Source: Arachidicoccus sp. BS20 (GTDB lineage Bacteria; Bacteroidota; Bacteroidia; Chitinophagales; Chitinophagaceae). Taken from it: a stretch of 64,000 bases of DNA. This document shows positions 1-64,000 of this stretch, in pieces. Position 1 is the stretch's first letter, and the number at the start of each line of letters is the position of its first letter. Under the pieces are notes generated by a model. It saw only the letters and a list, made by a program, of their open reading frames with translations. It was not told the DNA's origin and did no database searches. The DNA is taken from positions 62,001 to 126,000 of the forward strand of contig NZ_CP015971.1 of the NCBI RefSeq assembly GCF_001659705.1, written 5' to 3'. Made by a program: the position numbers and the translations under genes.

Positions 1-458
1 ATAATGTCGCCTAAATAGCGGTCGCTTTTCCCTGTGAAATTTGCTGCGTTGTAATTCAATGTGTCGCCTTTCTGCACAATTGGTCTGTTGTCTTTTACAA
101 CTACATCGGGCAGCGAATTTTGAGAAGATGTTAGTTGGATAATATTTTTCTCATCGATTAAAAAATCATGCTTTGTATATTTTTCGTAACCCACACAATT
201 AACCTTTAATGAAAAGCTGTCTTTATTAAAACCTTGCGGGAGTGTAATGCTGAAATTGCCTTTAGTATCTGTTCTCGTAAACCGAAAACCAGCCTGGTTG
301 CTGAGTTTGATAATGCTTACGGTTGCATTTGCAACAGGATGTTTTAAAGAATCAATTACCGAACCGAAAACACGATGCGTTGTTTGTTGCGCTTTTGAAA
401 CAAATACAATAAACAATATGATGACAAAAGTAAAAGCGGAACGTGAAATTAATCTCAT
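1..458 (-). CDS. Outer-membrane receptor-like protein with carboxypeptidase-regulatory-like domain (5' part only)
   Basis: The gene starts at an ATG at 458 on the minus strand and runs off the window at position 1, so only about 152 residues are visible. They show a signal peptide ending in SKAQ, then a beta-sandwich repeat (RVFGSVIDS, then ATVSI, then TDTKGNF, then VNCVGYEKY) typical of the carboxypeptidase regulatory-like domain, and then the segment that leads into a TonB plug-like region (PDVVVKD). Family knowledge: such proteins are TonB-dependent receptors or related outer-membrane barrels. It lies 69 bases after the last of three GLPGLI genes on the same strand, so it is probably the distal gene of that operon. 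Whether it has a full TonB barrel cannot be seen here. Confidence 0.75.
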   Translation of the reverse strand, partial: MRLISRSAFTFVIILFIVFVSKAQQTTHRVFGSVIDSLKHPVANATVSIIKLSNQAGFRFTRTDTKGNFSITLPQGFNKDSFSLKVNCVGYEKYTKHDFLIDEKNIIQLTSSQNSLPDVVVKDNRPIVQKGDTLNYNAANFTGKSDRYLGDI

Positions 459-527
459 AAAAATAATTTGACTATAAAATTAGTTATTATTTTATATAGT
501 TAGGTGTAAAGATTGGTTAAAAGATAT

Positions 528-1409
528 TTACTTCAAATCAATCGGATTATTCGGAATAAACTTTTTTCTGTCATAATTTCCAATGTGGCTTGGGAGTTTA
601 GAATTTATGCTATTAGCTGCCGGCGCACCCGGATTTGTAAATGCTTCGGGATTTTTATCATAAGCATCTAAAGCTTTATAAAACTTTGTGTCCGTTGTTG
701 CAATTGCTCTTTTTGGAAAACCTACTTGTCCACTTGTCGCTTTTTCAATATGGTCGAGTGTGTAGACTATTTCGCGTTTTTCATCATACGCTTCTAAAAT
801 TAATCCGGGCAAACCATGCAATCTTCTCGGTCCAAAACTGTATGGCAAATCACTGCAAAACCATGCTGTATAAGTTCTTCCGTGGCTTTCGCCTGTTGCT
901 TTCTGGCAAAGATTGCCTTTTATGTTTTTGGTTGAATCCAATATTTCCCAATTAATTTTTTCGTCGGTATCTTTTATTAAAAACTCCGACGACCATATAT
1001 ACATCATTCGCGTATCGTTATCATTGTCTGTAAAAAATAAATCACGCGAGCCGATGATTTGATTGCCTTCGCCTGCAATTCCCATAGGAATACTTATGCC
1101 TGGTGGAGGAGAGAGAATCTTACCTGCTTGCATTGCTTGTTCCAAATGCTGTATCGTTTTTATGTCTCGTTCCTTTGCATAATAGCTGAAATAGCAGCTC
1201 ATTGTTTTGCCTAAATCCAGCTCAAATTGTTCGTGATAAAGCGAATCTGGTTTTGTTGTATCGCGCAGCCAGGTCATGTTGTAAAAGATTTTTCCAACAA
1301 CAGGTTGCGGATTGATTAACGCGCCGAGTGTATCAGCGCGGACAAATATTTGCGCTTTCGCAAATTGAAATAATAATCCGGTCAAGATGATGGTGCAGCA
1401 TATTTTCAT
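528..1409 (-). CDS. GLPGLI family secreted protein (copy 1 of 3)
   Basis: 293 residues with a signal peptide (cleavage near FAKAQ). The core reads NLCQKATGESHGR, then YTAWFCSDLPYSFGPR, then HGLPGLILEAYD, which holds the GLPGLI motif that names this Bacteroidota family. The protein ends in NNPIDLK, an ending shared by all three neighbouring copies. Function is not established; family members are exported and often sit beside TonB-dependent receptors, as here. It is third in a leftward run of three paralogues, 30 bases after copy 2, and precedes the receptor-like gene cut by the window edge. Two conserved cysteines in the core (NLC and WFC) could form a disulfide; that is inference. Confidence 0.88.
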   Translation of the reverse strand: MKICCTIILTGLLFQFAKAQIFVRADTLGALINPQPVVGKIFYNMTWLRDTTKPDSLYHEQFELDLGKTMSCYFSYYAKERDIKTIQHLEQAMQAGKILSPPPGISIPMGIAGEGNQIIGSRDLFFTDNDNDTRMMYIWSSEFLIKDTDEKINWEILDSTKNIKGNLCQKATGESHGRTYTAWFCSDLPYSFGPRRLHGLPGLILEAYDEKREIVYTLDHIEKATSGQVGFPKRAIATTDTKFYKALDAYDKNPEAFTNPGAPAANSINSKLPSHIGNYDRKKFIPNNPIDLK

Positions 1410-1439
1410 AATCGGTGTGTTTGATATAAAGATAAAATT

Positions 1440-2378
1440 TTATTTCAAATCAATCGGGTTGTTATTCACAGGTCTTTTCCAGCCTTTTGGTGCTATGCCA
1501 CGAACAATTTTTATATCGGTAGTTACTTTTCCTTGCATTTGCGGTGCGCCATGCGACTGTATAAACGCCTGCGGATTTTTTTCAAATGCTTCTTGCGCTT
1601 TTGCGTAATCTTTTGGTGTAGCATCAATACCGTCTTCCGGTAAACCGATTACTTCGCCAGTGTCTTTCACGTTTTCAATGTGGTCGAGCGTGTAATTTAC
1701 TTCATGTTTTTCGTCGTATGCTTCGAGAATTAAGCCGGGCAAACCGCTTAATCTTCTTGGTCCGAAGCTGTATGGAATATCGCTGCAAAACCACGCTGTG
1801 TACATTCTTCCATGACTTTCGCCAACGGCTTTCTGGCAAAGGTTTCCCTGAATATCTTTTGTAGAATCTTCTATTTGCCAATTGATTTTTTCTGCTGTAT
1901 CTTTTATCAGAAAAACTGTCATCGCAATATTCATAATGTGCAGGCTTGTTCCAATATTTCCGGCATCGGTATAAAATTTGTCGCGGGCAAAAGTGGCATT
2001 CTTTGGTACATTTAATGCGCTTCGGTCGGAATTGAAATTGAATTGCCTGTTTCCGTTGGCATCGGTGGTTGCGTTTTTCATTTGCTCCTCAAAATATTTT
2101 TTCATTATGGAATCTCTTTCCTTTGAAGAATAACTGATGAACATACTTGCATTGTTTGCGAAGTCCAATTCAAATACTTCCTGCGTAAGACTGTCGCGTT
2201 TTGTAGTGTCGGGTAGGTTGGTAAACTTGTAGAACACTTTGCCCACAATGGGTTGCGGGTTTTTCAGTTTCACGGATTGCTGCCCGTTGTCGCTGAGCGT
2301 AATTGAAACCTGCGCTTTCAATAAACACGGCGTTAAAAGCAGCGCGCATAGTGCATAACGAACGATATCGTTTTTCAT
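1440..2378 (-). CDS. GLPGLI family secreted protein (copy 2 of 3)
   Basis: 312 residues, signal peptide ending near LLKAQ. It shares with its two neighbours the block NLCQKAVGESHGR, YTAWFCSDIPYSFGPR and SGLPGLILEAYDEK, and ends in NNNPIDLK. Compared with copy 1 it carries a longer middle segment rich in Asn and Asp (around residues 105-130) and a longer tail before the final motif, so the paralogues differ mainly outside the core. Role unknown. The 11-base gap after copy 3 and the 30-base gap before copy 1 support co-transcription. Confidence 0.88.
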   Translation of the reverse strand: MKNDIVRYALCALLLTPCLLKAQVSITLSDNGQQSVKLKNPQPIVGKVFYKFTNLPDTTKRDSLTQEVFELDFANNASMFISYSSKERDSIMKKYFEEQMKNATTDANGNRQFNFNSDRSALNVPKNATFARDKFYTDAGNIGTSLHIMNIAMTVFLIKDTAEKINWQIEDSTKDIQGNLCQKAVGESHGRMYTAWFCSDIPYSFGPRRLSGLPGLILEAYDEKHEVNYTLDHIENVKDTGEVIGLPEDGIDATPKDYAKAQEAFEKNPQAFIQSHGAPQMQGKVTTDIKIVRGIAPKGWKRPVNNNPIDLK

Positions 2379-2389
2379 TGTTTTAATTT

Positions 2390-3295
2390 TTATTTTAAGT
2401 CAATAGGATTATTCTCTTTCAAAGGCGTTTTGTTGCCGTCGGGACTTTCTTTTATTACGCTAATGCTTGCGATTTTATGCGGGTCAATATCGCTAAGCGC
2501 GCTATGTACAGGCGTTCCGTCGCTTTGATGTTCATTCCTGAATGCCGCCGGGTTTTTACGGAAGGCTTCGTATGCTTTGTTATATTCTTCCATTGTGGCG
2601 GGCATTGCTGCATCAGGAAGTCCGATTTGACTGTTTGCAATATTTTGCAATCGCTCAAAAGTATAAATCACTTCATGTTTTTCGTCATACGCTTCAAGTA
2701 TCAAGCCCGGCAATCCATTTAATTTTCTCGGACCAAAACTATAAGGAATATCGCTGCAAAACCACGCTGTGTATGTTCTTCCGTGACTTTCGCCTATTGC
2801 TTTTTGGCAGAGGTTGCCTTGAATGTTTTTTGTAGAATCTAATATTTTCCAATCGATTTTCGGCTGCGTATCTTTTATGTAAAATAGGGCAGAAGAAAGT
2901 GTTTTTAAATTATATATTTGTGCAGCTTCGGTGTAAAAAATATCGTTTGAAATATTAGAGTTTCCGTGTATCGTAAGCGCTACATGATTCGGGTTAGAAG
3001 CCGTTTTGAACTGTTGCGCGATATCAGCCTGCATGGCAGAATCCTGCAATTTCGCCGAATAGCTTTCAAAAATAGCCGCTGTTTTGCCGAAATCCAGCTC
3101 ATATTTTTCTGTGTATAAATTATCGGGCTGCGTAGTATCTTTCAGATAAGTGAAATTGTAAAATGCTTTCGCTGTTACCGTCTGCGGGCTTTTCAGTTTG
3201 TATTCCGAACTGCCGATGATGACCGTTTGCGCCTTTAGAAAAAACGGAATGTTTGCAATGAGCATGATAACGATTAATCTGTGTGATAATTTCAT
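2390..3295 (-). CDS. GLPGLI family secreted protein (copy 3 of 3, first in operon)
   Basis: 301 residues with an N-terminal signal peptide (FFLKAQ). The diagnostic block NLCQKAIGESHGR, YTAWFCSDIPYSFGPR and NGLPGLILEAYDEK is intact, and the C-terminus is ENNPIDLK like the other copies. As the most upstream gene it should carry the operon promoter in the 110-base gap shared with the divergent aspartokinase gene, but I could not pick out a clear -7 element on the minus strand. The function of the family is unknown. Confidence 0.88.
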   Translation of the reverse strand: MKLSHRLIVIMLIANIPFFLKAQTVIIGSSEYKLKSPQTVTAKAFYNFTYLKDTTQPDNLYTEKYELDFGKTAAIFESYSAKLQDSAMQADIAQQFKTASNPNHVALTIHGNSNISNDIFYTEAAQIYNLKTLSSALFYIKDTQPKIDWKILDSTKNIQGNLCQKAIGESHGRTYTAWFCSDIPYSFGPRKLNGLPGLILEAYDEKHEVIYTFERLQNIANSQIGLPDAAMPATMEEYNKAYEAFRKNPAAFRNEHQSDGTPVHSALSDIDPHKIASISVIKESPDGNKTPLKENNPIDLK

Positions 3296-3352
3296 ATTTT
3301 AATTTTATAACTACAATATTAGTTTATAAATTCCTGTTTTGCAATATTTTCT

Positions 3353-3380
3353 TTTGTTAATTATTTGAAGTTTATCTTTG
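3353..3380 (+). promoter_or_regulatory. Candidate Bacteroidota promoter for aspartokinase
   Basis: TATCTTTG at 3373-3380 matches the -7 consensus TAnnTTTG exactly. A TTTG at 3353-3356 could be the -33 element, but the 16-base spacer is shorter than the usual 19 or so. The start codon at 3406 lies 25 bases downstream of the -7 box. Confidence 0.55.
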
Positions 3381-3405
3381 CAGCCGTTTAAAAATCCCAT
3401 CTTCA

Positions 3406-4725
3406 ATGAAAGTAATGAAATTCGGCGGCACCAGCGTAGGAAAGCCGGAAAGAATGCACCAGGTTGCAGAACTGATTACAAAAGATAATGAACCGAAAAT
3501 AGTTGTTCTAAGCGCTTTGAGTGGTACTACGAACACTTTGGTTTCCATCAGCAACGAATTGTCGGCAGGAGAGAAGAAGAAAGCCAAAAAGCTGATTGAT
3601 GACTTGGAAGCGCATTATCACAACTTTACAACCACTTTATTGAAGGACGAAAAGTTGCAGGAAAAAGCTAAAAAAATCATTCGCGAGCACTTTGAGTTTT
3701 TAAATATTATTTTAAAAATTTCTTTCAGCGATGCGTTGAACAAAGATATTTTGGCGCAAGGCGAATTGATGAGCACGAAACTTTTTTCTATCTATTTAGA
3801 AGAAATAAAAATTGACCATTTGCTCTTGCCGGCGTTGGAGTTTATGCGCATCGATGCGAATGATGAACCCAATTTAAAATCGATAAAATCAAGCCTTGCG
3901 GCGTTGCTGAAAAAACACTCGGGCAAAAAATTATTTGTAACACAAGGTTATATTGCCAAGAACATTCGCGGCGAAGTCGATAACTTAAAACGTGGCGGAA
4001 GCGATTACACAGCTTCATTGATTGCTGCGGCTATCAATGCTTCTGTTTGTGAAATATGGACAGACATCGACGGGATGCACAACAACGACCCGCGCGTGGT
4101 AAAAAAGACACGCGCCATTGAAACCCTGAGTTTTGACGAAGCTGCGGAACTGGCATATTTTGGTGCGAAAATTTTGCATCCGACTTGTATTTGGCCGGCG
4201 CAACAATCGCACGTTCCAGTGAAGCTTTTAAACACCATGCAACCGGAAGCGAAAGGTACCACTATTCAGGACGAAGTGGAAACAAAAGGTGCGAAAGCTG
4301 TTGCCGCAAAAGACGGCATCGTTGCCATCAAAATCAAGAGCAGCCGTATGTTGCTGGCTTATGGTTTCCTGCGCAAAGTGTTTGAAGTATTTGAAAAATA
4401 CCGTACGCCGATTGATATGATTACGACTTCGGAAGTGGCGGTTTCATTGACGATTGACAGTACCGACCAGCTTAAAAATATCATTAAAGAACTCGAACCT
4501 TTCGGTACGGTGGAAGTAGATAAAGACCAGACAATTATTTCCATCGTCGGCGACCATGTAGTGGAACAAAAAGATGTACTGAACAAAATTTTCAAAAGCA
4601 TTCAGCATATTCCTGTTCGCATGATTAGCTATGGCGGCAGCCGTCACAACATTTCGTTTTTAATTAACGATGCGGATAAAAATGAAATGTTGCAGGCGAT
4701 AAATAAAGGCGTGTTTGGGTTGTAG
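3406..4725 (+). CDS. lysC: Aspartate kinase
   Basis: 439 residues. It phosphorylates L-aspartate with ATP, the first step towards lysine, threonine, methionine and diaminopimelate. KFGGTSVG at residues 5-12 is the signature of the amino-acid kinase fold, followed by RGGSDYTAS and EIWTDIDGMHNNDPR, typical of aspartokinase. The C-terminal third (from about residue 300) has the pattern of paired ACT domains (IVAIKIKSSRM and TIISIVGDH), where end products such as lysine or threonine would bind. Length fits a monofunctional enzyme with no homoserine dehydrogenase fused. The start could also be the second Met (residue 4). It is divergent from the GLPGLI operon and stands alone. Confidence 0.93.
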   Translation: MKVMKFGGTSVGKPERMHQVAELITKDNEPKIVVLSALSGTTNTLVSISNELSAGEKKKAKKLIDDLEAHYHNFTTTLLKDEKLQEKAKKIIREHFEFLNIILKISFSDALNKDILAQGELMSTKLFSIYLEEIKIDHLLLPALEFMRIDANDEPNLKSIKSSLAALLKKHSGKKLFVTQGYIAKNIRGEVDNLKRGGSDYTASLIAAAINASVCEIWTDIDGMHNNDPRVVKKTRAIETLSFDEAAELAYFGAKILHPTCIWPAQQSHVPVKLLNTMQPEAKGTTIQDEVETKGAKAVAAKDGIVAIKIKSSRMLLAYGFLRKVFEVFEKYRTPIDMITTSEVAVSLTIDSTDQLKNIIKELEPFGTVEVDKDQTIISIVGDHVVEQKDVLNKIFKSIQHIPVRMISYGGSRHNISFLINDADKNEMLQAINKGVFGL

Positions 4726-4770
4726 TTTTCTAACAAAGACACGAAGTGATAAAGAATATTTTATGAGCTA

Positions 4771-4869
4771 ATGAAATCGTTTATCGTAGTCATAATTATT
4801 GCCGTTTTAATTTTTATTTTTTTGAAGTCTTTTTCTCTTTCTTCAAAGAAAAAAGACTTCAAAAGATAA
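4771..4869 (+). pseudogene. Displaced N-terminal segment of the MutS-like gene (probable frameshift)
   Basis: An ATG at 4771 opens a 32-codon frame that encodes one hydrophobic helix (MKSFIVVIIIAVLIFIFL) and then Ser/Lys-rich residues, stopping at TAA 4867-4869. In the adjacent frame, which is the frame of the MutS-like gene at 4923, the same DNA reads EKRLQKIREDYGKRKTAHF, which looks like the real N-terminal helix leading into that protein. One extra base in the A6 tract at 4849-4854 would join both into one membrane-anchored protein. Either a one-base deletion, a sequencing error or some form of slippage explains it. A canonical -1 slippery heptamer is not in the right phase here. Confidence 0.55.
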
Positions 4870-4922
4870 GGGAAGATTATGGTAAACGCAAGACGGCACA
4901 TTTCAATTTTGATAAAATCAGC

Positions 4923-6419
4923 TTGTATTCTGCGCTGAATAAAGACAAATGTTTTCAAAAGCTGTCGCCGCAAACCATTACCGACATTGACTTTCAGGAA
5001 GTTTTTTCTTTTATTGACAGAACTACAAGTTGTGTGGGACAGCAATATTTGTACGATAAATTTTGTAAGCCGACTAATGATTTAGTTGCTTTGCAAACGT
5101 TGCAAAAGCAAGTAGATTTCTTTAAAAAAGAAGCAGAAAAAAGAGAACGCGCGCAACTTTTATTATCCATATTAAGCAACGATAGCGCATACTCGATTGC
5201 GACTTTATTAAGAGATAAATTAGCCGAAAAACCGCGTTGGTTTTATTGGTTGTATCTCAATCTTTTTGTTTTGATTTGTTTGTTATTGCTGTCGATAAAA
5301 TTTCCTGTTTTGCTGTTATGGAGTTTTATACCAATCGGAATAAATATTTTTGTCAGCCTTTGGAACAAAGCAAATGCGAATAATTTCAGCCAGTCGATGC
5401 CGCAATTAAACGTATTAATAAAAGCGGCTGAAATGCTGCAACAGCAAGGTTTTCCGGTAGATGATAAAAAAGTTTCCGAAAGTTTAAGCGCGCTTCAAGC
5501 ATTCCGTAAAAAGATACGTTTCATTGTTTTTGAAAGAGGAACGATAATGGATGATATAAGCCAGATAGTGTTTGCTTTAAGGGAAATTATCAAGAGTATT
5601 TTTGCTTACGAAACATTTATATTTTTCTCGTTGCTGAAAGATTTGGAGTTTAAAAAATTTGAGATTCAAACACTTTTTAAATATGTAGGCGAAATTGATG
5701 CAAGCACTTCTGTTGCTTCATTACAAAGCGGAACGAAGCGATTTTGTACACCGAAATTTTTCCCTGAACAAAAAGAAATTTTTGCCAAAAATATTTATCA
5801 TCCGTTGATTGAAAATGCTGTCGGAAACGATTTGCATTTGCTTGAAAAAAGTATTTTAATTACCGGCTCAAATATGTCGGGAAAAACAAGTTTTCTGCGC
5901 ACGGTTGCGTTGAATGCAGTTTGTGCACAAACGATTTATACTTGCTTTGCAGATGAATTTGTGTTGCCTTTTGTGAAAATATTTTCTTCCATTCGCATTG
6001 ACGATGATTTGCTGCAAGGCAAAAGTTATTATCTTGAAGAAGTTGATGTTGTTAAAAAATTAGTCGATGCTTCGGATGAAGGCTCACAATGTTTATTTGT
6101 ATTGGACGAAGTGTTCAAAGGTACAAACACGGCAGAACGCGTGGCTTTGGGGAAATCTGTGCTTTCTTATTTAAACAGAAAAAACAGTATGGTTTTGGTG
6201 GCAACGCACGATTTGGAGTTGGCAGATTTGTTGGCAAGCGAATATGAATTATATCATTTCTCCGAAACGATTGAGGACGATGAATTGCATTTTGACCATC
6301 TTCTTAAAAAAGGAAAACTGGCAACGACCAATGCCATTCGGTTAATTGAAATTGCAGAATTTCCAAACCAAATTACAAACGAAGCTAAGGACTTAAAGCA
6401 GCGTTTTCAGAACAAATAA
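4923..6419 (+). CDS. MutS-like DNA mismatch repair ATPase, membrane-associated, lacking the mismatch-reading domain
   Basis: 498 residues from the TTG at 4923, the only usable start in this frame after the TGA at 4764. The C-terminal MutS ATPase domain is clear: Walker A GSNMSGKTSFLR near residue 315, Walker B CLFVLDEVFKGTN near 395, then VLVATHDLELADL. The N-terminal clamp-like region (FSFIDRTTSCVGQQYLYDK) matches short Bacteroidota MutS-like proteins that lack the mismatch-binding domains of true MutS. Two adjacent hydrophobic stretches near residues 105-145 suggest a membrane hairpin. The true protein probably starts further upstream with an extra membrane helix, in a different frame (see 4771-4869). 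It ends one base before the convergent PorT gene. Exact role unknown. Confidence 0.82.
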   Translation: MYSALNKDKCFQKLSPQTITDIDFQEVFSFIDRTTSCVGQQYLYDKFCKPTNDLVALQTLQKQVDFFKKEAEKRERAQLLLSILSNDSAYSIATLLRDKLAEKPRWFYWLYLNLFVLICLLLLSIKFPVLLLWSFIPIGINIFVSLWNKANANNFSQSMPQLNVLIKAAEMLQQQGFPVDDKKVSESLSALQAFRKKIRFIVFERGTIMDDISQIVFALREIIKSIFAYETFIFFSLLKDLEFKKFEIQTLFKYVGEIDASTSVASLQSGTKRFCTPKFFPEQKEIFAKNIYHPLIENAVGNDLHLLEKSILITGSNMSGKTSFLRTVALNAVCAQTIYTCFADEFVLPFVKIFSSIRIDDDLLQGKSYYLEEVDVVKKLVDASDEGSQCLFVLDEVFKGTNTAERVALGKSVLSYLNRKNSMVLVATHDLELADLLASEYELYHFSETIEDDELHFDHLLKKGKLATTNAIRLIEIAEFPNQITNEAKDLKQRFQNK

Positions 6420-7163
6420 TTACTGCTCAATATTTATCGTAAACACAATGCTCTGTGTTCTTATTTTATCCAGCACGGCGGAATAAGGATTTTCTGCATC
6501 GCGTACCTGGTTGTTGCCGATGCTCCTGCCGATTTTTATTTCGGGCGAAATTACACTAAACGGCATATAAATATTGAAACCTATACCGCCTTCGTAAGCC
6601 CAGTTATAGCTGCGGAAAAGCGGTGGCGGATTTTGTCCCAATTGTTTTGCTGCCGTGTATTCCGAAGCATTGGCAGATAAATTTCTGTCGTAGCGCAAGC
6701 CGCCGAACATATACACCCGGAAGTTGCGCATTCTGTCCGATTTCAATTTTAAATCTAAAGGAAAGCTCAACAGATTTGCCGGAAGTTTTATATTCTCAAC
6801 AGGTTGTTTTCCCGGATTTGCCTGCAAGTATTCATCGGTAAAATAATAGCTTAAATATTTTGAACCACCCAAAACAAGTTTGGGCGCAAACCGCAAATCA
6901 AAGCGATTGGACAGACGCGCGGTTCCTGAAAAACCAAGTTCAATGCCATTGCTGCTATGTGGTTCAATGCGGTCGATATCATTTTGTTGAAGAAACGCGG
7001 GATGCCGCGTTGTAAGTAATGTGGAGCTGTTGTAACCAACGCTGATGCCAAAATAAAACGGCTGCATATCATGCTCCTGCCTGTTAAGGCTTTCCTGCGC
7101 TGTTGTCCTGTTTATAACTGTTACAAGATACAGTAACAGTATAATCCGTTTTATAAAATTCAT
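6420..7163 (-). CDS. porT: PorT-like outer-membrane beta-barrel protein (type IX secretion)
   Basis: About 247 residues from the ATG at 7163; a GTG eight codons upstream is possible, but the signal peptide (FIKRIILLLYLVTV) fits the ATG better. Alternating barrel strands, the phrase FYFGISVGYNSS near the start, LLSFPLDLKLKSDR in the middle and YNWAYEGGIGFNIYMPF towards the end resemble PorT, an outer-membrane component needed for type IX protein export and gliding in Bacteroidota. No partner genes of that system are adjacent, which is normal for porT. The alternative is a generic PorT-family barrel of unknown role. Converges with the MutS-like gene without any gap. Confidence 0.68.
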   Translation of the reverse strand: MNFIKRIILLLYLVTVINRTTAQESLNRQEHDMQPFYFGISVGYNSSTLLTTRHPAFLQQNDIDRIEPHSSNGIELGFSGTARLSNRFDLRFAPKLVLGGSKYLSYYFTDEYLQANPGKQPVENIKLPANLLSFPLDLKLKSDRMRNFRVYMFGGLRYDRNLSANASEYTAAKQLGQNPPPLFRSYNWAYEGGIGFNIYMPFSVISPEIKIGRSIGNNQVRDAENPYSAVLDKIRTQSIVFTINIEQ

Positions 7164-7365
7164 TATCAGCTCTGTTGATTTGTTCACAATAATACATAAA
7201 ACGTAAAAAGCGCCAATAAATTATCCTTCCGGCTGACCGCTAAGCCTGATTTTAGTATTTTGTGATAAGAGATATTTGTATAAGAACGATTGCGATTTTG
7301 TTACTCGTAAAAAGAGAACCCCCAAATAAAAGCGAATGAGCTGCGGGAATATTATCTAAAAAATA

Positions 7366-7396
7366 TTTGCCTGCAATCGGCAAAGCCGTATCTTTG
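7366..7396 (+). promoter_or_regulatory. Consensus promoter for tRNA-Leu
   Basis: TTTG at 7366-7369, a 19-base spacer, then TATCTTTG at 7389-7396: an exact match to the Bacteroidota primary sigma factor consensus. The tRNA begins 35 bases after the -7 box. The promoter may also feed the trigger factor gene, since no terminator is seen between them. Confidence 0.8.
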
Positions 7397-7430
7397 CAGC
7401 CCGTTTGAAAAAACGTGTTCTTTATTTATT

Positions 7431-7512
7431 GCGGATGTGGCGAAACTGGCAGACGCACCAGACTTAGGATCTGGCGGAGCAATCCATGTAGGTTCGATTC
7501 CTATCATCCGCA
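7431..7512 (+). tRNA. tRNA-Leu (anticodon UAG)
   Basis: The acceptor arms GCGGATG (7431-7437) and CATCCGC (7505-7511) pair fully, followed by discriminator A at 7512. The anticodon stem CCAGA/TCTGG encloses the loop CTTAGGA, giving anticodon UAG at 7465-7467, which reads CUN leucine codons. A long variable arm, as expected for a class II leucine tRNA, and the T-loop GGTTCGATTCC are present. No CCA is encoded, so it must be added after transcription. Confidence 0.95.
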
Positions 7513-7573
7513 CATTTTCTCCTTTTAATAAAAAGGAATTATTCATTAAAATAAAAATCTCCTTTAGGGATTT

Positions 7574-8950
7574 ATGGCAACAATTACAAGAGAAAACATC
7601 GCACCGCTGAACGATAAATTAATCGTAAAAATCAGCAAAGAGGATTATCTTCCCGAGTTTGAAAAATCGTTAAAACAATACGCTAAAACTGCGAATATCC
7701 AAGGCTTTAGAAAAGGAATGGTTCCTGCCGGGTTAATTAAGAAAATGTACGGTCCCGGAATATTTAACGAACAGGTAATTAAAACTGTTGATACTGAAAT
7801 TAATAAATATGTTCAGGACAATAAGCTCGCTATTTTGGCACAGCCCATTCCGGCTGATAATACACCGATTGATTTGGATGTGAACGACCCGCAGGATTAT
7901 GAATTTCCGTTTGAAATTGGGTTGCAACCCGATGTGAATATCGACCCGAAAAGCATTACTGTAAAACGCTATCAGGTTGAAATTACGGATAAGATGATTG
8001 ATGAAGAAATCGACCGTTTACAATCCCGTTTCGGAGAATATACAACACCTGAAACTGTTGATAATGCAGACAATATCATCAGTGCAAGTATTGAAGTCGT
8101 TGGCGAAGAAAACAAAGGCGACACGGCTTTCAATCTGAAGGATGTTGCTAAAACTCAACAAAAATTATTTACCGGTAAAAAAGTCGGCGACGAAATTACC
8201 GTTCAGCTTGGCAAAGCTTTTAAAGACGATATTCTTGCACGTGTTTTGAGCGATTTAAAACTGGACAAAGACAGCAAAGACGATGCGAAAAAAGAAGCAA
8301 AACTGACGATTACAAAAATCGGATTGTTGAACAAAGCCGAACTGAATGAAGACTTCTTCAAAAAAGTTTACGCAGCAAAAGAAATTAAAACGGAAGCAGA
8401 GTTTCGCGATGCTTTGAAAGATGATTTGAGCGCTTATTTTGCACAGCAGGCAAGCGCGCAAATTCACGACCAGATTTATCATCAGTTAGTTGACCATACA
8501 ACTTTGGATTTCCCTGAAACATTTTTGAAGCGCTGGATTGTTGTAAGCGGCGAAGGGAAAAAAACTGAGGAAGATGCAGAGAAAGAATATCCTGCATTTG
8601 CAAAGCAATTGCAATGGGCATTGATTTCTTCAAAACTCAGCAGCGACAACAATGTGAGTGTGGACGTAAACGAGATTAAAGATTTCGCACGCGGCCAGTT
8701 GCTCGGCTATCTTGGCGGACAAATGGGCTTGAATGGCGATGAATCATGGTTGGACGATTATACCAACCGTATGCTGAACGACAGAAAGTTTGTAGATGAT
8801 GCGCACAATCAAATCCGCATTACAAAATTGTTCAGTGAACTGGAAAAACAGGTAAATGCAAATGACGAAAGCATTTCTGAAGAAGCATTTACAAAAATGT
8901 TACAGGAGCATAGTCATGAACATCAACACGAGCATGAACACGCTCATTAA
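7574..8950 (+). CDS. tig: Trigger factor, ribosome-associated chaperone
   Basis: 458 residues. The N-terminal ribosome-docking domain has the signature loop GFRKGMVP at residues 44-51. A middle segment (about 150-240) corresponds to the peptidyl-prolyl isomerase position but is divergent from the usual FKBP sequence. The long helical C-terminal arm follows. Trigger factor binds near the ribosomal exit tunnel and shields new chains. The last 14 residues are almost entirely His, Glu and Gln (alternating HEH-type), an unusual metal-binding-like tail. It lies directly downstream of tRNA-Leu and is followed by a clear terminator. Confidence 0.9.
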   Translation: MATITRENIAPLNDKLIVKISKEDYLPEFEKSLKQYAKTANIQGFRKGMVPAGLIKKMYGPGIFNEQVIKTVDTEINKYVQDNKLAILAQPIPADNTPIDLDVNDPQDYEFPFEIGLQPDVNIDPKSITVKRYQVEITDKMIDEEIDRLQSRFGEYTTPETVDNADNIISASIEVVGEENKGDTAFNLKDVAKTQQKLFTGKKVGDEITVQLGKAFKDDILARVLSDLKLDKDSKDDAKKEAKLTITKIGLLNKAELNEDFFKKVYAAKEIKTEAEFRDALKDDLSAYFAQQASAQIHDQIYHQLVDHTTLDFPETFLKRWIVVSGEGKKTEEDAEKEYPAFAKQLQWALISSKLSSDNNVSVDVNEIKDFARGQLLGYLGGQMGLNGDESWLDDYTNRMLNDRKFVDDAHNQIRITKLFSELEKQVNANDESISEEAFTKMLQEHSHEHQHEHEHAH

Positions 8951-8999
8951 GTAAAAATAGAGAATGGTTTGTCAGATACAAATCATGAACGATAAACAG

Positions 9000-9034
9000 A
9001 AAATCTACCTTGCGAAAGCAGGGTAGATTTTTTT
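9000..9034 (+). terminator. Rho-independent terminator after trigger factor
   Basis: Arms AATCTACC and GGTAGATT, extended by TGC/GCA, with a GAAA-type loop, followed by a run of seven to eight T. It lies 50 bases after the stop codon. Confidence 0.85.
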
Positions 9035-9102
9035 GTTGGAAAAATCAGATTCTATTTATCATTTCTTTATAAAAAGTTACCTTATTTTTGTTTGCATTGG
9101 TC

Positions 9103-9399
9103 ATGAAAAAAATACTCGCAATCCTTTGTCTTATCATTTTCAGCTTTCAGGTAATTCCTGTAAAAGCTGTCGGCAAATTGTTGTCGAGCGGACAAATAAC
9201 CGAAGATGTACAGCATGCCGATACGCCTGTAAAACAAATGACAGATGATGATTCGCTAAGCAAATTCTGGACGTCGCATCACTATTTTGCGGTAAGTTCC
9301 CCGTCATCTTTTTCTCTCTCAAAACGATTTTATATCACTGATGATGCATTGATAAAATGCCATCATCTTGAAGTATTGCTTCAGCCGCCCAATGCCTGA
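9103..9399 (+). CDS. Small secreted protein of unknown function
   Basis: 98 residues from the ATG at 9103 (MKKILAILCLIIFSFQ), an obvious signal peptide with likely cleavage after VKA. A TTG five codons upstream is less plausible. The mature part of about 75 residues has no motif I recognise; it is rich in Ser, Asp and His, with WTSHHYF in the middle and CHHLEVLL near the end. A TATTTTTG at 9083-9090 could be its -7 box. It is separated from the SulP gene by a weak hairpin. Expression and role are unknown. Confidence 0.6.
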   Translation: MKKILAILCLIIFSFQVIPVKAVGKLLSSGQITEDVQHADTPVKQMTDDDSLSKFWTSHHYFAVSSPSSFSLSKRFYITDDALIKCHHLEVLLQPPNA

Positions 9400-9421
9400 T
9401 TTGAGTATTTCTATTTTGTAT

Positions 9422-9448
9422 TTACGAACTGCTTCGTAAGTAATTTTT
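9422..9448 (+). terminator. Weak candidate terminator
   Basis: TTACGAA, loop CTGC, TTCGTAA, then GTAATTTTT. The stem is short but perfect and lies just after the small secreted protein gene. Confidence 0.45.
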
Positions 9449-9570
9449 AAGCACACATTTTAATTGAATTATTTGCTCGAAAGTCGTGTTATGCTTTTGC
9501 ATTTGCGGTATTAGGCATTGCTGCTGCAATGGTGTGTTGCTATTTGTTCATCTCAAATCATCAGTATATT

Positions 9571-11223
9571 ATGACCTCCAAAAAATCATTGTTTGGAAAT
9601 CTAAAAAACGATTTAATTGCCGGAATCATCGTTTTTCTTATAGCGTTGCCGTTGTGTCTCGGTATTGCGCAGGCATCCGGAGCGCCTTTATTTTCGGGCA
9701 TTGTAGCCGGAATTATCGGCGGTATTGTCATTGGTTCGTTAAGCAAATCACAGTTAAGCGTAAGCGGACCTGCGGCGGGTTTGGTAGCAATTATCTTAGT
9801 AGGAATAGAACAGGTTGGCGGATTTGAATTTCTGCTTTGTGCTTTTATCATTGCAGGTGCAATCCAGCTGTTACTGGGATTTTTGCGTGCGGGAAGCGTA
9901 GCTAATTATTTCCCCACGAACGTAATTGAAGGAATGTTGGCAGGTATCGGGCTTACAATTATCATCAAGCAGATTCCGGATGCTGTTGGTTTTTCAAAAA
10001 CAGGAATGGAAGATGCGGACGATGGATTTTCGCTTAACACAATTGCCAATTCATTGGAACACGTTCATACAGGCTCTGTCATTATAGCGCTGGCAGGAGT
10101 TGCGATTCTGGCGTTGTGGGCAAGTAGGAGAATGAAAAAATACCAGATTATACCTGCCGGTTTGTTGGTTGTTGTGATTGGAACTTTGTTGAACACAGTG
10201 TTCAAAGCTGTTTTTCCCTCGCTGTACATTACGGAAAAACATCTGGTACAGCTTCCTGTTCCTGAGTCTGCATCGGCATTTTTTCAACAATTTAAGCTGC
10301 CCGATTTTAGCGGCTTCGCAAATCCTGTGGTGTGGACTACGGGCATTGTAATCGCTATTGTTGCATCGATAGAAACTTTGCTGTGCATCGAAGCAACAGA
10401 TAAACTCGACCCGATGAAACGTTATACACCGGGCGATGTGGAACTGAAAGCGCAAGGCATCGGAAATATACTGAGTGGATTGATTGGCGGTTTACCGATA
10501 ACATCGGTAATTGTGCGCTCTTCGGCAAACATCAACGCAGGGGCGAAGTCTAAATTGTCGGCAATTATTCATGGTGTATTATTACTGGTTTGCGTAGCTA
10601 CTATTCCTTTCGTTTTAAACCTCATTCCTAAAGCGGCGTTAGCTGCCATATTGATTTACACAGGTTTCAGGCTCTGTCGACCTGCCATTTTCAAACATAT
10701 GTGGCACGCCGGTTTGTCGCAGTTTTTACCTTTTTTAATTACGGCTGTTGCGGTGGTTGCGCTGGATTTGTTGAAAGGCGTGGGATTGGGATTAATCATT
10801 AGTGTCTTCTATATTTTGCGGAATAATTTGCGCATTCCTTATTTCTATCAGCGTATCAAATTCAAAACGGGCGATGATGTTATCCGCCTGAAACTGGCAC
10901 AGGAAGTATCTTTTTTGAATAAAGCAAGCATTAAGAAAACGCTGGAAAGTATTCAGGAAGGAAGTGTTGTAATTCTGGATGCTTCACAAACGGAATATAT
11001 TGATTATGATGTGCTGGAAGTTATCCGTGAATTTCAACAAACAAAAGCGCCCGGGAAAGAAATCAAAATGTCGTTGGTCGGGTTTAAGAACACGTATAAA
11101 ATTCCGTCGAATGTCCACATTAATGAAATTGAAGAACATCTGGAAGATAAGGAAGTGAGCGAAAAGACGGCAGGTAAGCACAAGAAACTGTTGCGCCAAT
11201 TGCAGGTACAGCAAGGGTTTTAG
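9571..11223 (+). CDS. SulP family anion transporter with STAS domain
   Basis: 550 residues from the ATG at 9571, which is followed at once by the family start (GNLKNDLIAGIIVFLIALPLCLGIAQASGAP with breaks). The membrane part spans roughly residues 10-420 with about a dozen hydrophobic helices; LSVSGPAAGLVAIIL and GLIGGLPITSVIVRSSANINAG are SulP signatures. The C-terminal STAS domain (about 440-530) contains EGSVVILDASQTEYIDYDVLEVI. SulP proteins carry sulfate, bicarbonate or other anions. The beta-carbonic anhydrase gene 32 bases downstream suggests bicarbonate as substrate, as in BicA-type systems; that is inference from context. Confidence 0.88.
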   Translation: MTSKKSLFGNLKNDLIAGIIVFLIALPLCLGIAQASGAPLFSGIVAGIIGGIVIGSLSKSQLSVSGPAAGLVAIILVGIEQVGGFEFLLCAFIIAGAIQLLLGFLRAGSVANYFPTNVIEGMLAGIGLTIIIKQIPDAVGFSKTGMEDADDGFSLNTIANSLEHVHTGSVIIALAGVAILALWASRRMKKYQIIPAGLLVVVIGTLLNTVFKAVFPSLYITEKHLVQLPVPESASAFFQQFKLPDFSGFANPVVWTTGIVIAIVASIETLLCIEATDKLDPMKRYTPGDVELKAQGIGNILSGLIGGLPITSVIVRSSANINAGAKSKLSAIIHGVLLLVCVATIPFVLNLIPKAALAAILIYTGFRLCRPAIFKHMWHAGLSQFLPFLITAVAVVALDLLKGVGLGLIISVFYILRNNLRIPYFYQRIKFKTGDDVIRLKLAQEVSFLNKASIKKTLESIQEGSVVILDASQTEYIDYDVLEVIREFQQTKAPGKEIKMSLVGFKNTYKIPSNVHINEIEEHLEDKEVSEKTAGKHKKLLRQLQVQQGF

Positions 11224-11255
11224 TAAAAATTTCTTTAATCAAAATTATTTCACAC

Positions 11256-11912
11256 ATGGCTATCAATAAAATAAATCATATACCTGTTAATGCTCAGGAA
11301 GCATTGCGTTTTTTGAAAGAAGGCAACAACAGATTTGTCAATAACATCAGTAAAAACCGCGACTTATTGCAAAAGGTTTTAGAAACAAAAGAAGAGCAAA
11401 GACCTTTCGCGGCAATTCTCAGTTGTATGGATTCGCGCGTGCCTGCTGAACTGATTTTTGACCAGGGTATCGGCGATATTTTCAGTATCAGAATTGCGGG
11501 AAATATTATTTCGGAGAATGTCCTTGGTTCGCTCGAATACGCGGTGGAAGTCGCAGGTTCAAAGCTGATTGTTGTAATGGGACATACCAATTGCGGCGCT
11601 ATCAAAGGAGCGTGCGACAATATACGCTTAGGAAACCTGTCGGCATTGATTGATAAAATTGCTCCTGCGATTTACAGGGAAACATCGGTAACGCACGATA
11701 GAAACAGCCATAATCATGAGTTTGTGAACAAAGTTGCGCACTTGAATGTGCATCATAGCGTTGAGATGATTCTTAAACAAAGCCCGATGATTAAAAAACA
11801 CTGTGAACAACACGATGTATTACTGGTGGCTGCGATGTATGATGTAGCCTCGGGAATTGTGCATTTTCATGATGCACAAGATGAATTGATAAAGCTGCGT
11901 AAAGCGGTGTGA
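11256..11912 (+). CDS. Beta-class carbonic anhydrase
   Basis: 218 residues. It interconverts CO2 and bicarbonate. The zinc site is complete: Cys57 in CMDSR with Asp59 and Arg61 forming the catalytic dyad, and His110 and Cys113 in GHTNCGAI. The insert between the zinc ligands and the C-terminal helices fits a standard beta enzyme of normal length. It sits 32 bases after a SulP transporter and is likely co-transcribed with it, which points to a joint role in bicarbonate supply. A hairpin with a short T-run follows the gene. Confidence 0.92.
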   Translation: MAINKINHIPVNAQEALRFLKEGNNRFVNNISKNRDLLQKVLETKEEQRPFAAILSCMDSRVPAELIFDQGIGDIFSIRIAGNIISENVLGSLEYAVEVAGSKLIVVMGHTNCGAIKGACDNIRLGNLSALIDKIAPAIYRETSVTHDRNSHNHEFVNKVAHLNVHHSVEMILKQSPMIKKHCEQHDVLLVAAMYDVASGIVHFHDAQDELIKLRKAV

Positions 11913-11940
11913 GCAATTCACTAACCTATGATTTACTTCA

Positions 11941-11966
11941 GCCCGCGATTTAAACCGTGGGCTTTT
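11941..11966 (+). terminator. Candidate terminator after carbonic anhydrase
   Basis: GCCCGCG pairs with CGTGGGC (one G-U pair) around an ATTTAAAC loop, followed by TTTT. Confidence 0.55.
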
Positions 11967-11970
11967 GAAT

Positions 11971-12056
11971 GTATGCTGTGCGCGGCGTCTCGCCGCGCAT
12001 CTTTATTTTGTCGGCTCTTGCCGGCAATTGCCATGAGGCAATAGAACAATCATGTG
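11971..12056 (+). repeat. Cluster of short hairpins upstream of the sigma factor gene
   Basis: Three adjacent inverted repeats: TGCGCGGCG-TCT-CGCCGCGCA at 11979-11999 (perfect 9-bp stem), GGC/GCC near 12014-12023, and ATTGCC-ATGA-GGCAAT shortly after. The layout resembles the hairpin cluster at 13291-13455. Coding here is unlikely. Confidence 0.55.
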
Positions 12057-12163
12057 AAGCGAAGACACTTCACACAACATTATTTTTATCTTCAAAAAAA
12101 TATTTTCAAATCTCTTGTAACAAATTTGAACCATCATCTACTATTCTATTAAACGCTTTTAAT

Positions 12164-12661
12164 TTGAGCCGACGAGAACAAGAAGAAGCATTTGCAAAAA
12201 TGGTAAAGGAACACGAGCTTTTGATAATGAAAGTTTGTCGCGTATATGCGTACGACGTACATGACAGGCAGGATTTATTTCAGGAAATCGTGATTCAACT
12301 TTGGAAAGCATTTCCCAATTTTAAAGGGCAATCCAAAGTAAGTACCTGGATGTATAAAATCGCGATTTATACAGCCATTGCAGGGCTTCGGAAACAAAAA
12401 TCTTTCATCCGTTACAGCGACCCGCAGCAGCTTCCGCAAGACAGCGTTTATGTTCCTTACGACGAAACAAAGGATAAACAGCTTGAGGAACTGTACCGCG
12501 CAATTGCGCAACTCGACGAGATTGAAAAAGCTATTGTAATGCTTTATCTCGAAGGAAAAACGTATGACGAAATGGAAGAAATTATGGGTATCTCGTCGGG
12601 AAATTTAAGAGTGAAAGTCAGCAGAATTAAAGACAAATTGAAACAAATTATTAAACAATAA
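12164..12661 (+). CDS. ECF-type RNA polymerase sigma factor
   Basis: 165 residues if the TTG at 12164 is used (LSRREQEEAFAKMVKEHELL); an ATG at 12200 is the conservative alternative. The open frame extends further upstream, but that part is hairpin-repeat DNA with no protein-like pattern. Region 2 is clear (DRQDLFQEIVIQLWKAF, then STWMYKIAIYTAIAGLRK) and region 4 follows (LDEIEKAIVMLYLEGKTYDEMEEIMGIS with helix-turn-helix spacing, then NLRVKVSRIKDKLK). It belongs to the extracytoplasmic-function group. The next gene, four bases downstream, encodes a membrane protein that is probably its partner. Confidence 0.85.
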   Translation: MSRREQEEAFAKMVKEHELLIMKVCRVYAYDVHDRQDLFQEIVIQLWKAFPNFKGQSKVSTWMYKIAIYTAIAGLRKQKSFIRYSDPQQLPQDSVYVPYDETKDKQLEELYRAIAQLDEIEKAIVMLYLEGKTYDEMEEIMGISSGNLRVKVSRIKDKLKQIIKQ

Positions 12662-12665
12662 CATT

Positions 12666-13274
12666 ATGGAATTAGATGACTTAAAGCAAGCCTGGCAACA
12701 GCAAACGCCCGAAGACATTGATGTCCGTAATAATAAAAATATTATTGACATGATAAAATATAAACGTTATGGACCTGTTGCGTCCATTAGAAGTATTTTC
12801 GGAAGGGCTTTTTGGTTAGCACCTATAATGGCAGGCATAATCATATTTATGATTGTAAATAAGGACACAAGAAACGATATATTAATGTGGAGCTTAATCC
12901 TTATTCTTGTTCCGATTCTAATATTTTATTTTTATTGGTATAAAAAATTAGGAAAAATACAGCATGACGAAAATCCTATTAAAGGCACTCTTGAAAACAA
13001 TGTGATAAGATTGGAAAAAGGTTTGAAAATATTGTATTTTTCTACAAACTTGCTCGCATTTCTGTTGTTGATATGTATTATGGAGTTGCCAATATTTTTA
13101 AATCACAAAACATCCGGATATAATTGGTGGCGGCAAAACGTACCTGTTTATCTGAGATGTTTAGCCTATTTAGCTTTCGGAGTTTACGCATATTTTTCAA
13201 GCAAAAAAACACAATACAGATTTTTTGGTCAGCACATCGACTACCTGAAAGAATTGCTTCGCAAAATGGAATAA
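12666..13274 (+). CDS. Membrane protein encoded with the ECF sigma factor
   Basis: 202 residues. The cytoplasmic N-terminus (MELDDLKQAWQQQ) resembles small Bacteroidota proteins encoded right after ECF sigma factors. Four hydrophobic segments are visible: about residues 48-65, 73-92, 123-143 and 165-180. The start lies four bases after the sigma factor stop, so the two are almost surely co-translated. An anti-sigma or sigma-modulating role is an inference from position; no zinc-binding anti-sigma motif is present. Confidence 0.7.
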   Translation: MELDDLKQAWQQQTPEDIDVRNNKNIIDMIKYKRYGPVASIRSIFGRAFWLAPIMAGIIIFMIVNKDTRNDILMWSLILILVPILIFYFYWYKKLGKIQHDENPIKGTLENNVIRLEKGLKILYFSTNLLAFLLLICIMELPIFLNHKTSGYNWWRQNVPVYLRCLAYLAFGVYAYFSSKKTQYRFFGQHIDYLKELLRKME

Positions 13275-13290
13275 AGAACACGCTCGCACG

Positions 13291-13455
13291 TCATTCCGAA
13301 TTTATTTCGGAATCTAAAAACAAAAGACATCGTTATCGGAGATTCATGCTGTTCGGGATTTGCAATCCCGAACGACTATCTCTGCATTTGCAATGCACAA
13401 AATAAATACGGATTGAAAATCCGCCGATAAGGCTTCGGCATTGCAAATGCCGAAG
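13291..13455 (+). repeat. Tandem cluster of five short hairpins with conserved apex ATT-N3-AAT
   Basis: In order: ATTCCGAA/TTCGGAAT around 13293-13312; GTTCGGGATT-TGC-AATCCCGAAC at 13351-13373; TGCATT-TGC-AATGCA at 13383-13397; CGGATT-GAA-AATCCG at 13409-13423; CTTCGGCATT-GCA-AATGCCGAAG at 13433-13455. The last four share the tip ATT-three bases-AAT while the lower stem changes and stays paired. This resembles REP-like elements. It fills the gap between the sigma operon and the receptor gene. Confidence 0.65.
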
Positions 13456-13502
13456 AGCTACTCACACAAATTTTCCTCAAACATTATTTAAACAAGTAAA
13501 CA

Positions 13503-15872
13503 ATGAAACAATTTATTGTACTGTTTTTCTCATGCCTTGTCATCAGCGCGAATGCGCAAACAGGCAAAATATTCGGAACGATAAAAGATTCCGCAACACA
13601 TAAAATATTATCGCAGGCAACTGTTCAATTAAGTTCTGTTGAAAATCATTTTATTGCCGTGAAACTTAGTGATAGCAATGGTTTTATAAAATTCGATAGT
13701 TTGAAATTTGGTCATTATTTTCTTAAAATAAGTTTCGTAGGCTATTCAATTTTTACAAAAGAAAATATTGTTTTGACTAAAGAAAATAATACAATTGATT
13801 TACAAACTATTTTATTAAAAGCCGCGAATGCGGAAATGAATGAAGTAACCGTCAATTCAAAAATTCCTTTCATTTCACAAACGCCCGATAAGATTACGCT
13901 TAACATTGCAAGCAGTCCGATTGCCGCAGGCGGAAATGTATATGATGCCATTTTGCGCACGCCCGGAATGATAGAACAAAGCAATGCACTTTCGTTTCGC
14001 GGGCAAAGTAATGTGGAAGTTTTAATCAATGGTCGTCCGTCAAATCTTTCGGGCGACGATTTGAAAAATATGCTGAGTAATATGCCTGCAAACCGCGTGG
14101 AAAAAATTGAAGTATTGCCGAATCCTTCTGCGAAATACGATGCAACCGCGGGAACAATCGTGAATATTATTCTTGCCAAAAATCAAAACTACGGCGCAAA
14201 TTATACATTCACAGGCGGCGCGGGCGCAGGTAAATATTTTTGGGGAAATGCAGGTTTGGATTTTAATTACCGCAACCAAAAGATGAATGTTTACGGCGGT
14301 TACAGCTACACGCACAACAAACAATATTATGATGATAACACGTTTACTTCTTTAAGCAATTATTCCGTAAACGACCATGAACACGAAGTGCGCAGCAGGC
14401 ATAATAATTCATACAATTTAGGAACGGATTTTTACCTGAATAAAAAATCAACGATTGGTTTTATGGTAAACGGTTATTACAATCAAAGAGACAGAAATGT
14501 AATGGATAATTCTGTTCTGCATATCAATGATGCTGATTCTGCATCAAGCGTTGCGACGAAAGGCAAAGCGCGTTTTTCCAATCCTTCGGTAAATGTGTAT
14601 TATCAAACTACGTTTGATTCCGTTGGAAATTCTTTGACCGTTAATGCCGATTATTTCAATTACACCAAACATTGGTCGGACGATTATGTAACCACTTATG
14701 ATAATCAAATTTCGCCAACTTATATGCGTGATAATTCTCCCGCGAACAACAATGTTTATGCGCTTTCCGCTGATTTTACGCATCCTGCGAAAAAAGCAAC
14801 TTGGGACTTCGGCGTAAAATCTACTTATACAAAAACAGACAATAATATTCTTTGGGAAAATTTAATCAATAATGATTGGCAAATCGATGCTACGAAAACC
14901 AATCATTTTATTTACACGGAAAATATCAACGCGGCATACATTAATTATACGCGAATGATTAAGAAACTTCGGCTGCAACTCGGTTTGCGCGGCGAACAAA
15001 CCAACACAACGGGAAATTTAGTTACGACAAATGAAAAGACCGATAAACATTATTTCAATCTCTTCCCGACCATTGGATTGATGTATATGAAAAATAGGAA
15101 CAGCATTTTCAGCCTGAATTATAAAAGTTCCATTTATCGGTTTGATTATAATGTTGTCAATCCGTTTATTATTTATCAAAATCAGTACACATATTCGCAA
15201 GGCAATCCAAACATTCAACCTATGTTGATTGACAGGTTTAGTTTTGGTTATGTTTATCATCAGTTTTTGAGTGTGAGCGCAGGTTACGCGCACGTAAGGC
15301 GCCTGATTTCTTTGGAATATCTGCAAGGCGAAAACAATACGGTTATCCAGTCTTACGGCAATTTGAACCATAGCAATTCTTATACGCTTACGGTTGCGGC
15401 GCAAAAGCAAATCGGCGCGTGGCAAACAGTTTTGACGGGCATTGGCGGTTATGTGCATTATGTAAATTCCAATGCAACAGAAGCAATCAATAACAGTTGG
15501 CTCGGAATAATTCAATGGCAAAATAATTTCAATTTTAAACATGGTTGGAGTGCTGAAGAAAATTCATCATATAGTTCTCCGATGGCTTCCGGCGCAACGA
15601 AGATTGCGCATTTATTCAACAACAGCGCGGGTTTCAGCAAATCGCTATTCAAAGGTGCTGGCAATTTGAAGCTTTCCGTAACGGATATGTTTAATTCTGC
15701 AAAACCGAAAATTGTTTATAACAATCAGAGAATTATTACGAATACAAATTCGCATGATGAAACACGTTTTGTAAATCTTACATTCAAATACAAATTTGGC
15801 AACAGACGAGTAAAAGCAAAATCACAAAGGGAAACAGGCGTGAGCGATTTGCAGCAAAGAATGGGAAATTAA
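13503..15872 (+). CDS. TonB-dependent receptor-like outer-membrane protein
   Basis: 789 residues. Signal peptide to SANAQ, then a carboxypeptidase-regulatory-like sandwich (about residues 22-105), then a plug-like domain with YDAILRTPGMIEQ, FRGQSNVEVLINGRPSN and VEKIEVLPNPSAKYDATAGTIVNI with breaks, and a long beta-barrel rich in aromatic and Asn residues, as in the OMP_b-brl_3 group. No SusD-like gene follows, so it is not a classical Sus locus. The preceding ECF sigma pair may regulate it. The ligand cannot be inferred. The C-terminus (after KYKFGNRRV) carries a short charged extension beyond the last strand. Confidence 0.83.
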   Translation: MKQFIVLFFSCLVISANAQTGKIFGTIKDSATHKILSQATVQLSSVENHFIAVKLSDSNGFIKFDSLKFGHYFLKISFVGYSIFTKENIVLTKENNTIDLQTILLKAANAEMNEVTVNSKIPFISQTPDKITLNIASSPIAAGGNVYDAILRTPGMIEQSNALSFRGQSNVEVLINGRPSNLSGDDLKNMLSNMPANRVEKIEVLPNPSAKYDATAGTIVNIILAKNQNYGANYTFTGGAGAGKYFWGNAGLDFNYRNQKMNVYGGYSYTHNKQYYDDNTFTSLSNYSVNDHEHEVRSRHNNSYNLGTDFYLNKKSTIGFMVNGYYNQRDRNVMDNSVLHINDADSASSVATKGKARFSNPSVNVYYQTTFDSVGNSLTVNADYFNYTKHWSDDYVTTYDNQISPTYMRDNSPANNNVYALSADFTHPAKKATWDFGVKSTYTKTDNNILWENLINNDWQIDATKTNHFIYTENINAAYINYTRMIKKLRLQLGLRGEQTNTTGNLVTTNEKTDKHYFNLFPTIGLMYMKNRNSIFSLNYKSSIYRFDYNVVNPFIIYQNQYTYSQGNPNIQPMLIDRFSFGYVYHQFLSVSAGYAHVRRLISLEYLQGENNTVIQSYGNLNHSNSYTLTVAAQKQIGAWQTVLTGIGGYVHYVNSNATEAINNSWLGIIQWQNNFNFKHGWSAEENSSYSSPMASGATKIAHLFNNSAGFSKSLFKGAGNLKLSVTDMFNSAKPKIVYNNQRIITNTNSHDETRFVNLTFKYKFGNRRVKAKSQRETGVSDLQQRMGN

Positions 15873-15933
15873 TTTCTTCGCGTATGTGTAACGGAGCATA
15901 AGATGTATATTCGCAATACATAAATTGTCTATT

Positions 15934-16266
15934 ATGTCTGCAAGAAATCAAATCGTACATCACGTTTTCTTTTGGTTGAAAAATCCTTTGTCCGTAGATG
16001 ATGCGGCGCAGCTTATCGACGGACTTAAAACGCTGAAAGCTATTCCGCAAATAAAAAATTTATTGATAGGCACGCCGGCATCAACCATGAAAAGAGATGT
16101 TGTAGATAACAGTTTTCAGGTCTCGGAACTGATGTATTTCGATGATGTCGAAGACCAGGATATTTACCAAACGCATCCTGTCCACGTAGCCTTTGTAGAA
16201 AAATATGGTCATCTGTGGAACAAGGTCGTTGTTTATGATATGATTGCGAATGAACCGGAAGAATAA
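15934..16266 (+). CDS. Dabb (stress-responsive alpha/beta barrel) domain protein
   Basis: 110 residues from the ATG at 15934; a TTG three codons earlier is unlikely. VHHVFFWLKNP at the start, LKTLKAIPQIKNLLIGTPAS and YQTHPVHVAFVEKYGHLWNKVVVYDMI are the standard Dabb pattern, a small ferredoxin-like fold that forms dimers. Such proteins are found in stress responses and as small enzymes, but no specific function can be given. It stands alone, with a convergent monooxygenase gene after it. Confidence 0.82.
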   Translation: MSARNQIVHHVFFWLKNPLSVDDAAQLIDGLKTLKAIPQIKNLLIGTPASTMKRDVVDNSFQVSELMYFDDVEDQDIYQTHPVHVAFVEKYGHLWNKVVVYDMIANEPEE

Positions 16267-16306
16267 GATAATGTAGATATCAAATCTTTTTCCGAAGGCT
16301 GTTTTT

Positions 16307-17464
16307 CTATTGTTGATGAACTCCATTGAAAAAAGATACCATCTGTTCCAATCCGTTTTTTGCAAACATTCTTTCTGTGTTTTCCAAAGTGCCTTGCGTG
16401 GCTTCTGCGCCGCGTGCGACCATGTCTTTTTCAAAATATGCGATAGCGGTTTTAATGTCTGCAAATTTTCCATTGGTCAAAACTTCTGCCAATTCAAAAG
16501 AGTCTTGCATGGCTACATTGGCGCCTTCGCCCGCGAATGGGGGCATTCGATGCGTCGCATCGCCAATCATGGTAAGGTTTTCCTGCGTTTCCCAACTTTG
16601 ATTGAACGGAAAATAATATTGCGGACGAGGCGTAAAAGTTACTTCATCATTCGTGAAAAGTTCGTACCATTTTTCATTCCAATCTGCAAACTCTTTTTTA
16701 AACCAGTCAAAAACCTGTTGTTTATTGTTGAAGTCAATGCCGCTTTCTTTTAACCAGTTTTCGTGCGTTTTGAAAGCTGCTATCGCCATAATCGAGCCGT
16801 CTGCTTTTGTACCAAAGCCAAGCATTTGCTCGTTGTCGAAGCACATTATTTTTCCGCCTTTTGTAGCCGTCAGAAGTTGCGGTATGTTTTTTTCTGCGTG
16901 GTCAATATCAATTTGTATCAACGTAATGCCCGAATAAATTGGTTTTATATCACTTAAGTACGGACGGATTTTTGAATTGGCGCCATCGGCAGCAACTACC
17001 AAATCGGCATAAGCCGAAGTACCATTTTTGAAATGAATGCGCCAACCGTTTTTTTCTTTTTCCATAGAAATAAAATTGCTGTTCCATACGACTGTCGAGG
17101 GTTTCAGCGAATCGAGCAAAATGTCGCGTAAGGGTGCGCGGTCAATTTCGGGACGCGTTTCCGCCGTTATTTTTGCGAAATTTTTTTCGTCAAATTTTAT
17201 GTTGAGCTTTCTGTCAGCCAACAACATTTTACTTGCATCGGGACGATGATGTTTGTAAAATTCATCCAGCAAACCCGCGCGTTTCATGGCTTCCAAACCC
17301 GTACCTTCGTGCAAGTCCAAGGTAGAGCCTTGTACACGAATATCACGGCTAAAATCTCGTTCGTAAACTTTTACATCAACATCTTTCAGTTGTAATAACC
17401 TTGCCAAAGTCAAGCCGGCCATACCGCCGCCCACAATGGCGACTTGTTTATTTTGTAGTAACAT
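16307..17464 (-). CDS. Tet(X)-like FAD-dependent monooxygenase
   Basis: 385 residues, close in length to Tet(X) (388). The FAD-binding GxGxxG lies at residues 12-17 (VGGGMAGL), followed by VYERDFSRDIRVQGSTLDLHEGTG split here as VYERDFSRD and GSTLDLHEGTG, a pattern I recognise from Tet(X) (VYERD, then GGTLDLHKGSG). The second FAD motif GDATHRMPPFAGEGAN is near residue 300, and a C-terminal bridging helix is present. Tet(X) hydroxylates and inactivates tetracyclines; many chromosomal relatives in Bacteroidota have unknown substrates. Activity on tetracyclines is possible but not shown. Divergent from a small membrane protein, with a perfect palindrome between them. Confidence 0.82.
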   Translation of the reverse strand: MLLQNKQVAIVGGGMAGLTLARLLQLKDVDVKVYERDFSRDIRVQGSTLDLHEGTGLEAMKRAGLLDEFYKHHRPDASKMLLADRKLNIKFDEKNFAKITAETRPEIDRAPLRDILLDSLKPSTVVWNSNFISMEKEKNGWRIHFKNGTSAYADLVVAADGANSKIRPYLSDIKPIYSGITLIQIDIDHAEKNIPQLLTATKGGKIMCFDNEQMLGFGTKADGSIMAIAAFKTHENWLKESGIDFNNKQQVFDWFKKEFADWNEKWYELFTNDEVTFTPRPQYYFPFNQSWETQENLTMIGDATHRMPPFAGEGANVAMQDSFELAEVLTNGKFADIKTAIAYFEKDMVARGAEATQGTLENTERMFAKNGLEQMVSFFNGVHQQ

Positions 17465-17579
17465 AATTCTGCATTTTATTTCGATGCAAAATTATTGTAG
17501 CGCAGATGCTGAAAATAGTAAAAATCGGACGTTTTTATTTTTTCGGAATGTGCTCTTGCAAAAAATATTATTCCGTTTA

Positions 17580-17593
17580 TTCACTTAAGTGAA
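17580..17593 (+). promoter_or_regulatory. Perfect 14-bp palindrome TTCACTTAAGTGAA
   Basis: Self-complementary over its whole length. It lies in the divergent gap between the Tet(X)-like gene and a membrane protein that is followed by a Crp/Fnr gene. The half-site TTCAC has the size of a Crp/Fnr-type half-site, so the neighbouring regulator may bind it; that is inference. Confidence 0.45.
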
Positions 17594-17642
17594 AAATGGT
17601 TTGAACTTTTCGGCGAAAATTTGCAGTATAAAAAATTAAAAT

Positions 17643-18131
17643 ATGGGACTATCAAATTTGGGTATTTTTCATACCATTATCGGTATCGCTGCAATTATTG
17701 CAGGTGTCGTTTCGTTCGTTCGGTTTGGAAAAATCAATCTTCAAAACCTTACGGGAAAAATTTATTTCTACGGAACATTGGTTACTTCGGTTACGGCTTT
17801 GGGAATTTACAAACATGGCGGCTTTAATGCAGGGCACGTTTTGTCTTTGCTCATCATTGTGTTGGTTATTGCAGCGTTTTTTCTTCACACAAAAAAAACA
17901 AAAAGTAACAAGGCGCGGTATTTTGAAAACTTTTTTCTGTCGTTCAGCTTTTTCCTGTCAATGGTGCCTACAATCAACGAAACGCTTACGCGCGTTCCTG
18001 TAGGAAAGCCTTTTGCATCAAGTCCTAAAGACCCGATTGTTATCAATTCTTTACTTGTTACATTTATTCTGTTTATTATTGGTTCGGTTTACCAAATTAT
18101 CAAACAAAGGAAAATCAATAAAAATCTGTAG
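17643..18131 (+). CDS. Four-helix membrane protein of unknown function
   Basis: 162 residues with four hydrophobic segments: IFHTIIGIAAIIAGVVSFV, YFYGTLVTSVTALGIY, GHVLSLLIIVLVIAAFFL and NSLLVTFILFIIGSVYQI. Between helices three and four lies VPTINETLTRVPVGKPFASSP, the most conserved-looking part. I do not recognise the family. It ends 35 bases before the Crp/Fnr gene on the same strand, so the pair is probably one unit. Confidence 0.65.
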   Translation: MGLSNLGIFHTIIGIAAIIAGVVSFVRFGKINLQNLTGKIYFYGTLVTSVTALGIYKHGGFNAGHVLSLLIIVLVIAAFFLHTKKTKSNKARYFENFFLSFSFFLSMVPTINETLTRVPVGKPFASSPKDPIVINSLLVTFILFIIGSVYQIIKQRKINKNL

Positions 18132-18166
18132 GCAGGCTAAACAATTTCTATATTTACAAAAAAGTT

Positions 18167-18757
18167 TTGCCGGATAAAATAGAAATACTGCGGAATGCCC
18201 TCGCTCAATTTGCCGAACTTAATGATGAAGATTTAGCGGCAAGTTTACCTTTGTGGCGAAAACGCAGCATTGCCAAAAATGATTTTTATAACAAGCAAAA
18301 TATTGTGTGTAAAGATTTGGGCATTGTTACCAAAGGAATTTTCAGAATTTATTATTATGATGAAGCAACGGAGGAAGAGAAAAATATTTTCTTTTTCTCC
18401 GAAAACCAGTTTGTTGTTTCTTTCAGAAGCTTCATTTTTCAATATCCTTGCAGCTATTATATAGAAGCACTGGAAGAAGCCGAAATTTTATATATTTCGT
18501 ACAACGACCTGCAACATTTATACGATACCTATAAGTCTTGGGAAAAATTCGGAAGGCTTCTTGCCGAGTATTTTTTCAATCAATCGCAAGGCAGAGCCGA
18601 AGAGCTTTTGTTTCTCAGCCACGAACAGCGATACCTGAATCTTATAAAGGAACATCCGAATATTGTGCAGCGTGTGCAGGCTTATCACATTGCCTCTTAT
18701 CTTGGTATAAAAAACCAATCGTTAAGCCGGATAAGAAAACGGCTTTCGGGAAAATAG
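18167..18757 (+). CDS. Crp/Fnr-family transcriptional regulator
   Basis: 196 residues from a TTG at 18167; there is no in-frame ATG near the start. The N-terminal cyclic-nucleotide-binding-type barrel shows GIVTKGIFRIYYYDE and NIFFFSENQFVVSFRSF, followed by the dimer helix and a C-terminal winged helix (AYHIASYLGIKNQSLSRIRKRL). There are no Fnr-type cysteine clusters, and the usual cAMP-contacting residues are not evident, as in many Bacteroidota relatives. The effector is unknown. The palindrome at 17580-17593 is a possible target. Confidence 0.82.
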   Translation: MPDKIEILRNALAQFAELNDEDLAASLPLWRKRSIAKNDFYNKQNIVCKDLGIVTKGIFRIYYYDEATEEEKNIFFFSENQFVVSFRSFIFQYPCSYYIEALEEAEILYISYNDLQHLYDTYKSWEKFGRLLAEYFFNQSQGRAEELLFLSHEQRYLNLIKEHPNIVQRVQAYHIASYLGIKNQSLSRIRKRLSGK

Positions 18758-18759
18758 AA

Positions 18760-19524
18760 TTAGCTTTTCCACTTCATTGACGATAACAATATAAAACGGT
18801 CATTTTTGTTTTTGGACAACTCTTTAGGCACAACGCCCGAAAACTTTTTTATTTCTTTGATAAAATGGTTTTGGTCGGTAAAATTTTCTTCCGGAAAAAG
18901 TTTGCCTTCGGCGATGTGGTTTAACGATGCACGAAAGCGAAGTATGTTGCAATACATTTTCAACGAAATACCGAATTGCTGATTGAAATATCGATTGATT
19001 TGCCGCGCACTCCAAAACACTTTTTCCGAAAGATCTTTTACGGTTATTTGTCCTTTTGAAGCGTAGATAAATTCAAACAATTTTCTTTTTCGTTCATCAA
19101 TTTCATGCGGCAAGCGTGATTGAATTTTTTGTGTTGCTTTTGCCACAAACCGTTCAAAATCTTTCAAATCATTTTCATTAAAATCCCAAAACCCGACAGG
19201 CAAAATTTTTGCATTATTGCGAATGTCTGAAATAGGTTCGCGAAAGATATATTCTATGGCGAGTAGTTTAAAACTGATGCAGAATCGAAGACTTCCTGCC
19301 TGTATCAATCCTTGTTCGTAGCGTTGTGTTTCTGCGCCTATAAGCGCGATGCAGAAAGGTTCTTCGGGCGATTTGAAGAGAAATAAGTCAATGCGTCCAT
19401 CAGGTAAACCTATTATGTTTCTGTCGTTGTCTGATGTGTTGTGCAACATCCAAAAACTATCCACAAAATCTGCAAGTGATTTGTCGGGTTTAACGATTTT
19501 GTATTGCAAGTCATTATCCATCAT
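18760..19524 (-). CDS. AraC-family transcriptional regulator
   Basis: 254 residues. The N-terminal half (PDKSLADFVDSFWML, GLPDGRIDLFLF, LIGAETQR) matches the sensing domain often found in Bacteroidota AraC regulators. The C-terminal DNA-binding domain has two helix-turn-helix units: VKDLSEKVFWSARQINRYFNQQFGIS and NFTDQNHFIKEIKKFSGVVPKE (both broken here only by position), where the usual GFxDQ is FTDQ. It converges with the Crp/Fnr gene with only two bases between stops. Target genes cannot be inferred. Confidence 0.82.
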   Translation of the reverse strand: MMDNDLQYKIVKPDKSLADFVDSFWMLHNTSDNDRNIIGLPDGRIDLFLFKSPEEPFCIALIGAETQRYEQGLIQAGSLRFCISFKLLAIEYIFREPISDIRNNAKILPVGFWDFNENDLKDFERFVAKATQKIQSRLPHEIDERKRKLFEFIYASKGQITVKDLSEKVFWSARQINRYFNQQFGISLKMYCNILRFRASLNHIAEGKLFPEENFTDQNHFIKEIKKFSGVVPKELSKNKNDRFILLSSMKWKS

Positions 19525-19616
19525 TGGAAACTAATCTTTAGTTCTGTAACGAAGTTAAAGCAAAGCAACTTTAACCGAATATGATTGTTGTAACTGAAAA
19601 CAACACACTTAAAATT

Positions 19617-21302
19617 TTATTGCTTTCGCCATAAAGCAGTTCCTGCAATTGCAAACAATACCACAGCCGCAGCACCTATTACATTCAGCCACAAAAAAGA
19701 AATAATGTTTAGAAAATAAATCACAACAACCAATATCTGTGTAAGAATTATGGAGCCGAAAACAACTTTCGTATTTATTTTTTTTATGTAAAAAGCTACA
19801 AGAAAAATACCGAGAATTGTTCCGTAAAATATTGAACCCAGCACATTTACGGCTTCTATCAGCGAGCCCATTTTTGATGCAAGAAATGCGACGAGTATGC
19901 AGAAGATTCCCCAAAGCAAAGTGTGTAGTTTTCCATATTTTAACCGCATTGTTTCGTCGGGTTTTTCTTTAGATAATTGTTCCTGTACATCTACTAAAGA
20001 TGAAACGGCGAGCGAATGTAATGCCGCAGAAGTCGAACCCCAGTTGGCTAAAAAAATGGCGGCAAACAATAAGCCAATCAAGCCGACCGGCAGATTGTTT
20101 TTTACAAAATAAAGAAAGATATAATTTGTGTCATTGTCCTCGGGAGTAAGGCTTGCGCTGTTGATGGCTGTTTGCGTTTTTGTATGCAGCGCATTGAGTT
20201 TTGCCTGCGTATTTCTGAAAGATTGTATCGCTTCATTTTTAGAAATAGCACTGGCGCCGGAATGTCTTTGTTGCAACAAAACAGCGCTTTCATTTTGCAA
20301 TTGCTTTTCAAGTTGCGTGTGTTGCGTTTCCAGCATTGCCGCTTCTTTCGGAGAATGTTTTTGTAATGCCTGCCATGCGTCGTTGTTGAAAGTCATAGGC
20401 GCGGGCTTCATCGAAAACAAAGCAAAAATCAATGCGCCAATCAGCAGGATTCCAAACTGCATCGGTATTTTTACCAATCCGTTTAACAGTAATCCCATGC
20501 GGCTGTTGGTGGTATCTTTTGCGGAAATATATCTGCCTACCTGGCTTTGGTCTGTACCAAAATATGACAATGCCAAAAAGAATCCGCCAATCAATCCGCT
20601 CCAGATATTGTACTTGTCTTTCAGGTCAAATTTTGTGTTGATAACATTCAGCTTTCCCGATTTACCTGCGAGGTAAAGTGCATCGCCAAAGCTGGTCCCA
20701 TGCGGCATATTTTTCACTACCAAAAATCCTGCAAAGCTCATTGTAGCAAGGATTATAAGAAATTGCCATTTCTGAGTATGGGCTACAGCTTTGGCTCCGC
20801 CAATGTAGGTATAGATTAATAAAATGCCGCCCATCAATACATTCGTCAGGTAAATATTCCAGTGCAAAATGCTGGAAAGAATAATGCTTGGCGCATATAT
20901 GCTGATGCCTGTGGATAAGCCTCTTGATAATAAAAACAGCAATGATGTAAGCACGCGCGTACGCTTATCAAAACGTTGTGCGAGATATTCGTAAGCCGTA
21001 TAAACATTGAGCTTTTGAAAAATGGGAATGAACGTAACACATATCACAATCATCGCAAGCGGCATACCGAAATAGTATTGCACAAAGCGCATTCCATCGG
21101 TATAAGCCTGTCCGGGTTCGGCAATGAAAGTAATAGCGCTTGCCTGTGTCGCCATTACGCCGAAAAGCACCATATACCAACGCATTTGGTTATCGCCTTT
21201 CAAATATGATTGGCTGTTTCTTTGCTTGCGCCCGACTAAAACGCCATACAAAAGCATGACGGTCAAAGTAAGCATCATTACAATCCAGTCTATACCGCTC
21301 AT
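19617..21302 (-). CDS. Sodium:solute symporter family protein
   Basis: 561 residues from the ATG at 21302 (MSGIDWIVMMLTL). About 13 hydrophobic helices. Typical features are the unwound first helix region QASAITFIAEPGQAYTDGM, GMPLAMIVICVTFIPIF, and the conserved SYFGTDQSQVGRYIS. A polar, Gln- and Ala-rich insert of roughly 90 residues between helices (about 320-420) is charged and helical. Substrate unknown. The start codon overlaps the stop codon of a 34-residue membrane peptide in an ATGA arrangement, which implies translational coupling. Confidence 0.85.
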   Translation of the reverse strand: MSGIDWIVMMLTLTVMLLYGVLVGRKQRNSQSYLKGDNQMRWYMVLFGVMATQASAITFIAEPGQAYTDGMRFVQYYFGMPLAMIVICVTFIPIFQKLNVYTAYEYLAQRFDKRTRVLTSLLFLLSRGLSTGISIYAPSIILSSILHWNIYLTNVLMGGILLIYTYIGGAKAVAHTQKWQFLIILATMSFAGFLVVKNMPHGTSFGDALYLAGKSGKLNVINTKFDLKDKYNIWSGLIGGFFLALSYFGTDQSQVGRYISAKDTTNSRMGLLLNGLVKIPMQFGILLIGALIFALFSMKPAPMTFNNDAWQALQKHSPKEAAMLETQHTQLEKQLQNESAVLLQQRHSGASAISKNEAIQSFRNTQAKLNALHTKTQTAINSASLTPEDNDTNYIFLYFVKNNLPVGLIGLLFAAIFLANWGSTSAALHSLAVSSLVDVQEQLSKEKPDETMRLKYGKLHTLLWGIFCILVAFLASKMGSLIEAVNVLGSIFYGTILGIFLVAFYIKKINTKVVFGSIILTQILVVVIYFLNIISFLWLNVIGAAAVVLFAIAGTALWRKQ

Positions 21303-21403
21303 GCCCAGTGTTGTGTGAATAAATAATAAAGTACAATCTGCACGGCAAGCGCCAGCACAAGCAGCGCGTACCACAGTTTCCAGTTGATAGGTTTATTGTT
21401 CAA
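21299..21403 (-). CDS. 34-residue single-span membrane peptide coupled to the symporter
   Basis: The frame begins with TTG at 21403 on the minus strand and encodes NNKPINWKLWYALL, then VLALAVQIVLYYLFTQHWA, then TGA. It has a short polar N-terminus and one membrane helix of about 20 residues. The TGA overlaps the ATG of the symporter by four bases. Small subunits occur with some sodium symporters; this one could be a stabilising partner. The TTG start and the absence of a clear ribosome binding site lower confidence, but the coding pattern and the overlap argue for a real gene. Confidence 0.6.
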   Translation of the reverse strand: MNNKPINWKLWYALLVLALAVQIVLYYLFTQHWA

Positions 21404-21412
21404 AATAATAAA

Positions 21413-21793
21413 TTATTTTACTCTTATTAAATCGCCGTTATCAAATCCAGCCGTCATTATCTCGATTTTTGAAAAGATAGAATTTTTGTAATTATCAGAA
21501 TTGATATAGCTCTCAATTATCTTAACTGCTAAATTTTGAAAGCTTAACCAATCGTATTTATTCTTATCAATGGCAATATTTAGCCCTTTATATTCTTTTG
21601 GTTCGTAGCTTATTTCAGTTGCCCAATCATCATCCGATTCATCATAATTATTGGAACCTATTAAATAAATGCAATATCCCTTTTCCGTTTCATATAAACC
21701 GAAATTCAATGCAGTAATTGTTATATCGATTTTTTCTCTTTCGTTTAATTTATTTAGCCAATTAAAAAAATCTTTTTTTATTATTTCTTTCAT
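21413..21793 (-). CDS. Hypothetical acidic protein
   Basis: 126 residues, no signal peptide or membrane span. It is acidic with a mixed alpha/beta look (TALNFGLYETEKGYCIYL, SNNYDESDDDWATEISYEPKEY). The size and composition resemble small immunity-type proteins, but no toxin gene is adjacent, so this is only a comparison. It is noticeably richer in A and T than its neighbours. Seven bases separate it from the PIG-L gene upstream on the same strand. Confidence 0.5.
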   Translation of the reverse strand: MKEIIKKDFFNWLNKLNEREKIDITITALNFGLYETEKGYCIYLIGSNNYDESDDDWATEISYEPKEYKGLNIAIDKNKYDWLSFQNLAVKIIESYINSDNYKNSIFSKIEIMTAGFDNGDLIRVK

Positions 21794-21800
21794 CAGTTAA

Positions 21801-24272
21801 TTATTTTCCTGCCGATAAAAAATTAAAGAACAATCTTATTGCGCCGATATTGCCTGCGGGCAACTGCCGGAAAAATACCAACGGCGTATAAATGTAATAG
21901 CCTTTGCCGTATTGCGTATAAATGGTAGAACCTTGCAACGGCGCTTCGCCCGTGTCGTGCATTTCAAACAATGGCGTGTAATGTTTGTCCCAATCAACCG
22001 CGAAATATGTGCCGCGTTCCTGCACCCAGCCTTTGAAATCGTCTTCGGTAATTTTGTTCGGATAGTTCATTAGCCTTGATTCGGGATGCAAAAGCTTTAC
22101 ATACGAATGCTCTTCCGTTACCCTTTTGTTGGCGATGGAAAAAGGATAAGGACCAAAATTATTCATGGTCAAATCCTGCAAATTATTGTATTGCATTACC
22201 AGCGTTCCGCCGTTTTTTACATAATTCATCAGCATTGGAAACCATGTCGGGAACTGCTTTTCAACGCTTACTACGCGCACGCCGGTAACAATGGCATCGT
22301 AAGTTGAGAGCTTGCTGCTATCCAAAATATCTGAGGCTTTCAGCACATTCACATCCAAGCCCGCTTCGTTCAAAAATTGCGGAATCAAATCGCCCGCGCC
22401 TGGAATATAACCTATTTTTTTTGCCGTAACTTTCATATCGGCATTCAGCGCCAAAGCCTTTGTTGGCGTGAAATATTGCAGCGTGGGTATGTGCGGATAA
22501 GAAATTATATGCTGCTCTTTTGCATAAGTTTTTCCATCCACAGAATAGCTTGCTTTAATGTTGATACGCTGCTCGTTTAAATTTTTTAATGCAGATTTTT
22601 TAATGGAAAAATGCAGAATATCATCTTTTGAATGAAGCGCAACATTCGAATAACTTGCCAATATTTTATTGCCGCTTTTGAACGTTAAAGTGCCGGTCGG
22701 TAAATTATTATCATTCACTGTAAAATGAAGACTCATGTTTAAAGCATCGTCATTATTATTCAAAAAATAAATCGGATGTTCAAAGCTCACATCAACCGCA
22801 GGCACTACGCGCAATTGTTCTACAACATCGCCCTTCAACGGGTCTAATTTTTTGTAAGACAATGGAATTTTTACGGGAAAAATTTGTCCGCCAATCTTCA
22901 ACGTAATCAACGCATTGAGTTCAGGCGGTGCTTCGGGCAAACCGATAAGCGTATCGCTTGGAACACTGAACTGCACAGACGTTTCGGGCGATGCAGCCAG
23001 CCAGTAAGGTTGCGTGATGTGGGCATTGCCTGGTATCGTAATATTACGATTGAATGTTTCCAATATATCATTGTCCAACGTTTTGTTTACCGCTTGCTCA
23101 TTGCTTAGCCATTGAATACTTTCAAGCGTTATAGGCAAGGATGAACGTGCAATCACATCTAACCTGAAAGGGTATTCATTGCCGGCAACAGCTTGCGCAT
23201 GGTTGGTAACAGCTTCACCCATAAAGCCTGCGCAGGACAAAATAATTTTATTCAACAACTTCAACTTGTCTTTTACAATTGGCTTGCTTTGCTGCGTTAA
23301 TAATTGCTTGCGCAAGCGCAACAGCGAAGGCAAACTTAAATCCGGGCGTGTAAGATTAAATGAATCGATGATGTTGTTCAAAGCTTCATCAATGTTTGGC
23401 AAACCAATACTTGTCCACGAAGAATCAATATCATCAAACAAAGAATTTTTTACGGGCGCGCCTTTTACCAAAGAAAAATATTCGGTGTGTGTGCCGGCAA
23501 TAGACGGTGTGCCTGCGCCCTGGCTTTTGTGCATACTTCGGCTCAAGCCCGCAAGCTCATTGTACCCCATACCGAGTTCAGGATTATATTGACCAATGGT
23601 TAATTGAAACTGATTTTCATTGGTTGTATTAATGCTGCCAAAATTAAATGTATTCCAAAGCAATCTTTTCGGTTGCCATACGCTTACATATTTCAGTTGT
23701 TGCGGAAAAGCATTTTTATCGTCCGCAAGGTCAAACGCTTTTGCGGCAGCAATGGCGGAAGCCGCGTGCTGTCCGTGTCCGGCGGCGGCGGTAGGCGGGA
23801 AGCGACAAATGATTACATCGGGACGGAATTTTCTGATAATCCAAACAACATCGGAAGTAACGCTATCGACGTTCCATTGACTATAAGTATCGCGCGAGTT
23901 TTTTGAAAAGCCGAAATCGATAACGCGCGAAAAAAATTGCTTTGCGCCGTCCAGCGCGCGTGCATCCAGCATTTCGTGTGTGCGTATCAAACCAAGCGCG
24001 GCACCTTGTTCGCTGCCGATTAAATTTTGCCCGCCTTCGCCGCGATTGAGTGACAGATAAGCCGTTTCAATATTATCGCCATTCACGAGCCAAGTGAGTA
24101 AGCCGGTGTTTTCGTCGTCGGGATGCGCCGCGAGATACAGCACTTTCGGAAGATGCTTTAAAATTTTTATATCGCGGTAAATGCTTGCAGAATTTTCGGG
24201 TCTTATTTGTTGCGCATAACCGAACGCAATATGCAAAATGATAATAAAAACGAGATAAAATTTTTTTCGCAT
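21801..24272 (-). CDS. Secreted PIG-L (LmbE-like) family deacetylase, large form
   Basis: 823 residues. Signal peptide to GYAQ, then the PIG-L domain with the zinc motif HPDDE at residues 50-54 and the second ligand region AAGHGQHAAS near 165-175. PIG-L proteins remove acetyl groups from N-acetylglucosamine-type sugars. The rest (about 300-823) is beta-rich and ends in a glutamine-amidotransferase-like or ThuA-like fold (STYDAIVTGVRVV, YVKNGGTLVMQYNN, GKGYYIYTPLVFFRQLPAG). The two-part layout suggests a periplasmic or outer-membrane enzyme acting on glycans. The substrate is unknown. Confidence 0.83.
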   Translation of the reverse strand: MRKKFYLVFIIILHIAFGYAQQIRPENSASIYRDIKILKHLPKVLYLAAHPDDENTGLLTWLVNGDNIETAYLSLNRGEGGQNLIGSEQGAALGLIRTHEMLDARALDGAKQFFSRVIDFGFSKNSRDTYSQWNVDSVTSDVVWIIRKFRPDVIICRFPPTAAAGHGQHAASAIAAAKAFDLADDKNAFPQQLKYVSVWQPKRLLWNTFNFGSINTTNENQFQLTIGQYNPELGMGYNELAGLSRSMHKSQGAGTPSIAGTHTEYFSLVKGAPVKNSLFDDIDSSWTSIGLPNIDEALNNIIDSFNLTRPDLSLPSLLRLRKQLLTQQSKPIVKDKLKLLNKIILSCAGFMGEAVTNHAQAVAGNEYPFRLDVIARSSLPITLESIQWLSNEQAVNKTLDNDILETFNRNITIPGNAHITQPYWLAASPETSVQFSVPSDTLIGLPEAPPELNALITLKIGGQIFPVKIPLSYKKLDPLKGDVVEQLRVVPAVDVSFEHPIYFLNNNDDALNMSLHFTVNDNNLPTGTLTFKSGNKILASYSNVALHSKDDILHFSIKKSALKNLNEQRINIKASYSVDGKTYAKEQHIISYPHIPTLQYFTPTKALALNADMKVTAKKIGYIPGAGDLIPQFLNEAGLDVNVLKASDILDSSKLSTYDAIVTGVRVVSVEKQFPTWFPMLMNYVKNGGTLVMQYNNLQDLTMNNFGPYPFSIANKRVTEEHSYVKLLHPESRLMNYPNKITEDDFKGWVQERGTYFAVDWDKHYTPLFEMHDTGEAPLQGSTIYTQYGKGYYIYTPLVFFRQLPAGNIGAIRLFFNFLSAGK

Positions 24273-24468
24273 GATAACAGGAAATAAATTTGGTAAATAA
24301 AACGAAAAAGCGAAATTAATTTATTTGCGTGGAAAGAAAATGATAAATATAAACATGGATTTGTAGGATACCTTCTATTTTTAAGCCAGCTCAAAGAGAG
24401 AATGTTTATCGGGAGATTACATTCGGCAAAATAGTCGCAGCGAAGCTGCAAATGCAAAATATATACGA

Positions 24469-24942
24469 ATGAAGATTATACTTATATCCGTTGGAAAGTC
24501 GCATGAAACCTATGTACGCGATGGTATTGAAGATTTTTACAAAAGGCTCAATAAATATTTCCCTGCAGAATGGAACATTATTGCGCCGCTGAAAAATGCA
24601 GCGTCTTTAAGCGAAACGGAATTAAAATCTAAAGAAGGGGAGCAGATTTTCTCCCAACTTCAGCAAGACGATTTTCTGGTGTTGCTGGATGAACGGGGCA
24701 AACAGTTTTCATCGCCGCAACTGGCAAATTTTATACAGCAGCGTGCCAACGAAAGCACAAAGCGGTTAGTGTTTTTAATCGGCGGTGCATTTGGTGTGAG
24801 CAACGAAATTTTTAAAAGAGCGGGTTATGTATGGAGCTTATCGAACCTTGTGTTTCCGCACATGTTGGTACGATTGATTTTAACGGAACAATTGTACCGG
24901 GCATGTACTATCTTGCGCAATGAAAAATATCATCATGTCTAA
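24469..24942 (+). CDS. rlmH: 23S rRNA (pseudouridine1915-N3)-methyltransferase RlmH
   Basis: 157 residues, the normal length. RlmH is a SPOUT-class enzyme that methylates pseudouridine 1915 in helix 69 of 23S rRNA using SAM. The SPOUT knot is evident: LDERGKQFSSPQLA, then FLIGGAFGVSNEIFKRA, then WSLSNLVFPHMLVRLILTEQ and the end YRACTILRNEKYHH. The start at 24469 follows a short hairpin (GCAGC-GAA-GCTGC at 24437-24449). Confidence 0.95.
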   Translation: MKIILISVGKSHETYVRDGIEDFYKRLNKYFPAEWNIIAPLKNAASLSETELKSKEGEQIFSQLQQDDFLVLLDERGKQFSSPQLANFIQQRANESTKRLVFLIGGAFGVSNEIFKRAGYVWSLSNLVFPHMLVRLILTEQLYRACTILRNEKYHHV

Positions 24943-24984
24943 CGTGATAGTTTGAAAATAAAATACGTAAATCTTAATTCGTAC

Positions 24985-25626
24985 ATGATTACTTTATTCA
25001 TCATTATTGCAACTTGTATTGTATCGTTTATGGCTTTCAGCAACGGAAGCATTATTGATAAACTTATTTTTTATCCGCCGGCTGTGTCGCAGGAAAGACA
25101 ATGGTATCGTTTTTTTTCCTGCGGACTGATACATGCCGATTTCGGGCATTTGATTTTTAACATGTATGCGTTTTATTCGTTCGGCAATTTTGTAGAAGAT
25201 ACATTCGGCGATATGTTTGGCGAGCCGACAGGTACAATTTTATACCTGATTTTATATATATCCGCATTGGCAGTTTGTTTATTACCTACATATTTTCAGA
25301 ACAGGAATAATTATGCGTACAGAAGCCTTGGCGCTTCCGGCGCAGTTTCGGCAATTGTATTTGCAAGCATCATACTTAATCCTACTGCCGGCATCGGGCT
25401 GATATTTATTCCGGGTTTATCGATTCCGGCATTTATTTTCGGCATTATTTATTTGGCTGTTTCTTATTGGCTGGACAAGCGAGGCGGCGGCAATATCAAC
25501 CATTCTGCGCATTTGTATGGCGGTTTGTACGGAATTATATTTCTGATTATTGCAGGAAAAATTTTTTCGCAATACGACGTAATTGCCGGATTTATTTTTC
25601 AGGTAAGAAGTTATTTACGAATGTAA
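24985..25626 (+). CDS. Rhomboid-family intramembrane serine protease
   Basis: 213 residues from the ATG at 24985; an upstream TTG at 24952 would add 11 polar residues. Six membrane helices are visible. Catalytic Ser118 lies in GASGA (116-120) and catalytic His176 in SAHLYGG; His50, His55 and Asn59 in the second helix fit the oxyanion pattern (IHADFGHLIFN). Rhomboids cut membrane proteins within the bilayer. An unusual 20-residue loop rich in Asn and Tyr precedes the catalytic helix. Follows rlmH by 42 bases and may share its transcript. Confidence 0.88.
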   Translation: MITLFIIIATCIVSFMAFSNGSIIDKLIFYPPAVSQERQWYRFFSCGLIHADFGHLIFNMYAFYSFGNFVEDTFGDMFGEPTGTILYLILYISALAVCLLPTYFQNRNNYAYRSLGASGAVSAIVFASIILNPTAGIGLIFIPGLSIPAFIFGIIYLAVSYWLDKRGGGNINHSAHLYGGLYGIIFLIIAGKIFSQYDVIAGFIFQVRSYLRM

Positions 25627-25648
25627 AATTTATATGCAGGAAAATCAT

Positions 25649-25677
25649 CCCGCAGATTTCTACAAAAAATCTGCGGG
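25649..25677. terminator. Bidirectional hairpin between rhomboid and SnoaL-like genes
   Basis: CCCGCAGATTT and AAATCTGCGGG form an 11-bp stem around a short loop, between two convergent genes. The T-runs on either side are short, so termination strength is uncertain. Confidence 0.6.
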
Positions 25678-25685
25678 AAAGTCTT

Positions 25686-26012
25686 TTAATTATCCGTAAT
25701 TCTCAGAGATTGTATTTCCTCATTTTTAAATTCAAAATGATAAGCCAGCAAAACAGGACTTCCATTAAACGAACCTGAAATTTCTGCTGATAAAATACCG
25801 CCGGATTCAGTCGCTCTGTATTCCAAAGGCTTCATTATTGTTTTGTATTTCTTGTTTGCACCTGCAATCCAGTTTTGAATTTCAGTTCTGCCGTTATGTG
25901 TTTTTCCTTCATCAAAAACGATTGCCGTTTCGGCAAAACAATTTGCGTAAGCAGCGCTGTCATAATCGCTTTGAGCTTTTATTAATGCAATAATTACGTT
26001 GGGCAAATTCAT
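25686..26012 (-). CDS. SnoaL-like / NTF2-fold protein
   Basis: 108 residues. The cone-shaped NTF2 fold is suggested by IKAQSDYDSAAYANCFAETAIVFDEGKTHNGRTEI with breaks (residues 11-45), the W at 48, and the later strands. This pattern (start helix, FAxDA-like segment, HxG loop, then sheet) is typical of SnoaL-like proteins, which include small isomerases and many of unknown function. Its start codon is 13 bases from the left end of an insertion sequence. Without that element it would follow the SDR gene by about 35 bases, so it probably lost its upstream partner transcript. Confidence 0.75.
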   Translation of the reverse strand: MNLPNVIIALIKAQSDYDSAAYANCFAETAIVFDEGKTHNGRTEIQNWIAGANKKYKTIMKPLEYRATESGGILSAEISGSFNGSPVLLAYHFEFKNEEIQSLRITDN

Positions 26013-26025
26013 TATTTTATTTCAC

Positions 26026-27429
26026 TATTGTCCGACTAAAATAGATAAAAAAGCGGTTCCGAAGAACCGCCCGATTAGTTAAGTTTGAGTTACCAAGCTT
26101 AAACAATAACTAATGAGTGAAATTATAAAATTTACCGGACAGCCGATATTATCGCAGATATTAAATTTAATAAGCAGTTCTTTGATAAACAAAGCAGTCA
26201 GAAAACACCAGTCCAACCGGTACTACAAGAAATTACCGGTACGTATACATTTGATAAGCCTGCTGTATGGTGTATTCAGCTATTGCAACGGTTTGCGGGA
26301 GCTGTGCGAGGGGATGTTAGCCTGTGAAGGCAAGTTGGTTCACCTGGGTTTTGATAAAGCGCCTGCGCGCAGCACGCTGTCGGATGCCAACAGCAAAAGA
26401 AGTTTTCTGGTGTTCGAAACGATTTATACCGAATTGTTACAGCAATACCACAGTTTTATCTCGGACAGCCGGTTAAGGGGCTTGAGCATCCGTAATCTGA
26501 AAATAATTGACAGCAGCACTATTCAGTTGTGTTCAGCGAATTGCTTCGTGGCGTAGGGCGCAACACTAAAGACGGGAGCCGCAAGAAAGGCGGCATCAAA
26601 GTACACACAATGATGGATGCCTTTAGCGGAGTGGCTGAGTTTGTGCGTATGACCGCCGCCCGGGAGCATGACCGTAAGTTTCTGTACGAGTTGGATTTAC
26701 CTGCCAACAGTTGGCTGGTGTTCGATAAAGCCTACAATGTGTATCGTCAGTTTTTGAAATGGACGGAACAGAAAATATGGTTTGTTACCAGGATGAAGGA
26801 CAATGCTGTTTTTCACGTAACCAAAGTATTGGTGGACAGAACAAAGAAAAAAAATGCAAAAGGCGTGTTGAAAGAACAATACATCACCATCGGGGTAAAA
26901 ACCGGCAATGGACAGGAACAACGGCTCAAGCTAAGGCGCATCACGTTCCAGACCCAGGATGGCAAGGCATATGTGTTCATTACCAACAATTTTACTTTAC
27001 CGGCTTCGCAGATAGCCACGATATACAAAAACAGGTGGATGATAGAATTGTTGTTCAAGCAAATCAAGCAGAACTTTCCGTTGCGTTACTTTTGGGGCAA
27101 TAGTGTGAATGCTATTAAAATGCAGGTATATTGCGTACTAATAGCACAACTGCTGATGGTGGTCATTAGGAAGAAAGCTGCAACCAGGAAATCTTTTGCC
27201 AACATGATCACCGTTATAAGATTGCACCTGATGAGCTATGTATCGTTGTTAGAGTTTATCAAAGACACGTATAAGGCATGGAGAAAAACACACAACGCTT
27301 CTTTTGCTTTTACACCATAGAAAAAAAATCGGGGGTACTCCCCCAATTTTGAAACAATAACTTTTTATGCTGTAGTCCTTTACTATAGAGAGTTACAGCA
27401 GATTTATACCCGATTTTAGTCGGACAATA
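26026..27429 (+). mobile_element. IS4-type insertion sequence, about 1.4 kb
   Basis: Terminal inverted repeats TATTGTCCGACTAAAAT begin at 26026 and, inverted, end at 27429 (17 bp matching). Between them lies one transposase reading frame, broken by a frameshift. A hairpin inside the left end (GCGGTT/AACCGC, about 26051-26068) and one after the transposase (GGGGGT...CCCCC, about 27332-27346) probably block transcription through the element. No convincing target-site duplication is visible: the flanks ATTTCAC and ATGATTT differ. It separates an SDR gene from a SnoaL-like gene. Confidence 0.85.
26113..27320 (+). pseudogene. IS4-family transposase, frameshifted
   Basis: Two overlapping frames, 26113-26556 and 26529-27320, together give a full DDE transposase. 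The first acidic residue is in LKIIDSSTIQL, at the end of frame one; the second in LVFDKAYNVYRQF and the Glu in NRWMIELLFKQIKQNF are in frame two. The junction reads QLC-stop in one frame, while relatives would read QLFSELLRGVGR; removing two bases (a TG) from TTGTGTTC near 26527-26534 restores this. So the copy is probably inactive unless the ribosome shifts frame. The N-terminal DUF4372-like segment is intact. Confidence 0.8.
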
Positions 27430-27451
27430 ATGATTTTATTTTTAAAAATTA

Positions 27452-28303
27452 TTAAATCGTCGGTATCGTTCCGCCGTCAATTACATATTCTGTTCCTGTT
27501 AAATAATTCGCTCTCGGCGAAACAAGAAAGCCTATCAGCTCTGCGATTTCTTCGGGCTTTGCAGGTCTTCCGAAAGGAATGCCGCCGAGTGCATCCATAA
27601 TGCTTTGTACCGCTTGTTCCGTTGTGATATTCGAGCTTTGGGCAATTCGTTCAGCCATTCTTTTCGCGGAACCGGTCATTATCCATCCCGGCGAAACGGT
27701 TAAAACACGAACGCCTTTTGGCGAAACTTCGTTGGACAAACTCTTGCTGTAATTGACCAAAGCCACTTTTGCTGCGGCATACGGCAATGTAGAATCGTAC
27801 AACGGCAAGCGCGCTTGGATGGATGCAATGTGAATAATCACGCCGCTTTGATGTTCGAGCATTTGCGGTAGAAAACCTCTATCCAAACGCACAGGCGCAA
27901 GCAAATTTGTTTGTATAGTCGATTCCCAATTTTCGTCTGTCAAAGCTGCAAATCCGCCGCCGGGCGTTTCCGAGCCGCCGAGATTGTTTACCAAAATATC
28001 AAGTCGATGATATTTTGTCAATACTTCATCAACTACTTTTTTCGTTCCTGCTGCCGTACTTAAATCTGCAGCAATGAAATGAAAGTTTTTGTTTGCTTCC
28101 CGCGGCTGGTTTCTTGCGGTAATGATAACCGTTGCACCTGCGTTGTATAAACGTTCCGCAATGGCTTTGCCCGTGCCTTTTGTGCCGCCTGTAACCAAAG
28201 CGATTTTGCCAAACAATTCATTATTGAAATTGAATGTTTCTTCATTTGTAAGTTGCGGAATTGTTTTAATCATTTCTTCATTCATATTTACTTGCTCTTT
28301 CAT
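27452..28303 (-). CDS. Short-chain dehydrogenase/reductase (SDR)
   Basis: 283 residues. NAD(P) binding motif TGGTKGTG at 38-45, NNLGG at 106-110 (in place of NNAG), catalytic Ser161, Tyr175 and Lys179 (YAAAK), and the C-terminal YLTGTEYVIDGG, all typical of a classical SDR. The N-terminal 30 residues precede the Rossmann fold; an alternative start at the second Met (residue 7) is possible. It is divergent from an HxlR regulator, a common pairing in which HxlR represses the oxidoreductase. Substrate unknown. The gene downstream has been cut off by an insertion sequence. Confidence 0.9.
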   Translation of the reverse strand: MKEQVNMNEEMIKTIPQLTNEETFNFNNELFGKIALVTGGTKGTGKAIAERLYNAGATVIITARNQPREANKNFHFIAADLSTAAGTKKVVDEVLTKYHRLDILVNNLGGSETPGGGFAALTDENWESTIQTNLLAPVRLDRGFLPQMLEHQSGVIIHIASIQARLPLYDSTLPYAAAKVALVNYSKSLSNEVSPKGVRVLTVSPGWIMTGSAKRMAERIAQSSNITTEQAVQSIMDALGGIPFGRPAKPEEIAELIGFLVSPRANYLTGTEYVIDGGTIPTI

Positions 28304-28352
28304 TTCTTTTAAATTTTATGCAAAATTCAGTTGTATCCATAGTTTATACAAG

Positions 28353-28391
28353 TACGGAAAACCTATTCATATAGGGAGAAATTTTTCCGTA
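28353..28391. promoter_or_regulatory. Dyad in the SDR-HxlR intergenic region (candidate HxlR operator)
   Basis: TACGGAAAA at 28353-28361 and its exact complement TTTTCCGTA at 28383-28391 are separated by 21 bases. A second dyad, CCTAT/ATAGG, is nested between them. It lies midway between two divergent genes, one of which encodes a regulator, as expected for an operator. Confidence 0.55.
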
Positions 28392-28426
28392 TGGAAGAAA
28401 TAAATCGCATTGATTAACTTTGTTTC

Positions 28427-28801
28427 ATGTACGAAAGAAAAATTCCTCTGAATCTCAATTGCGGCCTGGATTTGATAGGCGAAGTTTTGTATGGTAAATG
28501 GAAAATTCGTTTGCTGTGGTTTATCAACGAAGGACATAAACGCCCGAGCGAATTGCAACGAAAAATTCCCGATGCTTCGCGCAGAGTACTGAATATTCAA
28601 TTGAAAGAACTGGAAGAACATGAACTGATTTCTAAAACTATTTATCCGCAAGTGCCGCCGAAAGTAGAATATTTTTTAACGGATTTCGGCAATTCGTTAA
28701 TTCCTGTTATTGCTGTGTTAGGAGCGTGGGGCGATAGTAATGAAGAGCGATTGAGAAATGTGATTATGAAACGTGTAAATATTAATGGGAATCGAGATTA
28801 A
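28427..28801 (+). CDS. HxlR-family transcriptional regulator
   Basis: 124 residues. Starts with CGLDLIGEVLYGKWKIRLLWF, close to the family signature (C, then GGKW), then GHKRPSELQRKIPDASRRVLNIQLKELEEHELISK (helix-turn-helix, then wing) and VEYFLTDFGNSLIPVI. The Cys near residue 12 is the one that senses oxidants or electrophiles in several HxlR members. TAACTTTG at 28415-28422 resembles a -7 box but lies only four bases before the ATG, which would make the transcript leaderless. It faces the SDR gene, its likely target. Confidence 0.87.
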   Translation: MYERKIPLNLNCGLDLIGEVLYGKWKIRLLWFINEGHKRPSELQRKIPDASRRVLNIQLKELEEHELISKTIYPQVPPKVEYFLTDFGNSLIPVIAVLGAWGDSNEERLRNVIMKRVNINGNRD

Positions 28802-28831
28802 TATTACTTTTGCTGCTGCATCAAAATCATT

Positions 28832-29263
28832 ATGCTATCCATCAATTTTCCCAAACCCGATTTTAAAATCAAAGGCAATCAAGGCGAAGAGCAAATCTTC
28901 GACGGCATCCGCAAACGCTGGCTGCGACTGACTCCTGAAGAATGGGTAAGGCAAAATTTTATTCAATATCTGATAAAAGAAAAAAAATATCCTGCGTCTT
29001 TAATTTCCGTTGAGAAAGAAATTGTGTTGGGCGAAATGAAAAAGCGTTACGATATTGTTGTCTATAAAGACACGCAGCCTTGGGTGATTGTGGAATGTAA
29101 GGAAATGAATGTTCAACTCAACGAGAAAGTGTTGAATCAATTATTGCGATACAATGCGACAATCGTTGCGCCGTATTTGATTATCACAAATGGAAAGCAA
29201 AGCTTCGGCTGGAAAATTGAGAACGGAAATTTTATTGAGATGGATGAGTTGCCTGAATGGTAA
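28832..29263 (+). CDS. Orphan type I restriction R-subunit N-terminal-like (PD-(D/E)xK) protein
   Basis: 143 residues. The segment PEEWVRQNFIQYLIKEKKYP, then RYDIVVYKDTQPWVIVECKEMN matches the HSDR_N fold, with nuclease-type residues Asp74, Glu88 and Lys90 (D, then ExK). There are no helicase, specificity or methylase genes nearby, so this is the free-standing form widespread in Bacteroidota rather than part of a type I system. It might act as a stand-alone nuclease or nucleic-acid-binding protein; that is inference. It follows the HxlR gene by 30 bases. Confidence 0.78.
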   Translation: MLSINFPKPDFKIKGNQGEEQIFDGIRKRWLRLTPEEWVRQNFIQYLIKEKKYPASLISVEKEIVLGEMKKRYDIVVYKDTQPWVIVECKEMNVQLNEKVLNQLLRYNATIVAPYLIITNGKQSFGWKIENGNFIEMDELPEW

Positions 29264-29269
29264 GTTGTT

Positions 29270-29647
29270 TTAGTCGTGTGGTAATTTTATGTAACCGTCT
29301 TTCGGCATATTTTTAATATCTTCTTCTGTTGCTTTTATGTAAGTCGCTTCATTGTAATTGGGGTCAATTGTAGAAAATTTTATAAAAATTGTATCAAGAG
29401 TAATACTTGTACTTCCATAATAAATCCTGCCTTTGTATTCAAATCTGTAATTATAATAGGGTCCACGTGTTGTATGACTTGTTGAGTGATGAGTTGAAAT
29501 TGTATATCTCACATCCTTTGATAAATACTTATGTTCCATTATAGGGTCATAAACGAAAAAGTAAATAATGAGAAGTACAAACGGAGTTATAGAAACCCAT
29601 AACCTTATTTTTTCTTTTCTGCTTAATCCATCTTTGCTCATTTGCAT
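29270..29647 (-). CDS. Hypothetical protein with one membrane helix
   Basis: 125 residues. A basic N-terminus (KDGLSRKEKIRLW) is followed by one membrane span (VSITPFVLLIIYFFVY) and an extracytoplasmic domain with a His/Ser/Thr-rich stretch (STHHSTSHTTRGPYYNYRF) and beta-type strands. No family recognised. It converges with the orphan nuclease-like gene, six bases between stops. Confidence 0.55.
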   Translation of the reverse strand: MQMSKDGLSRKEKIRLWVSITPFVLLIIYFFVYDPIMEHKYLSKDVRYTISTHHSTSHTTRGPYYNYRFEYKGRIYYGSTSITLDTIFIKFSTIDPNYNEATYIKATEEDIKNMPKDGYIKLPHD

Positions 29648-29762
29648 TATAAGTTGTTAGTCGCAAGTTATTAAAAAATGACAAGCCTAAAATACAATTC
29701 AATTTCTCGTCTTGAAACCCCCGTAGTTTTTTATTTATAAAAAAATTATATACTAACAGGTG

Positions 29763-29790
29763 TTTGTGTGGGTGCTTTGTCCTAATTTTG
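29763..29790 (+). promoter_or_regulatory. Candidate promoter for ccmC
   Basis: TTTG at 29763-29766 and TAATTTTG at 29783-29790, spacer 16 bases. The ccmC start codon lies 30 bases downstream. Confidence 0.6.
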
Positions 29791-29820
29791 CGTTCGATTT
29801 ATTCACGATACAAAAAGAGT

Positions 29821-30492
29821 ATGCGAAAAACTTGGTGGAAGATTCTTACGGTCATTATTTTGTTGTACGTTGGTTCGTATGGCTTTTTGGTAAAAGTACC
29901 CTCGCTTGACGGGCGGCTGCAACAATCTATTCGCAATACGTTTTTTCACGTGCCTATGTGGATTGCTATGATGGTAATTCTCTCGGTTTCTGTAATTTAT
30001 GCTATAAAATATCTGCGCTCGCAAAATCCCAAAGACGATATTTACTCATTAGAGTTTGCACGTACAGGTTTGGTGTTCAGTTTTCTCGGTTTGTTTACGG
30101 GAATGATTTGGGCAAAATACCAATGGGGCGCGGCTTGGGGAAACGACCCGAAACAATTGGGAACGGCTATCGCGATATTGATTTATTGTGCATACTTTGT
30201 ATTGCGCGGCTCCATTAATGATATAGACCAACGCGGAAAAATAGGCGCGGTGTATAATATTTTTGCATTTTGTATGTTGTTCCCTACATTATATATTTTG
30301 CCGCGAATGACGGAAAGCCTGCATCCTGGCGGATTGGGCAGCGAAGGAAATCCGGGATTAAATCCGAATGATACTTCAGCTGCGTTAAAAGCTGTGATGT
30401 ATCCTGCGTTCATCGGCTGGACATTGCTCGGTGTGTGGATTGCAACATTGCGTGTGCGTTATAAATTGTTGCTCGAAAAAAAATTATCTTAA
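29821..30492 (+). CDS. ccmC: Cytochrome c assembly protein CcmC/CcsA type
   Basis: 223 residues from the ATG at 29821. Six membrane helices. The heme-handling tryptophan motif is WGAAWGNDPKQLG in the middle, with conserved histidine HVPMW near residue 45. CcmC moves heme towards the chaperone CcmE in cytochrome c maturation. The next gene encodes a CcmD-like small protein, which supports the assignment. A possible further conserved His lies near the C-terminal loop (SLHPGGLG). The other ccm genes are not in this window. Confidence 0.88.
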   Translation: MRKTWWKILTVIILLYVGSYGFLVKVPSLDGRLQQSIRNTFFHVPMWIAMMVILSVSVIYAIKYLRSQNPKDDIYSLEFARTGLVFSFLGLFTGMIWAKYQWGAAWGNDPKQLGTAIAILIYCAYFVLRGSINDIDQRGKIGAVYNIFAFCMLFPTLYILPRMTESLHPGGLGSEGNPGLNPNDTSAALKAVMYPAFIGWTLLGVWIATLRVRYKLLLEKKLS

Positions 30493-30511
30493 CTCAAAAT
30501 TTTCTTTCTTG

Positions 30512-30736
30512 ATGAATATGAAAAAGAAAACAGGATTGGCAATTGTACTTTGTTTGTTAAGCATTTTTTCTTTTGCTCAACAATCTGGCAGTACGAATAC
30601 TTCCACCGATTTTATGAACAGCAACGGCAAAATATATGTGGTGCTTGCAGTTGTGTTGGTTATCTTAATCGGTCTGTTCCTGTATCTTTTTAATCTCGAT
30701 AAAAAAATTTCTAAGCTGGAAAAGGAAAGTAAATAA
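30512..30736 (+). CDS. ccmD: CcmD-like small membrane protein
   Basis: 74 residues from the ATG at 30512 (a second ATG six bases later is possible). A cleavable-looking hydrophobic start (GLAIVLCLLSIFSFAQ), a Ser/Thr-rich spacer, then one membrane helix (YVVLAVVLVILIGLFLYLF) and a charged tail (DKKISKLEKESK). CcmD helps release heme-loaded CcmE from the CcmABC complex. The Bacteroidota form with a signal-like start is longer than the proteobacterial protein. It follows ccmC by 19 bases. Confidence 0.72.
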   Translation: MNMKKKTGLAIVLCLLSIFSFAQQSGSTNTSTDFMNSNGKIYVVLAVVLVILIGLFLYLFNLDKKISKLEKESK

Positions 30737-30868
30737 TGAGGTTGGCTTGGAATGATGTATGTTATTTTCATAAAATAACGAATGATTGCAAGTTATTATA
30801 ATCAATCATTAAAAACTCACGATTCACCTCTCACTACTCACGAATTAAAATACCTAAATATTTATAAC

Positions 30869-32284
30869 ATGTCAGAACAAACAAGTTTCTTTGAAAACGT
30901 TAATAAAAGCTTCGACAAAGCAGCTAAGTTTACCAAATGGGAACAAGGCATTCTGGAACAAATCAAAGCAGCCAATTCCGTGCTGCGCATCAAATTTCCT
31001 TTAAAAAGAGACGACGGTTCGATTGAAGTAATCGAAGCATACCGTGTGCAACATTCGCATCACAAAGCGCCGTGCAAAGGCGGTATCCGTTTCAGCGAAG
31101 CCGTAAATCAGGACGAAGTAATGGCATTAGCCGCATTGATGACATACAAATGCGCGATTGTGAATGTTCCGTTCGGCGGTGGCAAAGGCGGCATCAAAAT
31201 CAACCCGAAAAAGTACAGCGAATTTGAGTTGCAAAAAATCACACGCCGTTATACATCGGAATTGGTCAAGAAAAATTTTATTGGTCCGGGCATTGATGTT
31301 CCTGCACCCGACTACGGAACCGGTGCGCGCGAAATGGCGTGGATTCTCGACACATACACATCTTTACATCCGGGCGAAGTGGATGCTGCCGGTTGTGTTA
31401 CGGGAAAACCCGTTACGCAAGGCGGCGTTCGCGGTCGTACCGAAGCGACGGGCTTGGGCGTTTTCTATGGTATTCGTGAAGTATGTAATACACATAAAGT
31501 AATGGACAAGCTTGGTTTGACCTTAGGCGTTGGAGACAAAAAAGTGATTGTGCAGGGCTTGGGAAATGTAGGTTTTCACACAGCAAAATTTTTCCGTGCA
31601 TTTGGTGCAAAAGTTATTGCTATTGCAGAATACGAAGGTGCAATTTATAACGAAAACGGATTGAATGAAGAAGAGGTTTTTCAGCATAGAAAAAAGACAG
31701 GTTCTATCCTGAATTTTCCCGGTGCAACTAATATCCCTAAGAGCAGCGATGCTTTGGAACTGGAATGTGATATATTAATTCCTGCAGCTTTGGAAGGCGT
31801 AATTACTAAAGAAAATGCCGACAGAATCAAAGCAAAAATTATCGGAGAAGCGGCAAATGGTCCTTTGACGGTCGACGCTGATGAGGTTTTAAGTAAGAAA
31901 GGAATTGTGGTTGTGCCCGATATGTACCTGAATGCAGGTGGTGTTACGGTTTCTTATTTTGAATGGCTGAAAAATCTGAGCCATGTGCGTTACGGAAGAA
32001 TGGAGAAGCGTTTTACCGAAAATATGAACAAACAAATTCTCGGACAAATTGAAGATATGACGGGTAAAAAAGTTGGCAGCGCAGAACGCTTACTGATTGA
32101 GCACGGCGCTGATGAAGTAGATTTGGTTTACAGCGGCTTGGAAGAAACGATGATTAGCGCCACACGCGAAATTATGGACGTTTGGGATTCTAATCCTGAA
32201 ATTCCCGATATGCGCACAGCAGCGTTTATTGTTGCAATCAACAAGGTCGGAACAGCTTATGATGAGTTGGGTATTTTTCCTTAA
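30869..32284 (+). CDS. gdhA: Glutamate dehydrogenase (Glu/Leu/Phe/Val family)
   Basis: 471 residues from the ATG at 30869; an upstream in-frame extension reaching 30782 is repeat-like DNA and is not credible protein. The enzyme interconverts glutamate with 2-oxoglutarate and ammonia. Substrate-binding PCKGGIRF (68-75), Lys94 in MTYKCAIV and catalytic Lys106 in PFGGGKGG are all in place. The Rossmann motif GLGNVGFH and the C-terminal NAGGVTVSYFEW complete the fold. Cofactor preference cannot be stated from motifs alone. It may carry the main link between nitrogen and carbon metabolism here. Confidence 0.93.
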   Translation: MSEQTSFFENVNKSFDKAAKFTKWEQGILEQIKAANSVLRIKFPLKRDDGSIEVIEAYRVQHSHHKAPCKGGIRFSEAVNQDEVMALAALMTYKCAIVNVPFGGGKGGIKINPKKYSEFELQKITRRYTSELVKKNFIGPGIDVPAPDYGTGAREMAWILDTYTSLHPGEVDAAGCVTGKPVTQGGVRGRTEATGLGVFYGIREVCNTHKVMDKLGLTLGVGDKKVIVQGLGNVGFHTAKFFRAFGAKVIAIAEYEGAIYNENGLNEEEVFQHRKKTGSILNFPGATNIPKSSDALELECDILIPAALEGVITKENADRIKAKIIGEAANGPLTVDADEVLSKKGIVVVPDMYLNAGGVTVSYFEWLKNLSHVRYGRMEKRFTENMNKQILGQIEDMTGKKVGSAERLLIEHGADEVDLVYSGLEETMISATREIMDVWDSNPEIPDMRTAAFIVAINKVGTAYDELGIFP

Positions 32285-32308
32285 ACTCATCCATAAAAGA
32301 TGTTATGC

Positions 32309-32338
32309 AAAGTGGCTTTACCCAAAAGCCACTTTTTT
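32309..32338. terminator. Bidirectional terminator between gdhA and the alginate-lyase-like gene
   Basis: AAAGTGGCTTT and AAAGCCACTTT pair around a five-base loop, followed by TTTT on the plus strand. Both convergent genes end next to it. Confidence 0.82.
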
Positions 32339-33470
32339 ATTTCTGTGATGGCAAACCGTAATGCGTAAAAGTTGTAAAACCGAGAAACGTATTATCTATT
32401 GGAACGCCAAGCGGCGCTTGCATCTCTCTTAAAGATTTCATACTGTTTGTGCCGTAATGTTTATATGCAACCTCAACGCCCGGAAACAGTGGACTTGCAA
32501 CGGAACAATAATTGCAATCTGTGCTTTGATTATATGCTTTTCTCGTAAAATCATAACCCGCACTTATCCTTTTATCAAGTGCGCTGTATAATGATGAATC
32601 ATCTTGGATATCGGCAATTTCGGCAGCGTAAGTAAATCCTGTGAGTGAATATTGATAATGTACGCAATCGTGCCGCACACAAAGTTCCGGCATGGTTCCA
32701 TCGCTTTCGATTACCGAAGGAAATACGGCGTAAAGCATTTTCTTGCCATCGTTATAAACCGAATCGCTATTAAGAAAAACGCCGATAGAAATTTTTGCAT
32801 ACCCTGCCGATACATTCCAGTTATTGTGATAATTCGGTATGCGGTTGATATAATCGTCTTTTACAAGATTCAGATAGTTTTCAAATTGCTGAATGTCTTT
32901 TTTCGACCATTTTGCGGAAACGCCTTTGGGCTTATAATACCGAACAATTTCTGCGGCGGCAACAAAAATAGGCGTTGTCCATGAAGTTTCCAGAGAAGGC
33001 TGATGTGCATTGTCCTTATGGCTGTCAATTATCTGATAATCGTGAAAATGATAAGCCCAGCCGTTCAAAATTCCAATGGCTTTCTGTGCATCATCCATAT
33101 TGCCTGCGGCAGCAAATTTTAATGCAAAAGCATAGGCAAGTTCTGCATCGGAACGGATTTGTGTTTTAGACGGACTTGTATGTCCGTTGGAACCGACATA
33201 CACTGTTGATGGAAACGAAGTAGGATATTTATGTGCATTGATGAAATCCAATATTTTTTGATAAGCGGCTTTTCGTTCTGCATTATTTGCACTCAGCTGC
33301 GATGCAATAAAATCAAGGTTTTCGGCAGTATTGAGAATTCCCGGATGAATAAAATGCGTGTGTGCAGGATACTTATTATTGTTATTTGCCGATGTTATAA
33401 AAGCGGAAAATATGCTTATTAGAAATACGCCTGAAGTAACTGCGAGAAATTTATTTGATAAATGTTTCAT
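32337..33470 (-). CDS. Alginate-lyase-family secreted protein
   Basis: 377 residues from the ATG at 33470, with a signal peptide (FLAVTSGVFLISIFSAFITSA). The alpha/alpha toroid pattern of alginate-lyase-type enzymes is seen: FIHPGILNTAENLDFI near the mature start, WAYHFHDY, ETSWTTPIFVAAAEIVRY, NYHNNWNVSAGYAKI, and the C-terminal CVHYQYSLTGFTYAAEIADI. The conserved NNW and HYxY groups agree with the PL5-like lyase family. The sugar is unknown. No SusC/SusD pair lies nearby. Its stop overlaps the shared terminator. Confidence 0.78.
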   Translation of the reverse strand: MKHLSNKFLAVTSGVFLISIFSAFITSANNNNKYPAHTHFIHPGILNTAENLDFIASQLSANNAERKAAYQKILDFINAHKYPTSFPSTVYVGSNGHTSPSKTQIRSDAELAYAFALKFAAAGNMDDAQKAIGILNGWAYHFHDYQIIDSHKDNAHQPSLETSWTTPIFVAAAEIVRYYKPKGVSAKWSKKDIQQFENYLNLVKDDYINRIPNYHNNWNVSAGYAKISIGVFLNSDSVYNDGKKMLYAVFPSVIESDGTMPELCVRHDCVHYQYSLTGFTYAAEIADIQDDSSLYSALDKRISAGYDFTRKAYNQSTDCNYCSVASPLFPGVEVAYKHYGTNSMKSLREMQAPLGVPIDNTFLGFTTFTHYGLPSQK

Positions 33471-33580
33471 TGTAAAAGAATGAGGCTTTGAAAAATGTTG
33501 TCCAAGATAAGTAAAAAGCATAAATGAAACGTTACTGTTTTATAACTTCCTTACATTTGTCCGAAAATAATTTAGTATCA

Positions 33581-34723
33581 ATGTCATCATTTTCAGCGAA
33601 TAGTATTGTCGAATTTTTAACGCCGGTTAATTTAGCGGAACTCTCTAACGACGAGGGTTTCAGACCTACACAATTAGGGAAAACCATTGCAGCTTATGAA
33701 GAATTTTTTCCCGATATAGAAAATGCAGATTTAATTATTCTTGGAATGGGAGAGGCGCGCGGTGCGGGTTTCCCAAATGGAAATAACCGTTCTGCGGATG
33801 CGGTTCGTGCTGAGTTTTACCAATTGTTTCAATGGCATTATAATTTGAAAATTGCCGACATCGGTAATATTATTCCGGGTAAAACTTTGCAGGATAGTTA
33901 TGCTGTTTTAAGAATCGTGTTATCCGAACTGCAATTGCTGAATGCGAAAGTATTGCTACTCGGCGGTTCGCACGATTTGACTTTGGCGCAATGCGATGCT
34001 TTTGCGAAGCAGGATAAAACGTATGAGCTTACGTGCGTAGATGCAAAAATGGATTTGAATGCCGATACTTCCGTGATTGCCGATAAGTTTTTGCTGGATT
34101 TATTTACCAAGTCGCCGAACCATTTGCATCATTATAATCATATTGGTTTTCAAAGTTATTTCGTGCATCCGCAAATGTTGGAAACGATTGACAAGTTACG
34201 TTTCGATTGTTTCCGCGTGGGAAAAGTGAAAGAACGATTGGAAGAAATGGAACCCCCGATTCGCAATACCGATATTTTTAGTTTTGATGTTTCTGCCATT
34301 CAAAACTGCCATGCGCCGGCAAATCTGGCTACGCCGAATGGTTTCAACGGAGAGGAAGCCTGCACACTTTTTCAGTATGCAGGATTGAGCGAAAAGATGC
34401 GCAGCATCGGCGTTTACGGCTATTATGCGCATTTGGATAAACATAATTTAACGGCAAAACAAATCAGTCATTTGATGTGGTATTTGTTAGATGGAATTTA
34501 TCAGGGGAAAAATGAATCTTCTTTTGCCAATAAAACACATTTCAATGAGTTTCATTTGGCTTTTGCTGAAATGGAAACCGTTTTTCTGCAAAGCAAAAAA
34601 ACCAATCGCTGGTGGATGCAACTGCCCGATGAACAATTCATTCCCTGCAGCTACGCCGATTATATTCTGGCAACGCGTAACGAAATCCCGGAACGCTGGT
34701 TAAGGGCGATTGAAAGAGGATAA
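33581..34723 (+). CDS. Arginase/formimidoylglutamase-fold protein with altered metal site
   Basis: 380 residues from the ATG at 33581. The ureohydrolase fold is recognised by LIILGMGEARG (51-61), LLLGGSHDLTLAQ (126-138) and the later beta/alpha order. The metal ligands are eroded: the usual GGDHS is GGSHD (128-132, His kept), DAHxD is DAKMD (154-158, His replaced by Lys) and SxDxDxxDP is SFDVSAIQ (about 234-241, second Asp lost). So arginase or formimidoylglutamase activity is doubtful. TACATTTG at 33552-33559 is an exact -7 box. Adjacent genes give no pathway context. Confidence 0.75.
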   Translation: MSSFSANSIVEFLTPVNLAELSNDEGFRPTQLGKTIAAYEEFFPDIENADLIILGMGEARGAGFPNGNNRSADAVRAEFYQLFQWHYNLKIADIGNIIPGKTLQDSYAVLRIVLSELQLLNAKVLLLGGSHDLTLAQCDAFAKQDKTYELTCVDAKMDLNADTSVIADKFLLDLFTKSPNHLHHYNHIGFQSYFVHPQMLETIDKLRFDCFRVGKVKERLEEMEPPIRNTDIFSFDVSAIQNCHAPANLATPNGFNGEEACTLFQYAGLSEKMRSIGVYGYYAHLDKHNLTAKQISHLMWYLLDGIYQGKNESSFANKTHFNEFHLAFAEMETVFLQSKKTNRWWMQLPDEQFIPCSYADYILATRNEIPERWLRAIERG

Positions 34724-34764
34724 AATTTTTTCAGAAAAATTTCGTTCTTATGTAAACTCGTTAT

Positions 34765-35532
34765 ATGAATCGCATCGTTTACATATTTATTTTGAGCGTT
34801 TTTATTTGCGGCATTTTTTCTGCATGCAGCAAAACGCAGGACGATGATTTTGCCAACAACGTTATTACGTACAAACAATATTTGCCGATGCAGGTTGGCG
34901 CTGTTCAGTTGTACAGATTGGATTCAACTTTGCCTACTGCTTTCGGTGCAAGCCTGACAGTTCACAGTTATCTTGCGAAAGATAGCATAGCAAGCCAAAA
35001 CCTTGATGCGACAGGCGATACAACGTTTAATGTATATCGTTTTATAACCGATACTTTGCAATCCAAGGCTTGGCAATTGTCCGGCACATATCAAATTATT
35101 TATACAAAAAATACTGCCGATATAATTGATGCAAATGGCTTGCGGTTTATAAAATTAACGACACCTGTTACGACCGGTTATTCGTGGGATGGCAATCAAT
35201 ATTTTATTACAGGTAATAGTAGTAGTTCCAGCGATGAAAACTATGCGTATGAAGGTTGGAGTTATGTTTACGACAGCGTGAACGCTGCATATACGACAAA
35301 ATACGATACGTATTCAAACAGCCTAATTGTGAATGAGGCAAATACAACGTTGGGAAATACGGGAGACTTCGACCCTTCATTATATCAACAGAAAACATAC
35401 TCGCAGGAAGTGTATGCACAAAATATAGGATTGATTTTTCAAAATACATTGTTCTATATTTATCAGTCGGGCGGTATTTCTCCGGGTTTTGACCAAACGA
35501 GTTTCGGTATAAAAATGACACGAATTCAATAA
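34765..35532 (+). CDS. Lipoprotein of unknown function
   Basis: 255 residues. Lipobox FSACSK places the modified Cys at residue 21. The mature protein is beta-rich with many Thr, Tyr and Asp residues (FITGNSSSSSDENYAYEGW, then SYVYDSV), a style common in Bacteroidota surface lipoproteins. No domain recognised. It follows the arginase-fold gene by 41 bases and ends one base before the convergent giant outer-membrane protein. Confidence 0.7.
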   Translation: MNRIVYIFILSVFICGIFSACSKTQDDDFANNVITYKQYLPMQVGAVQLYRLDSTLPTAFGASLTVHSYLAKDSIASQNLDATGDTTFNVYRFITDTLQSKAWQLSGTYQIIYTKNTADIIDANGLRFIKLTTPVTTGYSWDGNQYFITGNSSSSSDENYAYEGWSYVYDSVNAAYTTKYDTYSNSLIVNEANTTLGNTGDFDPSLYQQKTYSQEVYAQNIGLIFQNTLFYIYQSGGISPGFDQTSFGIKMTRIQ

Positions 35533-38500
35533 TTATAAAATCGCTCTAACGCTTGCCGTGCCTATGTTGATGACCTTTGTATTGCCCGGTTTTCTTCCCT
35601 GATATTGAAAATTGATTTCGATATTATTCAACAATCTTTTGGTAAAATTAATGGTCCATTGATAATTTTTTCCGGGCAATAATCCTTGTAGAATGGTATA
35701 GCTTACCGTGCTGTTTGGGTCGCCGTTGTACGAAATATTGTTGTAAGAAAACTGCATGGTAATGCTTGTATTTTGTACAGCGTTGTATTTCGTATCGAAG
35801 TTGAGCGAATTGCTTGTTTCCTTTTCGCCGCCGTAGAGCGCGGCATTTTTTTGCAAAGCATAAATATAGCTTGTGGATAATCGCCATTTTGTCCCGTTGG
35901 TGTAAGTGATGGTTGGTTGCGAACTCAACGTTTTTAAAGCAAAATTTCTGTTGGCAAACGAAGGCGATTTCAAGTCGTTTGTTCCTATTTTTTGCAGTAT
36001 TTCCAATGTGTATGCTTTTGAAATATTCATGCGACCTTTGAACGACCATACATCTGTTTCAGCACTTTCTGCGCCGTAAGTTAATAGCGATTTATTATAA
36101 TTAATCAACCGTGTAATATCCAGTCCCCACTTGCTGTTGAAACGGTTTAACGATAATGTATTACTGAAAATATAATTCAGGTTCAACAGCGCAGAATCCG
36201 CGACATGATTGTTGAACGGATTAAATTCAGGTCCGCCGTTCGCCACTACTTTTTTGTTGGATTGCAACGATGATTGCAAACTTAATTTGCTCAACAAAGA
36301 TTGAACTTTATTTAATTGTCCGTTGCCGAATAAAACTTTCGGATTGAGGTTTAAGCTGTAATTGAGCGTGGTATAATTTGCCTTAACGAAAACATTAGTT
36401 GGGGTATAAATTTTGATGAATGTTGCTTCATCGGGAAATGCTGCTATTTCAAATTCATTCAATTGTTGGATGCCGTCGTTGTTATAGTCGTTCCAAGTGT
36501 ATTGCCCTTGTCCTGCGGGAACTTGGTAAAAAGTATAGTCCATTTTTTGTTCCTGTCCGGCGCCTACATCGTACAACAAATTACCAGTGATAAACCCTTT
36601 TTTTGCATTTACAAAATATTCCAATCTGCCTAAAAAACTTTTATCCGGTTGTTGCCCGCTGATGAGCGAAGAATCATCTACAAACAATTCGCGATACGTT
36701 GCCGTGATGCGCAATTGCTGCGCCTGATTTTGCATGAAAGATGCTTGCAGATTGAAGTTTCGGCTATGGTCGGTTTCTACTAAATTTTTTCCGTAAGGCG
36801 CTTCATCTTTGCGTTGCGAATACGTAAAAGCCCAATTGTTTCGCTTGCTTTGGTCGGACTTGATATAAGCCGAAACCGTTTCAAACGCGTAGCTTGTAGG
36901 CAAAATACTATCTGCCAAATTGTTCCTTATTTCATTATGTTCCAGCGAATAATTTGCGCCTATGGAATAATTGTTCAGATGCTTAAATGTCTTACTCACA
37001 TCAATCGTTGGCGTGAAATAATAACCTTTATTATCGGGCATGGAAATAGAAGTCAAACTCGCTTGTTCATTGATATTCCACCCGTTTTGCGAAGATAATT
37101 TCCCGTCGATAATATTTTTAAATCCTTTGTAACCATCGCCGCGCAAGTAAGTCGAGAATTGATAACTGAGGAAATTTTGCTGCGCATTCTGTAATATAAA
37201 TTTCAGCGAACCTAATTTCTCCGATGATTGTGTGGGAACAATATCCAAACCCCAATCTCTGTAAAACTCAACAGGACGCAGCGTTTCAACGGTTTGGAAA
37301 TGCGGCGTTTCAAATTCAAAAGAGCCGTCGGTTGTGAGAGAATAAGGATTATCTTTTTTCGTTTTCAGTTTATCTGTTCTAAGCAATTCAAATTTTCCCG
37401 CATAACCAATGTCGTCAGAATTTTTCGGCGAAAAAGTATTCACTCTTGTTTCGCTTGTTGCAAGCTCGGTTTTCAAAAGCGTTTTATCATCGATGTTGTA
37501 TTCCGTTTTCACACTCACAACTTGTTGTTTTTTCGGCGCGACCAAAAATTCTGCAGGTTCGTAATCTCCTTGTGGCACGCCGTTTAAGGGCGCGATCCAT
37601 TGGTACACTTTTCCGTTTGCGCCATTAAGCAAAGGCTCGTAATTGCCTTTGTTTGCGCCCACTTCGATGAATGATAAATTGTATTTCGCGCTGTCGGGAT
37701 TGGTAGAATAAACGTAAACTGAATCGTGCTTGTTGTTCACAATCGTATCTATTTTTTTATACATAATCGCATTCGCAGAAAATGTATCAATGGAAGCAAC
37801 AGGATAAAAAGCATCCTGTACGCTGTCGCCGATTTGTTTTAGAAAATTAATTTTATCGGCATCCAATGTTTGATTAATCGGCGAATTTTTTGCATCGGCA
37901 TTGTTGTAGGCCGAAACGGTTAATTTGAATTTTTTACCAAACTGCGTTTCATTATTTACATACAACATTGAGTTGAGATAATTTTGGTCGGCGTACTCAA
38001 ACTCAACCTGCACGCGGCTGTCGCGCGTAATCAAGTGCTTCGGCATGAAAGTAATTTGCGCAGCATTATAATCAATCGTATAATCCTGTGAAGCGCCGCG
38101 CTGCAATAATTGTCCGTCCAGATACACTTTTTCCGTTCCAGCCAAAACAATAAAATACAGTTCATTGTTATTGCCCTGCAAGCGATACGGACCTTGATTT
38201 CCTTCGGAAACATTCAGTACGTTTCTTGCAAATTTTCCTTTGGCAATAGCGCCGCTCACAGTTGTTTTATTCGTGATGTTTTCGCCGATGTTGAGCTTTT
38301 GCGTATAAGAAATTCCTTCCAGCCTTTTATAAAAACTAAGAAAATAGTTGTCGTTTGTCCGCAAGTCAATATCGCCCAAATTGATTTCCCAGTTGCGCTT
38401 GCTGAACTGTAAAAGAATGTTGTCAAAATCGTTCAGTTGTTGTGTAGTTCCTTCCGGTTGAATGGGAATATTATTGTCGGTAAGCGAAGCAAGCAAATGA

Positions 38501-38994
38501 ATGCTGTCGCCGATGTAGCCATTCATTTGTAAATTAAAATCGGAATTAAACACCGCATCCTGATTATTGCCGAAGCTCATGCTTCGCCCGAAACTGCCGT
38601 TGTAATCAATCTTTCCGAAGTTGAACAGCGAATTATTTTCCGCTTCGTTGTTGTTGAAAATAGGAGCAATCACGCCGTTTCTGTCCGTAATAGAATCGAA
38701 TGTGTAACGCGAAGCAGTTGCATTCAATCGAAAAGGAAAAACGCGGTAAGTAATTGCAACGCTGTCTTTCGGCAAAGGCTTTAACCACGTGAGTTGTGCG
38801 CGAACAAAGTCGATAAAATAAAAAGACGAATCGGCTCCAGAGACAGCAACCGAATTTGGAACGATGCTTAACGAGTCGAGCGATACAGTTCCTTTTGTTG
38901 AAATATTTTTTCTGTGTATATTGGAATGCACTTGCGCACTTACCGACAATGTGGCGCAGCATAACAACGCGAGTATCAAACAAAATTTCTGCAT
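35533..38994 (-). CDS. Giant outer-membrane beta-barrel protein, cell-surface family
   Basis: 1153 residues with a signal peptide (LILALLCCATLSVSAQ). An N-terminal beta-domain is followed by a region resembling fimbrial ushers and SprA-like proteins: VYLDGQLLQRGASQDYTIDYN, then AQITFMPKHLITRDSRVQVEFEY (split here), around residues 295-345. After about residue 560 the sequence is a long series of amphipathic strands ending in a basic, hydrophobic last strand, as in large barrels. An EF-hand-like loop (DYNNDGIQQLNE) lies near residue 855. This family is common in gliding or type IX-secreting Bacteroidota but has no defined role. Its promoter and start region is repeated at 41502-41550. Confidence 0.72.
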   Translation of the reverse strand: MQKFCLILALLCCATLSVSAQVHSNIHRKNISTKGTVSLDSLSIVPNSVAVSGADSSFYFIDFVRAQLTWLKPLPKDSVAITYRVFPFRLNATASRYTFDSITDRNGVIAPIFNNNEAENNSLFNFGKIDYNGSFGRSMSFGNNQDAVFNSDFNLQMNGYIGDSIHLLASLTDNNIPIQPEGTTQQLNDFDNILLQFSKRNWEINLGDIDLRTNDNYFLSFYKRLEGISYTQKLNIGENITNKTTVSGAIAKGKFARNVLNVSEGNQGPYRLQGNNNELYFIVLAGTEKVYLDGQLLQRGASQDYTIDYNAAQITFMPKHLITRDSRVQVEFEYADQNYLNSMLYVNNETQFGKKFKLTVSAYNNADAKNSPINQTLDADKINFLKQIGDSVQDAFYPVASIDTFSANAIMYKKIDTIVNNKHDSVYVYSTNPDSAKYNLSFIEVGANKGNYEPLLNGANGKVYQWIAPLNGVPQGDYEPAEFLVAPKKQQVVSVKTEYNIDDKTLLKTELATSETRVNTFSPKNSDDIGYAGKFELLRTDKLKTKKDNPYSLTTDGSFEFETPHFQTVETLRPVEFYRDWGLDIVPTQSSEKLGSLKFILQNAQQNFLSYQFSTYLRGDGYKGFKNIIDGKLSSQNGWNINEQASLTSISMPDNKGYYFTPTIDVSKTFKHLNNYSIGANYSLEHNEIRNNLADSILPTSYAFETVSAYIKSDQSKRNNWAFTYSQRKDEAPYGKNLVETDHSRNFNLQASFMQNQAQQLRITATYRELFVDDSSLISGQQPDKSFLGRLEYFVNAKKGFITGNLLYDVGAGQEQKMDYTFYQVPAGQGQYTWNDYNNDGIQQLNEFEIAAFPDEATFIKIYTPTNVFVKANYTTLNYSLNLNPKVLFGNGQLNKVQSLLSKLSLQSSLQSNKKVVANGGPEFNPFNNHVADSALLNLNYIFSNTLSLNRFNSKWGLDITRLINYNKSLLTYGAESAETDVWSFKGRMNISKAYTLEILQKIGTNDLKSPSFANRNFALKTLSSQPTITYTNGTKWRLSTSYIYALQKNAALYGGEKETSNSLNFDTKYNAVQNTSITMQFSYNNISYNGDPNSTVSYTILQGLLPGKNYQWTINFTKRLLNNIEINFQYQGRKPGNTKVINIGTASVRAIL

Positions 38995-39029
38995 CAGAGT
39001 AATAACGCAAAAATATTGGTATTAATATT
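38981..39029 (-). repeat. Direct repeat copy A: promoter and start of the giant outer-membrane gene
   Basis: 49 bp identical, apart from one base, to 41502-41550. It covers the first codons, the start (38992-38994), and a minus-strand -7 box TATTTTTG at 39008-39015. Weaker similarity continues about 40 bp into the coding sequence. Confidence 0.85.
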
Positions 39030-39190
39030 TTTTATGAAGAATTTAAAAACGGAGATGTTCTTCTTCTCAAAATTTTTTCTATATTAAAAAAAACTTTTTA
39101 ACTTCGGCTTGTACTTGACCATATTTTGTGTAGCCATGTTTTTATCCAAACAAGCAAACTTAGTTGTAATTTTAAATAACACTCGAAACT

Positions 39191-39961
39191 ATGAATGCTA
39201 AAATTGATAAAATGCACAGTGTGTGGAACAGCCTGCAATTATCAATCCGTAACAGAACCGGACAGCCCAATGTAAACTTTGATGAGATTCTCAGCTCTGT
39301 ATTTAGCATCGGAAAGTTTTACTATTATGTAATTGACTTTTTTGATATGAGCATTTCTAATCTGAGTGCGGGTTTCGAGGAAGCCCACGGTATTTCCACA
39401 GAAAAAATCTGCCATATCAATGATGTTTTAGAACTTATTCATCCTGATGATATGGAATTTGTATCTCTGGCTGAAAAAAAATCTTTGAGCTTTATTTACG
39501 ATGTTTTGGGTGTAGAAAAGTCACTTAAATATAAAGCCTCTTATAACTTTCGTTTTAAAGTGGCAGACGGTTCATATCGCTTATACAATCATCAATCGTT
39601 GATTTTGACATTGGACGAAAACAACAACTTCGTTAAATCGTTAAACATTCATACCGACATCAGCCATCTTACCTCTAAAAATAATTATAAGTGTTCGCTT
39701 ATAGGACTTGCCGGAGAATCCAGTTTTTTGAATGTAGACGTAGAAGAAACTCCAAAACACATTAAAGGCAAAAACTTTTCAAAACGGGAAACAGAGATCA
39801 TTCGTTTGATAGCAAAAGGACTTTCTACTAAAGAAATTTCTGAAAAACTTTTCATTTCTACCGACACCGTAAAATTTCATCGCCATAATATTTTACAAAA
39901 ATCGAGCTGTATCAATGCAACAGAACTGATTGCACGAGGCGTAAGCGAAGGTTGGATATAA
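39191..39961 (+). CDS. LuxR-type regulator with PAS-like sensor domain
   Basis: 256 residues. The N-terminal two-thirds has a PAS pattern (FYYYVIDFFDMSISNLSAGF, then VLELIHPDDMEFV, then YRLYNHQSLILTLDENNN and IHTDISH). The C-terminal LuxR/GerE helix-turn-helix is standard: FSKRETEIIRLIAKGLSTKEI, then SEKLFISTDTVKFHRHNILQK. It lacks a receiver domain, so it should respond to a small molecule or redox state by the PAS part. It lies between two 49-bp direct repeats and just before three small secreted proteins with an inverted repeat at their promoter; control of that operon is an inference. Confidence 0.85.
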   Translation: MNAKIDKMHSVWNSLQLSIRNRTGQPNVNFDEILSSVFSIGKFYYYVIDFFDMSISNLSAGFEEAHGISTEKICHINDVLELIHPDDMEFVSLAEKKSLSFIYDVLGVEKSLKYKASYNFRFKVADGSYRLYNHQSLILTLDENNNFVKSLNIHTDISHLTSKNNYKCSLIGLAGESSFLNVDVEETPKHIKGKNFSKRETEIIRLIAKGLSTKEISEKLFISTDTVKFHRHNILQKSSCINATELIARGVSEGWI

Positions 39962-39984
39962 AAAACCAACCTTTTGGGTAGTTG

Positions 39985-40026
39985 TTTGGTGTCGATTAAT
40001 TTTTTCACTTTGTAGAAAAATTAATC
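39985..40026 (+). promoter_or_regulatory. Promoter with perfect inverted repeat upstream of the secreted trio
   Basis: GATTAATTTTT at 39994-40004 and its exact complement AAAAATTAATC at 40016-40026 are separated by 11 bases. The separating segment begins with TCACTTTG (40005-40012), one base off the -7 consensus; TTTG at 39985-39988 could be the -33 element, with a 16-base spacer. The start codon is a GTG at 40030. A regulator bound to the dyad would cover the promoter. Confidence 0.5.
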
Positions 40027-40029
40027 CAA

Positions 40030-40404
40030 GTGAAATATTTTGTTTTAACCTTTTGTATCGTTGCAAGTTCGCTTGTCGCAAAAGCACAGGCACAAACCAC
40101 CACGTATTACCAGTACAGCGTATGGAAAGGGAAAAACCACGTTGCCTACGTAACTTCGGTGTACTCGTTCGATATTCCCGATTACAGAATAACTGCCAAT
40201 TATTATAACGAAATCAAAGGAAAGTTTCTTAGAAGCTTAGAGATTGACGGAGTGGGAGATTGGAACGACTACTACTTTGTGGAAATGCCGGACAGCAAAA
40301 ACAAATCAGAATTAGAAGAAAAGAGATTGAACTACATAGCCCGCTTAAAGCGAGACGGTTACACCGTAAAAACTTCTTATTTCTCTTGGAAACTTAAAGA
40401 ATAA
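40030..40404 (+). CDS. Small secreted protein, first of three
   Basis: 124 residues from GTG at 40030. Signal peptide to VAKAQAQ. The mature part is rich in Tyr, Lys and Asp and contains no cysteine (YYQYSVWKGKNHVAYVTS). It is less similar to the next two proteins than they are to each other, sharing mainly the signal peptide style. No family recognised. Predicted to be periplasmic or secreted. First gene of a tight operon of three. Confidence 0.6.
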   Translation: MKYFVLTFCIVASSLVAKAQAQTTTYYQYSVWKGKNHVAYVTSVYSFDIPDYRITANYYNEIKGKFLRSLEIDGVGDWNDYYFVEMPDSKNKSELEEKRLNYIARLKRDGYTVKTSYFSWKLKE

Positions 40405-40419
40405 CAAACGTATTGAAAT

Positions 40420-40857
40420 ATGAAAAATCTATTTTTAATTTTTGCTTTCGCTGCAAGCACGTTTGCTGTAAAAGCACAAGAAACAAAGCCGACAAAAGAG
40501 GAAACAATTACCTGGATTAAAGAGAAATTGGAAAAATATATTCCAGTAGCAGACGGTTTAAAAAACTTTCAAATTTTGAAAATTGATGAAACCGAGGTCA
40601 TTTACAAATACACAGATACTTATTGTGATGAAAAAGTAAATTTTCCCATCTCTGATATAAAATCTGTGGAAATAGGTAACGATGGAAGTAATTATATTTT
40701 TTTTAATTCAAAATCTGTTCATCGCGCATATTGTAGTAATGGGAATTCATATTATAGTTATGTGAAAATTTATGCTGGTGAAGCAGATATTTGCACAAGG
40801 CTTGAAAAGGCGTTTAAACATTTAGCCAGTTTTGCACAGAAAAAAGAAACTTTTTAA
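40420..40857 (+). CDS. Small secreted protein, second of three (paralogue of the third)
   Basis: 145 residues with the start MKNLFLIFAFAASTFAVKAQ, nearly the same signal peptide as the next gene. The pattern EETITWIKEKLEKY, then IYKYTDTYCDEKV, and near the end ICTRLEKAFKHLAS, is shared in outline with the third protein (FGETVIWVESKYQ, then LIKALKHIATLK). This looks like a small, possibly two-strand plus helix domain. Role unknown. It starts 16 bases after the first gene. Confidence 0.65.
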   Translation: MKNLFLIFAFAASTFAVKAQETKPTKEETITWIKEKLEKYIPVADGLKNFQILKIDETEVIYKYTDTYCDEKVNFPISDIKSVEIGNDGSNYIFFNSKSVHRAYCSNGNSYYSYVKIYAGEADICTRLEKAFKHLASFAQKKETF

Positions 40858-40885
40858 AATATACAAATTTAATAATTAAGTTACG

Positions 40886-41344
40886 ATGAAAAATCTATTA
40901 TTAATTCTTGCTTTCGTGGCAAGCATGCTTGCTGTGAAGGCACAGGAAAATAAACCGACTTTCGGGGAGACTGTGATATGGGTAGAATCGAAGTACCAAT
41001 CTCTTTCTCCGGACAATTGGTATATCAGAGTTTTAGATGATGGAATATATTACACTTGCGATAATAACTGTTCAGTTCAAGAACAGAAAGGCTGGAAGTA
41101 TGTAACCGATGTAACTTATTACAAAACTGACAAAGGAGAATACGCAATAAGAGTTCCTTCTGGACAAGGGTTTTCAGAGCATTTCAGCACAGGAGAACCG
41201 ATACAATCAGCACACACTTGTCTTACTTTTTATGTTAAAAAAAATACAAGCGAAATGGATGTTCAAAAACTTATAAAAGCATTGAAACACATAGCTACTT
41301 TAAAAGGTGCAAAATTGATTGATGATAATCTTTTTGGTAATTAA
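40886..41344 (+). CDS. Small secreted protein, third of three (paralogue of the second)
   Basis: 152 residues. Signal peptide MKNLLLILAFVASMLAVKAQ, then a paralogous mature region with Cys-containing strands (YYTCDNNCS, then AHTCLTFYV) and the closing helix LIKALKHIATLKGAK. The three cysteines suggest disulfides after export. It is rich in A and T. A decayed fourth signal peptide follows it (41362-41442). Confidence 0.65.
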   Translation: MKNLLLILAFVASMLAVKAQENKPTFGETVIWVESKYQSLSPDNWYIRVLDDGIYYTCDNNCSVQEQKGWKYVTDVTYYKTDKGEYAIRVPSGQGFSEHFSTGEPIQSAHTCLTFYVKKNTSEMDVQKLIKALKHIATLKGAKLIDDNLFGN

Positions 41345-41361
41345 AAGTGGAATTTTGAGAC

Positions 41362-41442
41362 AATCTTTTTTTATACTCATTTTTCACACTAACAACTTTG
41401 CTTGTAAAAGCTCAAATTAGTATTGATGATGTTGTTATATGA
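41362..41442 (+). pseudogene. Decayed fourth copy of the small secreted protein (signal peptide only)
   Basis: In one frame the DNA reads NLFLYSFFTLTTLLVKAQIS, then IDDVVI, then TGA at 41440-41442. This matches the signal peptides of the two genes upstream (NLFLIFAFAASTFAVKAQ, NLLLILAFVASMLAVKAQ), but there is no start codon before it (TGA GAC in place of ATG AAA) and nothing follows. Confidence 0.55.
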
Positions 41443-41501
41443 AAACAACATCGTATTGGTTACCGGCAATATTGGTAAAGCATTACAATACGAATCTTAA
41501 C

Positions 41502-41550
41502 CAAAATTTCTGCATTAGAGTAATAACGCAAAAATATTGGTATTAATATT
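41502..41550 (-). repeat. Direct repeat copy B: orphan promoter and start
   Basis: Same 49 bp as 38981-39029, one mismatch. On the minus strand it keeps the -7 box (41529-41536) and an ATG at 41515, but the frame stops after 10 codons. So it is a relic of the giant outer-membrane gene's 5' end, or a promoter kept for antisense transcription into the secreted trio. Confidence 0.8.
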
Positions 41551-41806
41551 CTTATAGGGGACTAAATGAAAAGTAAAACGGACAGAATAATAAAATGAAC
41601 TTATTTAAAATTTTTAAAATAAAACCACATAGGAACATAGAATTGTGAAGTATAGAGGAGAAGCAGGATACAGAACCACAAAGATTTTTCATCGAAGATG
41701 AAAAACTATGTTCTTCTTAACGACGCATGTTTATTTTTTATTCAATCCTATGTAATCACTATGATTCTATGTGGTTAAAAAATAAGTTTAAACAGGATTA
41801 ATAAAA
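41551..41806. repeat. Non-coding stretch with a long imperfect inverted repeat
   Basis: AACCACATAGGAACATAGAA near 41623-41642 is mirrored by TTCTATGTGGTT at 41765-41776, with further ATAGG/CCTAT pairing. The sequence is built of degenerate ACATAGA-type units seen between genes in this kind of genome. I see no gene in it. Confidence 0.5.
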
Positions 41807-41835
41807 AAAGCAGTTGAGAAAAATCAACTGCTTTT
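41807..41835 (-). terminator. Rho-independent terminator after aconitase
   Basis: AAAGCAGTTGA pairs with TCAACTGCTTT around a GAAAAA loop, and the minus strand continues into a T-run. It starts about 23 bases beyond the aconitase stop. Confidence 0.85.
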
Positions 41836-41857
41836 ATAGGTAAGAGAATATTTAATT

Positions 41858-44125
41858 TTAGCTTGAAAAACTTTTGCGAATGATATTCAGCGCACCGCCG
41901 TGTTTGAACCATTCAATTTGTTGTGCATTGTAAGTGTGCGCAACCTCGCATTGTTCTGTGCTACCATCTTTATGATGCAGCACAATAGTCAGGTTTTTAT
42001 CCGGCGCAAACTCTGTCAAACCAAGAATATCAATCACATCATCTTCCTGAACTTTATCGTAATCTGCCTTGTCGATGAACGTCAAAGCGAGCATTCCTTG
42101 TTTCTTCAGATTTGTTTCGTGAATGCGCGCAAAACTTTTTACCAATACCGCGCGAACGCCCAAATGACGCGGCTCCATCGCAGCGTGTTCGCGGCTCGAA
42201 CCTTCGCCATAGTTTTCATCGCCTACAACAACCGTTCCGATGCCCGCTGCTTTGTAGGCGCGTTGCGTTGCAGGAACAGGTCCGTATTCGCCAGTCAGTT
42301 CATTCTTTACAAAATCGGTTTTATCATTAAAATAATTGACTGCACCGATGAGCATATTGTTGGAAATATTGTCCAAATGCCCACGAAATTTCAACCAAGG
42401 TCCCGCCATAGAAATATGGTCGGTCGTACATTTTCCTTTCGCTTTAATCAGCAAACGCAAGCCTTTCAAATCTGTTCCTTCCCAAGGTGCGAACGGTTGC
42501 AACAATTGTAACCGATTGCTGTCCGGCGCAACGTTTACTTCAACTTTACTTCCGTCTTCTGCCGGCGCCTGATAGCCCGGGTCATCAACAGCGAAACCAT
42601 TTTTGGGTAATTCATCGCCGCTTGGCGGGTCTAGTTTTACTTGTTCGCCATTTTCATTTGTCAAATAATCTGTAATTGGATTGAAAGTTAAATCGCCCGC
42701 AATAGCAAGTGCCGTAACGATTTCGGGCGAAGCCACAAATGCGAATGTATTCGGATTGCCATCTGCGCGCTTTGCAAAGTTTCTGTTGAAAGAATGAACG
42801 ATGGTATTTTTCTCTTTCTTTTCAGCACCCATTCTGTCCCACATTCCGATGCAAGGTCCGCAGGCATTGGTCAAAATCTTCGCGCCTATTTCATCAAACA
42901 CTTCAAGGAAACCGTCGCGGTTTACGGTGAAACGAATTTGTTCCGAACCCGGATTGATTAAGAATTCTGCTTTGGATTTCAGCTTCTTTTCGGAAACTTG
43001 CTTTGCCAAAGAAACCGCGCGCGACAAGTCTTCGTAAGAAGAGTTGGTACAAGAACCAATCAAACCAACTTCTACTTTTTCGGGCCAACCGTTTTTATCG
43101 GCAACTTCTTTCATCTTGGAAATCGGCGTAGCCAAATCCGGCGTAAAAGGTCCGTTCAAATGCGGTTCTAATTCAGACAAATTTATTTCAATGACTTCGT
43201 CAAAATATTGTTCAGGATTTGCATACACTTCGGCATCGCCGGTCAAATGTTCTTTCAGTTCATTTGCCATGTCTGCAATTTCTGCACGACCGGTTGCGCG
43301 TAAATATCTTTCCATCGACTCATCGTAGCCAAAGGTGGAAGTGGTTGCGCCAATTTCCGCACCCATGTTACAAATCGTGCCTTTGCCCGTACAGCTGATG
43401 TTGCGTGCGCCTTCGCCAAAATATTCAACAATGGCGCCTGTTCCGCCTTTCACGGTAAGTATGCCTGCAACTTTTAAGATAATATCTTTTGGCGCAGCCC
43501 AACCGTTTAATTTTCCTGTTAAATGCACGCCGATTAATTTAGGAAATTTCAATTCCCAAGGCAAGCCCGCCATTACATCGCAAGCATCTGCGCCGCCAAC
43601 GCCAATCGCTATCATTCCAAGTCCGCCTGCATTTACGGTGTGCGAATCCGTACCAATCATCATGCCACCGGGAAACGCATAATTTTCCAAAACCACCTGG
43701 TGGATAATGCCCGCGCCGGGTTTCCAGAAACCGATGCCGTATTTATTAGATACCGAACTAAGAAAATCGTATACTTCTTTACTTTCGTGTTCTGCACGGT
43801 CTAAATCTATGGCTGCGCCGTCTTTTGCCACAATCAAATGGTCGCAATGAACTGTAGAAGGAACTGCAACTTTTGGGCGACCTGCCTGCATAAATTGCAG
43901 CAAAGCCATTTGCGCCGTAGCATCTTGCATGGCAACGCGGTCGGGCGAAAAATTTACATAATCAGTCGCGCGCTTGAACGCGGCTAAAGGTTGGTCGGAG
44001 TGAAGGTGTGCGTATAAAGTTTTTTCGGCAAGCGTCAATGGTTTGTTTACAACTGCACGCGCTTTGGCAATTTTGTCCGGTAATTGCGCGTACACTTTTT
44101 TAATCATCTCAATATCAAAAGGCAT
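41858..44125 (-). CDS. Aconitate hydratase
   Basis: 755 residues from the ATG at 44125 ([16 protein letters not shown]). Converts citrate to isocitrate in the TCA cycle through a 4Fe-4S cluster. Cluster ligands are in [15 protein letters not shown] and in [11 protein letters not shown]; the substrate loop [16 protein letters not shown] lies in the C-terminal swivel domain. The length and order (domains 1-3, linker, swivel domain 4) match the mitochondrial-type aconitase used by many Bacteroidota. TAAATTTG on the minus strand (44162-44169) is an exact -7 box. A strong terminator follows. Confidence 0.94.
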
Positions 44126-44317
44126 AACACAAAATTTTAAAATAGTGAAATATAAGGTTTGCAAATTTACTTAAAACTGATGATTATTAGTCAGTGAATT
44201 TTGTTATTTTATAATAAAGAAAACTGATGTTTAAATGAGGACGGACAAAAAAAATTGAACTAAGTTTTTAGCATACTGAAACAAAATCTTATATCTTTAC
44301 GTGTAAATTTTTCAGAT

Positions 44318-44536
44318 ATGGAAAAGTTGAAAAGTTTTATCGAATGGCGGGTATTTGGCGTGTGCAACGCAATAGGAGAGCGGCTGGGTATTGCAAGCTC
44401 GCGCATCCGTTTGTGGTTTATTTATATTTCGTTTCTCACGGTAGGTTCTCCGTTGATTATTTATATGATTCTGGCATTTTGGATGAACATTAAGAAATAT
44501 GTGTTTTTTGCAAAAAGAAACCCGCTGAATTATTGA
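44318..44536 (+). CDS. PspC-domain small membrane protein
   Basis: 72 residues. The PspC pattern is clear: the N-terminal helix, VFGVCNAIGERLGIASSRIRLWFIY, then one long membrane helix (ISFLTVGSPLIIYMILAFWMNI). PspC-domain proteins take part in envelope stress responses, alone or with PspA-like partners; none is adjacent here. A stretch near 44302-44309 (TATCTTTA) is close to a -7 box. Confidence 0.82.
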   Translation: MEKLKSFIEWRVFGVCNAIGERLGIASSRIRLWFIYISFLTVGSPLIIYMILAFWMNIKKYVFFAKRNPLNY

Positions 44537-44578
44537 TTTCTTCCTGAAAATCTTTTATTTTATTTCAAACAAATTTCA

Positions 44579-46309
44579 ATGATAAAGAAAACAAACCTTA
44601 TGGCATTGTCTCTTATAGTAATGACAATGTCGATTGTGGTGTCTTGTAAAAAAGTAGTGAATGATAAAGGCGGTGGAGACGGAGATATTGATATAACGAC
44701 TCCAGATGGAACAGCGCAGGATAAACTTTATGACTCTATATATCTTTATGCTCTCCAAACATATTATTGGAATACGCAATTACCAAGCTATAAAACTTTT
44801 AATCCAAGACAATATGAAAATGCTAATGACTCTTTAGGTTTGGCAAATGAGGTATATGCATTTACAAGATTCCCTAAGGATGCAAATGGCAATATATACG
44901 AACAAAAGATAAAATATGATGAACAAACCGCTGCAAATGAGCCGGATAATTCTGAGCCGAAATTTTCACAGATATATTATTCTGACAATAGTTTTGCGGG
45001 AAATGCGGGTTTTATACCATATGTTCAATTTGGTAATCAAAGGGAAGAAACAACACTGGATGGAAAAGACAGCAGTTTAGGTTTGATAGTAAGTTTTGTC
45101 CCTGCAGATTTTTCTGATGATAGTGTTAATATTATTAATGACTCAATTGTGGAAAGTTTCAAGTCGTATATGTGCGTTGTCCGTTATGTCATTAGTGGTT
45201 CGCCGGCTCAAAAAGCAGGGATTAAAAGAGGAGATATAATATCGGCTGTGGAAGGAGGAAAATATAATTTTGGGACAAGTTTGGCTCCAAATGATGGCAA
45301 TATAAACTCCGTTGGTAATGCTATATATTATTCTAACTCATTGGATTTGTCGGTATATAATTCTGTTGATAGAAAAGTGTCGAATTATTCTTTGAATGCT
45401 GTCTCATATACTTTTAATCCAATATTCAAAAGTAAAGTATTGAATTACGGTAGTCATAAAATAGCATATCTCGCGTTTTTTACTTTTAGTGATTATTCAA
45501 ATGCTCAACCTGTATTGGATTCTGCATTTCAGAGTTATGCAAGTCAAGGTGTAACTGATATTGTGGTTGATTTAAGATATAATGGTGGTGGTTATGTGAA
45601 CACAGCTGAAACCTTGGTCAACTATCTTGCACCAACATCTGCGAACAACAATACGATGTACACCGAATATTATAATAAAACTATGGTAGATGGGAAAGCA
45701 ACACTGTTGAAAAATATACCACAAGATTATAGCGATTTATCTAAAGGTAATTTATCTCAACTGAATTTTTCTCCATCTGAGCAAACCTTCCAAATACAAA
45801 AAGCTGGTGGTGTAAATTTGCAGAAAGTATATTTTATTGTAAGTAGCGGAACTGCATCTGCCAGTGAATTAGTTATTAATAGTTTAAAGCCTTATTCAAC
45901 AGTTACCCAGTTGAGTGCAGATTTTTCAGATACATCTTCTTTCACTTATGGGAAACCTGTTGGCTTTTTTGAAATACGTGCAGGGAAATTTAGTATGTGG
46001 ATTCCAAATTTTGAAACGAAGAATGCAAATGGAGTTGGAGGCTATTATCAAGGGTTACCTGCTACAACATACAGTGGAAGACCTTTGAAAGAGTTTGATG
46101 ATATACTACACGATTTTGGAGACCCAAAAGAATACTGTTTATCTGATATGATTTACCTAATCTCTGGTGTGGACACTTATCAAACAAATGGAAAGTCATT
46201 ATTCGCAAATCAAAGATCATTACCTTCAATGATATTAAAAACCAAATCCGTGGGAAATGTTTATCGCATTTCAAATATGATTGGTAAACCGAAAAGAATA
46301 CTAAAATAA
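44579..46309 (+). CDS. Lipoprotein S41-family peptidase (C-terminal processing type)
   Basis: 576 residues. Lipobox VVSCKK near residue 23 and an Asp/Gly-rich linker. A PDZ domain is suggested by ISGSPAQKAGIKRGDIISAVEGG (around 210-235, broken here). The S41 core follows: VDLRYNGGGYVNTAETLVNYL, then the catalytic segment SSGTASASELVINSLKPY with Ser in TASASE, and a Lys in YGKPVGFF. Such tail-specific proteases cut proteins from the C-terminus in the periplasm or at the surface. Codon use looks more AT-rich (many ATA, AGA, GGA) than in neighbouring genes. Confidence 0.85.
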   Translation: MIKKTNLMALSLIVMTMSIVVSCKKVVNDKGGGDGDIDITTPDGTAQDKLYDSIYLYALQTYYWNTQLPSYKTFNPRQYENANDSLGLANEVYAFTRFPKDANGNIYEQKIKYDEQTAANEPDNSEPKFSQIYYSDNSFAGNAGFIPYVQFGNQREETTLDGKDSSLGLIVSFVPADFSDDSVNIINDSIVESFKSYMCVVRYVISGSPAQKAGIKRGDIISAVEGGKYNFGTSLAPNDGNINSVGNAIYYSNSLDLSVYNSVDRKVSNYSLNAVSYTFNPIFKSKVLNYGSHKIAYLAFFTFSDYSNAQPVLDSAFQSYASQGVTDIVVDLRYNGGGYVNTAETLVNYLAPTSANNNTMYTEYYNKTMVDGKATLLKNIPQDYSDLSKGNLSQLNFSPSEQTFQIQKAGGVNLQKVYFIVSSGTASASELVINSLKPYSTVTQLSADFSDTSSFTYGKPVGFFEIRAGKFSMWIPNFETKNANGVGGYYQGLPATTYSGRPLKEFDDILHDFGDPKEYCLSDMIYLISGVDTYQTNGKSLFANQRSLPSMILKTKSVGNVYRISNMIGKPKRILK

Positions 46310-46343
46310 ATGAAAATTGTTTTAGTATTTTAAATCTTACAAC

Positions 46344-46401
46344 AGCATTAAAAAATCGGGGTCGTTTCAATTATATGAAACGACCCCGATTTTTTAATGC
46401 T
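46344..46401. terminator. Bidirectional terminator with perfect 26-bp stem
   Basis: Arms 46344-46369 and 46376-46401 are exactly complementary, with a six-base ATTATA loop. The stem has a GC-rich upper half (GGGGTCG) and an A6/T6 base on each side, so it serves both the S41 gene and the convergent L25 gene. Confidence 0.92.
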
Positions 46402-46417
46402 AATTTCTAAAAAGAAA

Positions 46418-46999
46418 CTATTTCTTTTTATCTGCTGCTGCTTCTTCCTGGCGCAACTGACGAGTCATTACGATAGATGCGATGGGAATACGCTTGGAGT
46501 TCATGATTTCCAATGCAGGTTCCTGTACATCTTCTACACGGATATTGCCATTCAGTTCAAGATTGGTAATATCTACTTCGATAAACTCTTTCAGATCTTT
46601 AGGCAAAGCTTTTACTTTCAACGATTTTAATTTAGTGATAAGTTTACCACCTGCTTTTACACCTGCCGAATTACCGGTAAGTTTTACAGGAATTGTAGCG
46701 ATTACTTTTTTACCTTCTACAAGTTCCAGTAAATCTATATGCGTAAGTGTGTCTGTAACTCTGTCGAACTGTAAATCTTTCAGAATTGCAGGATAGGTTT
46801 TACCATCAATTTTTACTTCAGCTTTTTGAAACTCTCCGGTGTATACTAAAGGTTTAAACGCTTTAGCAGAAGCGTAAAAGTTGATCTCTTTTTCGCCGCC
46901 ATAAATTACACCAGGCACATTTCCCTGAGAGCGAATTTGGCGGGTGGCTTTCTTTCCGCTTTCGGTCCTCAGTTGTCCTTCGATTGTAATTGTTTTCAT
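46418..46999 (-). CDS. rplY: 50S ribosomal protein L25 (CTC-type, general stress form)
   Basis: 193 residues. The N-terminal L25 beta-barrel, which binds 5S rRNA, is recognised by EGQLRTESGKKATRQIRSQGNVPGVIYGG (broken here), LQFDRVTDTLTHIDLLEL; the C-terminal TL5/CTC domain follows (VPVKLTG-type VIATIPVKLTGNSAGVKAGG, IEVDITNLELNGNIRVEDV). The C-terminus ends in a Gln/Glu/Ala/Lys-rich tail. It is downstream of prs on the same strand, 33 bases apart, a common pair in bacteria. Confidence 0.93.
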   Translation of the reverse strand: MKTITIEGQLRTESGKKATRQIRSQGNVPGVIYGGEKEINFYASAKAFKPLVYTGEFQKAEVKIDGKTYPAILKDLQFDRVTDTLTHIDLLELVEGKKVIATIPVKLTGNSAGVKAGGKLITKLKSLKVKALPKDLKEFIEVDITNLELNGNIRVEDVQEPALEIMNSKRIPIASIVMTRQLRQEEAAADKKK

Positions 47000-47032
47000 T
47001 TTTTATGTTTGAATTTTAAATAAAAAACATTT

Positions 47033-48001
47033 TTATTTGTTTGCTCTTTCGCGTTCCCTTAATTGAGAATGGATAAACAAACTTGTAATGCTCTTGTTTT
47101 CATAAGCATTTCTTATTGCGATAGCGAACAAATCAGCGACTGACAATACTTTAATTTTGTCGGAAGATTTCTCCATCGGAATAGTATCGCACACCACCAT
47201 CTCTTCCAGCACGCTATTTTCGATTGTTTCGTAAGCCTTACCGCTTAATATCGGATGCGTACACAACGCCCGAACACTCTTTGCACCTTTTTCTTTCAGC
47301 AATCCTGCGGCTTTGGTAAGTGTGCCCGCAGTATCGCAAATATCATCAATCAGCACAATATCTTTTCCTTCCACATCGCCGATAACTACCATGCTTGCGA
47401 TTTCGTTGGCACGCTTGCGATGCTTATCGCAAATGACCATTTCTGCATTGAAATAGTTGGCAATTTCCCTTACACGGTTGGTACTTCCAACGTCAGGGGC
47501 GGCAAAGGTAAGATTTTTTAGCTTTAATTTCTCAATATAAGGAATAAAAATTGCGGAGCTGTCCAAATGGTCCACCGGAATGTCGAAGAATCCCTGGATC
47601 TGCGCAGCATGTAAATCCATTGTAACCACTCTGTCTGCACCGGCAGCTTCGATTAATTTTGCCACTAATTTCGCGCCGATTGCCACGCGCGGCTTATCTT
47701 TTCTATCTTGCCGTGCGAAGCCGAAATAGGGAATTACGGCGACAATTTTGTAAGCGCTGGCACGTTTTGCCGCGTCAATCATCAGCAAGAGTTCCATCAA
47801 ATTGTCGGTTGGAGCGAATGTGCTTTGTACCAAAAAAACATAATCGCCGCGAATACTTTCAAGAAACACAGGCTGAAATTCGCCATCACTGAATTTTTGA
47901 ATATTGATTTTCCCGAGTGGCGCACCGAAACGCTTGGCTATTTTTTGCGCCAGCTCCTGCGAACCTGTGCCGGAGAAAATCTTTACGGAAGGATTCATCA
48001 T
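47033..48001 (-). CDS. prs: Ribose-phosphate pyrophosphokinase (PRPP synthetase)
   Basis: 322 residues. Makes PRPP from ribose 5-phosphate and ATP for nucleotides, histidine and tryptophan. Motifs: FSGTGSQELAQKIAKRFG at the start, YFGFARQDRKDKPR (ATP and ribose contacts), and the PRPP loop VLIDDICDTAGTLTKAAG. A second start one codon downstream is equally possible. Prs and L25 form a leftward pair, with the terminator at 46344-46401 at its end. Confidence 0.94.
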   Translation of the reverse strand: MMNPSVKIFSGTGSQELAQKIAKRFGAPLGKINIQKFSDGEFQPVFLESIRGDYVFLVQSTFAPTDNLMELLLMIDAAKRASAYKIVAVIPYFGFARQDRKDKPRVAIGAKLVAKLIEAAGADRVVTMDLHAAQIQGFFDIPVDHLDSSAIFIPYIEKLKLKNLTFAAPDVGSTNRVREIANYFNAEMVICDKHRKRANEIASMVVIGDVEGKDIVLIDDICDTAGTLTKAAGLLKEKGAKSVRALCTHPILSGKAYETIENSVLEEMVVCDTIPMEKSSDKIKVLSVADLFAIAIRNAYENKSITSLFIHSQLRERERANK

Positions 48002-48149
48002 AAATAGATAATGTGGAGATTAGGCGCGAAGATAAAAATTTGAAAGAAATAGAGCGGAAATAATTTTTATATAAATTTGATTGTTGAGTTCGCAATAGCG
48101 GCAAATAGTACTCTTTATGTTTTTTACAAACAATTTGAAACAAATCAAC

Positions 48150-48839
48150 ATGGAAAAACTCTCTATTAAAAACTGGGCGGAAGATGACCGACCACGCGAA
48201 AAACTCTTACTCAAAGGCGCATCGTCATTGAGTAACGCGGAGTTGCTTGCGATTCTCATCAACAACGGAACGAGATATGCATCGGCGTTGGATTTGGGAA
48301 AATCATTATTGAACAAAGCGAACAACAGTATTCATCAACTTTCAAAACTATCTGTCAAAGAAATTTTGCAATTGAAAATAAAAGGCATTGGCGAAGCAAA
48401 AGCGGTAACGCTTGTTGCCGCATTGGAACTTAGTAATCGCCGGGATGCAGAAGCAAAATTGAAAACAAGCATTACGCAAAGCAATGAAATCGCAGCGTTT
48501 TTAAAAGCTAAATTGCAATACTTGCAGAAAGAAGTTTTTGCTGTCGTATTTCTCAACAATAGCAATAAGATAGTTCAGTTTGAAATTATCAGCGAAGGTG
48601 GCATTACAGGAACTTTGATTGATGTGCGGATTATTTTGAAAAAAGCATTACAGCACAATGCGACCAATATTATTATTTGCCACAATCATCCGAGCGGAAA
48701 TTTAAAACCAAGCCGGGCAGATGTTGATATTACTCAAAAAATAAAATCCGCATCCGAAACTTTGGACATCAAATTGCTTGACCACATCATTGTTTCGGAC
48801 ACGGGATTTTTAAGTTTTAAAGACGAAGGATTGTTTTAA
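48150..48839 (+). CDS. radC: RadC family JAMM-domain protein
   Basis: 229 residues from the ATG at 48150. An N-terminal helix-hairpin-helix segment (LSVKEILQLKIKGIGEAKAVTLVAA, broken) precedes the MPN/JAMM domain with the metal motif HNHPSGNLKPSRAD: His178, His180 and Asp191. Once linked to DNA repair and recombination, RadC has an unclear function; the fold is that of a metal-dependent isopeptidase or nuclease-like protein. It ends exactly one base before the convergent S10 peptidase gene. Confidence 0.9.
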   Translation: MEKLSIKNWAEDDRPREKLLLKGASSLSNAELLAILINNGTRYASALDLGKSLLNKANNSIHQLSKLSVKEILQLKIKGIGEAKAVTLVAALELSNRRDAEAKLKTSITQSNEIAAFLKAKLQYLQKEVFAVVFLNNSNKIVQFEIISEGGITGTLIDVRIILKKALQHNATNIIICHNHPSGNLKPSRADVDITQKIKSASETLDIKLLDHIIVSDTGFLSFKDEGLF

Positions 48840-50414
48840 TTAATTTGCCGAATAAGTCGAATTGATAAACTTCGCAACATTGTCGTGCAATTTTTTCAAC
48901 GACTCAAGATGCAGGTAAACCATGTGTCCCGAATTATACCGTGCGTATTCAATATTCTTTTGCAATGAAGCAGGCATGGGCAAATGCTTCATTTCATATT
49001 CGCCTTCATAATATGGTGTTCCCAAATCAAAGTAGCCGGAATTCAGCATTACTTTTAAGCTTGGGTCTTGAATCATTGCATTTGCCAAATCGTTCATCAC
49101 ATTCGGAAAACCAACAAATCCTCTGCGGTGGAAATCCCAGCGACCGGTATTGCCATAATTGTGAAACTCCTGTCCTTTGCCGAACTTCAAAGTGGTACGG
49201 GCGTAACTATTAAAAGTCGCAGTAAAAGCGCCATCGATATACGAATCCATCGGGTCGTATTCGGCGCCTTCGCTTAATGGGTCAATAGCATAACCGGAAA
49301 AACGAGAATCCAGTCTTCCCGTGATTTTACTGCTGTCGCCAAGCAATGTTTGTTCAAACTGTGGACCGTTTACTCTAAGATTAGCTTTCTTGATATAATC
49401 AACAGGTAAGCCTGTATATTCATGCAACTTTTCAGCAATTTGGTTGAAAGAATTTGCATCGAGCGCTGCGCCTTGGTTTAATGCAAGCGCGTAATCATTC
49501 ATCGCAAAATGCTCAACTTCTTTCAGGAACGGTTCTAATTGCGCAGGTTTATTCGGCAGCTTGTTGTGATACCAAGCCGTTGCTGCAAATGAAGGTAATA
49601 CCAATTCAAATGGAAGTCCGTCTCCGGGATTTTGTCCGGTTGTTTCCGTCATAAAGCTGTATGAAAACAATTGCGACAAAAGAATAACGCCATTCAGACT
49701 GATGCCTTCGTTTTCCAAATCATTTGCCACAACAGCGGAACGGAAAGTTCCATAGCTTTCGCCGAACAAATATTTGGGCGAGTTCCATCTGTCAAATACG
49801 CTTACAAATTGTTTAATAAAAGCTGTAAATGCACGTCCGTCCTGGTCAATGCCGTAAAATTGGTCGGGAGTTCCCGCGCCGCCCATTTCTTTTGTAATGA
49901 GTTTGCTGAAACCTGTACCCGGCGCATCTATGAATACCAAATCGCTTGCATCCAGCAGGCTGTAATCGTTATTGACCGTTCGGTACGGTGCTTTGGTCCT
50001 GCCGGCTTCATTAAGGTAAACTCTTTGCGGACCCCACGCGCCCATATGCAGCCAGAGTGTGGCGCTGCCGGGACCTCCGTTGTAGATAAATGTAACCGGG
50101 CGTTTCGACGGGTCTCCGCCTTTTTTAAAATACGCCGTGTAAAATACGCTCATAGTGGGAACGTCTTCTCCGTTTTTTAAAATTAATGTTCCCGCGACAG
50201 CCTGGTAATCAATGTGTTTTCCTTCCACCGTTACCGAACCTTCCGTTACCGATTTCTGCGGTTTTTTGTAATCTATAGTTGAGCTGTCTCCTTTTCTTTC
50301 GGGTCGCGGCGCCATGCTTGAATCTCTCCTGAATGGTCTTTGTGAAAATGCAGAAAATGATAGAAGCGACATCAGCGCACCCGAAGCAATGTGTTTTGTA
50401 AATTTCATTTGCAT
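48840..50414 (-). CDS. S10-family serine carboxypeptidase-like protein, secreted
   Basis: 524 residues with a signal peptide (ASGALMSLLSFSAFSQ). Alpha/beta hydrolase of the serine carboxypeptidase group: NGGPGSATLWLHMGAWGPQ (112-130) forms the oxyanion region, the nucleophile is Ser220 in GESYG, then the Asp in YFDLGTP and His in NSGHMVYL near the end. Bacterial members of S10 are periplasmic peptidases of unclear substrate. An Arg/Pro/Asp-rich stretch follows the signal peptide. The alternative start is the Met two codons in. Confidence 0.88.
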   Translation of the reverse strand: MQMKFTKHIASGALMSLLSFSAFSQRPFRRDSSMAPRPERKGDSSTIDYKKPQKSVTEGSVTVEGKHIDYQAVAGTLILKNGEDVPTMSVFYTAYFKKGGDPSKRPVTFIYNGGPGSATLWLHMGAWGPQRVYLNEAGRTKAPYRTVNNDYSLLDASDLVFIDAPGTGFSKLITKEMGGAGTPDQFYGIDQDGRAFTAFIKQFVSVFDRWNSPKYLFGESYGTFRSAVVANDLENEGISLNGVILLSQLFSYSFMTETTGQNPGDGLPFELVLPSFAATAWYHNKLPNKPAQLEPFLKEVEHFAMNDYALALNQGAALDANSFNQIAEKLHEYTGLPVDYIKKANLRVNGPQFEQTLLGDSSKITGRLDSRFSGYAIDPLSEGAEYDPMDSYIDGAFTATFNSYARTTLKFGKGQEFHNYGNTGRWDFHRRGFVGFPNVMNDLANAMIQDPSLKVMLNSGYFDLGTPYYEGEYEMKHLPMPASLQKNIEYARYNSGHMVYLHLESLKKLHDNVAKFINSTYSAN

Positions 50415-50685
50415 GAGTTTTTGGATAATGATTAAAATATTTACGGAATCGATTTATAAAAAATCGCCTTTGATTGAGGCATTGAAGTTAAGATATTTTA
50501 AATATTCATTTATATTTTTGAAAACCTTTTCGGTTAATCGGATATTTTATTCGTCAAGGTCAGATTTGTGAAGCATTTTCTCTTTGTTCCCGAAGTGTTC
50601 CGAATAATTTTTCATTTTCTACTTTCTACTTTTGTGTTATTATTGCAAAATTCTGAAATAACGAAACGAATATATTTTATCAGTT

Positions 50686-53253
50686 ATGGCAAAAAATTTA
50701 TTGATAGTTGAGTCGCCTGCGAAAGCAAAAACCATTGAAAAAATTTTGGGCAAAGACTTCGAAGTTGTGAGCAGCTACGGGCATATCCGCGATTTGGACA
50801 AAGGCGATAACGGTATTGACATTGAACATAAATTTACGCCGCATTATATTGTTCCCGACGATAAAATTAAAGTTGTAAATCAATTAAAACAGCAGGCAAA
50901 AAAAGCAGGCGAAGTGTGGCTCGCATCGGATGAAGACCGTGAAGGAGAAAGCATCAGCTGGCATTTGGCGCAGGTTTTGGGGCTTGACCCGAAGACAACT
51001 AAAAGAATCGTTTTTCACGAAATTACCAAGCCTGCGATTGAACGCGCTGTGCAGAATCCGCGCACGATTGATATGAATTTGGTAGATGCGCAGCAAGCCC
51101 GTCGTGTATTGGACAGATTGGTTGGCTTTGAATTAAGTCCCGTTTTGTGGCGAAAAGTTGGTATGCAACGCAGCCTTAGCGCAGGTCGCGTGCAAAGTGT
51201 TGCCGTGCGGTTGATTGTGGAACGCGAAAGAGAAATCAATGCGTTCACAACCGAAAGTTCGTTCAAAGTTGAAGCTATTTTTCAGGCGGATGACATCAAT
51301 AAAAAGAAAGTAAATTTTAAAGCGGAAAGCGGCAACAAATTTGCCGATGCAACATCCGCAGAAGCATTTTTGGAAAGTTGTAAAAACGCAACATATAAAG
51401 TAAATGATATTCAGGTAAAGCCCGCGAAACGCACGCCGTCCGCACCTTTCACGACTTCGACATTGCAGCAGGAAGCAAGCCGCAAGCTTGGTTTCGGCGT
51501 GAGCAAAACCATGATGCTGGCGCAACGTTTGTACGAAAATGGTTTCATTACTTATATGCGTACCGATTCCGTGAATTTGAGTGCAATGGCTTTGGGCGAA
51601 ATTCAATCTGAAATAAAAAATTCATATGGCGAAAAATATTATCAGCCGCGCAAATTCAAAAACAAAAACGAAAGCGCACAAGAAGCGCACGAAGCCATTC
51701 GCCCGACATATATTCAAAACCACAGCATTGAAGGCTACGACGAAAAACGCTTGTACGATTTGATTTGGAAGCGCACCATTGCTTCGCAAATGAGCGACGC
51801 GGAATTTGAAAAAACAATTGCGAAAATTGATATTTCCACCAATAAAGAACAATTGACAGCAAGCGGCGAAGTAATGAAGTTTGACGGATTTCTCAAAGTG
51901 TATCTCGAAGGAAAAGACGATGAAGATGAAGACGAAAACAATGAAGGCGTATTGCCGCCGTTGCAGGTAAATCAGTCATTGGATTTTATTGAAATGACGG
52001 CAACAGAAAAATTCACTCGCCCTGCACCACGCTATACAGAAGCATCGCTGGTAAAGAAATTGGAAGAACTCGGCATCGGTCGCCCATCAACTTATGCGCC
52101 TACGATTTCTACCATTATGAAAAGAAATTATGTAGAAAAAAGCGACAAGCAAGGTACGCCGCGCGACATTCACATTCTTCATCTGGATAATAAAAATAGC
52201 ATTCGCCAAAAAAAGAAAACTGAAATCACAGGCGCGGATAAAGGCAAATTAATTCCTACGGATTTGGGCATGGTAGTTACGGATTTTCTCACGCAGCATT
52301 TTAAGAATGTGATGGATTATAATTTCACTGCACGCGTGGAAGAAGAATTTGACGAAATTGCCGAAGGCAAATTGGTTTGGAATAATATGATTCATACGTT
52401 CTATGGTCCGTTCCATCAAACCATTGAAAATACATTGGAAACTGCAGAACGCGCCAAAGGCGAACGCGAACTCGGCACCGACCCTGAAAGCGGCAAAAAA
52501 GTATATGCACGCATGGGACGCTACGGCGCTATGGTGCAGATAGGCGAAGCCGATGATGAAGTAAAGCCGCGTTTTGCATCGCTCAACAAAAACCAAAGCA
52601 TCGAAACTATTACGCTGGAGGAAGCATTGGATTTGTTCAAATTGCCATTCACGCTTGGCGATTATAAAGACGCAGAAGTAAGCGTAGGCGTTGGTCGTTA
52701 CGGTCCTTATGTAAAATGGGGCGAAACATTTATTTCCATTCCGCGCAGCACCGACCCATTCTCGGTGGATATGGACAAAGCCCTTGAATTGATTAAAGAA
52801 AAAGAAGCAGCCGATGCGCCGATTGGCTACTACGAAAGCAAACCTGTAACCAAAGGTAAAGGGCGTTTTGGTCCGTATATCAAGTGGGAAGATTTGTTTG
52901 TAAATGTTCCTAAACGGTACGATTTCGACAACCTTTCTCAAAAAGATATTGACGAGTTGGTTTCTCAAAAAATCGAGAAAGAGGCCAACCGTTATATTCA
53001 GCAATGGGAAAGCGAAAAAATATCAATTGAAAACGGTCGCTGGGGTCCGTTTATTCGTTTCGGGAAACTGATGCTGAAGTTAGGCAAACGCGCCGACGGC
53101 GAGAAATTTACGGATGAAGATTTGAAAACCATTTCTTTGGAAGAGGTAAAGAAAATCATTGAAAGCCAGGTGCCCGGTGCGTTTGAGAAGAAAACAAAGC
53201 CGGTTAAAAAAGCAGCGAAAAAATCGCCAACGAAAAAAGTCGTTAAAAAATAA
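50686..53253 (+). CDS. topA: DNA topoisomerase I
   Basis: 855 residues. Relaxes negative supercoils (type IA). The Toprim domain is in the first 120 residues (LIVESPAKAKTIEKIL, catalytic Glu9; SDEDREGE at 81-88). LSAGRVQSVAVR (164-175) and active-site Tyr290 in GFITYMRTDSV follow. Instead of the zinc-finger tail of E. coli TopA, the C-terminus has repeated topo_C_Rpt-type units (GRYGPYVKWG, GRFGPYIKWE, GRWGPFIRFG) and a Lys-rich end (KKTKPVKKAAKKSPTKK). TACTTTTG at 50627-50634 is a candidate -7 box. Confidence 0.95.
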   Translation: MAKNLLIVESPAKAKTIEKILGKDFEVVSSYGHIRDLDKGDNGIDIEHKFTPHYIVPDDKIKVVNQLKQQAKKAGEVWLASDEDREGESISWHLAQVLGLDPKTTKRIVFHEITKPAIERAVQNPRTIDMNLVDAQQARRVLDRLVGFELSPVLWRKVGMQRSLSAGRVQSVAVRLIVEREREINAFTTESSFKVEAIFQADDINKKKVNFKAESGNKFADATSAEAFLESCKNATYKVNDIQVKPAKRTPSAPFTTSTLQQEASRKLGFGVSKTMMLAQRLYENGFITYMRTDSVNLSAMALGEIQSEIKNSYGEKYYQPRKFKNKNESAQEAHEAIRPTYIQNHSIEGYDEKRLYDLIWKRTIASQMSDAEFEKTIAKIDISTNKEQLTASGEVMKFDGFLKVYLEGKDDEDEDENNEGVLPPLQVNQSLDFIEMTATEKFTRPAPRYTEASLVKKLEELGIGRPSTYAPTISTIMKRNYVEKSDKQGTPRDIHILHLDNKNSIRQKKKTEITGADKGKLIPTDLGMVVTDFLTQHFKNVMDYNFTARVEEEFDEIAEGKLVWNNMIHTFYGPFHQTIENTLETAERAKGERELGTDPESGKKVYARMGRYGAMVQIGEADDEVKPRFASLNKNQSIETITLEEALDLFKLPFTLGDYKDAEVSVGVGRYGPYVKWGETFISIPRSTDPFSVDMDKALELIKEKEAADAPIGYYESKPVTKGKGRFGPYIKWEDLFVNVPKRYDFDNLSQKDIDELVSQKIEKEANRYIQQWESEKISIENGRWGPFIRFGKLMLKLGKRADGEKFTDEDLKTISLEEVKKIIESQVPGAFEKKTKPVKKAAKKSPTKKVVKK

Positions 53254-53264
53254 ATTATATAGTT

Positions 53265-53801
53265 ATGCAAAGAACTCACTTGTATGTACGCGCAGTAGTT
53301 ATGTTATTCCTAATAACTGCTCTGACGATATTGTCGAGCAACGTAAAGGCGCAAAAATTATTTTTTGTCTTCGGGCATGTAGGCTACGCACAACCCGGCA
53401 ATGGTGGTTTGATGAACGATTACAAATTTGGTTTGGGGGCGGAAGCCGGTGGCGGTATAAGAATTATTCATAAAACTTACGTTACGGGTACTATCGGTTA
53501 TTCTTATTTTGCAGATGTGAAAAATGGTCCGGGGCATTTATCTTATACGCCTGTTCGTTTCGGTATTCGTCAGAATTTTTTGCCGTTAAACATCTTATTC
53601 CTTCATGCCGATGTCGGTTCCGCAAGTGTAAAAAATAATATTACCAGCGGTAACCGCTTTACGGGTTCTTTCGGCGCCGGCGTAAAATTGGGTCCTCTGG
53701 AAGGACAAATAGATTACGAATTAATCGGGAAAAAATCAGCCGACCCATCAGGAACAAATGGCTGGGTTGCGTTTAAACTCGGTTGGCGCTTCGGATTATA
53801 A
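53265..53801 (+). CDS. Outer-membrane beta-barrel protein of unknown function
   Basis: 178 residues. A signal peptide (VVMLFLITALTILSSNVKAQ) is followed by eight or so short amphipathic strands (FGLGAEAGGGIRII, TYVTGTIGYSYFAD, TPVRFGIRQNF, FTGSFGAGVKLGPLEG, WVAFKLGWRFGL) ending in an aromatic residue pattern, as in small porin-like or OmpX-like barrels. It follows topA by 11 bases and may be read from the same transcript. No ligand or family name assigned. Confidence 0.68.
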   Translation: MQRTHLYVRAVVMLFLITALTILSSNVKAQKLFFVFGHVGYAQPGNGGLMNDYKFGLGAEAGGGIRIIHKTYVTGTIGYSYFADVKNGPGHLSYTPVRFGIRQNFLPLNILFLHADVGSASVKNNITSGNRFTGSFGAGVKLGPLEGQIDYELIGKKSADPSGTNGWVAFKLGWRFGL

Positions 53802-53963
53802 ATATAAAGAAAAGTAAAATGCCGGTTTTTCGGTTGAGGGCAATAAACAATATTGCTCATTGATTTTTTGTTTTAATACTTCCCGATTGTGCATCAGACT
53901 TCAACATATTTCTGTTCAAATAGATAGAACATTTCTTAATTGAAAATAAATTCGGGCTTGAAA

Positions 53964-53993
53964 AAAGCGTTGCAAAAAATTATGCAACGCTTT
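53964..53993 (-). terminator. Terminator of the RND efflux operon
   Basis: AAAGCGTTGC and GCAACGCTTT pair around an A/T loop; on the minus strand the stem is followed by TTTTTT. It lies about 32 bases after the permease stop. Confidence 0.85.
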
Positions 53994-54025
53994 CTTTCAT
54001 TAAACACAGTCAATCATCCAATCAA

Positions 54026-57000
54026 CTAATTTTCCCGTTCCTCAGCCAATCGCTTTAAATACAAAGCTTTTGCTCGTTTAAAGCGAACGCTCCTGTTGGC
54101 TTTAAATTCATTTTTCAATAAGAAATAAAATCCAATCCAGGTTGCAAAGAAAATGATAGCGGTAAGTTTGGGTATATACATTGATGCCGCGAATGCTGCA
54201 ATAGCCGCCGTTACCAATGATACTAAGAACGGTTTCACTAATTTTCTTTCCAAACAGATATCTACCACATAATAAACCGTAGGCACTACAACCAAAGTCA
54301 ATAACAACGAACTCGTCAATCCGCCGATGATAACCCAAGCCATTCCCGATTTTACTTCGGAGCCCGAACCCGTCGCCAAAGCCATCGGCAACATACCGGT
54401 AATCATTGCAATGGTCGTCATCATAATCGGGCGGAAACGCTCGCGTCCTGCTTCGATTAATGCTTCTTTCAAAGGTCGTCCTTGTGCTTTTAAGTGATTG
54501 GTAAAATCGACTAAGAGAATACCGTTTTTTGCCACCAATCCCATCAACATAATTAAACCAATCATTGCGAAAATGGATAATTCCTGCTGTGTTAATGCCA
54601 ATGCGAGGAATGCACCAATCATTGCCAAAGGCAACGCAAACAACACCACGAAAGGATAAATAGCGCTTTCGTACAATGCCACCATAATGAAATACACGAG
54701 CAAAATACCAATGCCTAATGCCATTAACAAGCTCGTCATAGAATCCTGCATATCTTTTTGATTGCCGATAAAATCGGCGGTTACACCCGCAGGAAATTTA
54801 TACTTCGCAAACTTCGCGCGAATGCTGTCGCCGACTGTTCCGTTGGAAACGCCGATGACTGTTGCATTAATCGTAATCGAAGGCAAACGATTAGTTCTTT
54901 CCAACACCGATTCGCCAATTATTTCTTTCACTTCGGCGAATTGCGAGAGTTGAAATGATTGTCCGTTTGCGCCTGTAAAAGTCAGTCTTTTTAAATCATC
55001 GATGCTGCTTCTGTCGAAGCGGGAAAATTCCACCATAATGTCGTATTCGTTGCCATTGTATTTATATTTCGCATTGTCATTTCCGCGAAAAGCAACAGAA
55101 ATAGCGTTGCCCACATCCGAAGGATTCACGCCAAAGATTGCCATCTTTTCCCTGTCCAGAGTAACATCGTATTCGGGCTTCGGATTTTTGGTAGAGAACT
55201 CAACATAATTTGTCCCGTGAACGGCTGCAACCATTTGTTTTAAAGTATCTGCAACGGTGCGAACAACTTCATGTGTCGGTCCTTTTACGGCAATCTGAAT
55301 ATCGGGCTGCGCTGCGTTTCCCGTAATATCGACCTGCGAAACCGAAGCTTTCACGCCCGGAATTTTTGAAATACTATCCACCATTCTTGAACCAAAATCA
55401 TCGGACGAATAATTGCGTTTCGATTTATCTGTCAATTTTACATTTATTTCTGCAAGATTGCTGTTGCTCGTAGTCCCAAGCCCAGTGCTGGAATAGCCGA
55501 TATTAGAAAAAACATCCACTACATCTTTTTGCCGCAATACAATTTGTTCCGCTTTTTCGGTAATCATATTGGTTTCATACAAAGATGTTTGCGGTGCCAT
55601 TTCAAGCTTGATTACCAATTGTCCCTGGTCGCCTTTACTCACGAAGGTCGCGCCGATTAATCCACTTCCGAAAATGGCAAACGTAATTGCAAACAACACA
55701 ACGATGATGCCGAGCAAAGAAAGCTTCGTCCATTTATTTTTCAAGAACCAGCGTAATGCGCTTGTGTAGCTGTCGCGAAATCCGTCCAACACTTTTTCAA
55801 ACCAAAGATTTAATCTTCCCCACAAACTTTTTTTAGACAGATGAACCAATCTTCCGAAACGCGATGCGAGCAATGGCGTTAAAGTAAAACATACAAACAG
55901 GCTCATTAATGTAGAACATACAACCACTAAGGCAAATTCGCGCAGGATAGAACCGATTAATCCGCTTGTTAAAGCCATTGGTAAAAACACCACGACATCT
56001 ACCAATGTAATTGCCATTGCGGTAAACCCAATTTCGCTGCGACCGTCTATTGTCGCGGTTTTGCGGTTCTTTCCCATTTCCATATGGCGCATAATATTTT
56101 CCAGAATCACAATGGAATCGTCCACCAAAATTCCCACAACCAACGACAACGCCATGAGTGTCATCAGGTTTAGCGACATGCCGAAAAGATACATGAAAAT
56201 AAAGGTCGGAATCATGGATGATGGCAGCGCAACCAATACAAATAACGAACTGCGGACGCTGTGTAAGAAAAATAACATGACCACCGAAACGATAACAACC
56301 GCAATCATCAAATCGTCCATTACGGCATTTGCCGATTGCAGGGTGTAAGTCGATTGGTCGGTTGCAATATCAAAGTGCAAATGAATGTCTTTGTACTGCG
56401 TTTCCAAATCCTTCAATCTTTGCTGCACAAGTTTGCTCACATTTACCGCGTTGGCATCGGTTTGTTTTTGCACCTGAATACCGATGGAAGGTTTGCCGTT
56501 CATGTGATTGAGTTGAGTAGGTTCTTCAGCGCCGTCCACAACATCGGCGACATCGCTCAGGTAAACTTTACCGCCGCCGGAAGTTTGCAGCACCACCATT
56601 TTGCGCACAGCATCTACATCCTGAAACTTTGCATCAAACTTAATAGTGTATTCGCTTGCGTCGGCTTTGACTTGTCCGGCAGGCGTGGAAAGGCTTGAAG
56701 CATTGATAATTTGCGCCAACTGACCAATGCTCATGCCATAAGATTTCAGTTTATCTTGATTGACATTTACCAAAATTTGTCTTTCCGTTCCGCCGATAAT
56801 TGTTACCTGTCCAACGCCTGGAACGTTGGCTATCTGTGGTTTTATCTGTTGGTCAATGATGTCATACAACGAACGCGAATCGGATGTAGAAGTAACGCTC
56901 ATCATCAGAATTGGAATATCATCCGATGAAAATTTATTGATGACAGGCTTATCAACATCGGTTGGTAATTGGGAAGTAATCGCATCTACCTTGCGCTGCG

Positions 57001-57325
57001 CATCGCTGATGGCTTTGTCCACATCAACACCGTTCAACAAACGAATCGTGATAATTGAAGCGCCTTCCATGCTGGATGATGTTATCTGGTCAATACCTTC
57101 TAAAGATGAAACGCCGTCTTCAATTTTCTTGGTTACATTGTTCTCGATTTCATCGGCAGACGCGCCGCGATATGTGGTGTTGATGCTGATAATATTGGCA
57201 TTGAATTTTGGCAGTAGGTTATAATTCAAACTTCTGTACGACATAATGCCGAACAATATCAACACCGTGAAAATCACGAGAATCAACAACGGTCTTTTGA
57301 TGGCTAATTCGGTTAATTTTTTCAT
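54026..57325 (-). CDS. RND multidrug efflux permease (HAE1/AcrB type)
   Basis: 1099 residues, slightly longer than AcrB because of a C-terminal extension with two extra hydrophobic segments and a basic tail. N-terminal helix FTVLILFGIMSYRSLNYNLLP, proton-relay acidic pair in LVDDSIVILENI, porter-domain repeats and GRERFRPIMMTTIAMITGMLPMALATGSGSE (broken) are standard. It moves drugs or other small molecules out of the cell with proton influx. The adaptor and outer-membrane gene are upstream. The 114-base gap after the adaptor gene contains an inverted-repeat element. Confidence 0.93.
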   Translation of the reverse strand: MKKLTELAIKRPLLILVIFTVLILFGIMSYRSLNYNLLPKFNANIISINTTYRGASADEIENNVTKKIEDGVSSLEGIDQITSSSMEGASIITIRLLNGVDVDKAISDAQRKVDAITSQLPTDVDKPVINKFSSDDIPILMMSVTSTSDSRSLYDIIDQQIKPQIANVPGVGQVTIIGGTERQILVNVNQDKLKSYGMSIGQLAQIINASSLSTPAGQVKADASEYTIKFDAKFQDVDAVRKMVVLQTSGGGKVYLSDVADVVDGAEEPTQLNHMNGKPSIGIQVQKQTDANAVNVSKLVQQRLKDLETQYKDIHLHFDIATDQSTYTLQSANAVMDDLMIAVVIVSVVMLFFLHSVRSSLFVLVALPSSMIPTFIFMYLFGMSLNLMTLMALSLVVGILVDDSIVILENIMRHMEMGKNRKTATIDGRSEIGFTAMAITLVDVVVFLPMALTSGLIGSILREFALVVVCSTLMSLFVCFTLTPLLASRFGRLVHLSKKSLWGRLNLWFEKVLDGFRDSYTSALRWFLKNKWTKLSLLGIIVVLFAITFAIFGSGLIGATFVSKGDQGQLVIKLEMAPQTSLYETNMITEKAEQIVLRQKDVVDVFSNIGYSSTGLGTTSNSNLAEINVKLTDKSKRNYSSDDFGSRMVDSISKIPGVKASVSQVDITGNAAQPDIQIAVKGPTHEVVRTVADTLKQMVAAVHGTNYVEFSTKNPKPEYDVTLDREKMAIFGVNPSDVGNAISVAFRGNDNAKYKYNGNEYDIMVEFSRFDRSSIDDLKRLTFTGANGQSFQLSQFAEVKEIIGESVLERTNRLPSITINATVIGVSNGTVGDSIRAKFAKYKFPAGVTADFIGNQKDMQDSMTSLLMALGIGILLVYFIMVALYESAIYPFVVLFALPLAMIGAFLALALTQQELSIFAMIGLIMLMGLVAKNGILLVDFTNHLKAQGRPLKEALIEAGRERFRPIMMTTIAMITGMLPMALATGSGSEVKSGMAWVIIGGLTSSLLLTLVVVPTVYYVVDICLERKLVKPFLVSLVTAAIAAFAASMYIPKLTAIIFFATWIGFYFLLKNEFKANRSVRFKRAKALYLKRLAEEREN

Positions 57326-57358
57326 TACTATAAATTAAAAAGTAAAAATTATTTGTGG

Positions 57359-57439
57359 TTTCTCACAGAGTTCGCAAAGTAAGTGGGACACAGAGGAAAT
57401 GTCTTTGTGCCTCAATTTCTCTGTGCGCACTGTGTGAAA
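57359..57439. repeat. Intergenic inverted-repeat element between efflux permease and adaptor
   Basis: TTTCTCACAGAG and GTGTGAAA-type ends, with CACAGAGGAAAT mirrored by ATTTCTCTGTG inside. Built of degenerate CACAGAG units. It lies inside an operon, so it is transcribed and may form an RNA hairpin that affects permease expression. Confidence 0.5.
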
Positions 57440-58501
57440 TTATTCTGTAATCGCTTTTACCAATGAACCTTCTTTCAGATTGATTTGTCCGCTTGTAATC
57501 ACTTGCTCGCCTGTGTTTAAGCCGCTTTTCACTTCAATCAAATCGCCGATTTCTTTTCCTGTAACGATGTTTTTAGTGATGACTTTTCCGTTTTCAACCA
57601 CATACACTTTCGGTGTTTGCATTCCTTCCAACAAAGAAGAACGTGGAATCAGAATTGCCGTTCCTGAAGATTTTCTTTCAAAATTTACATAGGCAAAAGT
57701 TCCCGCTTTTAACGGATGCGCATCACTGTTTTGTAAAGTAATTTCTACCTGGTAATTATGCGTAGCATCGCCTTTGTCGCTGATAAAATTGATGTGTCCT
57801 TTGAAAATGGTATTCGGATAAATATCCGTTGTTACCAAAACTTCCTGACCAATTTTTAAAGAATAAACATCGGCTTCGTTCACATTTACATCCGCTTTTA
57901 AACTTGATAAATCCACGATGTGTCCGAGCGAATTTCCTACTGCAACATATTCGCCGGATTCTTTTAGTTTCGTAACAATTTGTCCGTTAATCGGTGCTTT
58001 GATTTTGGTGTCGGAAAGTTGCTTGTTCAGCAAATCAATTTGGTTTACTGCATTGTCGTAATTCAACTTTGTGTTTTGTACATCCTGCAAAGTGGTTGCA
58101 TTGCCCGCGTACAAAGTATCGTTACGTTTCAGGTCTTTTTCCAATTTGTTTTTGTTGGTTACCGCCTGCTCTAAATTGAGCTGTATTGCACGGTTGTCAA
58201 GACTTGCGACAACTTCGCCTTGAGAAACCCTTGTTCCCAAATTAAAGTTTACCGAAACCAATTTCCCTGCAACAATTGCATTTATATCTGCTTCTTTAAA
58301 AGGAATCAACGTGCCGACTTTTACCAAACTATCATTATAGTTTTGCAAAGCAACGGTATAAATGTTTACGGGAATTTGCAAGTTTGTAATAGGCGCAACT
58401 GCTTTCTTTTGGTCAATTTCTTTTTTATTGGATGCAAGTTTAAAAGCAATTGCCCCAAGTACCAAAACAACAAAAGCGATGATGAATATTCTTCTTAACA
58501 T
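57440..58501 (-). CDS. RND efflux periplasmic adaptor subunit (membrane fusion protein)
   Basis: 353 residues. An N-terminal anchor helix (IFIIAFVVLVLGAIAFKLA) without lipobox, a barrel-sandwich lipoyl half (GKLVSVNFNLGTRVSQGEVVA), a coiled-coil hairpin of moderate length (LEQAVTNKNKLEKDLKRND to QIDLLNKQL), the second lipoyl half (IKAPINGQIVTKLKESGEYVAVG), and a beta-barrel plus membrane-proximal part. It links the inner-membrane permease to the TolC channel. Confidence 0.92.
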   Translation of the reverse strand: MLRRIFIIAFVVLVLGAIAFKLASNKKEIDQKKAVAPITNLQIPVNIYTVALQNYNDSLVKVGTLIPFKEADINAIVAGKLVSVNFNLGTRVSQGEVVASLDNRAIQLNLEQAVTNKNKLEKDLKRNDTLYAGNATTLQDVQNTKLNYDNAVNQIDLLNKQLSDTKIKAPINGQIVTKLKESGEYVAVGNSLGHIVDLSSLKADVNVNEADVYSLKIGQEVLVTTDIYPNTIFKGHINFISDKGDATHNYQVEITLQNSDAHPLKAGTFAYVNFERKSSGTAILIPRSSLLEGMQTPKVYVVENGKVITKNIVTGKEIGDLIEVKSGLNTGEQVITSGQINLKEGSLVKAITE

Positions 58502-58528
58502 AAAATAAATTTTACAAAGAGTGGATGA

Positions 58529-59902
58529 TTATAATTGTTCAAAATATTGTTTGAGTGTTCCGGCAGATTTGTGCAAATCAAGCTGTGCACGATAAAAATC
58601 AAGCAGCGATTGCAGGTAATTATTCTGTGCATCGCGGTATGAATTTTCTGCGTTCAACAATGCACTTAAATCGGAAGTTCCCTGCTGATAAGCGAGCGAT
58701 GTATTATCGTATACTTCATGAGCAAGCACCATGTTGGCGCGGTTTACAGAGATGGACGAATCTGTTCTTTGCAGGGAAACAACTGAATTTTGATACTGCA
58801 AATTCTGGTTGTCTTCATTCAGCTTTAAATTGTTAATTGCGTTTTCATAATCAACGGTAGCTTCCTTGTATTGCGCGCTGCGTCTGAGTCCCGTGAAAAT
58901 ATTCCATGTTAATTTCAAACCGACTGCGGAATAATCATACAACTTTCCATAAGCATCACTCATGGAATTTCCGAAACCGTTCAAACCATATCTTGCATAA
59001 GCGGACAACGATGGAATTGCACCTGCTTTAATATTTTTTCTGTTGAAATCATACAAAGAAATCTGCGCTTTTTGTTGCAAATAGGGCGTTGTGGTTGCGT
59101 AATTAAATTCCGGAACGGGAGCAGTTGCGTCGGGCGTAAATTGTAGCCAGCGCGAAGTGTCGGACAATTGAATATCGGTCGATTGCGGCACGCCGATACT
59201 GTTTTTTAAAACATTATAACTATAAGATAAGTTGCTTTGCGTTGTAGCAAGTTGCGAAATCACGTTGTTTAAATTTACCTGAACCTGCATCAAATCGGCT
59301 TTTTTTGCTACGCCTTGATTAAAGCGGAGTTGAGCCACTTGCAATAATTTTTCATAACGATTTTTATCGTCAAGTTGCAATTCCAATTGTTTTTGCAAAA
59401 CGATTATTTGAAAATATGCAGCCGCAATATTATAAATCAGCGATTCATCGTTTGCTTGTTTATTCAATAAAGACAATTGCTTATTTGGTTCGGAAGCTTT
59501 GATGCCAACGAGCTTTGCCTGATTATAGATTTGTTGGTCAAGTTCGCCTGTAAAGCCCGCAGCATAAGGAGTTCCGAGTTTTATAATAATGTCTCCGGAG
59601 CCGCTGCCGCTTGGTACGCCGGGGATTGTTGAGCCGTCGGAAGAAGTCATGCTTAAAACGCTGGACTGAACTTTTAAATTTCTGTCGAGGTTTCCATTGA
59701 TGCTTACCTGCGGCAGATAATCGGCAAGCGCTTCATTGGCTTTTTGTTTGGATTGCTCAATATTGTTTTCCTGTATTTTTACGGAAATATGGTTTTTTAA
59801 CCCGTAATTGATACATTGTTTTAACGTCATGGATTGCTGTGCGCGGCTTTGAAAAAAAGCCGATGTGAGCAAGATTATCAAACCAAAAGACTTTTGTAGC
59901 AT
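58529..59902 (-). CDS. TolC-family outer-membrane efflux channel
   Basis: 457 residues with a signal peptide (LIILLTSAFFQSRAQ). Two OEP repeats: helical blocks with strand insertions (INYGLKNHISVKIQENNIEQSKQKANEALADYLPQVSINGNL broken here as INYGLKNHISVKI and ADYLPQVSINGNL) and a second set ending in AYQQGTSDLSALLNAENSYRD, typical for TolC proteins. It forms the exit duct of the efflux pump encoded next to it. It ends 27 bases before the adaptor gene. Confidence 0.92.
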   Translation of the reverse strand: MLQKSFGLIILLTSAFFQSRAQQSMTLKQCINYGLKNHISVKIQENNIEQSKQKANEALADYLPQVSINGNLDRNLKVQSSVLSMTSSDGSTIPGVPSGSGSGDIIIKLGTPYAAGFTGELDQQIYNQAKLVGIKASEPNKQLSLLNKQANDESLIYNIAAAYFQIIVLQKQLELQLDDKNRYEKLLQVAQLRFNQGVAKKADLMQVQVNLNNVISQLATTQSNLSYSYNVLKNSIGVPQSTDIQLSDTSRWLQFTPDATAPVPEFNYATTTPYLQQKAQISLYDFNRKNIKAGAIPSLSAYARYGLNGFGNSMSDAYGKLYDYSAVGLKLTWNIFTGLRRSAQYKEATVDYENAINNLKLNEDNQNLQYQNSVVSLQRTDSSISVNRANMVLAHEVYDNTSLAYQQGTSDLSALLNAENSYRDAQNNYLQSLLDFYRAQLDLHKSAGTLKQYFEQL

Positions 59903-60058
59903 TTCTAAAATATTTGTGGGTTCTTATTTATTAGAAAGTTGATGCAAAGTAATTTTAAGTATTTCTCAACTGAAAGGGATTTTCGATAACCGGCTGTATT
60001 CAATCGGTAAATGACGCCGGATAACCTCAAATTAGTAGATATAACAACTTTATAAAAA

Positions 60059-60520
60059 TCAACATTGTTCGGGATTGATTCTTTCCAGCACATTCTTTAA
60101 AGTTTCGAGCAATTCTTTTCTTGCTTTTTTTGTAAGGAAAGAAAAAATTTTTTCTTCTGCTTCGTGAATCATTTGCCGTACTTGCTCTGCAACAAAATCT
60201 CCGGCATCAGTCGTTTGCACGATTGTTTTGCGCTTGTCTTCAGGATGCGCTACTATTTTAATCAGCCCTTTTTTTTCAAATACAGAAAGTGTACGCTTTA
60301 CAGACGATTTATCTCTTTTTGAATAAGTGGCAATATCTTGCTGTGTCAAGTTTTCGCCAAGAAATACAGTCATTAGTACCGGAAGCTGGTCGATAGCAAT
60401 CGGCATTCTTCTTTCTTTCATCATATCGTTTCCGAACTTATGTATCACTTGGCTGATGCTGTGAACATATGGTGTAAGCATCCCTTCCAATTCTTTTAAA
60501 TACGGATTATTGCTCTTCAT
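60059..60520 (-). CDS. MarR-family transcriptional regulator of the efflux operon
   Basis: 153 residues. The winged helix-turn-helix is in LTQQDIATYSKRDKSSVKRTLSVFEKKGLIK, followed by the wing (AHPEDKRKTIVQTTDAGD) and C-terminal dimer helices. It is the first gene of the leftward cluster, 156 bases before the TolC-type gene. Its promoter holds a perfect 22-bp palindrome between the -33 and -7 elements, as expected for an autoregulated repressor of an efflux pump. The inducer is unknown. Confidence 0.92.
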   Translation of the reverse strand: MKSNNPYLKELEGMLTPYVHSISQVIHKFGNDMMKERRMPIAIDQLPVLMTVFLGENLTQQDIATYSKRDKSSVKRTLSVFEKKGLIKIVAHPEDKRKTIVQTTDAGDFVAEQVRQMIHEAEEKIFSFLTKKARKELLETLKNVLERINPEQC

Positions 60521-60540
60521 TTTAAAGGTTTAATTCCCTG

Positions 60541-60573
60541 CAAAAGTAAATTTTTGTTGATATATCAACAAAA
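60541..60573 (-). promoter_or_regulatory. MarR promoter with operator palindrome
   Basis: Reading the minus strand: TTTG (complement of 60569-60572), 20 bases, then TACTTTTG (complement of 60541-60548), an excellent promoter. The palindrome 60552-60573 has arms TTTTGTTGATA and TATCAACAAAA with no mismatch and no spacer. Binding there would block RNA polymerase. The start codon lies about 21 bases downstream of the -7 box. Confidence 0.85.
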
Positions 60574-60701
60574 TATTATTTCTCATTTATTTTTTATTGA
60601 AACAATAGAAAATTCAGTTTTTATTCAGAATTGAAAATTAATCTTGCACGTTTTTATTGCTTAATGAGTTTATAAATTCAAAAAAGAGGAGGAAAGTAAT
60701 T

Positions 60702-62810
60702 GTGCGTATGTTTTTGAAAATATATTGGAAACCGGTTTTATGGTTGTTGGTTTTTTATGTGAGTGTATGTACTGTTCTGAGAATTGCACTGCTGCTGAAT
60801 CCCGTTACTACAGCGCATTTTTACTTTATCGATTATGTAAAAATTTTCGTCGGCGGTGCATTGAACGATGCGCTGATATTTGTACTTCTTGGTACACTGT
60901 TATGGTTGTATTTATTGTTTTTGTCTGATGGAAAATTTAAAAAACCTTTCGGTTATATCATCTTCGGATTGTTGGTTGCATTGCTGTGTTATCTCATTTT
61001 CTTCAACAATATTCTGAAGCAATACGGCAATGTTGTTCCGCTCATCGGAATCCTGTTTGTAAGTTTTAAAACATTGCTGTTCGGATTGATGCTGTTTTTC
61101 CCGAAATTGCGCAAACCGTTGAGAACCGTATTTTATTTCATCACGGTTTTGCTTTTTGCCGCGCTCATTTTGCTGAATGCCTTGAGCGAATATTATTTTT
61201 GGAACGAGTTTGGCGTACGCTACAATTTTATCGCGGTTGATTATTTGATTTACACCAATGAAGTCATAGGTAACATCATGGAATCTTATCCTGTTGTGCC
61301 CTTGTTTACTATGCTTGGAATTATTGCACTCGCGATAACTTTTTGGATTGTGTATAAAACGAGGGTTTTCGTTACACAATTGCCAACGTTTTTTACCAAG
61401 ATAAAAATCACTGTAATATACGGCGGTGCTGCGTTTCTGAGTTTTTGGTTATTGCCTTTGTTGAGCAAAATGGGCAATACTGACAATATGTTCGCAAGCG
61501 AATTGCAATCCGATGGTGTGTATAAATTCTGTGTTGCTTTTATCGATAACGATTTGAATTATTTCAAATTTTATTCGACGATAAATCAAGCTGAAGCATT
61601 TCGATTATTAAAAAATCAGTTGCCCGGTTTGCAGGGGAAATCTACTTTGCATGAAGTAAAAGATTCGTTGCCCGAAATACACAAAAACGTGGTGTTGATA
61701 ACCGTTGAAAGCCTGAGCGAAGATTATTTACAACATTATGGAAATTCAAATCATCTTACGCCGTTTCTTGATTCGCTGGCAGATGAAAGTATGTTTTTTA
61801 CAAATTTGTACGCCGTCGGAAACCGCACTGTGCGCGGGCTTGAGGCTGTTACGCTTTGCATTCCGCCTGCGCCCGGCGAAAGCATTATCAAACGGAAGGG
61901 TAATGAAAATAAATTCAGCACGGGCTTTATTTTTAAGCAAAAAGGTTATCAGGTAAAATTTCTGTACGGCGGTTACAGCTATTTTGATAACATGAGAGAT
62001 TTTTACGAGGGCAATGGTTATGACATTGTGGACAGAAATAATTTTGCGCCGAATGAAATTTCTTTCGCCAATATTTGGGGTGTATGCGACGAAGATATGG
62101 CAAAGAAAGCGATTAAAACAATGAACGCGGAAGCTGCGACAGGCAGGCCTTTTTTCAATCATTGGATGACGGTTAGCAATCATCGTCCGTTCACATATCC
62201 GAACGGAAAAATTGATATTCCGGGCGATGCAAAATCGCGAGAAGGCGGCGTAAAATATACTGATTATGCTTTGAGAAGATTTTTTGAAGTGAGCGAAAAG
62301 CAAGCGTGGTTCCACAATACCGTGTTTATCATTGTTGCCGACCATTGCGCGTCTTCGTCGGGCAAAACGGCTTTGCCGATGTCTAAATATCGTATTCCGT
62401 GTATTGTGTATTCGCCCGGTTTTATTGTACCGCAACAAGTTGATAAACTGATGTCGCAAATAGATATTATGCCAACTGTGATGAGTCTTTTACATTTCAG
62501 TTATTCATCAAAATTTATCGGGCAAAATGTGTTAGATGCGAATTACAAGCCGCGCGCTTTTATAGCGACTTATGAAGATATGGGCTTTGTTAAAAACGAT
62601 ACGCTTACGGTGCTTTCGCCTGTGCGGGAAGTGAAACAGTATCATCTTGCGCCCAAAATACTGGACAGTATTGAGCCGCAATTTCAATATCAGTATAAGG
62701 AAGTGCCAGTGAAAAATATCGATAAAAATTTGCAGAACGAAACGGTAAGCTATTATCAAACTTCGGCTTGGCTAATGCAAAACGGCAAGTTTCAAAATGA
62801 TGCGAACTAA
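60702..62810 (+). CDS. LTA synthase-like (sulfatase-fold) membrane enzyme
   Basis: 702 residues from the GTG at 60702, chosen because GGAGG at 60688-60692 lies nine bases upstream; the ATG at 60708 is the alternative. Five hydrophobic helices (to about residue 265) precede an extracytoplasmic alkaline-phosphatase-type domain: NVVLITVESLSEDYL, nucleophile Thr in VGNRTVRGLEA, FNHWMTVSNHRPF, and the metal ligands in FIIVADHCAS. Family members transfer phosphoglycerol or phosphoethanolamine groups to glycolipids or polymers. In Bacteroidota the acceptor is not known. A strong Shine-Dalgarno sequence is unusual in this genome. Confidence 0.87.
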   Translation: MRMFLKIYWKPVLWLLVFYVSVCTVLRIALLLNPVTTAHFYFIDYVKIFVGGALNDALIFVLLGTLLWLYLLFLSDGKFKKPFGYIIFGLLVALLCYLIFFNNILKQYGNVVPLIGILFVSFKTLLFGLMLFFPKLRKPLRTVFYFITVLLFAALILLNALSEYYFWNEFGVRYNFIAVDYLIYTNEVIGNIMESYPVVPLFTMLGIIALAITFWIVYKTRVFVTQLPTFFTKIKITVIYGGAAFLSFWLLPLLSKMGNTDNMFASELQSDGVYKFCVAFIDNDLNYFKFYSTINQAEAFRLLKNQLPGLQGKSTLHEVKDSLPEIHKNVVLITVESLSEDYLQHYGNSNHLTPFLDSLADESMFFTNLYAVGNRTVRGLEAVTLCIPPAPGESIIKRKGNENKFSTGFIFKQKGYQVKFLYGGYSYFDNMRDFYEGNGYDIVDRNNFAPNEISFANIWGVCDEDMAKKAIKTMNAEAATGRPFFNHWMTVSNHRPFTYPNGKIDIPGDAKSREGGVKYTDYALRRFFEVSEKQAWFHNTVFIIVADHCASSSGKTALPMSKYRIPCIVYSPGFIVPQQVDKLMSQIDIMPTVMSLLHFSYSSKFIGQNVLDANYKPRAFIATYEDMGFVKNDTLTVLSPVREVKQYHLAPKILDSIEPQFQYQYKEVPVKNIDKNLQNETVSYYQTSAWLMQNGKFQNDAN

Positions 62811-62862
62811 CAATTAATAACGACCGCACGATTTTTTATAACTTTTTATTTTCCAAAATTTA

Positions 62863-62893
62863 TTTGGTGGTTTCGTATTTGTAATTACCTTTG
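62863..62893 (+). promoter_or_regulatory. Consensus promoter for the pheA leader
   Basis: TTTG at 62863-62866, 19 bases, then TACCTTTG at 62886-62893: exact match to the Bacteroidota consensus. The predicted start of transcription is near 62900, about 30 bases before the leader ATG at 62929. Confidence 0.82.
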
Positions 62894-62928
62894 TCAAATA
62901 ATAGTGAAAAGATATATAAATAAAAAAA

Positions 62929-63009
62929 ATGTTTTCTCGCGTTACATATTATTTCGGATTTTATTTCTCTTTCTTTTTTAGAAGAAAGCGGGTTGGCTTT
63001 TGTAATTAG
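62929..63009 (+). CDS. pheL: Phe/Tyr-rich leader peptide of the prephenate dehydratase attenuator
   Basis: 26 codons, ATG at 62929 to TAG at 63007. Of these, eight are Phe and three are Tyr (residues 2, 9, 11, 13, 15-17 and 24 are Phe; 7, 8 and 12 Tyr), with FFF at residues 15-17 just before a basic RRKR. The composition is that of a leader peptide that senses charged tRNA-Phe, as in the pheA leaders of enterobacteria. The stop codon places the terminating ribosome over the antiterminator half at 62989-63002. The symbol pheL is given by role; sequence homology to the E. coli leader is not claimed. Confidence 0.8.
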   Translation: MFSRVTYYFGFYFSFFFRRKRVGFCN

Positions 63010-63057
63010 AAAATAAAATCTGAACAAAACCAATCCCGAAATTTTCGGGATTTTTTT
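62989..63057 (+). terminator. Attenuator: antiterminator and terminator upstream of pheA
   Basis: Terminator arms AATCCCGAA (63032-63040) and TTCGGGATT (63044-63052), followed by T7. The competing antiterminator pairs CGGGTTGGCTTTTG (62989-63002) with CAAAACCAATCCCG (63025-63038), nearly full complementarity, and uses up the left arm of the terminator. The two structures exclude each other. Confidence 0.82.
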
Positions 63058-63070
63058 ATATATACGATGT

Positions 63071-63919
63071 ATGAGTAATCAAAAAATTCAAAAACATAAA
63101 GTTGCTATTCAGGGATACGAAGGCTGTTTTCATCAGGAAGCGGCACAGCATTTTTTCGGGAAAGATGTAGAAATTGTATGTTGCGATACATTCAGGGATT
63201 TGGTAAAAGTTGCTTCACACAAGCGTGAAAGTACGGGCGGAGTAATGGCGATTGAAAATTCCATTGCCGGCAGCATCCTTCCGAATTATAATTTGTTGCA
63301 AAAAAGCAACCTCAAAATTGTGGGCGAAGTGTATATGCAAATTCGTCAAAATTTGCTGGTTAATATTGGCACAAGTTTAAGTGAACTGAAAGAAATTCAT
63401 TCGCATCCGATGGCATTGCAGCAATGTTTGAAATATCTGGACGAACATAATTGGAAGCTCGTAGAAACCGAAGACACAGCGTTGAGCGCAAAGAAATTAG
63501 CGAAAAGTAAAAGTCCGTATATCGGTGTAATTGCGAGCAGACTTGCTGCGGAAATTTACGATTTGGAACTCATTGCTCCGAACATTCACACGATGAAAAA
63601 CAATTATACACGCTTTTTGATTTTGAGTAGGGAAGAAGATACAGCGGAAATCGATGATGCGAACAAAGCGTCCGTTTATTTTCATACGGATAACTCGAAA
63701 GGTAGTCTGGCAAAGGTTTTGAACAAAATAAATGAAACAGATATTAATCTTAGTAAGCTGCAAAGCTTCCCGATTCCCGGCAGCGATTGGAAGTATAGTT
63801 TTCATGCAGATATGGAGTTTGACACGCGTGAACAGTTAAGCTCGGTATTGAAAAAATTAAAGCCGGTAACAGAAGAGTTGAAAGTATACGGTGTGTATAG
63901 AAAAGGGAAGAATGTGTGA
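63071..63919 (+). CDS. pheA: Prephenate dehydratase
   Basis: 282 residues. Converts prephenate to phenylpyruvate, the last but one step to phenylalanine. The periplasmic-binding-like catalytic part (residues 8-185) contains VAIQGYEGCFHQEAA, MAIENSIAGSILPNYNLL and NNYTRFLIL, whose Thr-Arg-Phe triad is the family catalytic signature. A C-terminal ACT domain (about 195-275; SVYFHTDNSKGSLAKVL, ESR-like region LSKLQSFPI) gives feedback inhibition by phenylalanine. There is no chorismate mutase part. Its upstream region forms a Phe-dependent attenuator, so both enzyme activity and transcription respond to Phe. Confidence 0.93.
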   Translation: MSNQKIQKHKVAIQGYEGCFHQEAAQHFFGKDVEIVCCDTFRDLVKVASHKRESTGGVMAIENSIAGSILPNYNLLQKSNLKIVGEVYMQIRQNLLVNIGTSLSELKEIHSHPMALQQCLKYLDEHNWKLVETEDTALSAKKLAKSKSPYIGVIASRLAAEIYDLELIAPNIHTMKNNYTRFLILSREEDTAEIDDANKASVYFHTDNSKGSLAKVLNKINETDINLSKLQSFPIPGSDWKYSFHADMEFDTREQLSSVLKKLKPVTEELKVYGVYRKGKNV

Positions 63920-63920
63920 G

Positions 63921-63988
63921 TTGGCTTATAGTTGATAGCTAATAGTTCATAGCAAGTGTTCCGGCTGTGAACTATGAACCATAAGCCA
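63921..63988. repeat. Imperfect inverted repeat after pheA
   Basis: TGGCTTATAGTTGATAG near 63922-63938 is mirrored by CTATGAACCATAAGCCA at 63971-63987, 15 of 17 bases complementary. It is made of degenerate TTCATAG units and is a typical intergenic repeat, not a clear terminator. Confidence 0.5.
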
Positions 63989-64000
63989 TGAACTTAAAAT

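Follow-up and report, generated by a model that had tools for sequence, protein, structure and literature searches.

Evidence for a Phe/Tyr-coded leader-peptide attenuator upstream of pheA in Arachidicoccus sp. BS20 and its relatives in the Chitinophagaceae

The pheA gene of Arachidicoccus sp. BS20 is encoded within the window (the whole stretch of 64,000 nucleotides that was analysed) and is preceded by a short ORF crowded with phenylalanine and tyrosine codons. This arrangement raises the question of whether the region controls pheA by ribosome-mediated attenuation, as the first-pass annotation proposed, and if so, which amino acids it would sense and how widely it occurs. The sequence and its comparison with relatives point with high confidence to an aromatic amino acid operon under ribosome-mediated transcription attenuation. 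The features are located at 62863–63070, followed by pheA itself:

62863–62866, + strand: TTTG, the −33-type element of a predicted promoter (sequence; sigma-ABfr promoter consensus from PMC7366714)
62886–62893, + strand: TACCTTTG, the −7 element of the predicted promoter, an exact TAnnTTTG
62929–63009, + strand: leader peptide ORF of 26 codons with 8 Phe and 3 Tyr (conserved in the family, see below)
62947–62979, + strand: control-codon run YYFGFYFSFFF (sequence; codons used at the equivalent positions in 85 leaders)
62953–63024, + strand: hairpin of the control-codon region with 63008–63024, −19.1 kcal/mol, z −3.1; possible protector or pause hairpin
62989–63003, + strand: antiterminator 5' arm, with one bulge at 62997 (fold, covariation)
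63024–63038, + strand: antiterminator 3' arm, with one bulge at 63034 (fold, covariation)
63032–63052, + strand: intrinsic terminator hairpin, with a T run at 63051–63057 (7 T) (pattern scan, covariation)
63071–63919, + strand: pheA, prephenate dehydratase, 282 aa (Pfam PF00800, PDT, 6.8e-56)

The promoter was claimed to be exact, and its two elements, TTTG and TAnnTTTG separated by 19 nt, do match by sequence the promoters of sigma-ABfr, the Bacteroidota housekeeping factor, which feature TAnnTTTG with TTTG near −33. Transcription is predicted to start near 62898, based on the numbering of the box from T at −12 to G at −5 in PMC6847099. The leader ORF reads MFSRVTYYFGFYFSFFFRRKRVGFCN and terminates with the stop codon at 63007–63009; its 26 codons, its Phe and Tyr content and the position of the FFF codons (62971–62979) are as first described. 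The Phe codon at position 24 forms part of the antiterminator arm and does not count among the control codons. An out-of-frame GTG ORF (62904–62981) adjoining the predicted transcription start was considered and set aside. Within the 261-nt intergenic stretch, which has a GC content of 26%, an ATG-started ORF with at least nine F/Y in 12 codons arises in 6 of 20,000 dinucleotide shuffles. Such chance tests on the window alone are moderate, and conservation among relatives is the stronger evidence.

The 3' arm of the antiterminator shares 63032–63038 with the left arm of the terminator, and the overlap of a rho-independent terminator with the antiterminator was correctly recognized in the first-pass annotation. 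The antiterminator was given there as pairing of 62989–63002 with 63025–63038; this pairing is real, though the two bulges listed above interrupt it and an inner helix prolongs it. The segment 62989–63044 folds at −18.0 kcal/mol (z −5.2, with 0 of 200 shuffles as good), and the longer segment 62980–63060 folds at −21.6 with the antiterminator present and the terminator absent. The terminator alone is weak evidence, since the pattern scan of 62000–64000 returned four terminator-like sites against 1.8 expected. The hairpin between the control codons and 63008–63024 had been overlooked. Its layout resembles the outer stem of the Rfam Phe_leader, and the pairing of control codons with the post-stop region is strongest in the window among 82 leaders (−14.9 kcal/mol, z −5.4). 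A protector hairpin was rejected as a conserved part of the element, as this pairing reaches z < −2 in only 5/82 leaders (mean z −0.3).

The identity of pheA as a prephenate dehydratase gene is upheld by the PDT domain of its product, which also has an ACT_4 match (5.6e-05) below the cut-off for that family. The genes behind pheA are predicted from Pfam matches to encode an aminotransferase, prephenate dehydrogenase (tyrA), a DUF6882 protein, a DAHP synthase with chorismate mutase, dehydroquinate synthase and EPSP synthase. An additional ORF in this row (L002, 5364–7037) may encode a DEAD-box helicase. The leader heads a row of genes for the common aromatic pathway and for both the Phe and Tyr branches, and these genes are presumably co-transcribed. 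In 26 of the 27 loci compared (25 genomes), pheA is followed by an aminotransferase, a tyrA or a DAHP synthase relative. The tyrA gene is found behind pheA in 8/9 Chitinophagaceae genomes compared, and the ninth (L008) ends approximately 230 nt past the aminotransferase gene.

For comparison with relatives, PheA was found in 133/195 genomes of the family, with the best 30 places taken as loci. Named genomes yielded a further 196 stretches, and the best 80 of them were used; this second set overlaps the first. The closest named relatives of PheA among these best 80 of 196 stretches are Arachidicoccus proteins with 77% identity. The 110 loci, with the window's own genome counted once, were reduced to 92 by collapsing identical upstream stretches. 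An F/Y-rich leader was called by script in 90/92 distinct stretches, the exceptions being L072, where the upstream DNA is only 39 nt and cannot be judged, and L084, where a leader (MTITKAYRWFYFYYFFSQKPGLLLLKAY) is present and had been missed through a length limit of the script. For L076 the script picked an overlapping ORF and the leader was set by hand. The leader precedes pheA in 91/91 distinct judgeable family stretches, own included, a count that covers close PheA relatives and so represents the family's nearest part and not the phylum. The terminator was found by script in 88/90 family stretches, own included, and was seen by eye in the two that the script missed, one with a mismatch (L006) and one where the stretch ends early (L071). 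The search of other Chitinophagaceae proposed in the first-pass annotation, for the same leader upstream of pheA, came out in favour of the element, and both hairpins are kept and covary.

Covariation was assessed in an alignment of 86 distinct stretches, reaching from the last F/Y codon to the terminator. The antiterminator appears there as GCCGGGA..CUUUUGUUGA paired with UCAACAUAAAG..UCCCGGC, with 86.0% of cells paired and 11/18 pairs changed on both sides. Its double-change cells number 61 against 23.9 in shuffles and its covariation score is 0.158 against 0.103, with the shuffles leaving relatedness in place; sliding the partner by one to three columns lowers pairing to at most 53.0% and the score to at most 0.068. 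The terminator is paired in 92.9% of cells, with 66 double-change cells against 20.4 in shuffles and a score of 0.211 against 0.124 (at most 0.091 when slid). Some loci, including those of the window's genus, seem misaligned by 1–2 bases, which lowers the covariation figures. When the antiterminator was folded against shuffles of its own 5' part, z fell under −1.64 in 81/82 leaders (mean z −4.6).

Measured by alignment column, the spacing between the last F/Y codon and the helix of the antiterminator is 8 nt in 64/86 leaders and 7–11 nt in 84/86 (one leader at 3 nt, one at 6, nine at 7, five at 9, three at 10 and three at 11). For the window, the fold of its own sequence puts this spacing at 9 nt. 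A ribosome with a codon in the A site covers approximately 9 nt past that codon, so a ribosome at the last F/Y codon would stop at the edge of the helix. By comparison, then, the leader is conserved, the alternative hairpins are conserved and covary, and the spacing is fixed. This combination of conserved gene, leader, hairpins and spacing is what ribosome-mediated attenuation predicts, and it bears out the original reading of the element.

The window holds a short ORF rich in codons for the product of the operon, an intrinsic terminator between this leader and the first gene, and an antiterminator that shares bases with the terminator and whose 5' arm (62989–63003) falls within the leader ORF. 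In the proposed mechanism, the RNA would start near 62898 and a ribosome would begin the leader ORF without a Shine-Dalgarno signal. When Phe-tRNA, and probably also Tyr-tRNA, is scarce, the ribosome would stall in the F/Y run with its leading edge at approximately 62988. The 62989–63003 arm would then pair with 63024–63038 as soon as the latter is made, ahead of the right arm of the terminator, and RNA polymerase would continue into pheA. When charged tRNA is plentiful, a ribosome at the stop codon (63007–63009) would cover the 5' arm, allowing the terminator to form and the operon to be turned off. If the leader is not translated, the hairpin at 62953–63024 may block the antiterminator in this genome.

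Equilibrium folding was set aside as support for the switch because the terminator is favoured in the stalled state too. With a ribosome placed at the last control codon, the mean terminator probability is 0.925 (n = 82; 0.83 in the window) and falls below 0.5 in only 5/82 leaders; with the ribosome at the stop codon it is 0.984. As equilibrium favours the terminator even with a stalled ribosome, the switch must be kinetic and depend on the order of synthesis, which is usually assumed to be decisive for attenuators. Before the right arm of the terminator emerges, the antiterminator is available at a mean of −17.0 kcal/mol versus −19.1 for the terminator, and the corresponding window values are −18.0 and −10.3 kcal/mol.

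The codons of the run bear on which amino acids would be sensed. Over the last 12 codons in 85 leaders, F accounts for 46.5% and Y for 31.5%, percentages that are inflated by locating the run via its F/Y codons. Leu is absent, Ile makes up 0.3% and Ser 2.5%, compared to 18.1, 10.1 and 9.8% respectively after nucleotide shuffling. At 8/12 positions, 20 or more of the 85 leaders have F and 20 or more have Y, with both F codons and both Y codons in use. The absence of Leu and the exchange between F and Y are not products of F/Y-based run selection alone. The same attenuator could sense Phe only, with Tyr codons tolerated as suiting the RNA or the peptide, and this is a possibility of some weight, if clearly the lesser one. 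The aroR leader of Corynebacterium glutamicum (Phe-Tyr-Phe) answers Phe and not Tyr according to PMC11802643, the run ends with an F codon in 84/85 leaders, and lineages in which tyrA is not seen beside pheA may keep their Tyr codons, such as L164. On the other hand, at least two Tyr codons are retained in 84/85 leaders (mean 3.8), the exchange at 8/12 positions occurs with almost no Leu or Ile, and tyrA is present in the window's row and nearly all of the Chitinophagaceae rows compared. In five loci (L120, L125, L164, L170 and L198) no tyrA is seen next to pheA within the short stretches, and Tyr codons are not uniformly lost among them.

Action of the leader peptide or of the F/Y run itself, by nascent-chain arrest or in trans like peTrpL of Sinorhizobium, is improbable. 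Leader peptides that act in trans are known (PMC7298713), but the F and Y residues exchange, synonymous codons vary and the peptide of the tail, where two frames are in use, is not conserved. The motif TTTTG of the tail falls in phase 1 in 55/85 leaders, in phase 0 in 12/85 and was not found in 18/85, so that the tail reads ..MLLL.. or ..LLLL.. in many leaders and ..SFC or ..CFC before the stop codon in others. As TTTTG is read in two frames, it is the RNA and not the peptide that appears to be kept. Still less credible is a riboswitch, T-box or protein-binding leader in place of the ribosome as sensor. A terminator with an antiterminator would by itself fit those attenuators, but the conserved part here is a reading frame of F/Y codons that ends a fixed distance before the antiterminator, and a search with Rfam returned no family at gathering threshold besides tRNA in the window, T-box and riboswitch families included, or in eight relatives. 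A constitutive partial terminator with an accidental F/Y-rich ORF is scarcely tenable, for although the intergenic stretch is AT-rich and terminator-like patterns are common, the rarity of such an ORF in shuffles, its presence in every judgeable family stretch, the covariation and the depletion of Leu and Ile all argue against it.

With ribosome-mediated attenuation as the preferred reading, the position of the promoter suggests how translation of these leaders begins. An exact TAnnTTTG lies within 90 nt of the leader start in 78/85 distinct leaders, own included, versus 6.9 after shuffling, and 62 of these 78 have TTG in the −33 interval. The Phe/Tyr leaders were compared with His and Trp leaders recognised by motif (26 and 24 respectively, each out of 30 loci chosen as the best among 46 and 51 places) and with background genes from 20 stretches of 20 kb, whose starts are first ATGs and may be wrong. 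This background replaced an earlier control of 133 genes from pheA loci, which contained only four promoters. A leader with a TTG start (L090) was excluded, leaving 84 Phe/Tyr leaders. When an exact −7 box is present within 60 nt, which is not the case for most background genes, it begins 12–21 nt before the AUG in 69/74 Phe/Tyr, 19/23 His and 7/9 Trp leaders and in 6/20 background genes. As shares of all, these are 69/84, 19/26, 7/24 and 6/151, with shuffled counts of 1.0, 0.2, 0.1 and 0.9 respectively. Allowing one mismatch gives 77, 22, 20 and 22, with 15.0, 3.5, 3.6 and 12.9 after shuffling. The Fisher p-values of this comparison ignore relatedness and are not reliable as they stand. Because the box is numbered −12 to −5 (PMC6847099), leaders with the box 12–21 nt before the AUG would begin 0–9 nt from the RNA start. 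By comparison, 5' UTRs shorter than 10 nt make up about 3.7% in Bacteroides thetaiotaomicron (PMC7366714).

The pheA leader of the window is itself an exception, with its box 43 nt from the AUG and a predicted AUG approximately 31 nt into the RNA. The his leader of the same genome (MILNVHTHHHHFLSKG, box TACATTTG) and its trp leader (MLINKVNIHWWWQANSASGMFE, box TATCTTCG with one mismatch) both have their predicted start at +1. For Phe/Tyr leaders from other families (25 in all), the best box is 23–54 nt before the AUG, except in f51 (15 and 16 nt) and f52 (12 nt), where each box has one mismatch. A Kozak-like signal was not evident in the 85 leaders, 42% of which have A at −3. The near-absence of a Shine-Dalgarno signal had been singled out as remarkable, and it is instead normal for the group (PMC6847099, PMC9976891). 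On balance, the Phe/Tyr, His and Trp attenuators of Chitinophagaceae seem to share one design, in which the AUG lies 0–9 nt from the RNA start, ribosomes would load at the bare 5' end and exchangeable Phe and Tyr codons would let one switch sense two amino acids; the window's genome would keep this design for his and trp and have a longer leader for pheA.

The family leaders recognised by motif contain WW before trpE in 24/30 loci (L225–L254) and are H-rich before hisG in 26/30 (L255–L284). A terminator was seen by eye behind both the his leader (L285, 1146400–1148200) and the trp leader (L238, before trpE) of the window's own genome. Between the trp attenuator and trpE in L238, within roughly 510 nt ahead of the trpE domain match, there is an ORF of at most 145 aa in the same orientation, and from this position and orientation it would share the control of the attenuator.

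Beyond the family, a draw of genomes from the class yielded the enzyme domain in 39/149 genomes. Upstream DNA was read in 38 of these (30 loci and 8 fetched, with G590 excluded), a set that includes the window's own genome and two others from its family. In 26/38, pheA is preceded by a short ORF having five or more F/Y in 12 codons, and 20 of those have at least seven; ORFs with five or six (6 of 26) are weak, as 17% of the window's intergenic shuffles reach five. No F/Y-rich ORF was found before pheA in the remaining 12/38. In at least five of these (L113, L116, L117, L148 and L149) pheA closely follows another long ORF and no leader is expected; the other seven have no such explanation. An F/Y-rich ORF was found in 1/4 additional stretches of the same class and in 0/7 stretches from outside it. 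Three other families have tandem F/Y-rich short ORFs before pheA (L139/L196, L143/L197 and L150/L198, weaker in L150), and a terminator behind each tandem ORF was seen, by eye, only in L139. In L138 a terminator-like hairpin without an F/Y leader lies directly before pheA and is perhaps a decayed attenuator.

A covariance model of the element (R1) matched 56/198 genomes of the class at E 0.01. Among 30 class-search loci inspected on both strands, five have an F/Y leader and PheA: L163, L164, L166 (the window's own), L168 and L170, of which L164, L168 and L170 place the element before pheA in two other families. The other 25/30 have neither, and R1 was rejected as a finder of other controlled genes; its matches inspected by eye resemble terminators or unrelated places. 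A second R1 match in the window's own genome (493607–493697, minus strand) was dismissed as a terminator behind another gene. The family search with R1 matched 137/147 genomes at E 0.1, where weak matches are not to be trusted.

Among known systems, the element resembles in layout the enterobacterial pheL-pheA attenuator (Rfam RF01859, Phe_leader), with which it shares a Phe-rich leader peptide, a terminator, an alternative pairing, the gene controlled (PMC11802643 for pheL-pheA) and, in the window, a stem in which the control codons pair with the region preceding the terminator. It differs in its many Tyr codons, the missing Shine-Dalgarno signal and a gene row that also holds tyrA and common-pathway genes, and the likeness scores 33.2 bits (E 4.5e-4; 33.9 bits in relative L060), below the gathering score of 55. 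The aroR-aroF system of C. glutamicum likewise has a single leader with codons for both Phe and Tyr ahead of a gene of the aromatic pathway (PMC4046766, PMC11802643), but its codons are Phe-Tyr-Phe only, its response is to Phe only and it belongs to another phylum (PMC11802643).

Within Bacteroidota, leader-peptide attenuation is not unprecedented. Clues for such attenuation before amino acid operons were described for Flavobacteriaceae, including a conserved 5' element before pheA without an Rfam hit (PMC9723704), and leader-peptide control was proposed for Bacteroid-trp (RF01692) and other amino acid leaders of the phylum (PMC2864571, PMC6414381). The structured 5' elements that precede pheA and hisG of Flavobacterium psychrophilum are alike in phylum, gene, proposed attenuation and lack of an Rfam hit, and a Phe/Tyr run, an antiterminator or a spread outside Flavobacteriaceae is not given in the main-text portions of that account (PMC9723704). 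Bacteroid-trp concerns Trp, the WWW leaders of the family before trpE are separate from the pheA element, and RF01692 has no match at the window element even at E up to 10. Leader ORFs at the RNA 5' end are known from Streptomyces lividans and from trpL of Sinorhizobium (PMC8079986, PMC7298713), which are unrelated lineages, and the Chitinophagaceae case is drawn from promoter position only. Look-alikes can be deceptive: swapping candidate control codons before ilvB of Streptomyces coelicolor was without effect (PMC1262725). No title or abstract opening among the open-licence papers listed describes near-leaderless leaders or a Phe/Tyr leader in this group.

The attenuator is of an ordinary kind, has good comparative support and reaches further than was first seen. 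What is new here is the exchangeable Phe/Tyr control codons, the spread to other families of the class and the leader peptides that are predicted to be near-leaderless, and the near-leaderless, Phe/Tyr-coded version common to the family is the part most deserving of specialist attention. It provides a model of how Chitinophagaceae would regulate their Phe and Tyr branches and a candidate RNA family that no Rfam entry matches at threshold, and it allows the sensing of two amino acids by a single leader to be tested. Ribosome-mediated attenuation needs the leading ribosome to keep pace with RNA polymerase, and conservation of its parts in a class that does not rely on Shine-Dalgarno pairing implies that such pacing occurs in that class and offers a ready reporter for it. 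Loading at the bare 5' end, if it takes place, would couple RNA polymerase to the first ribosome.
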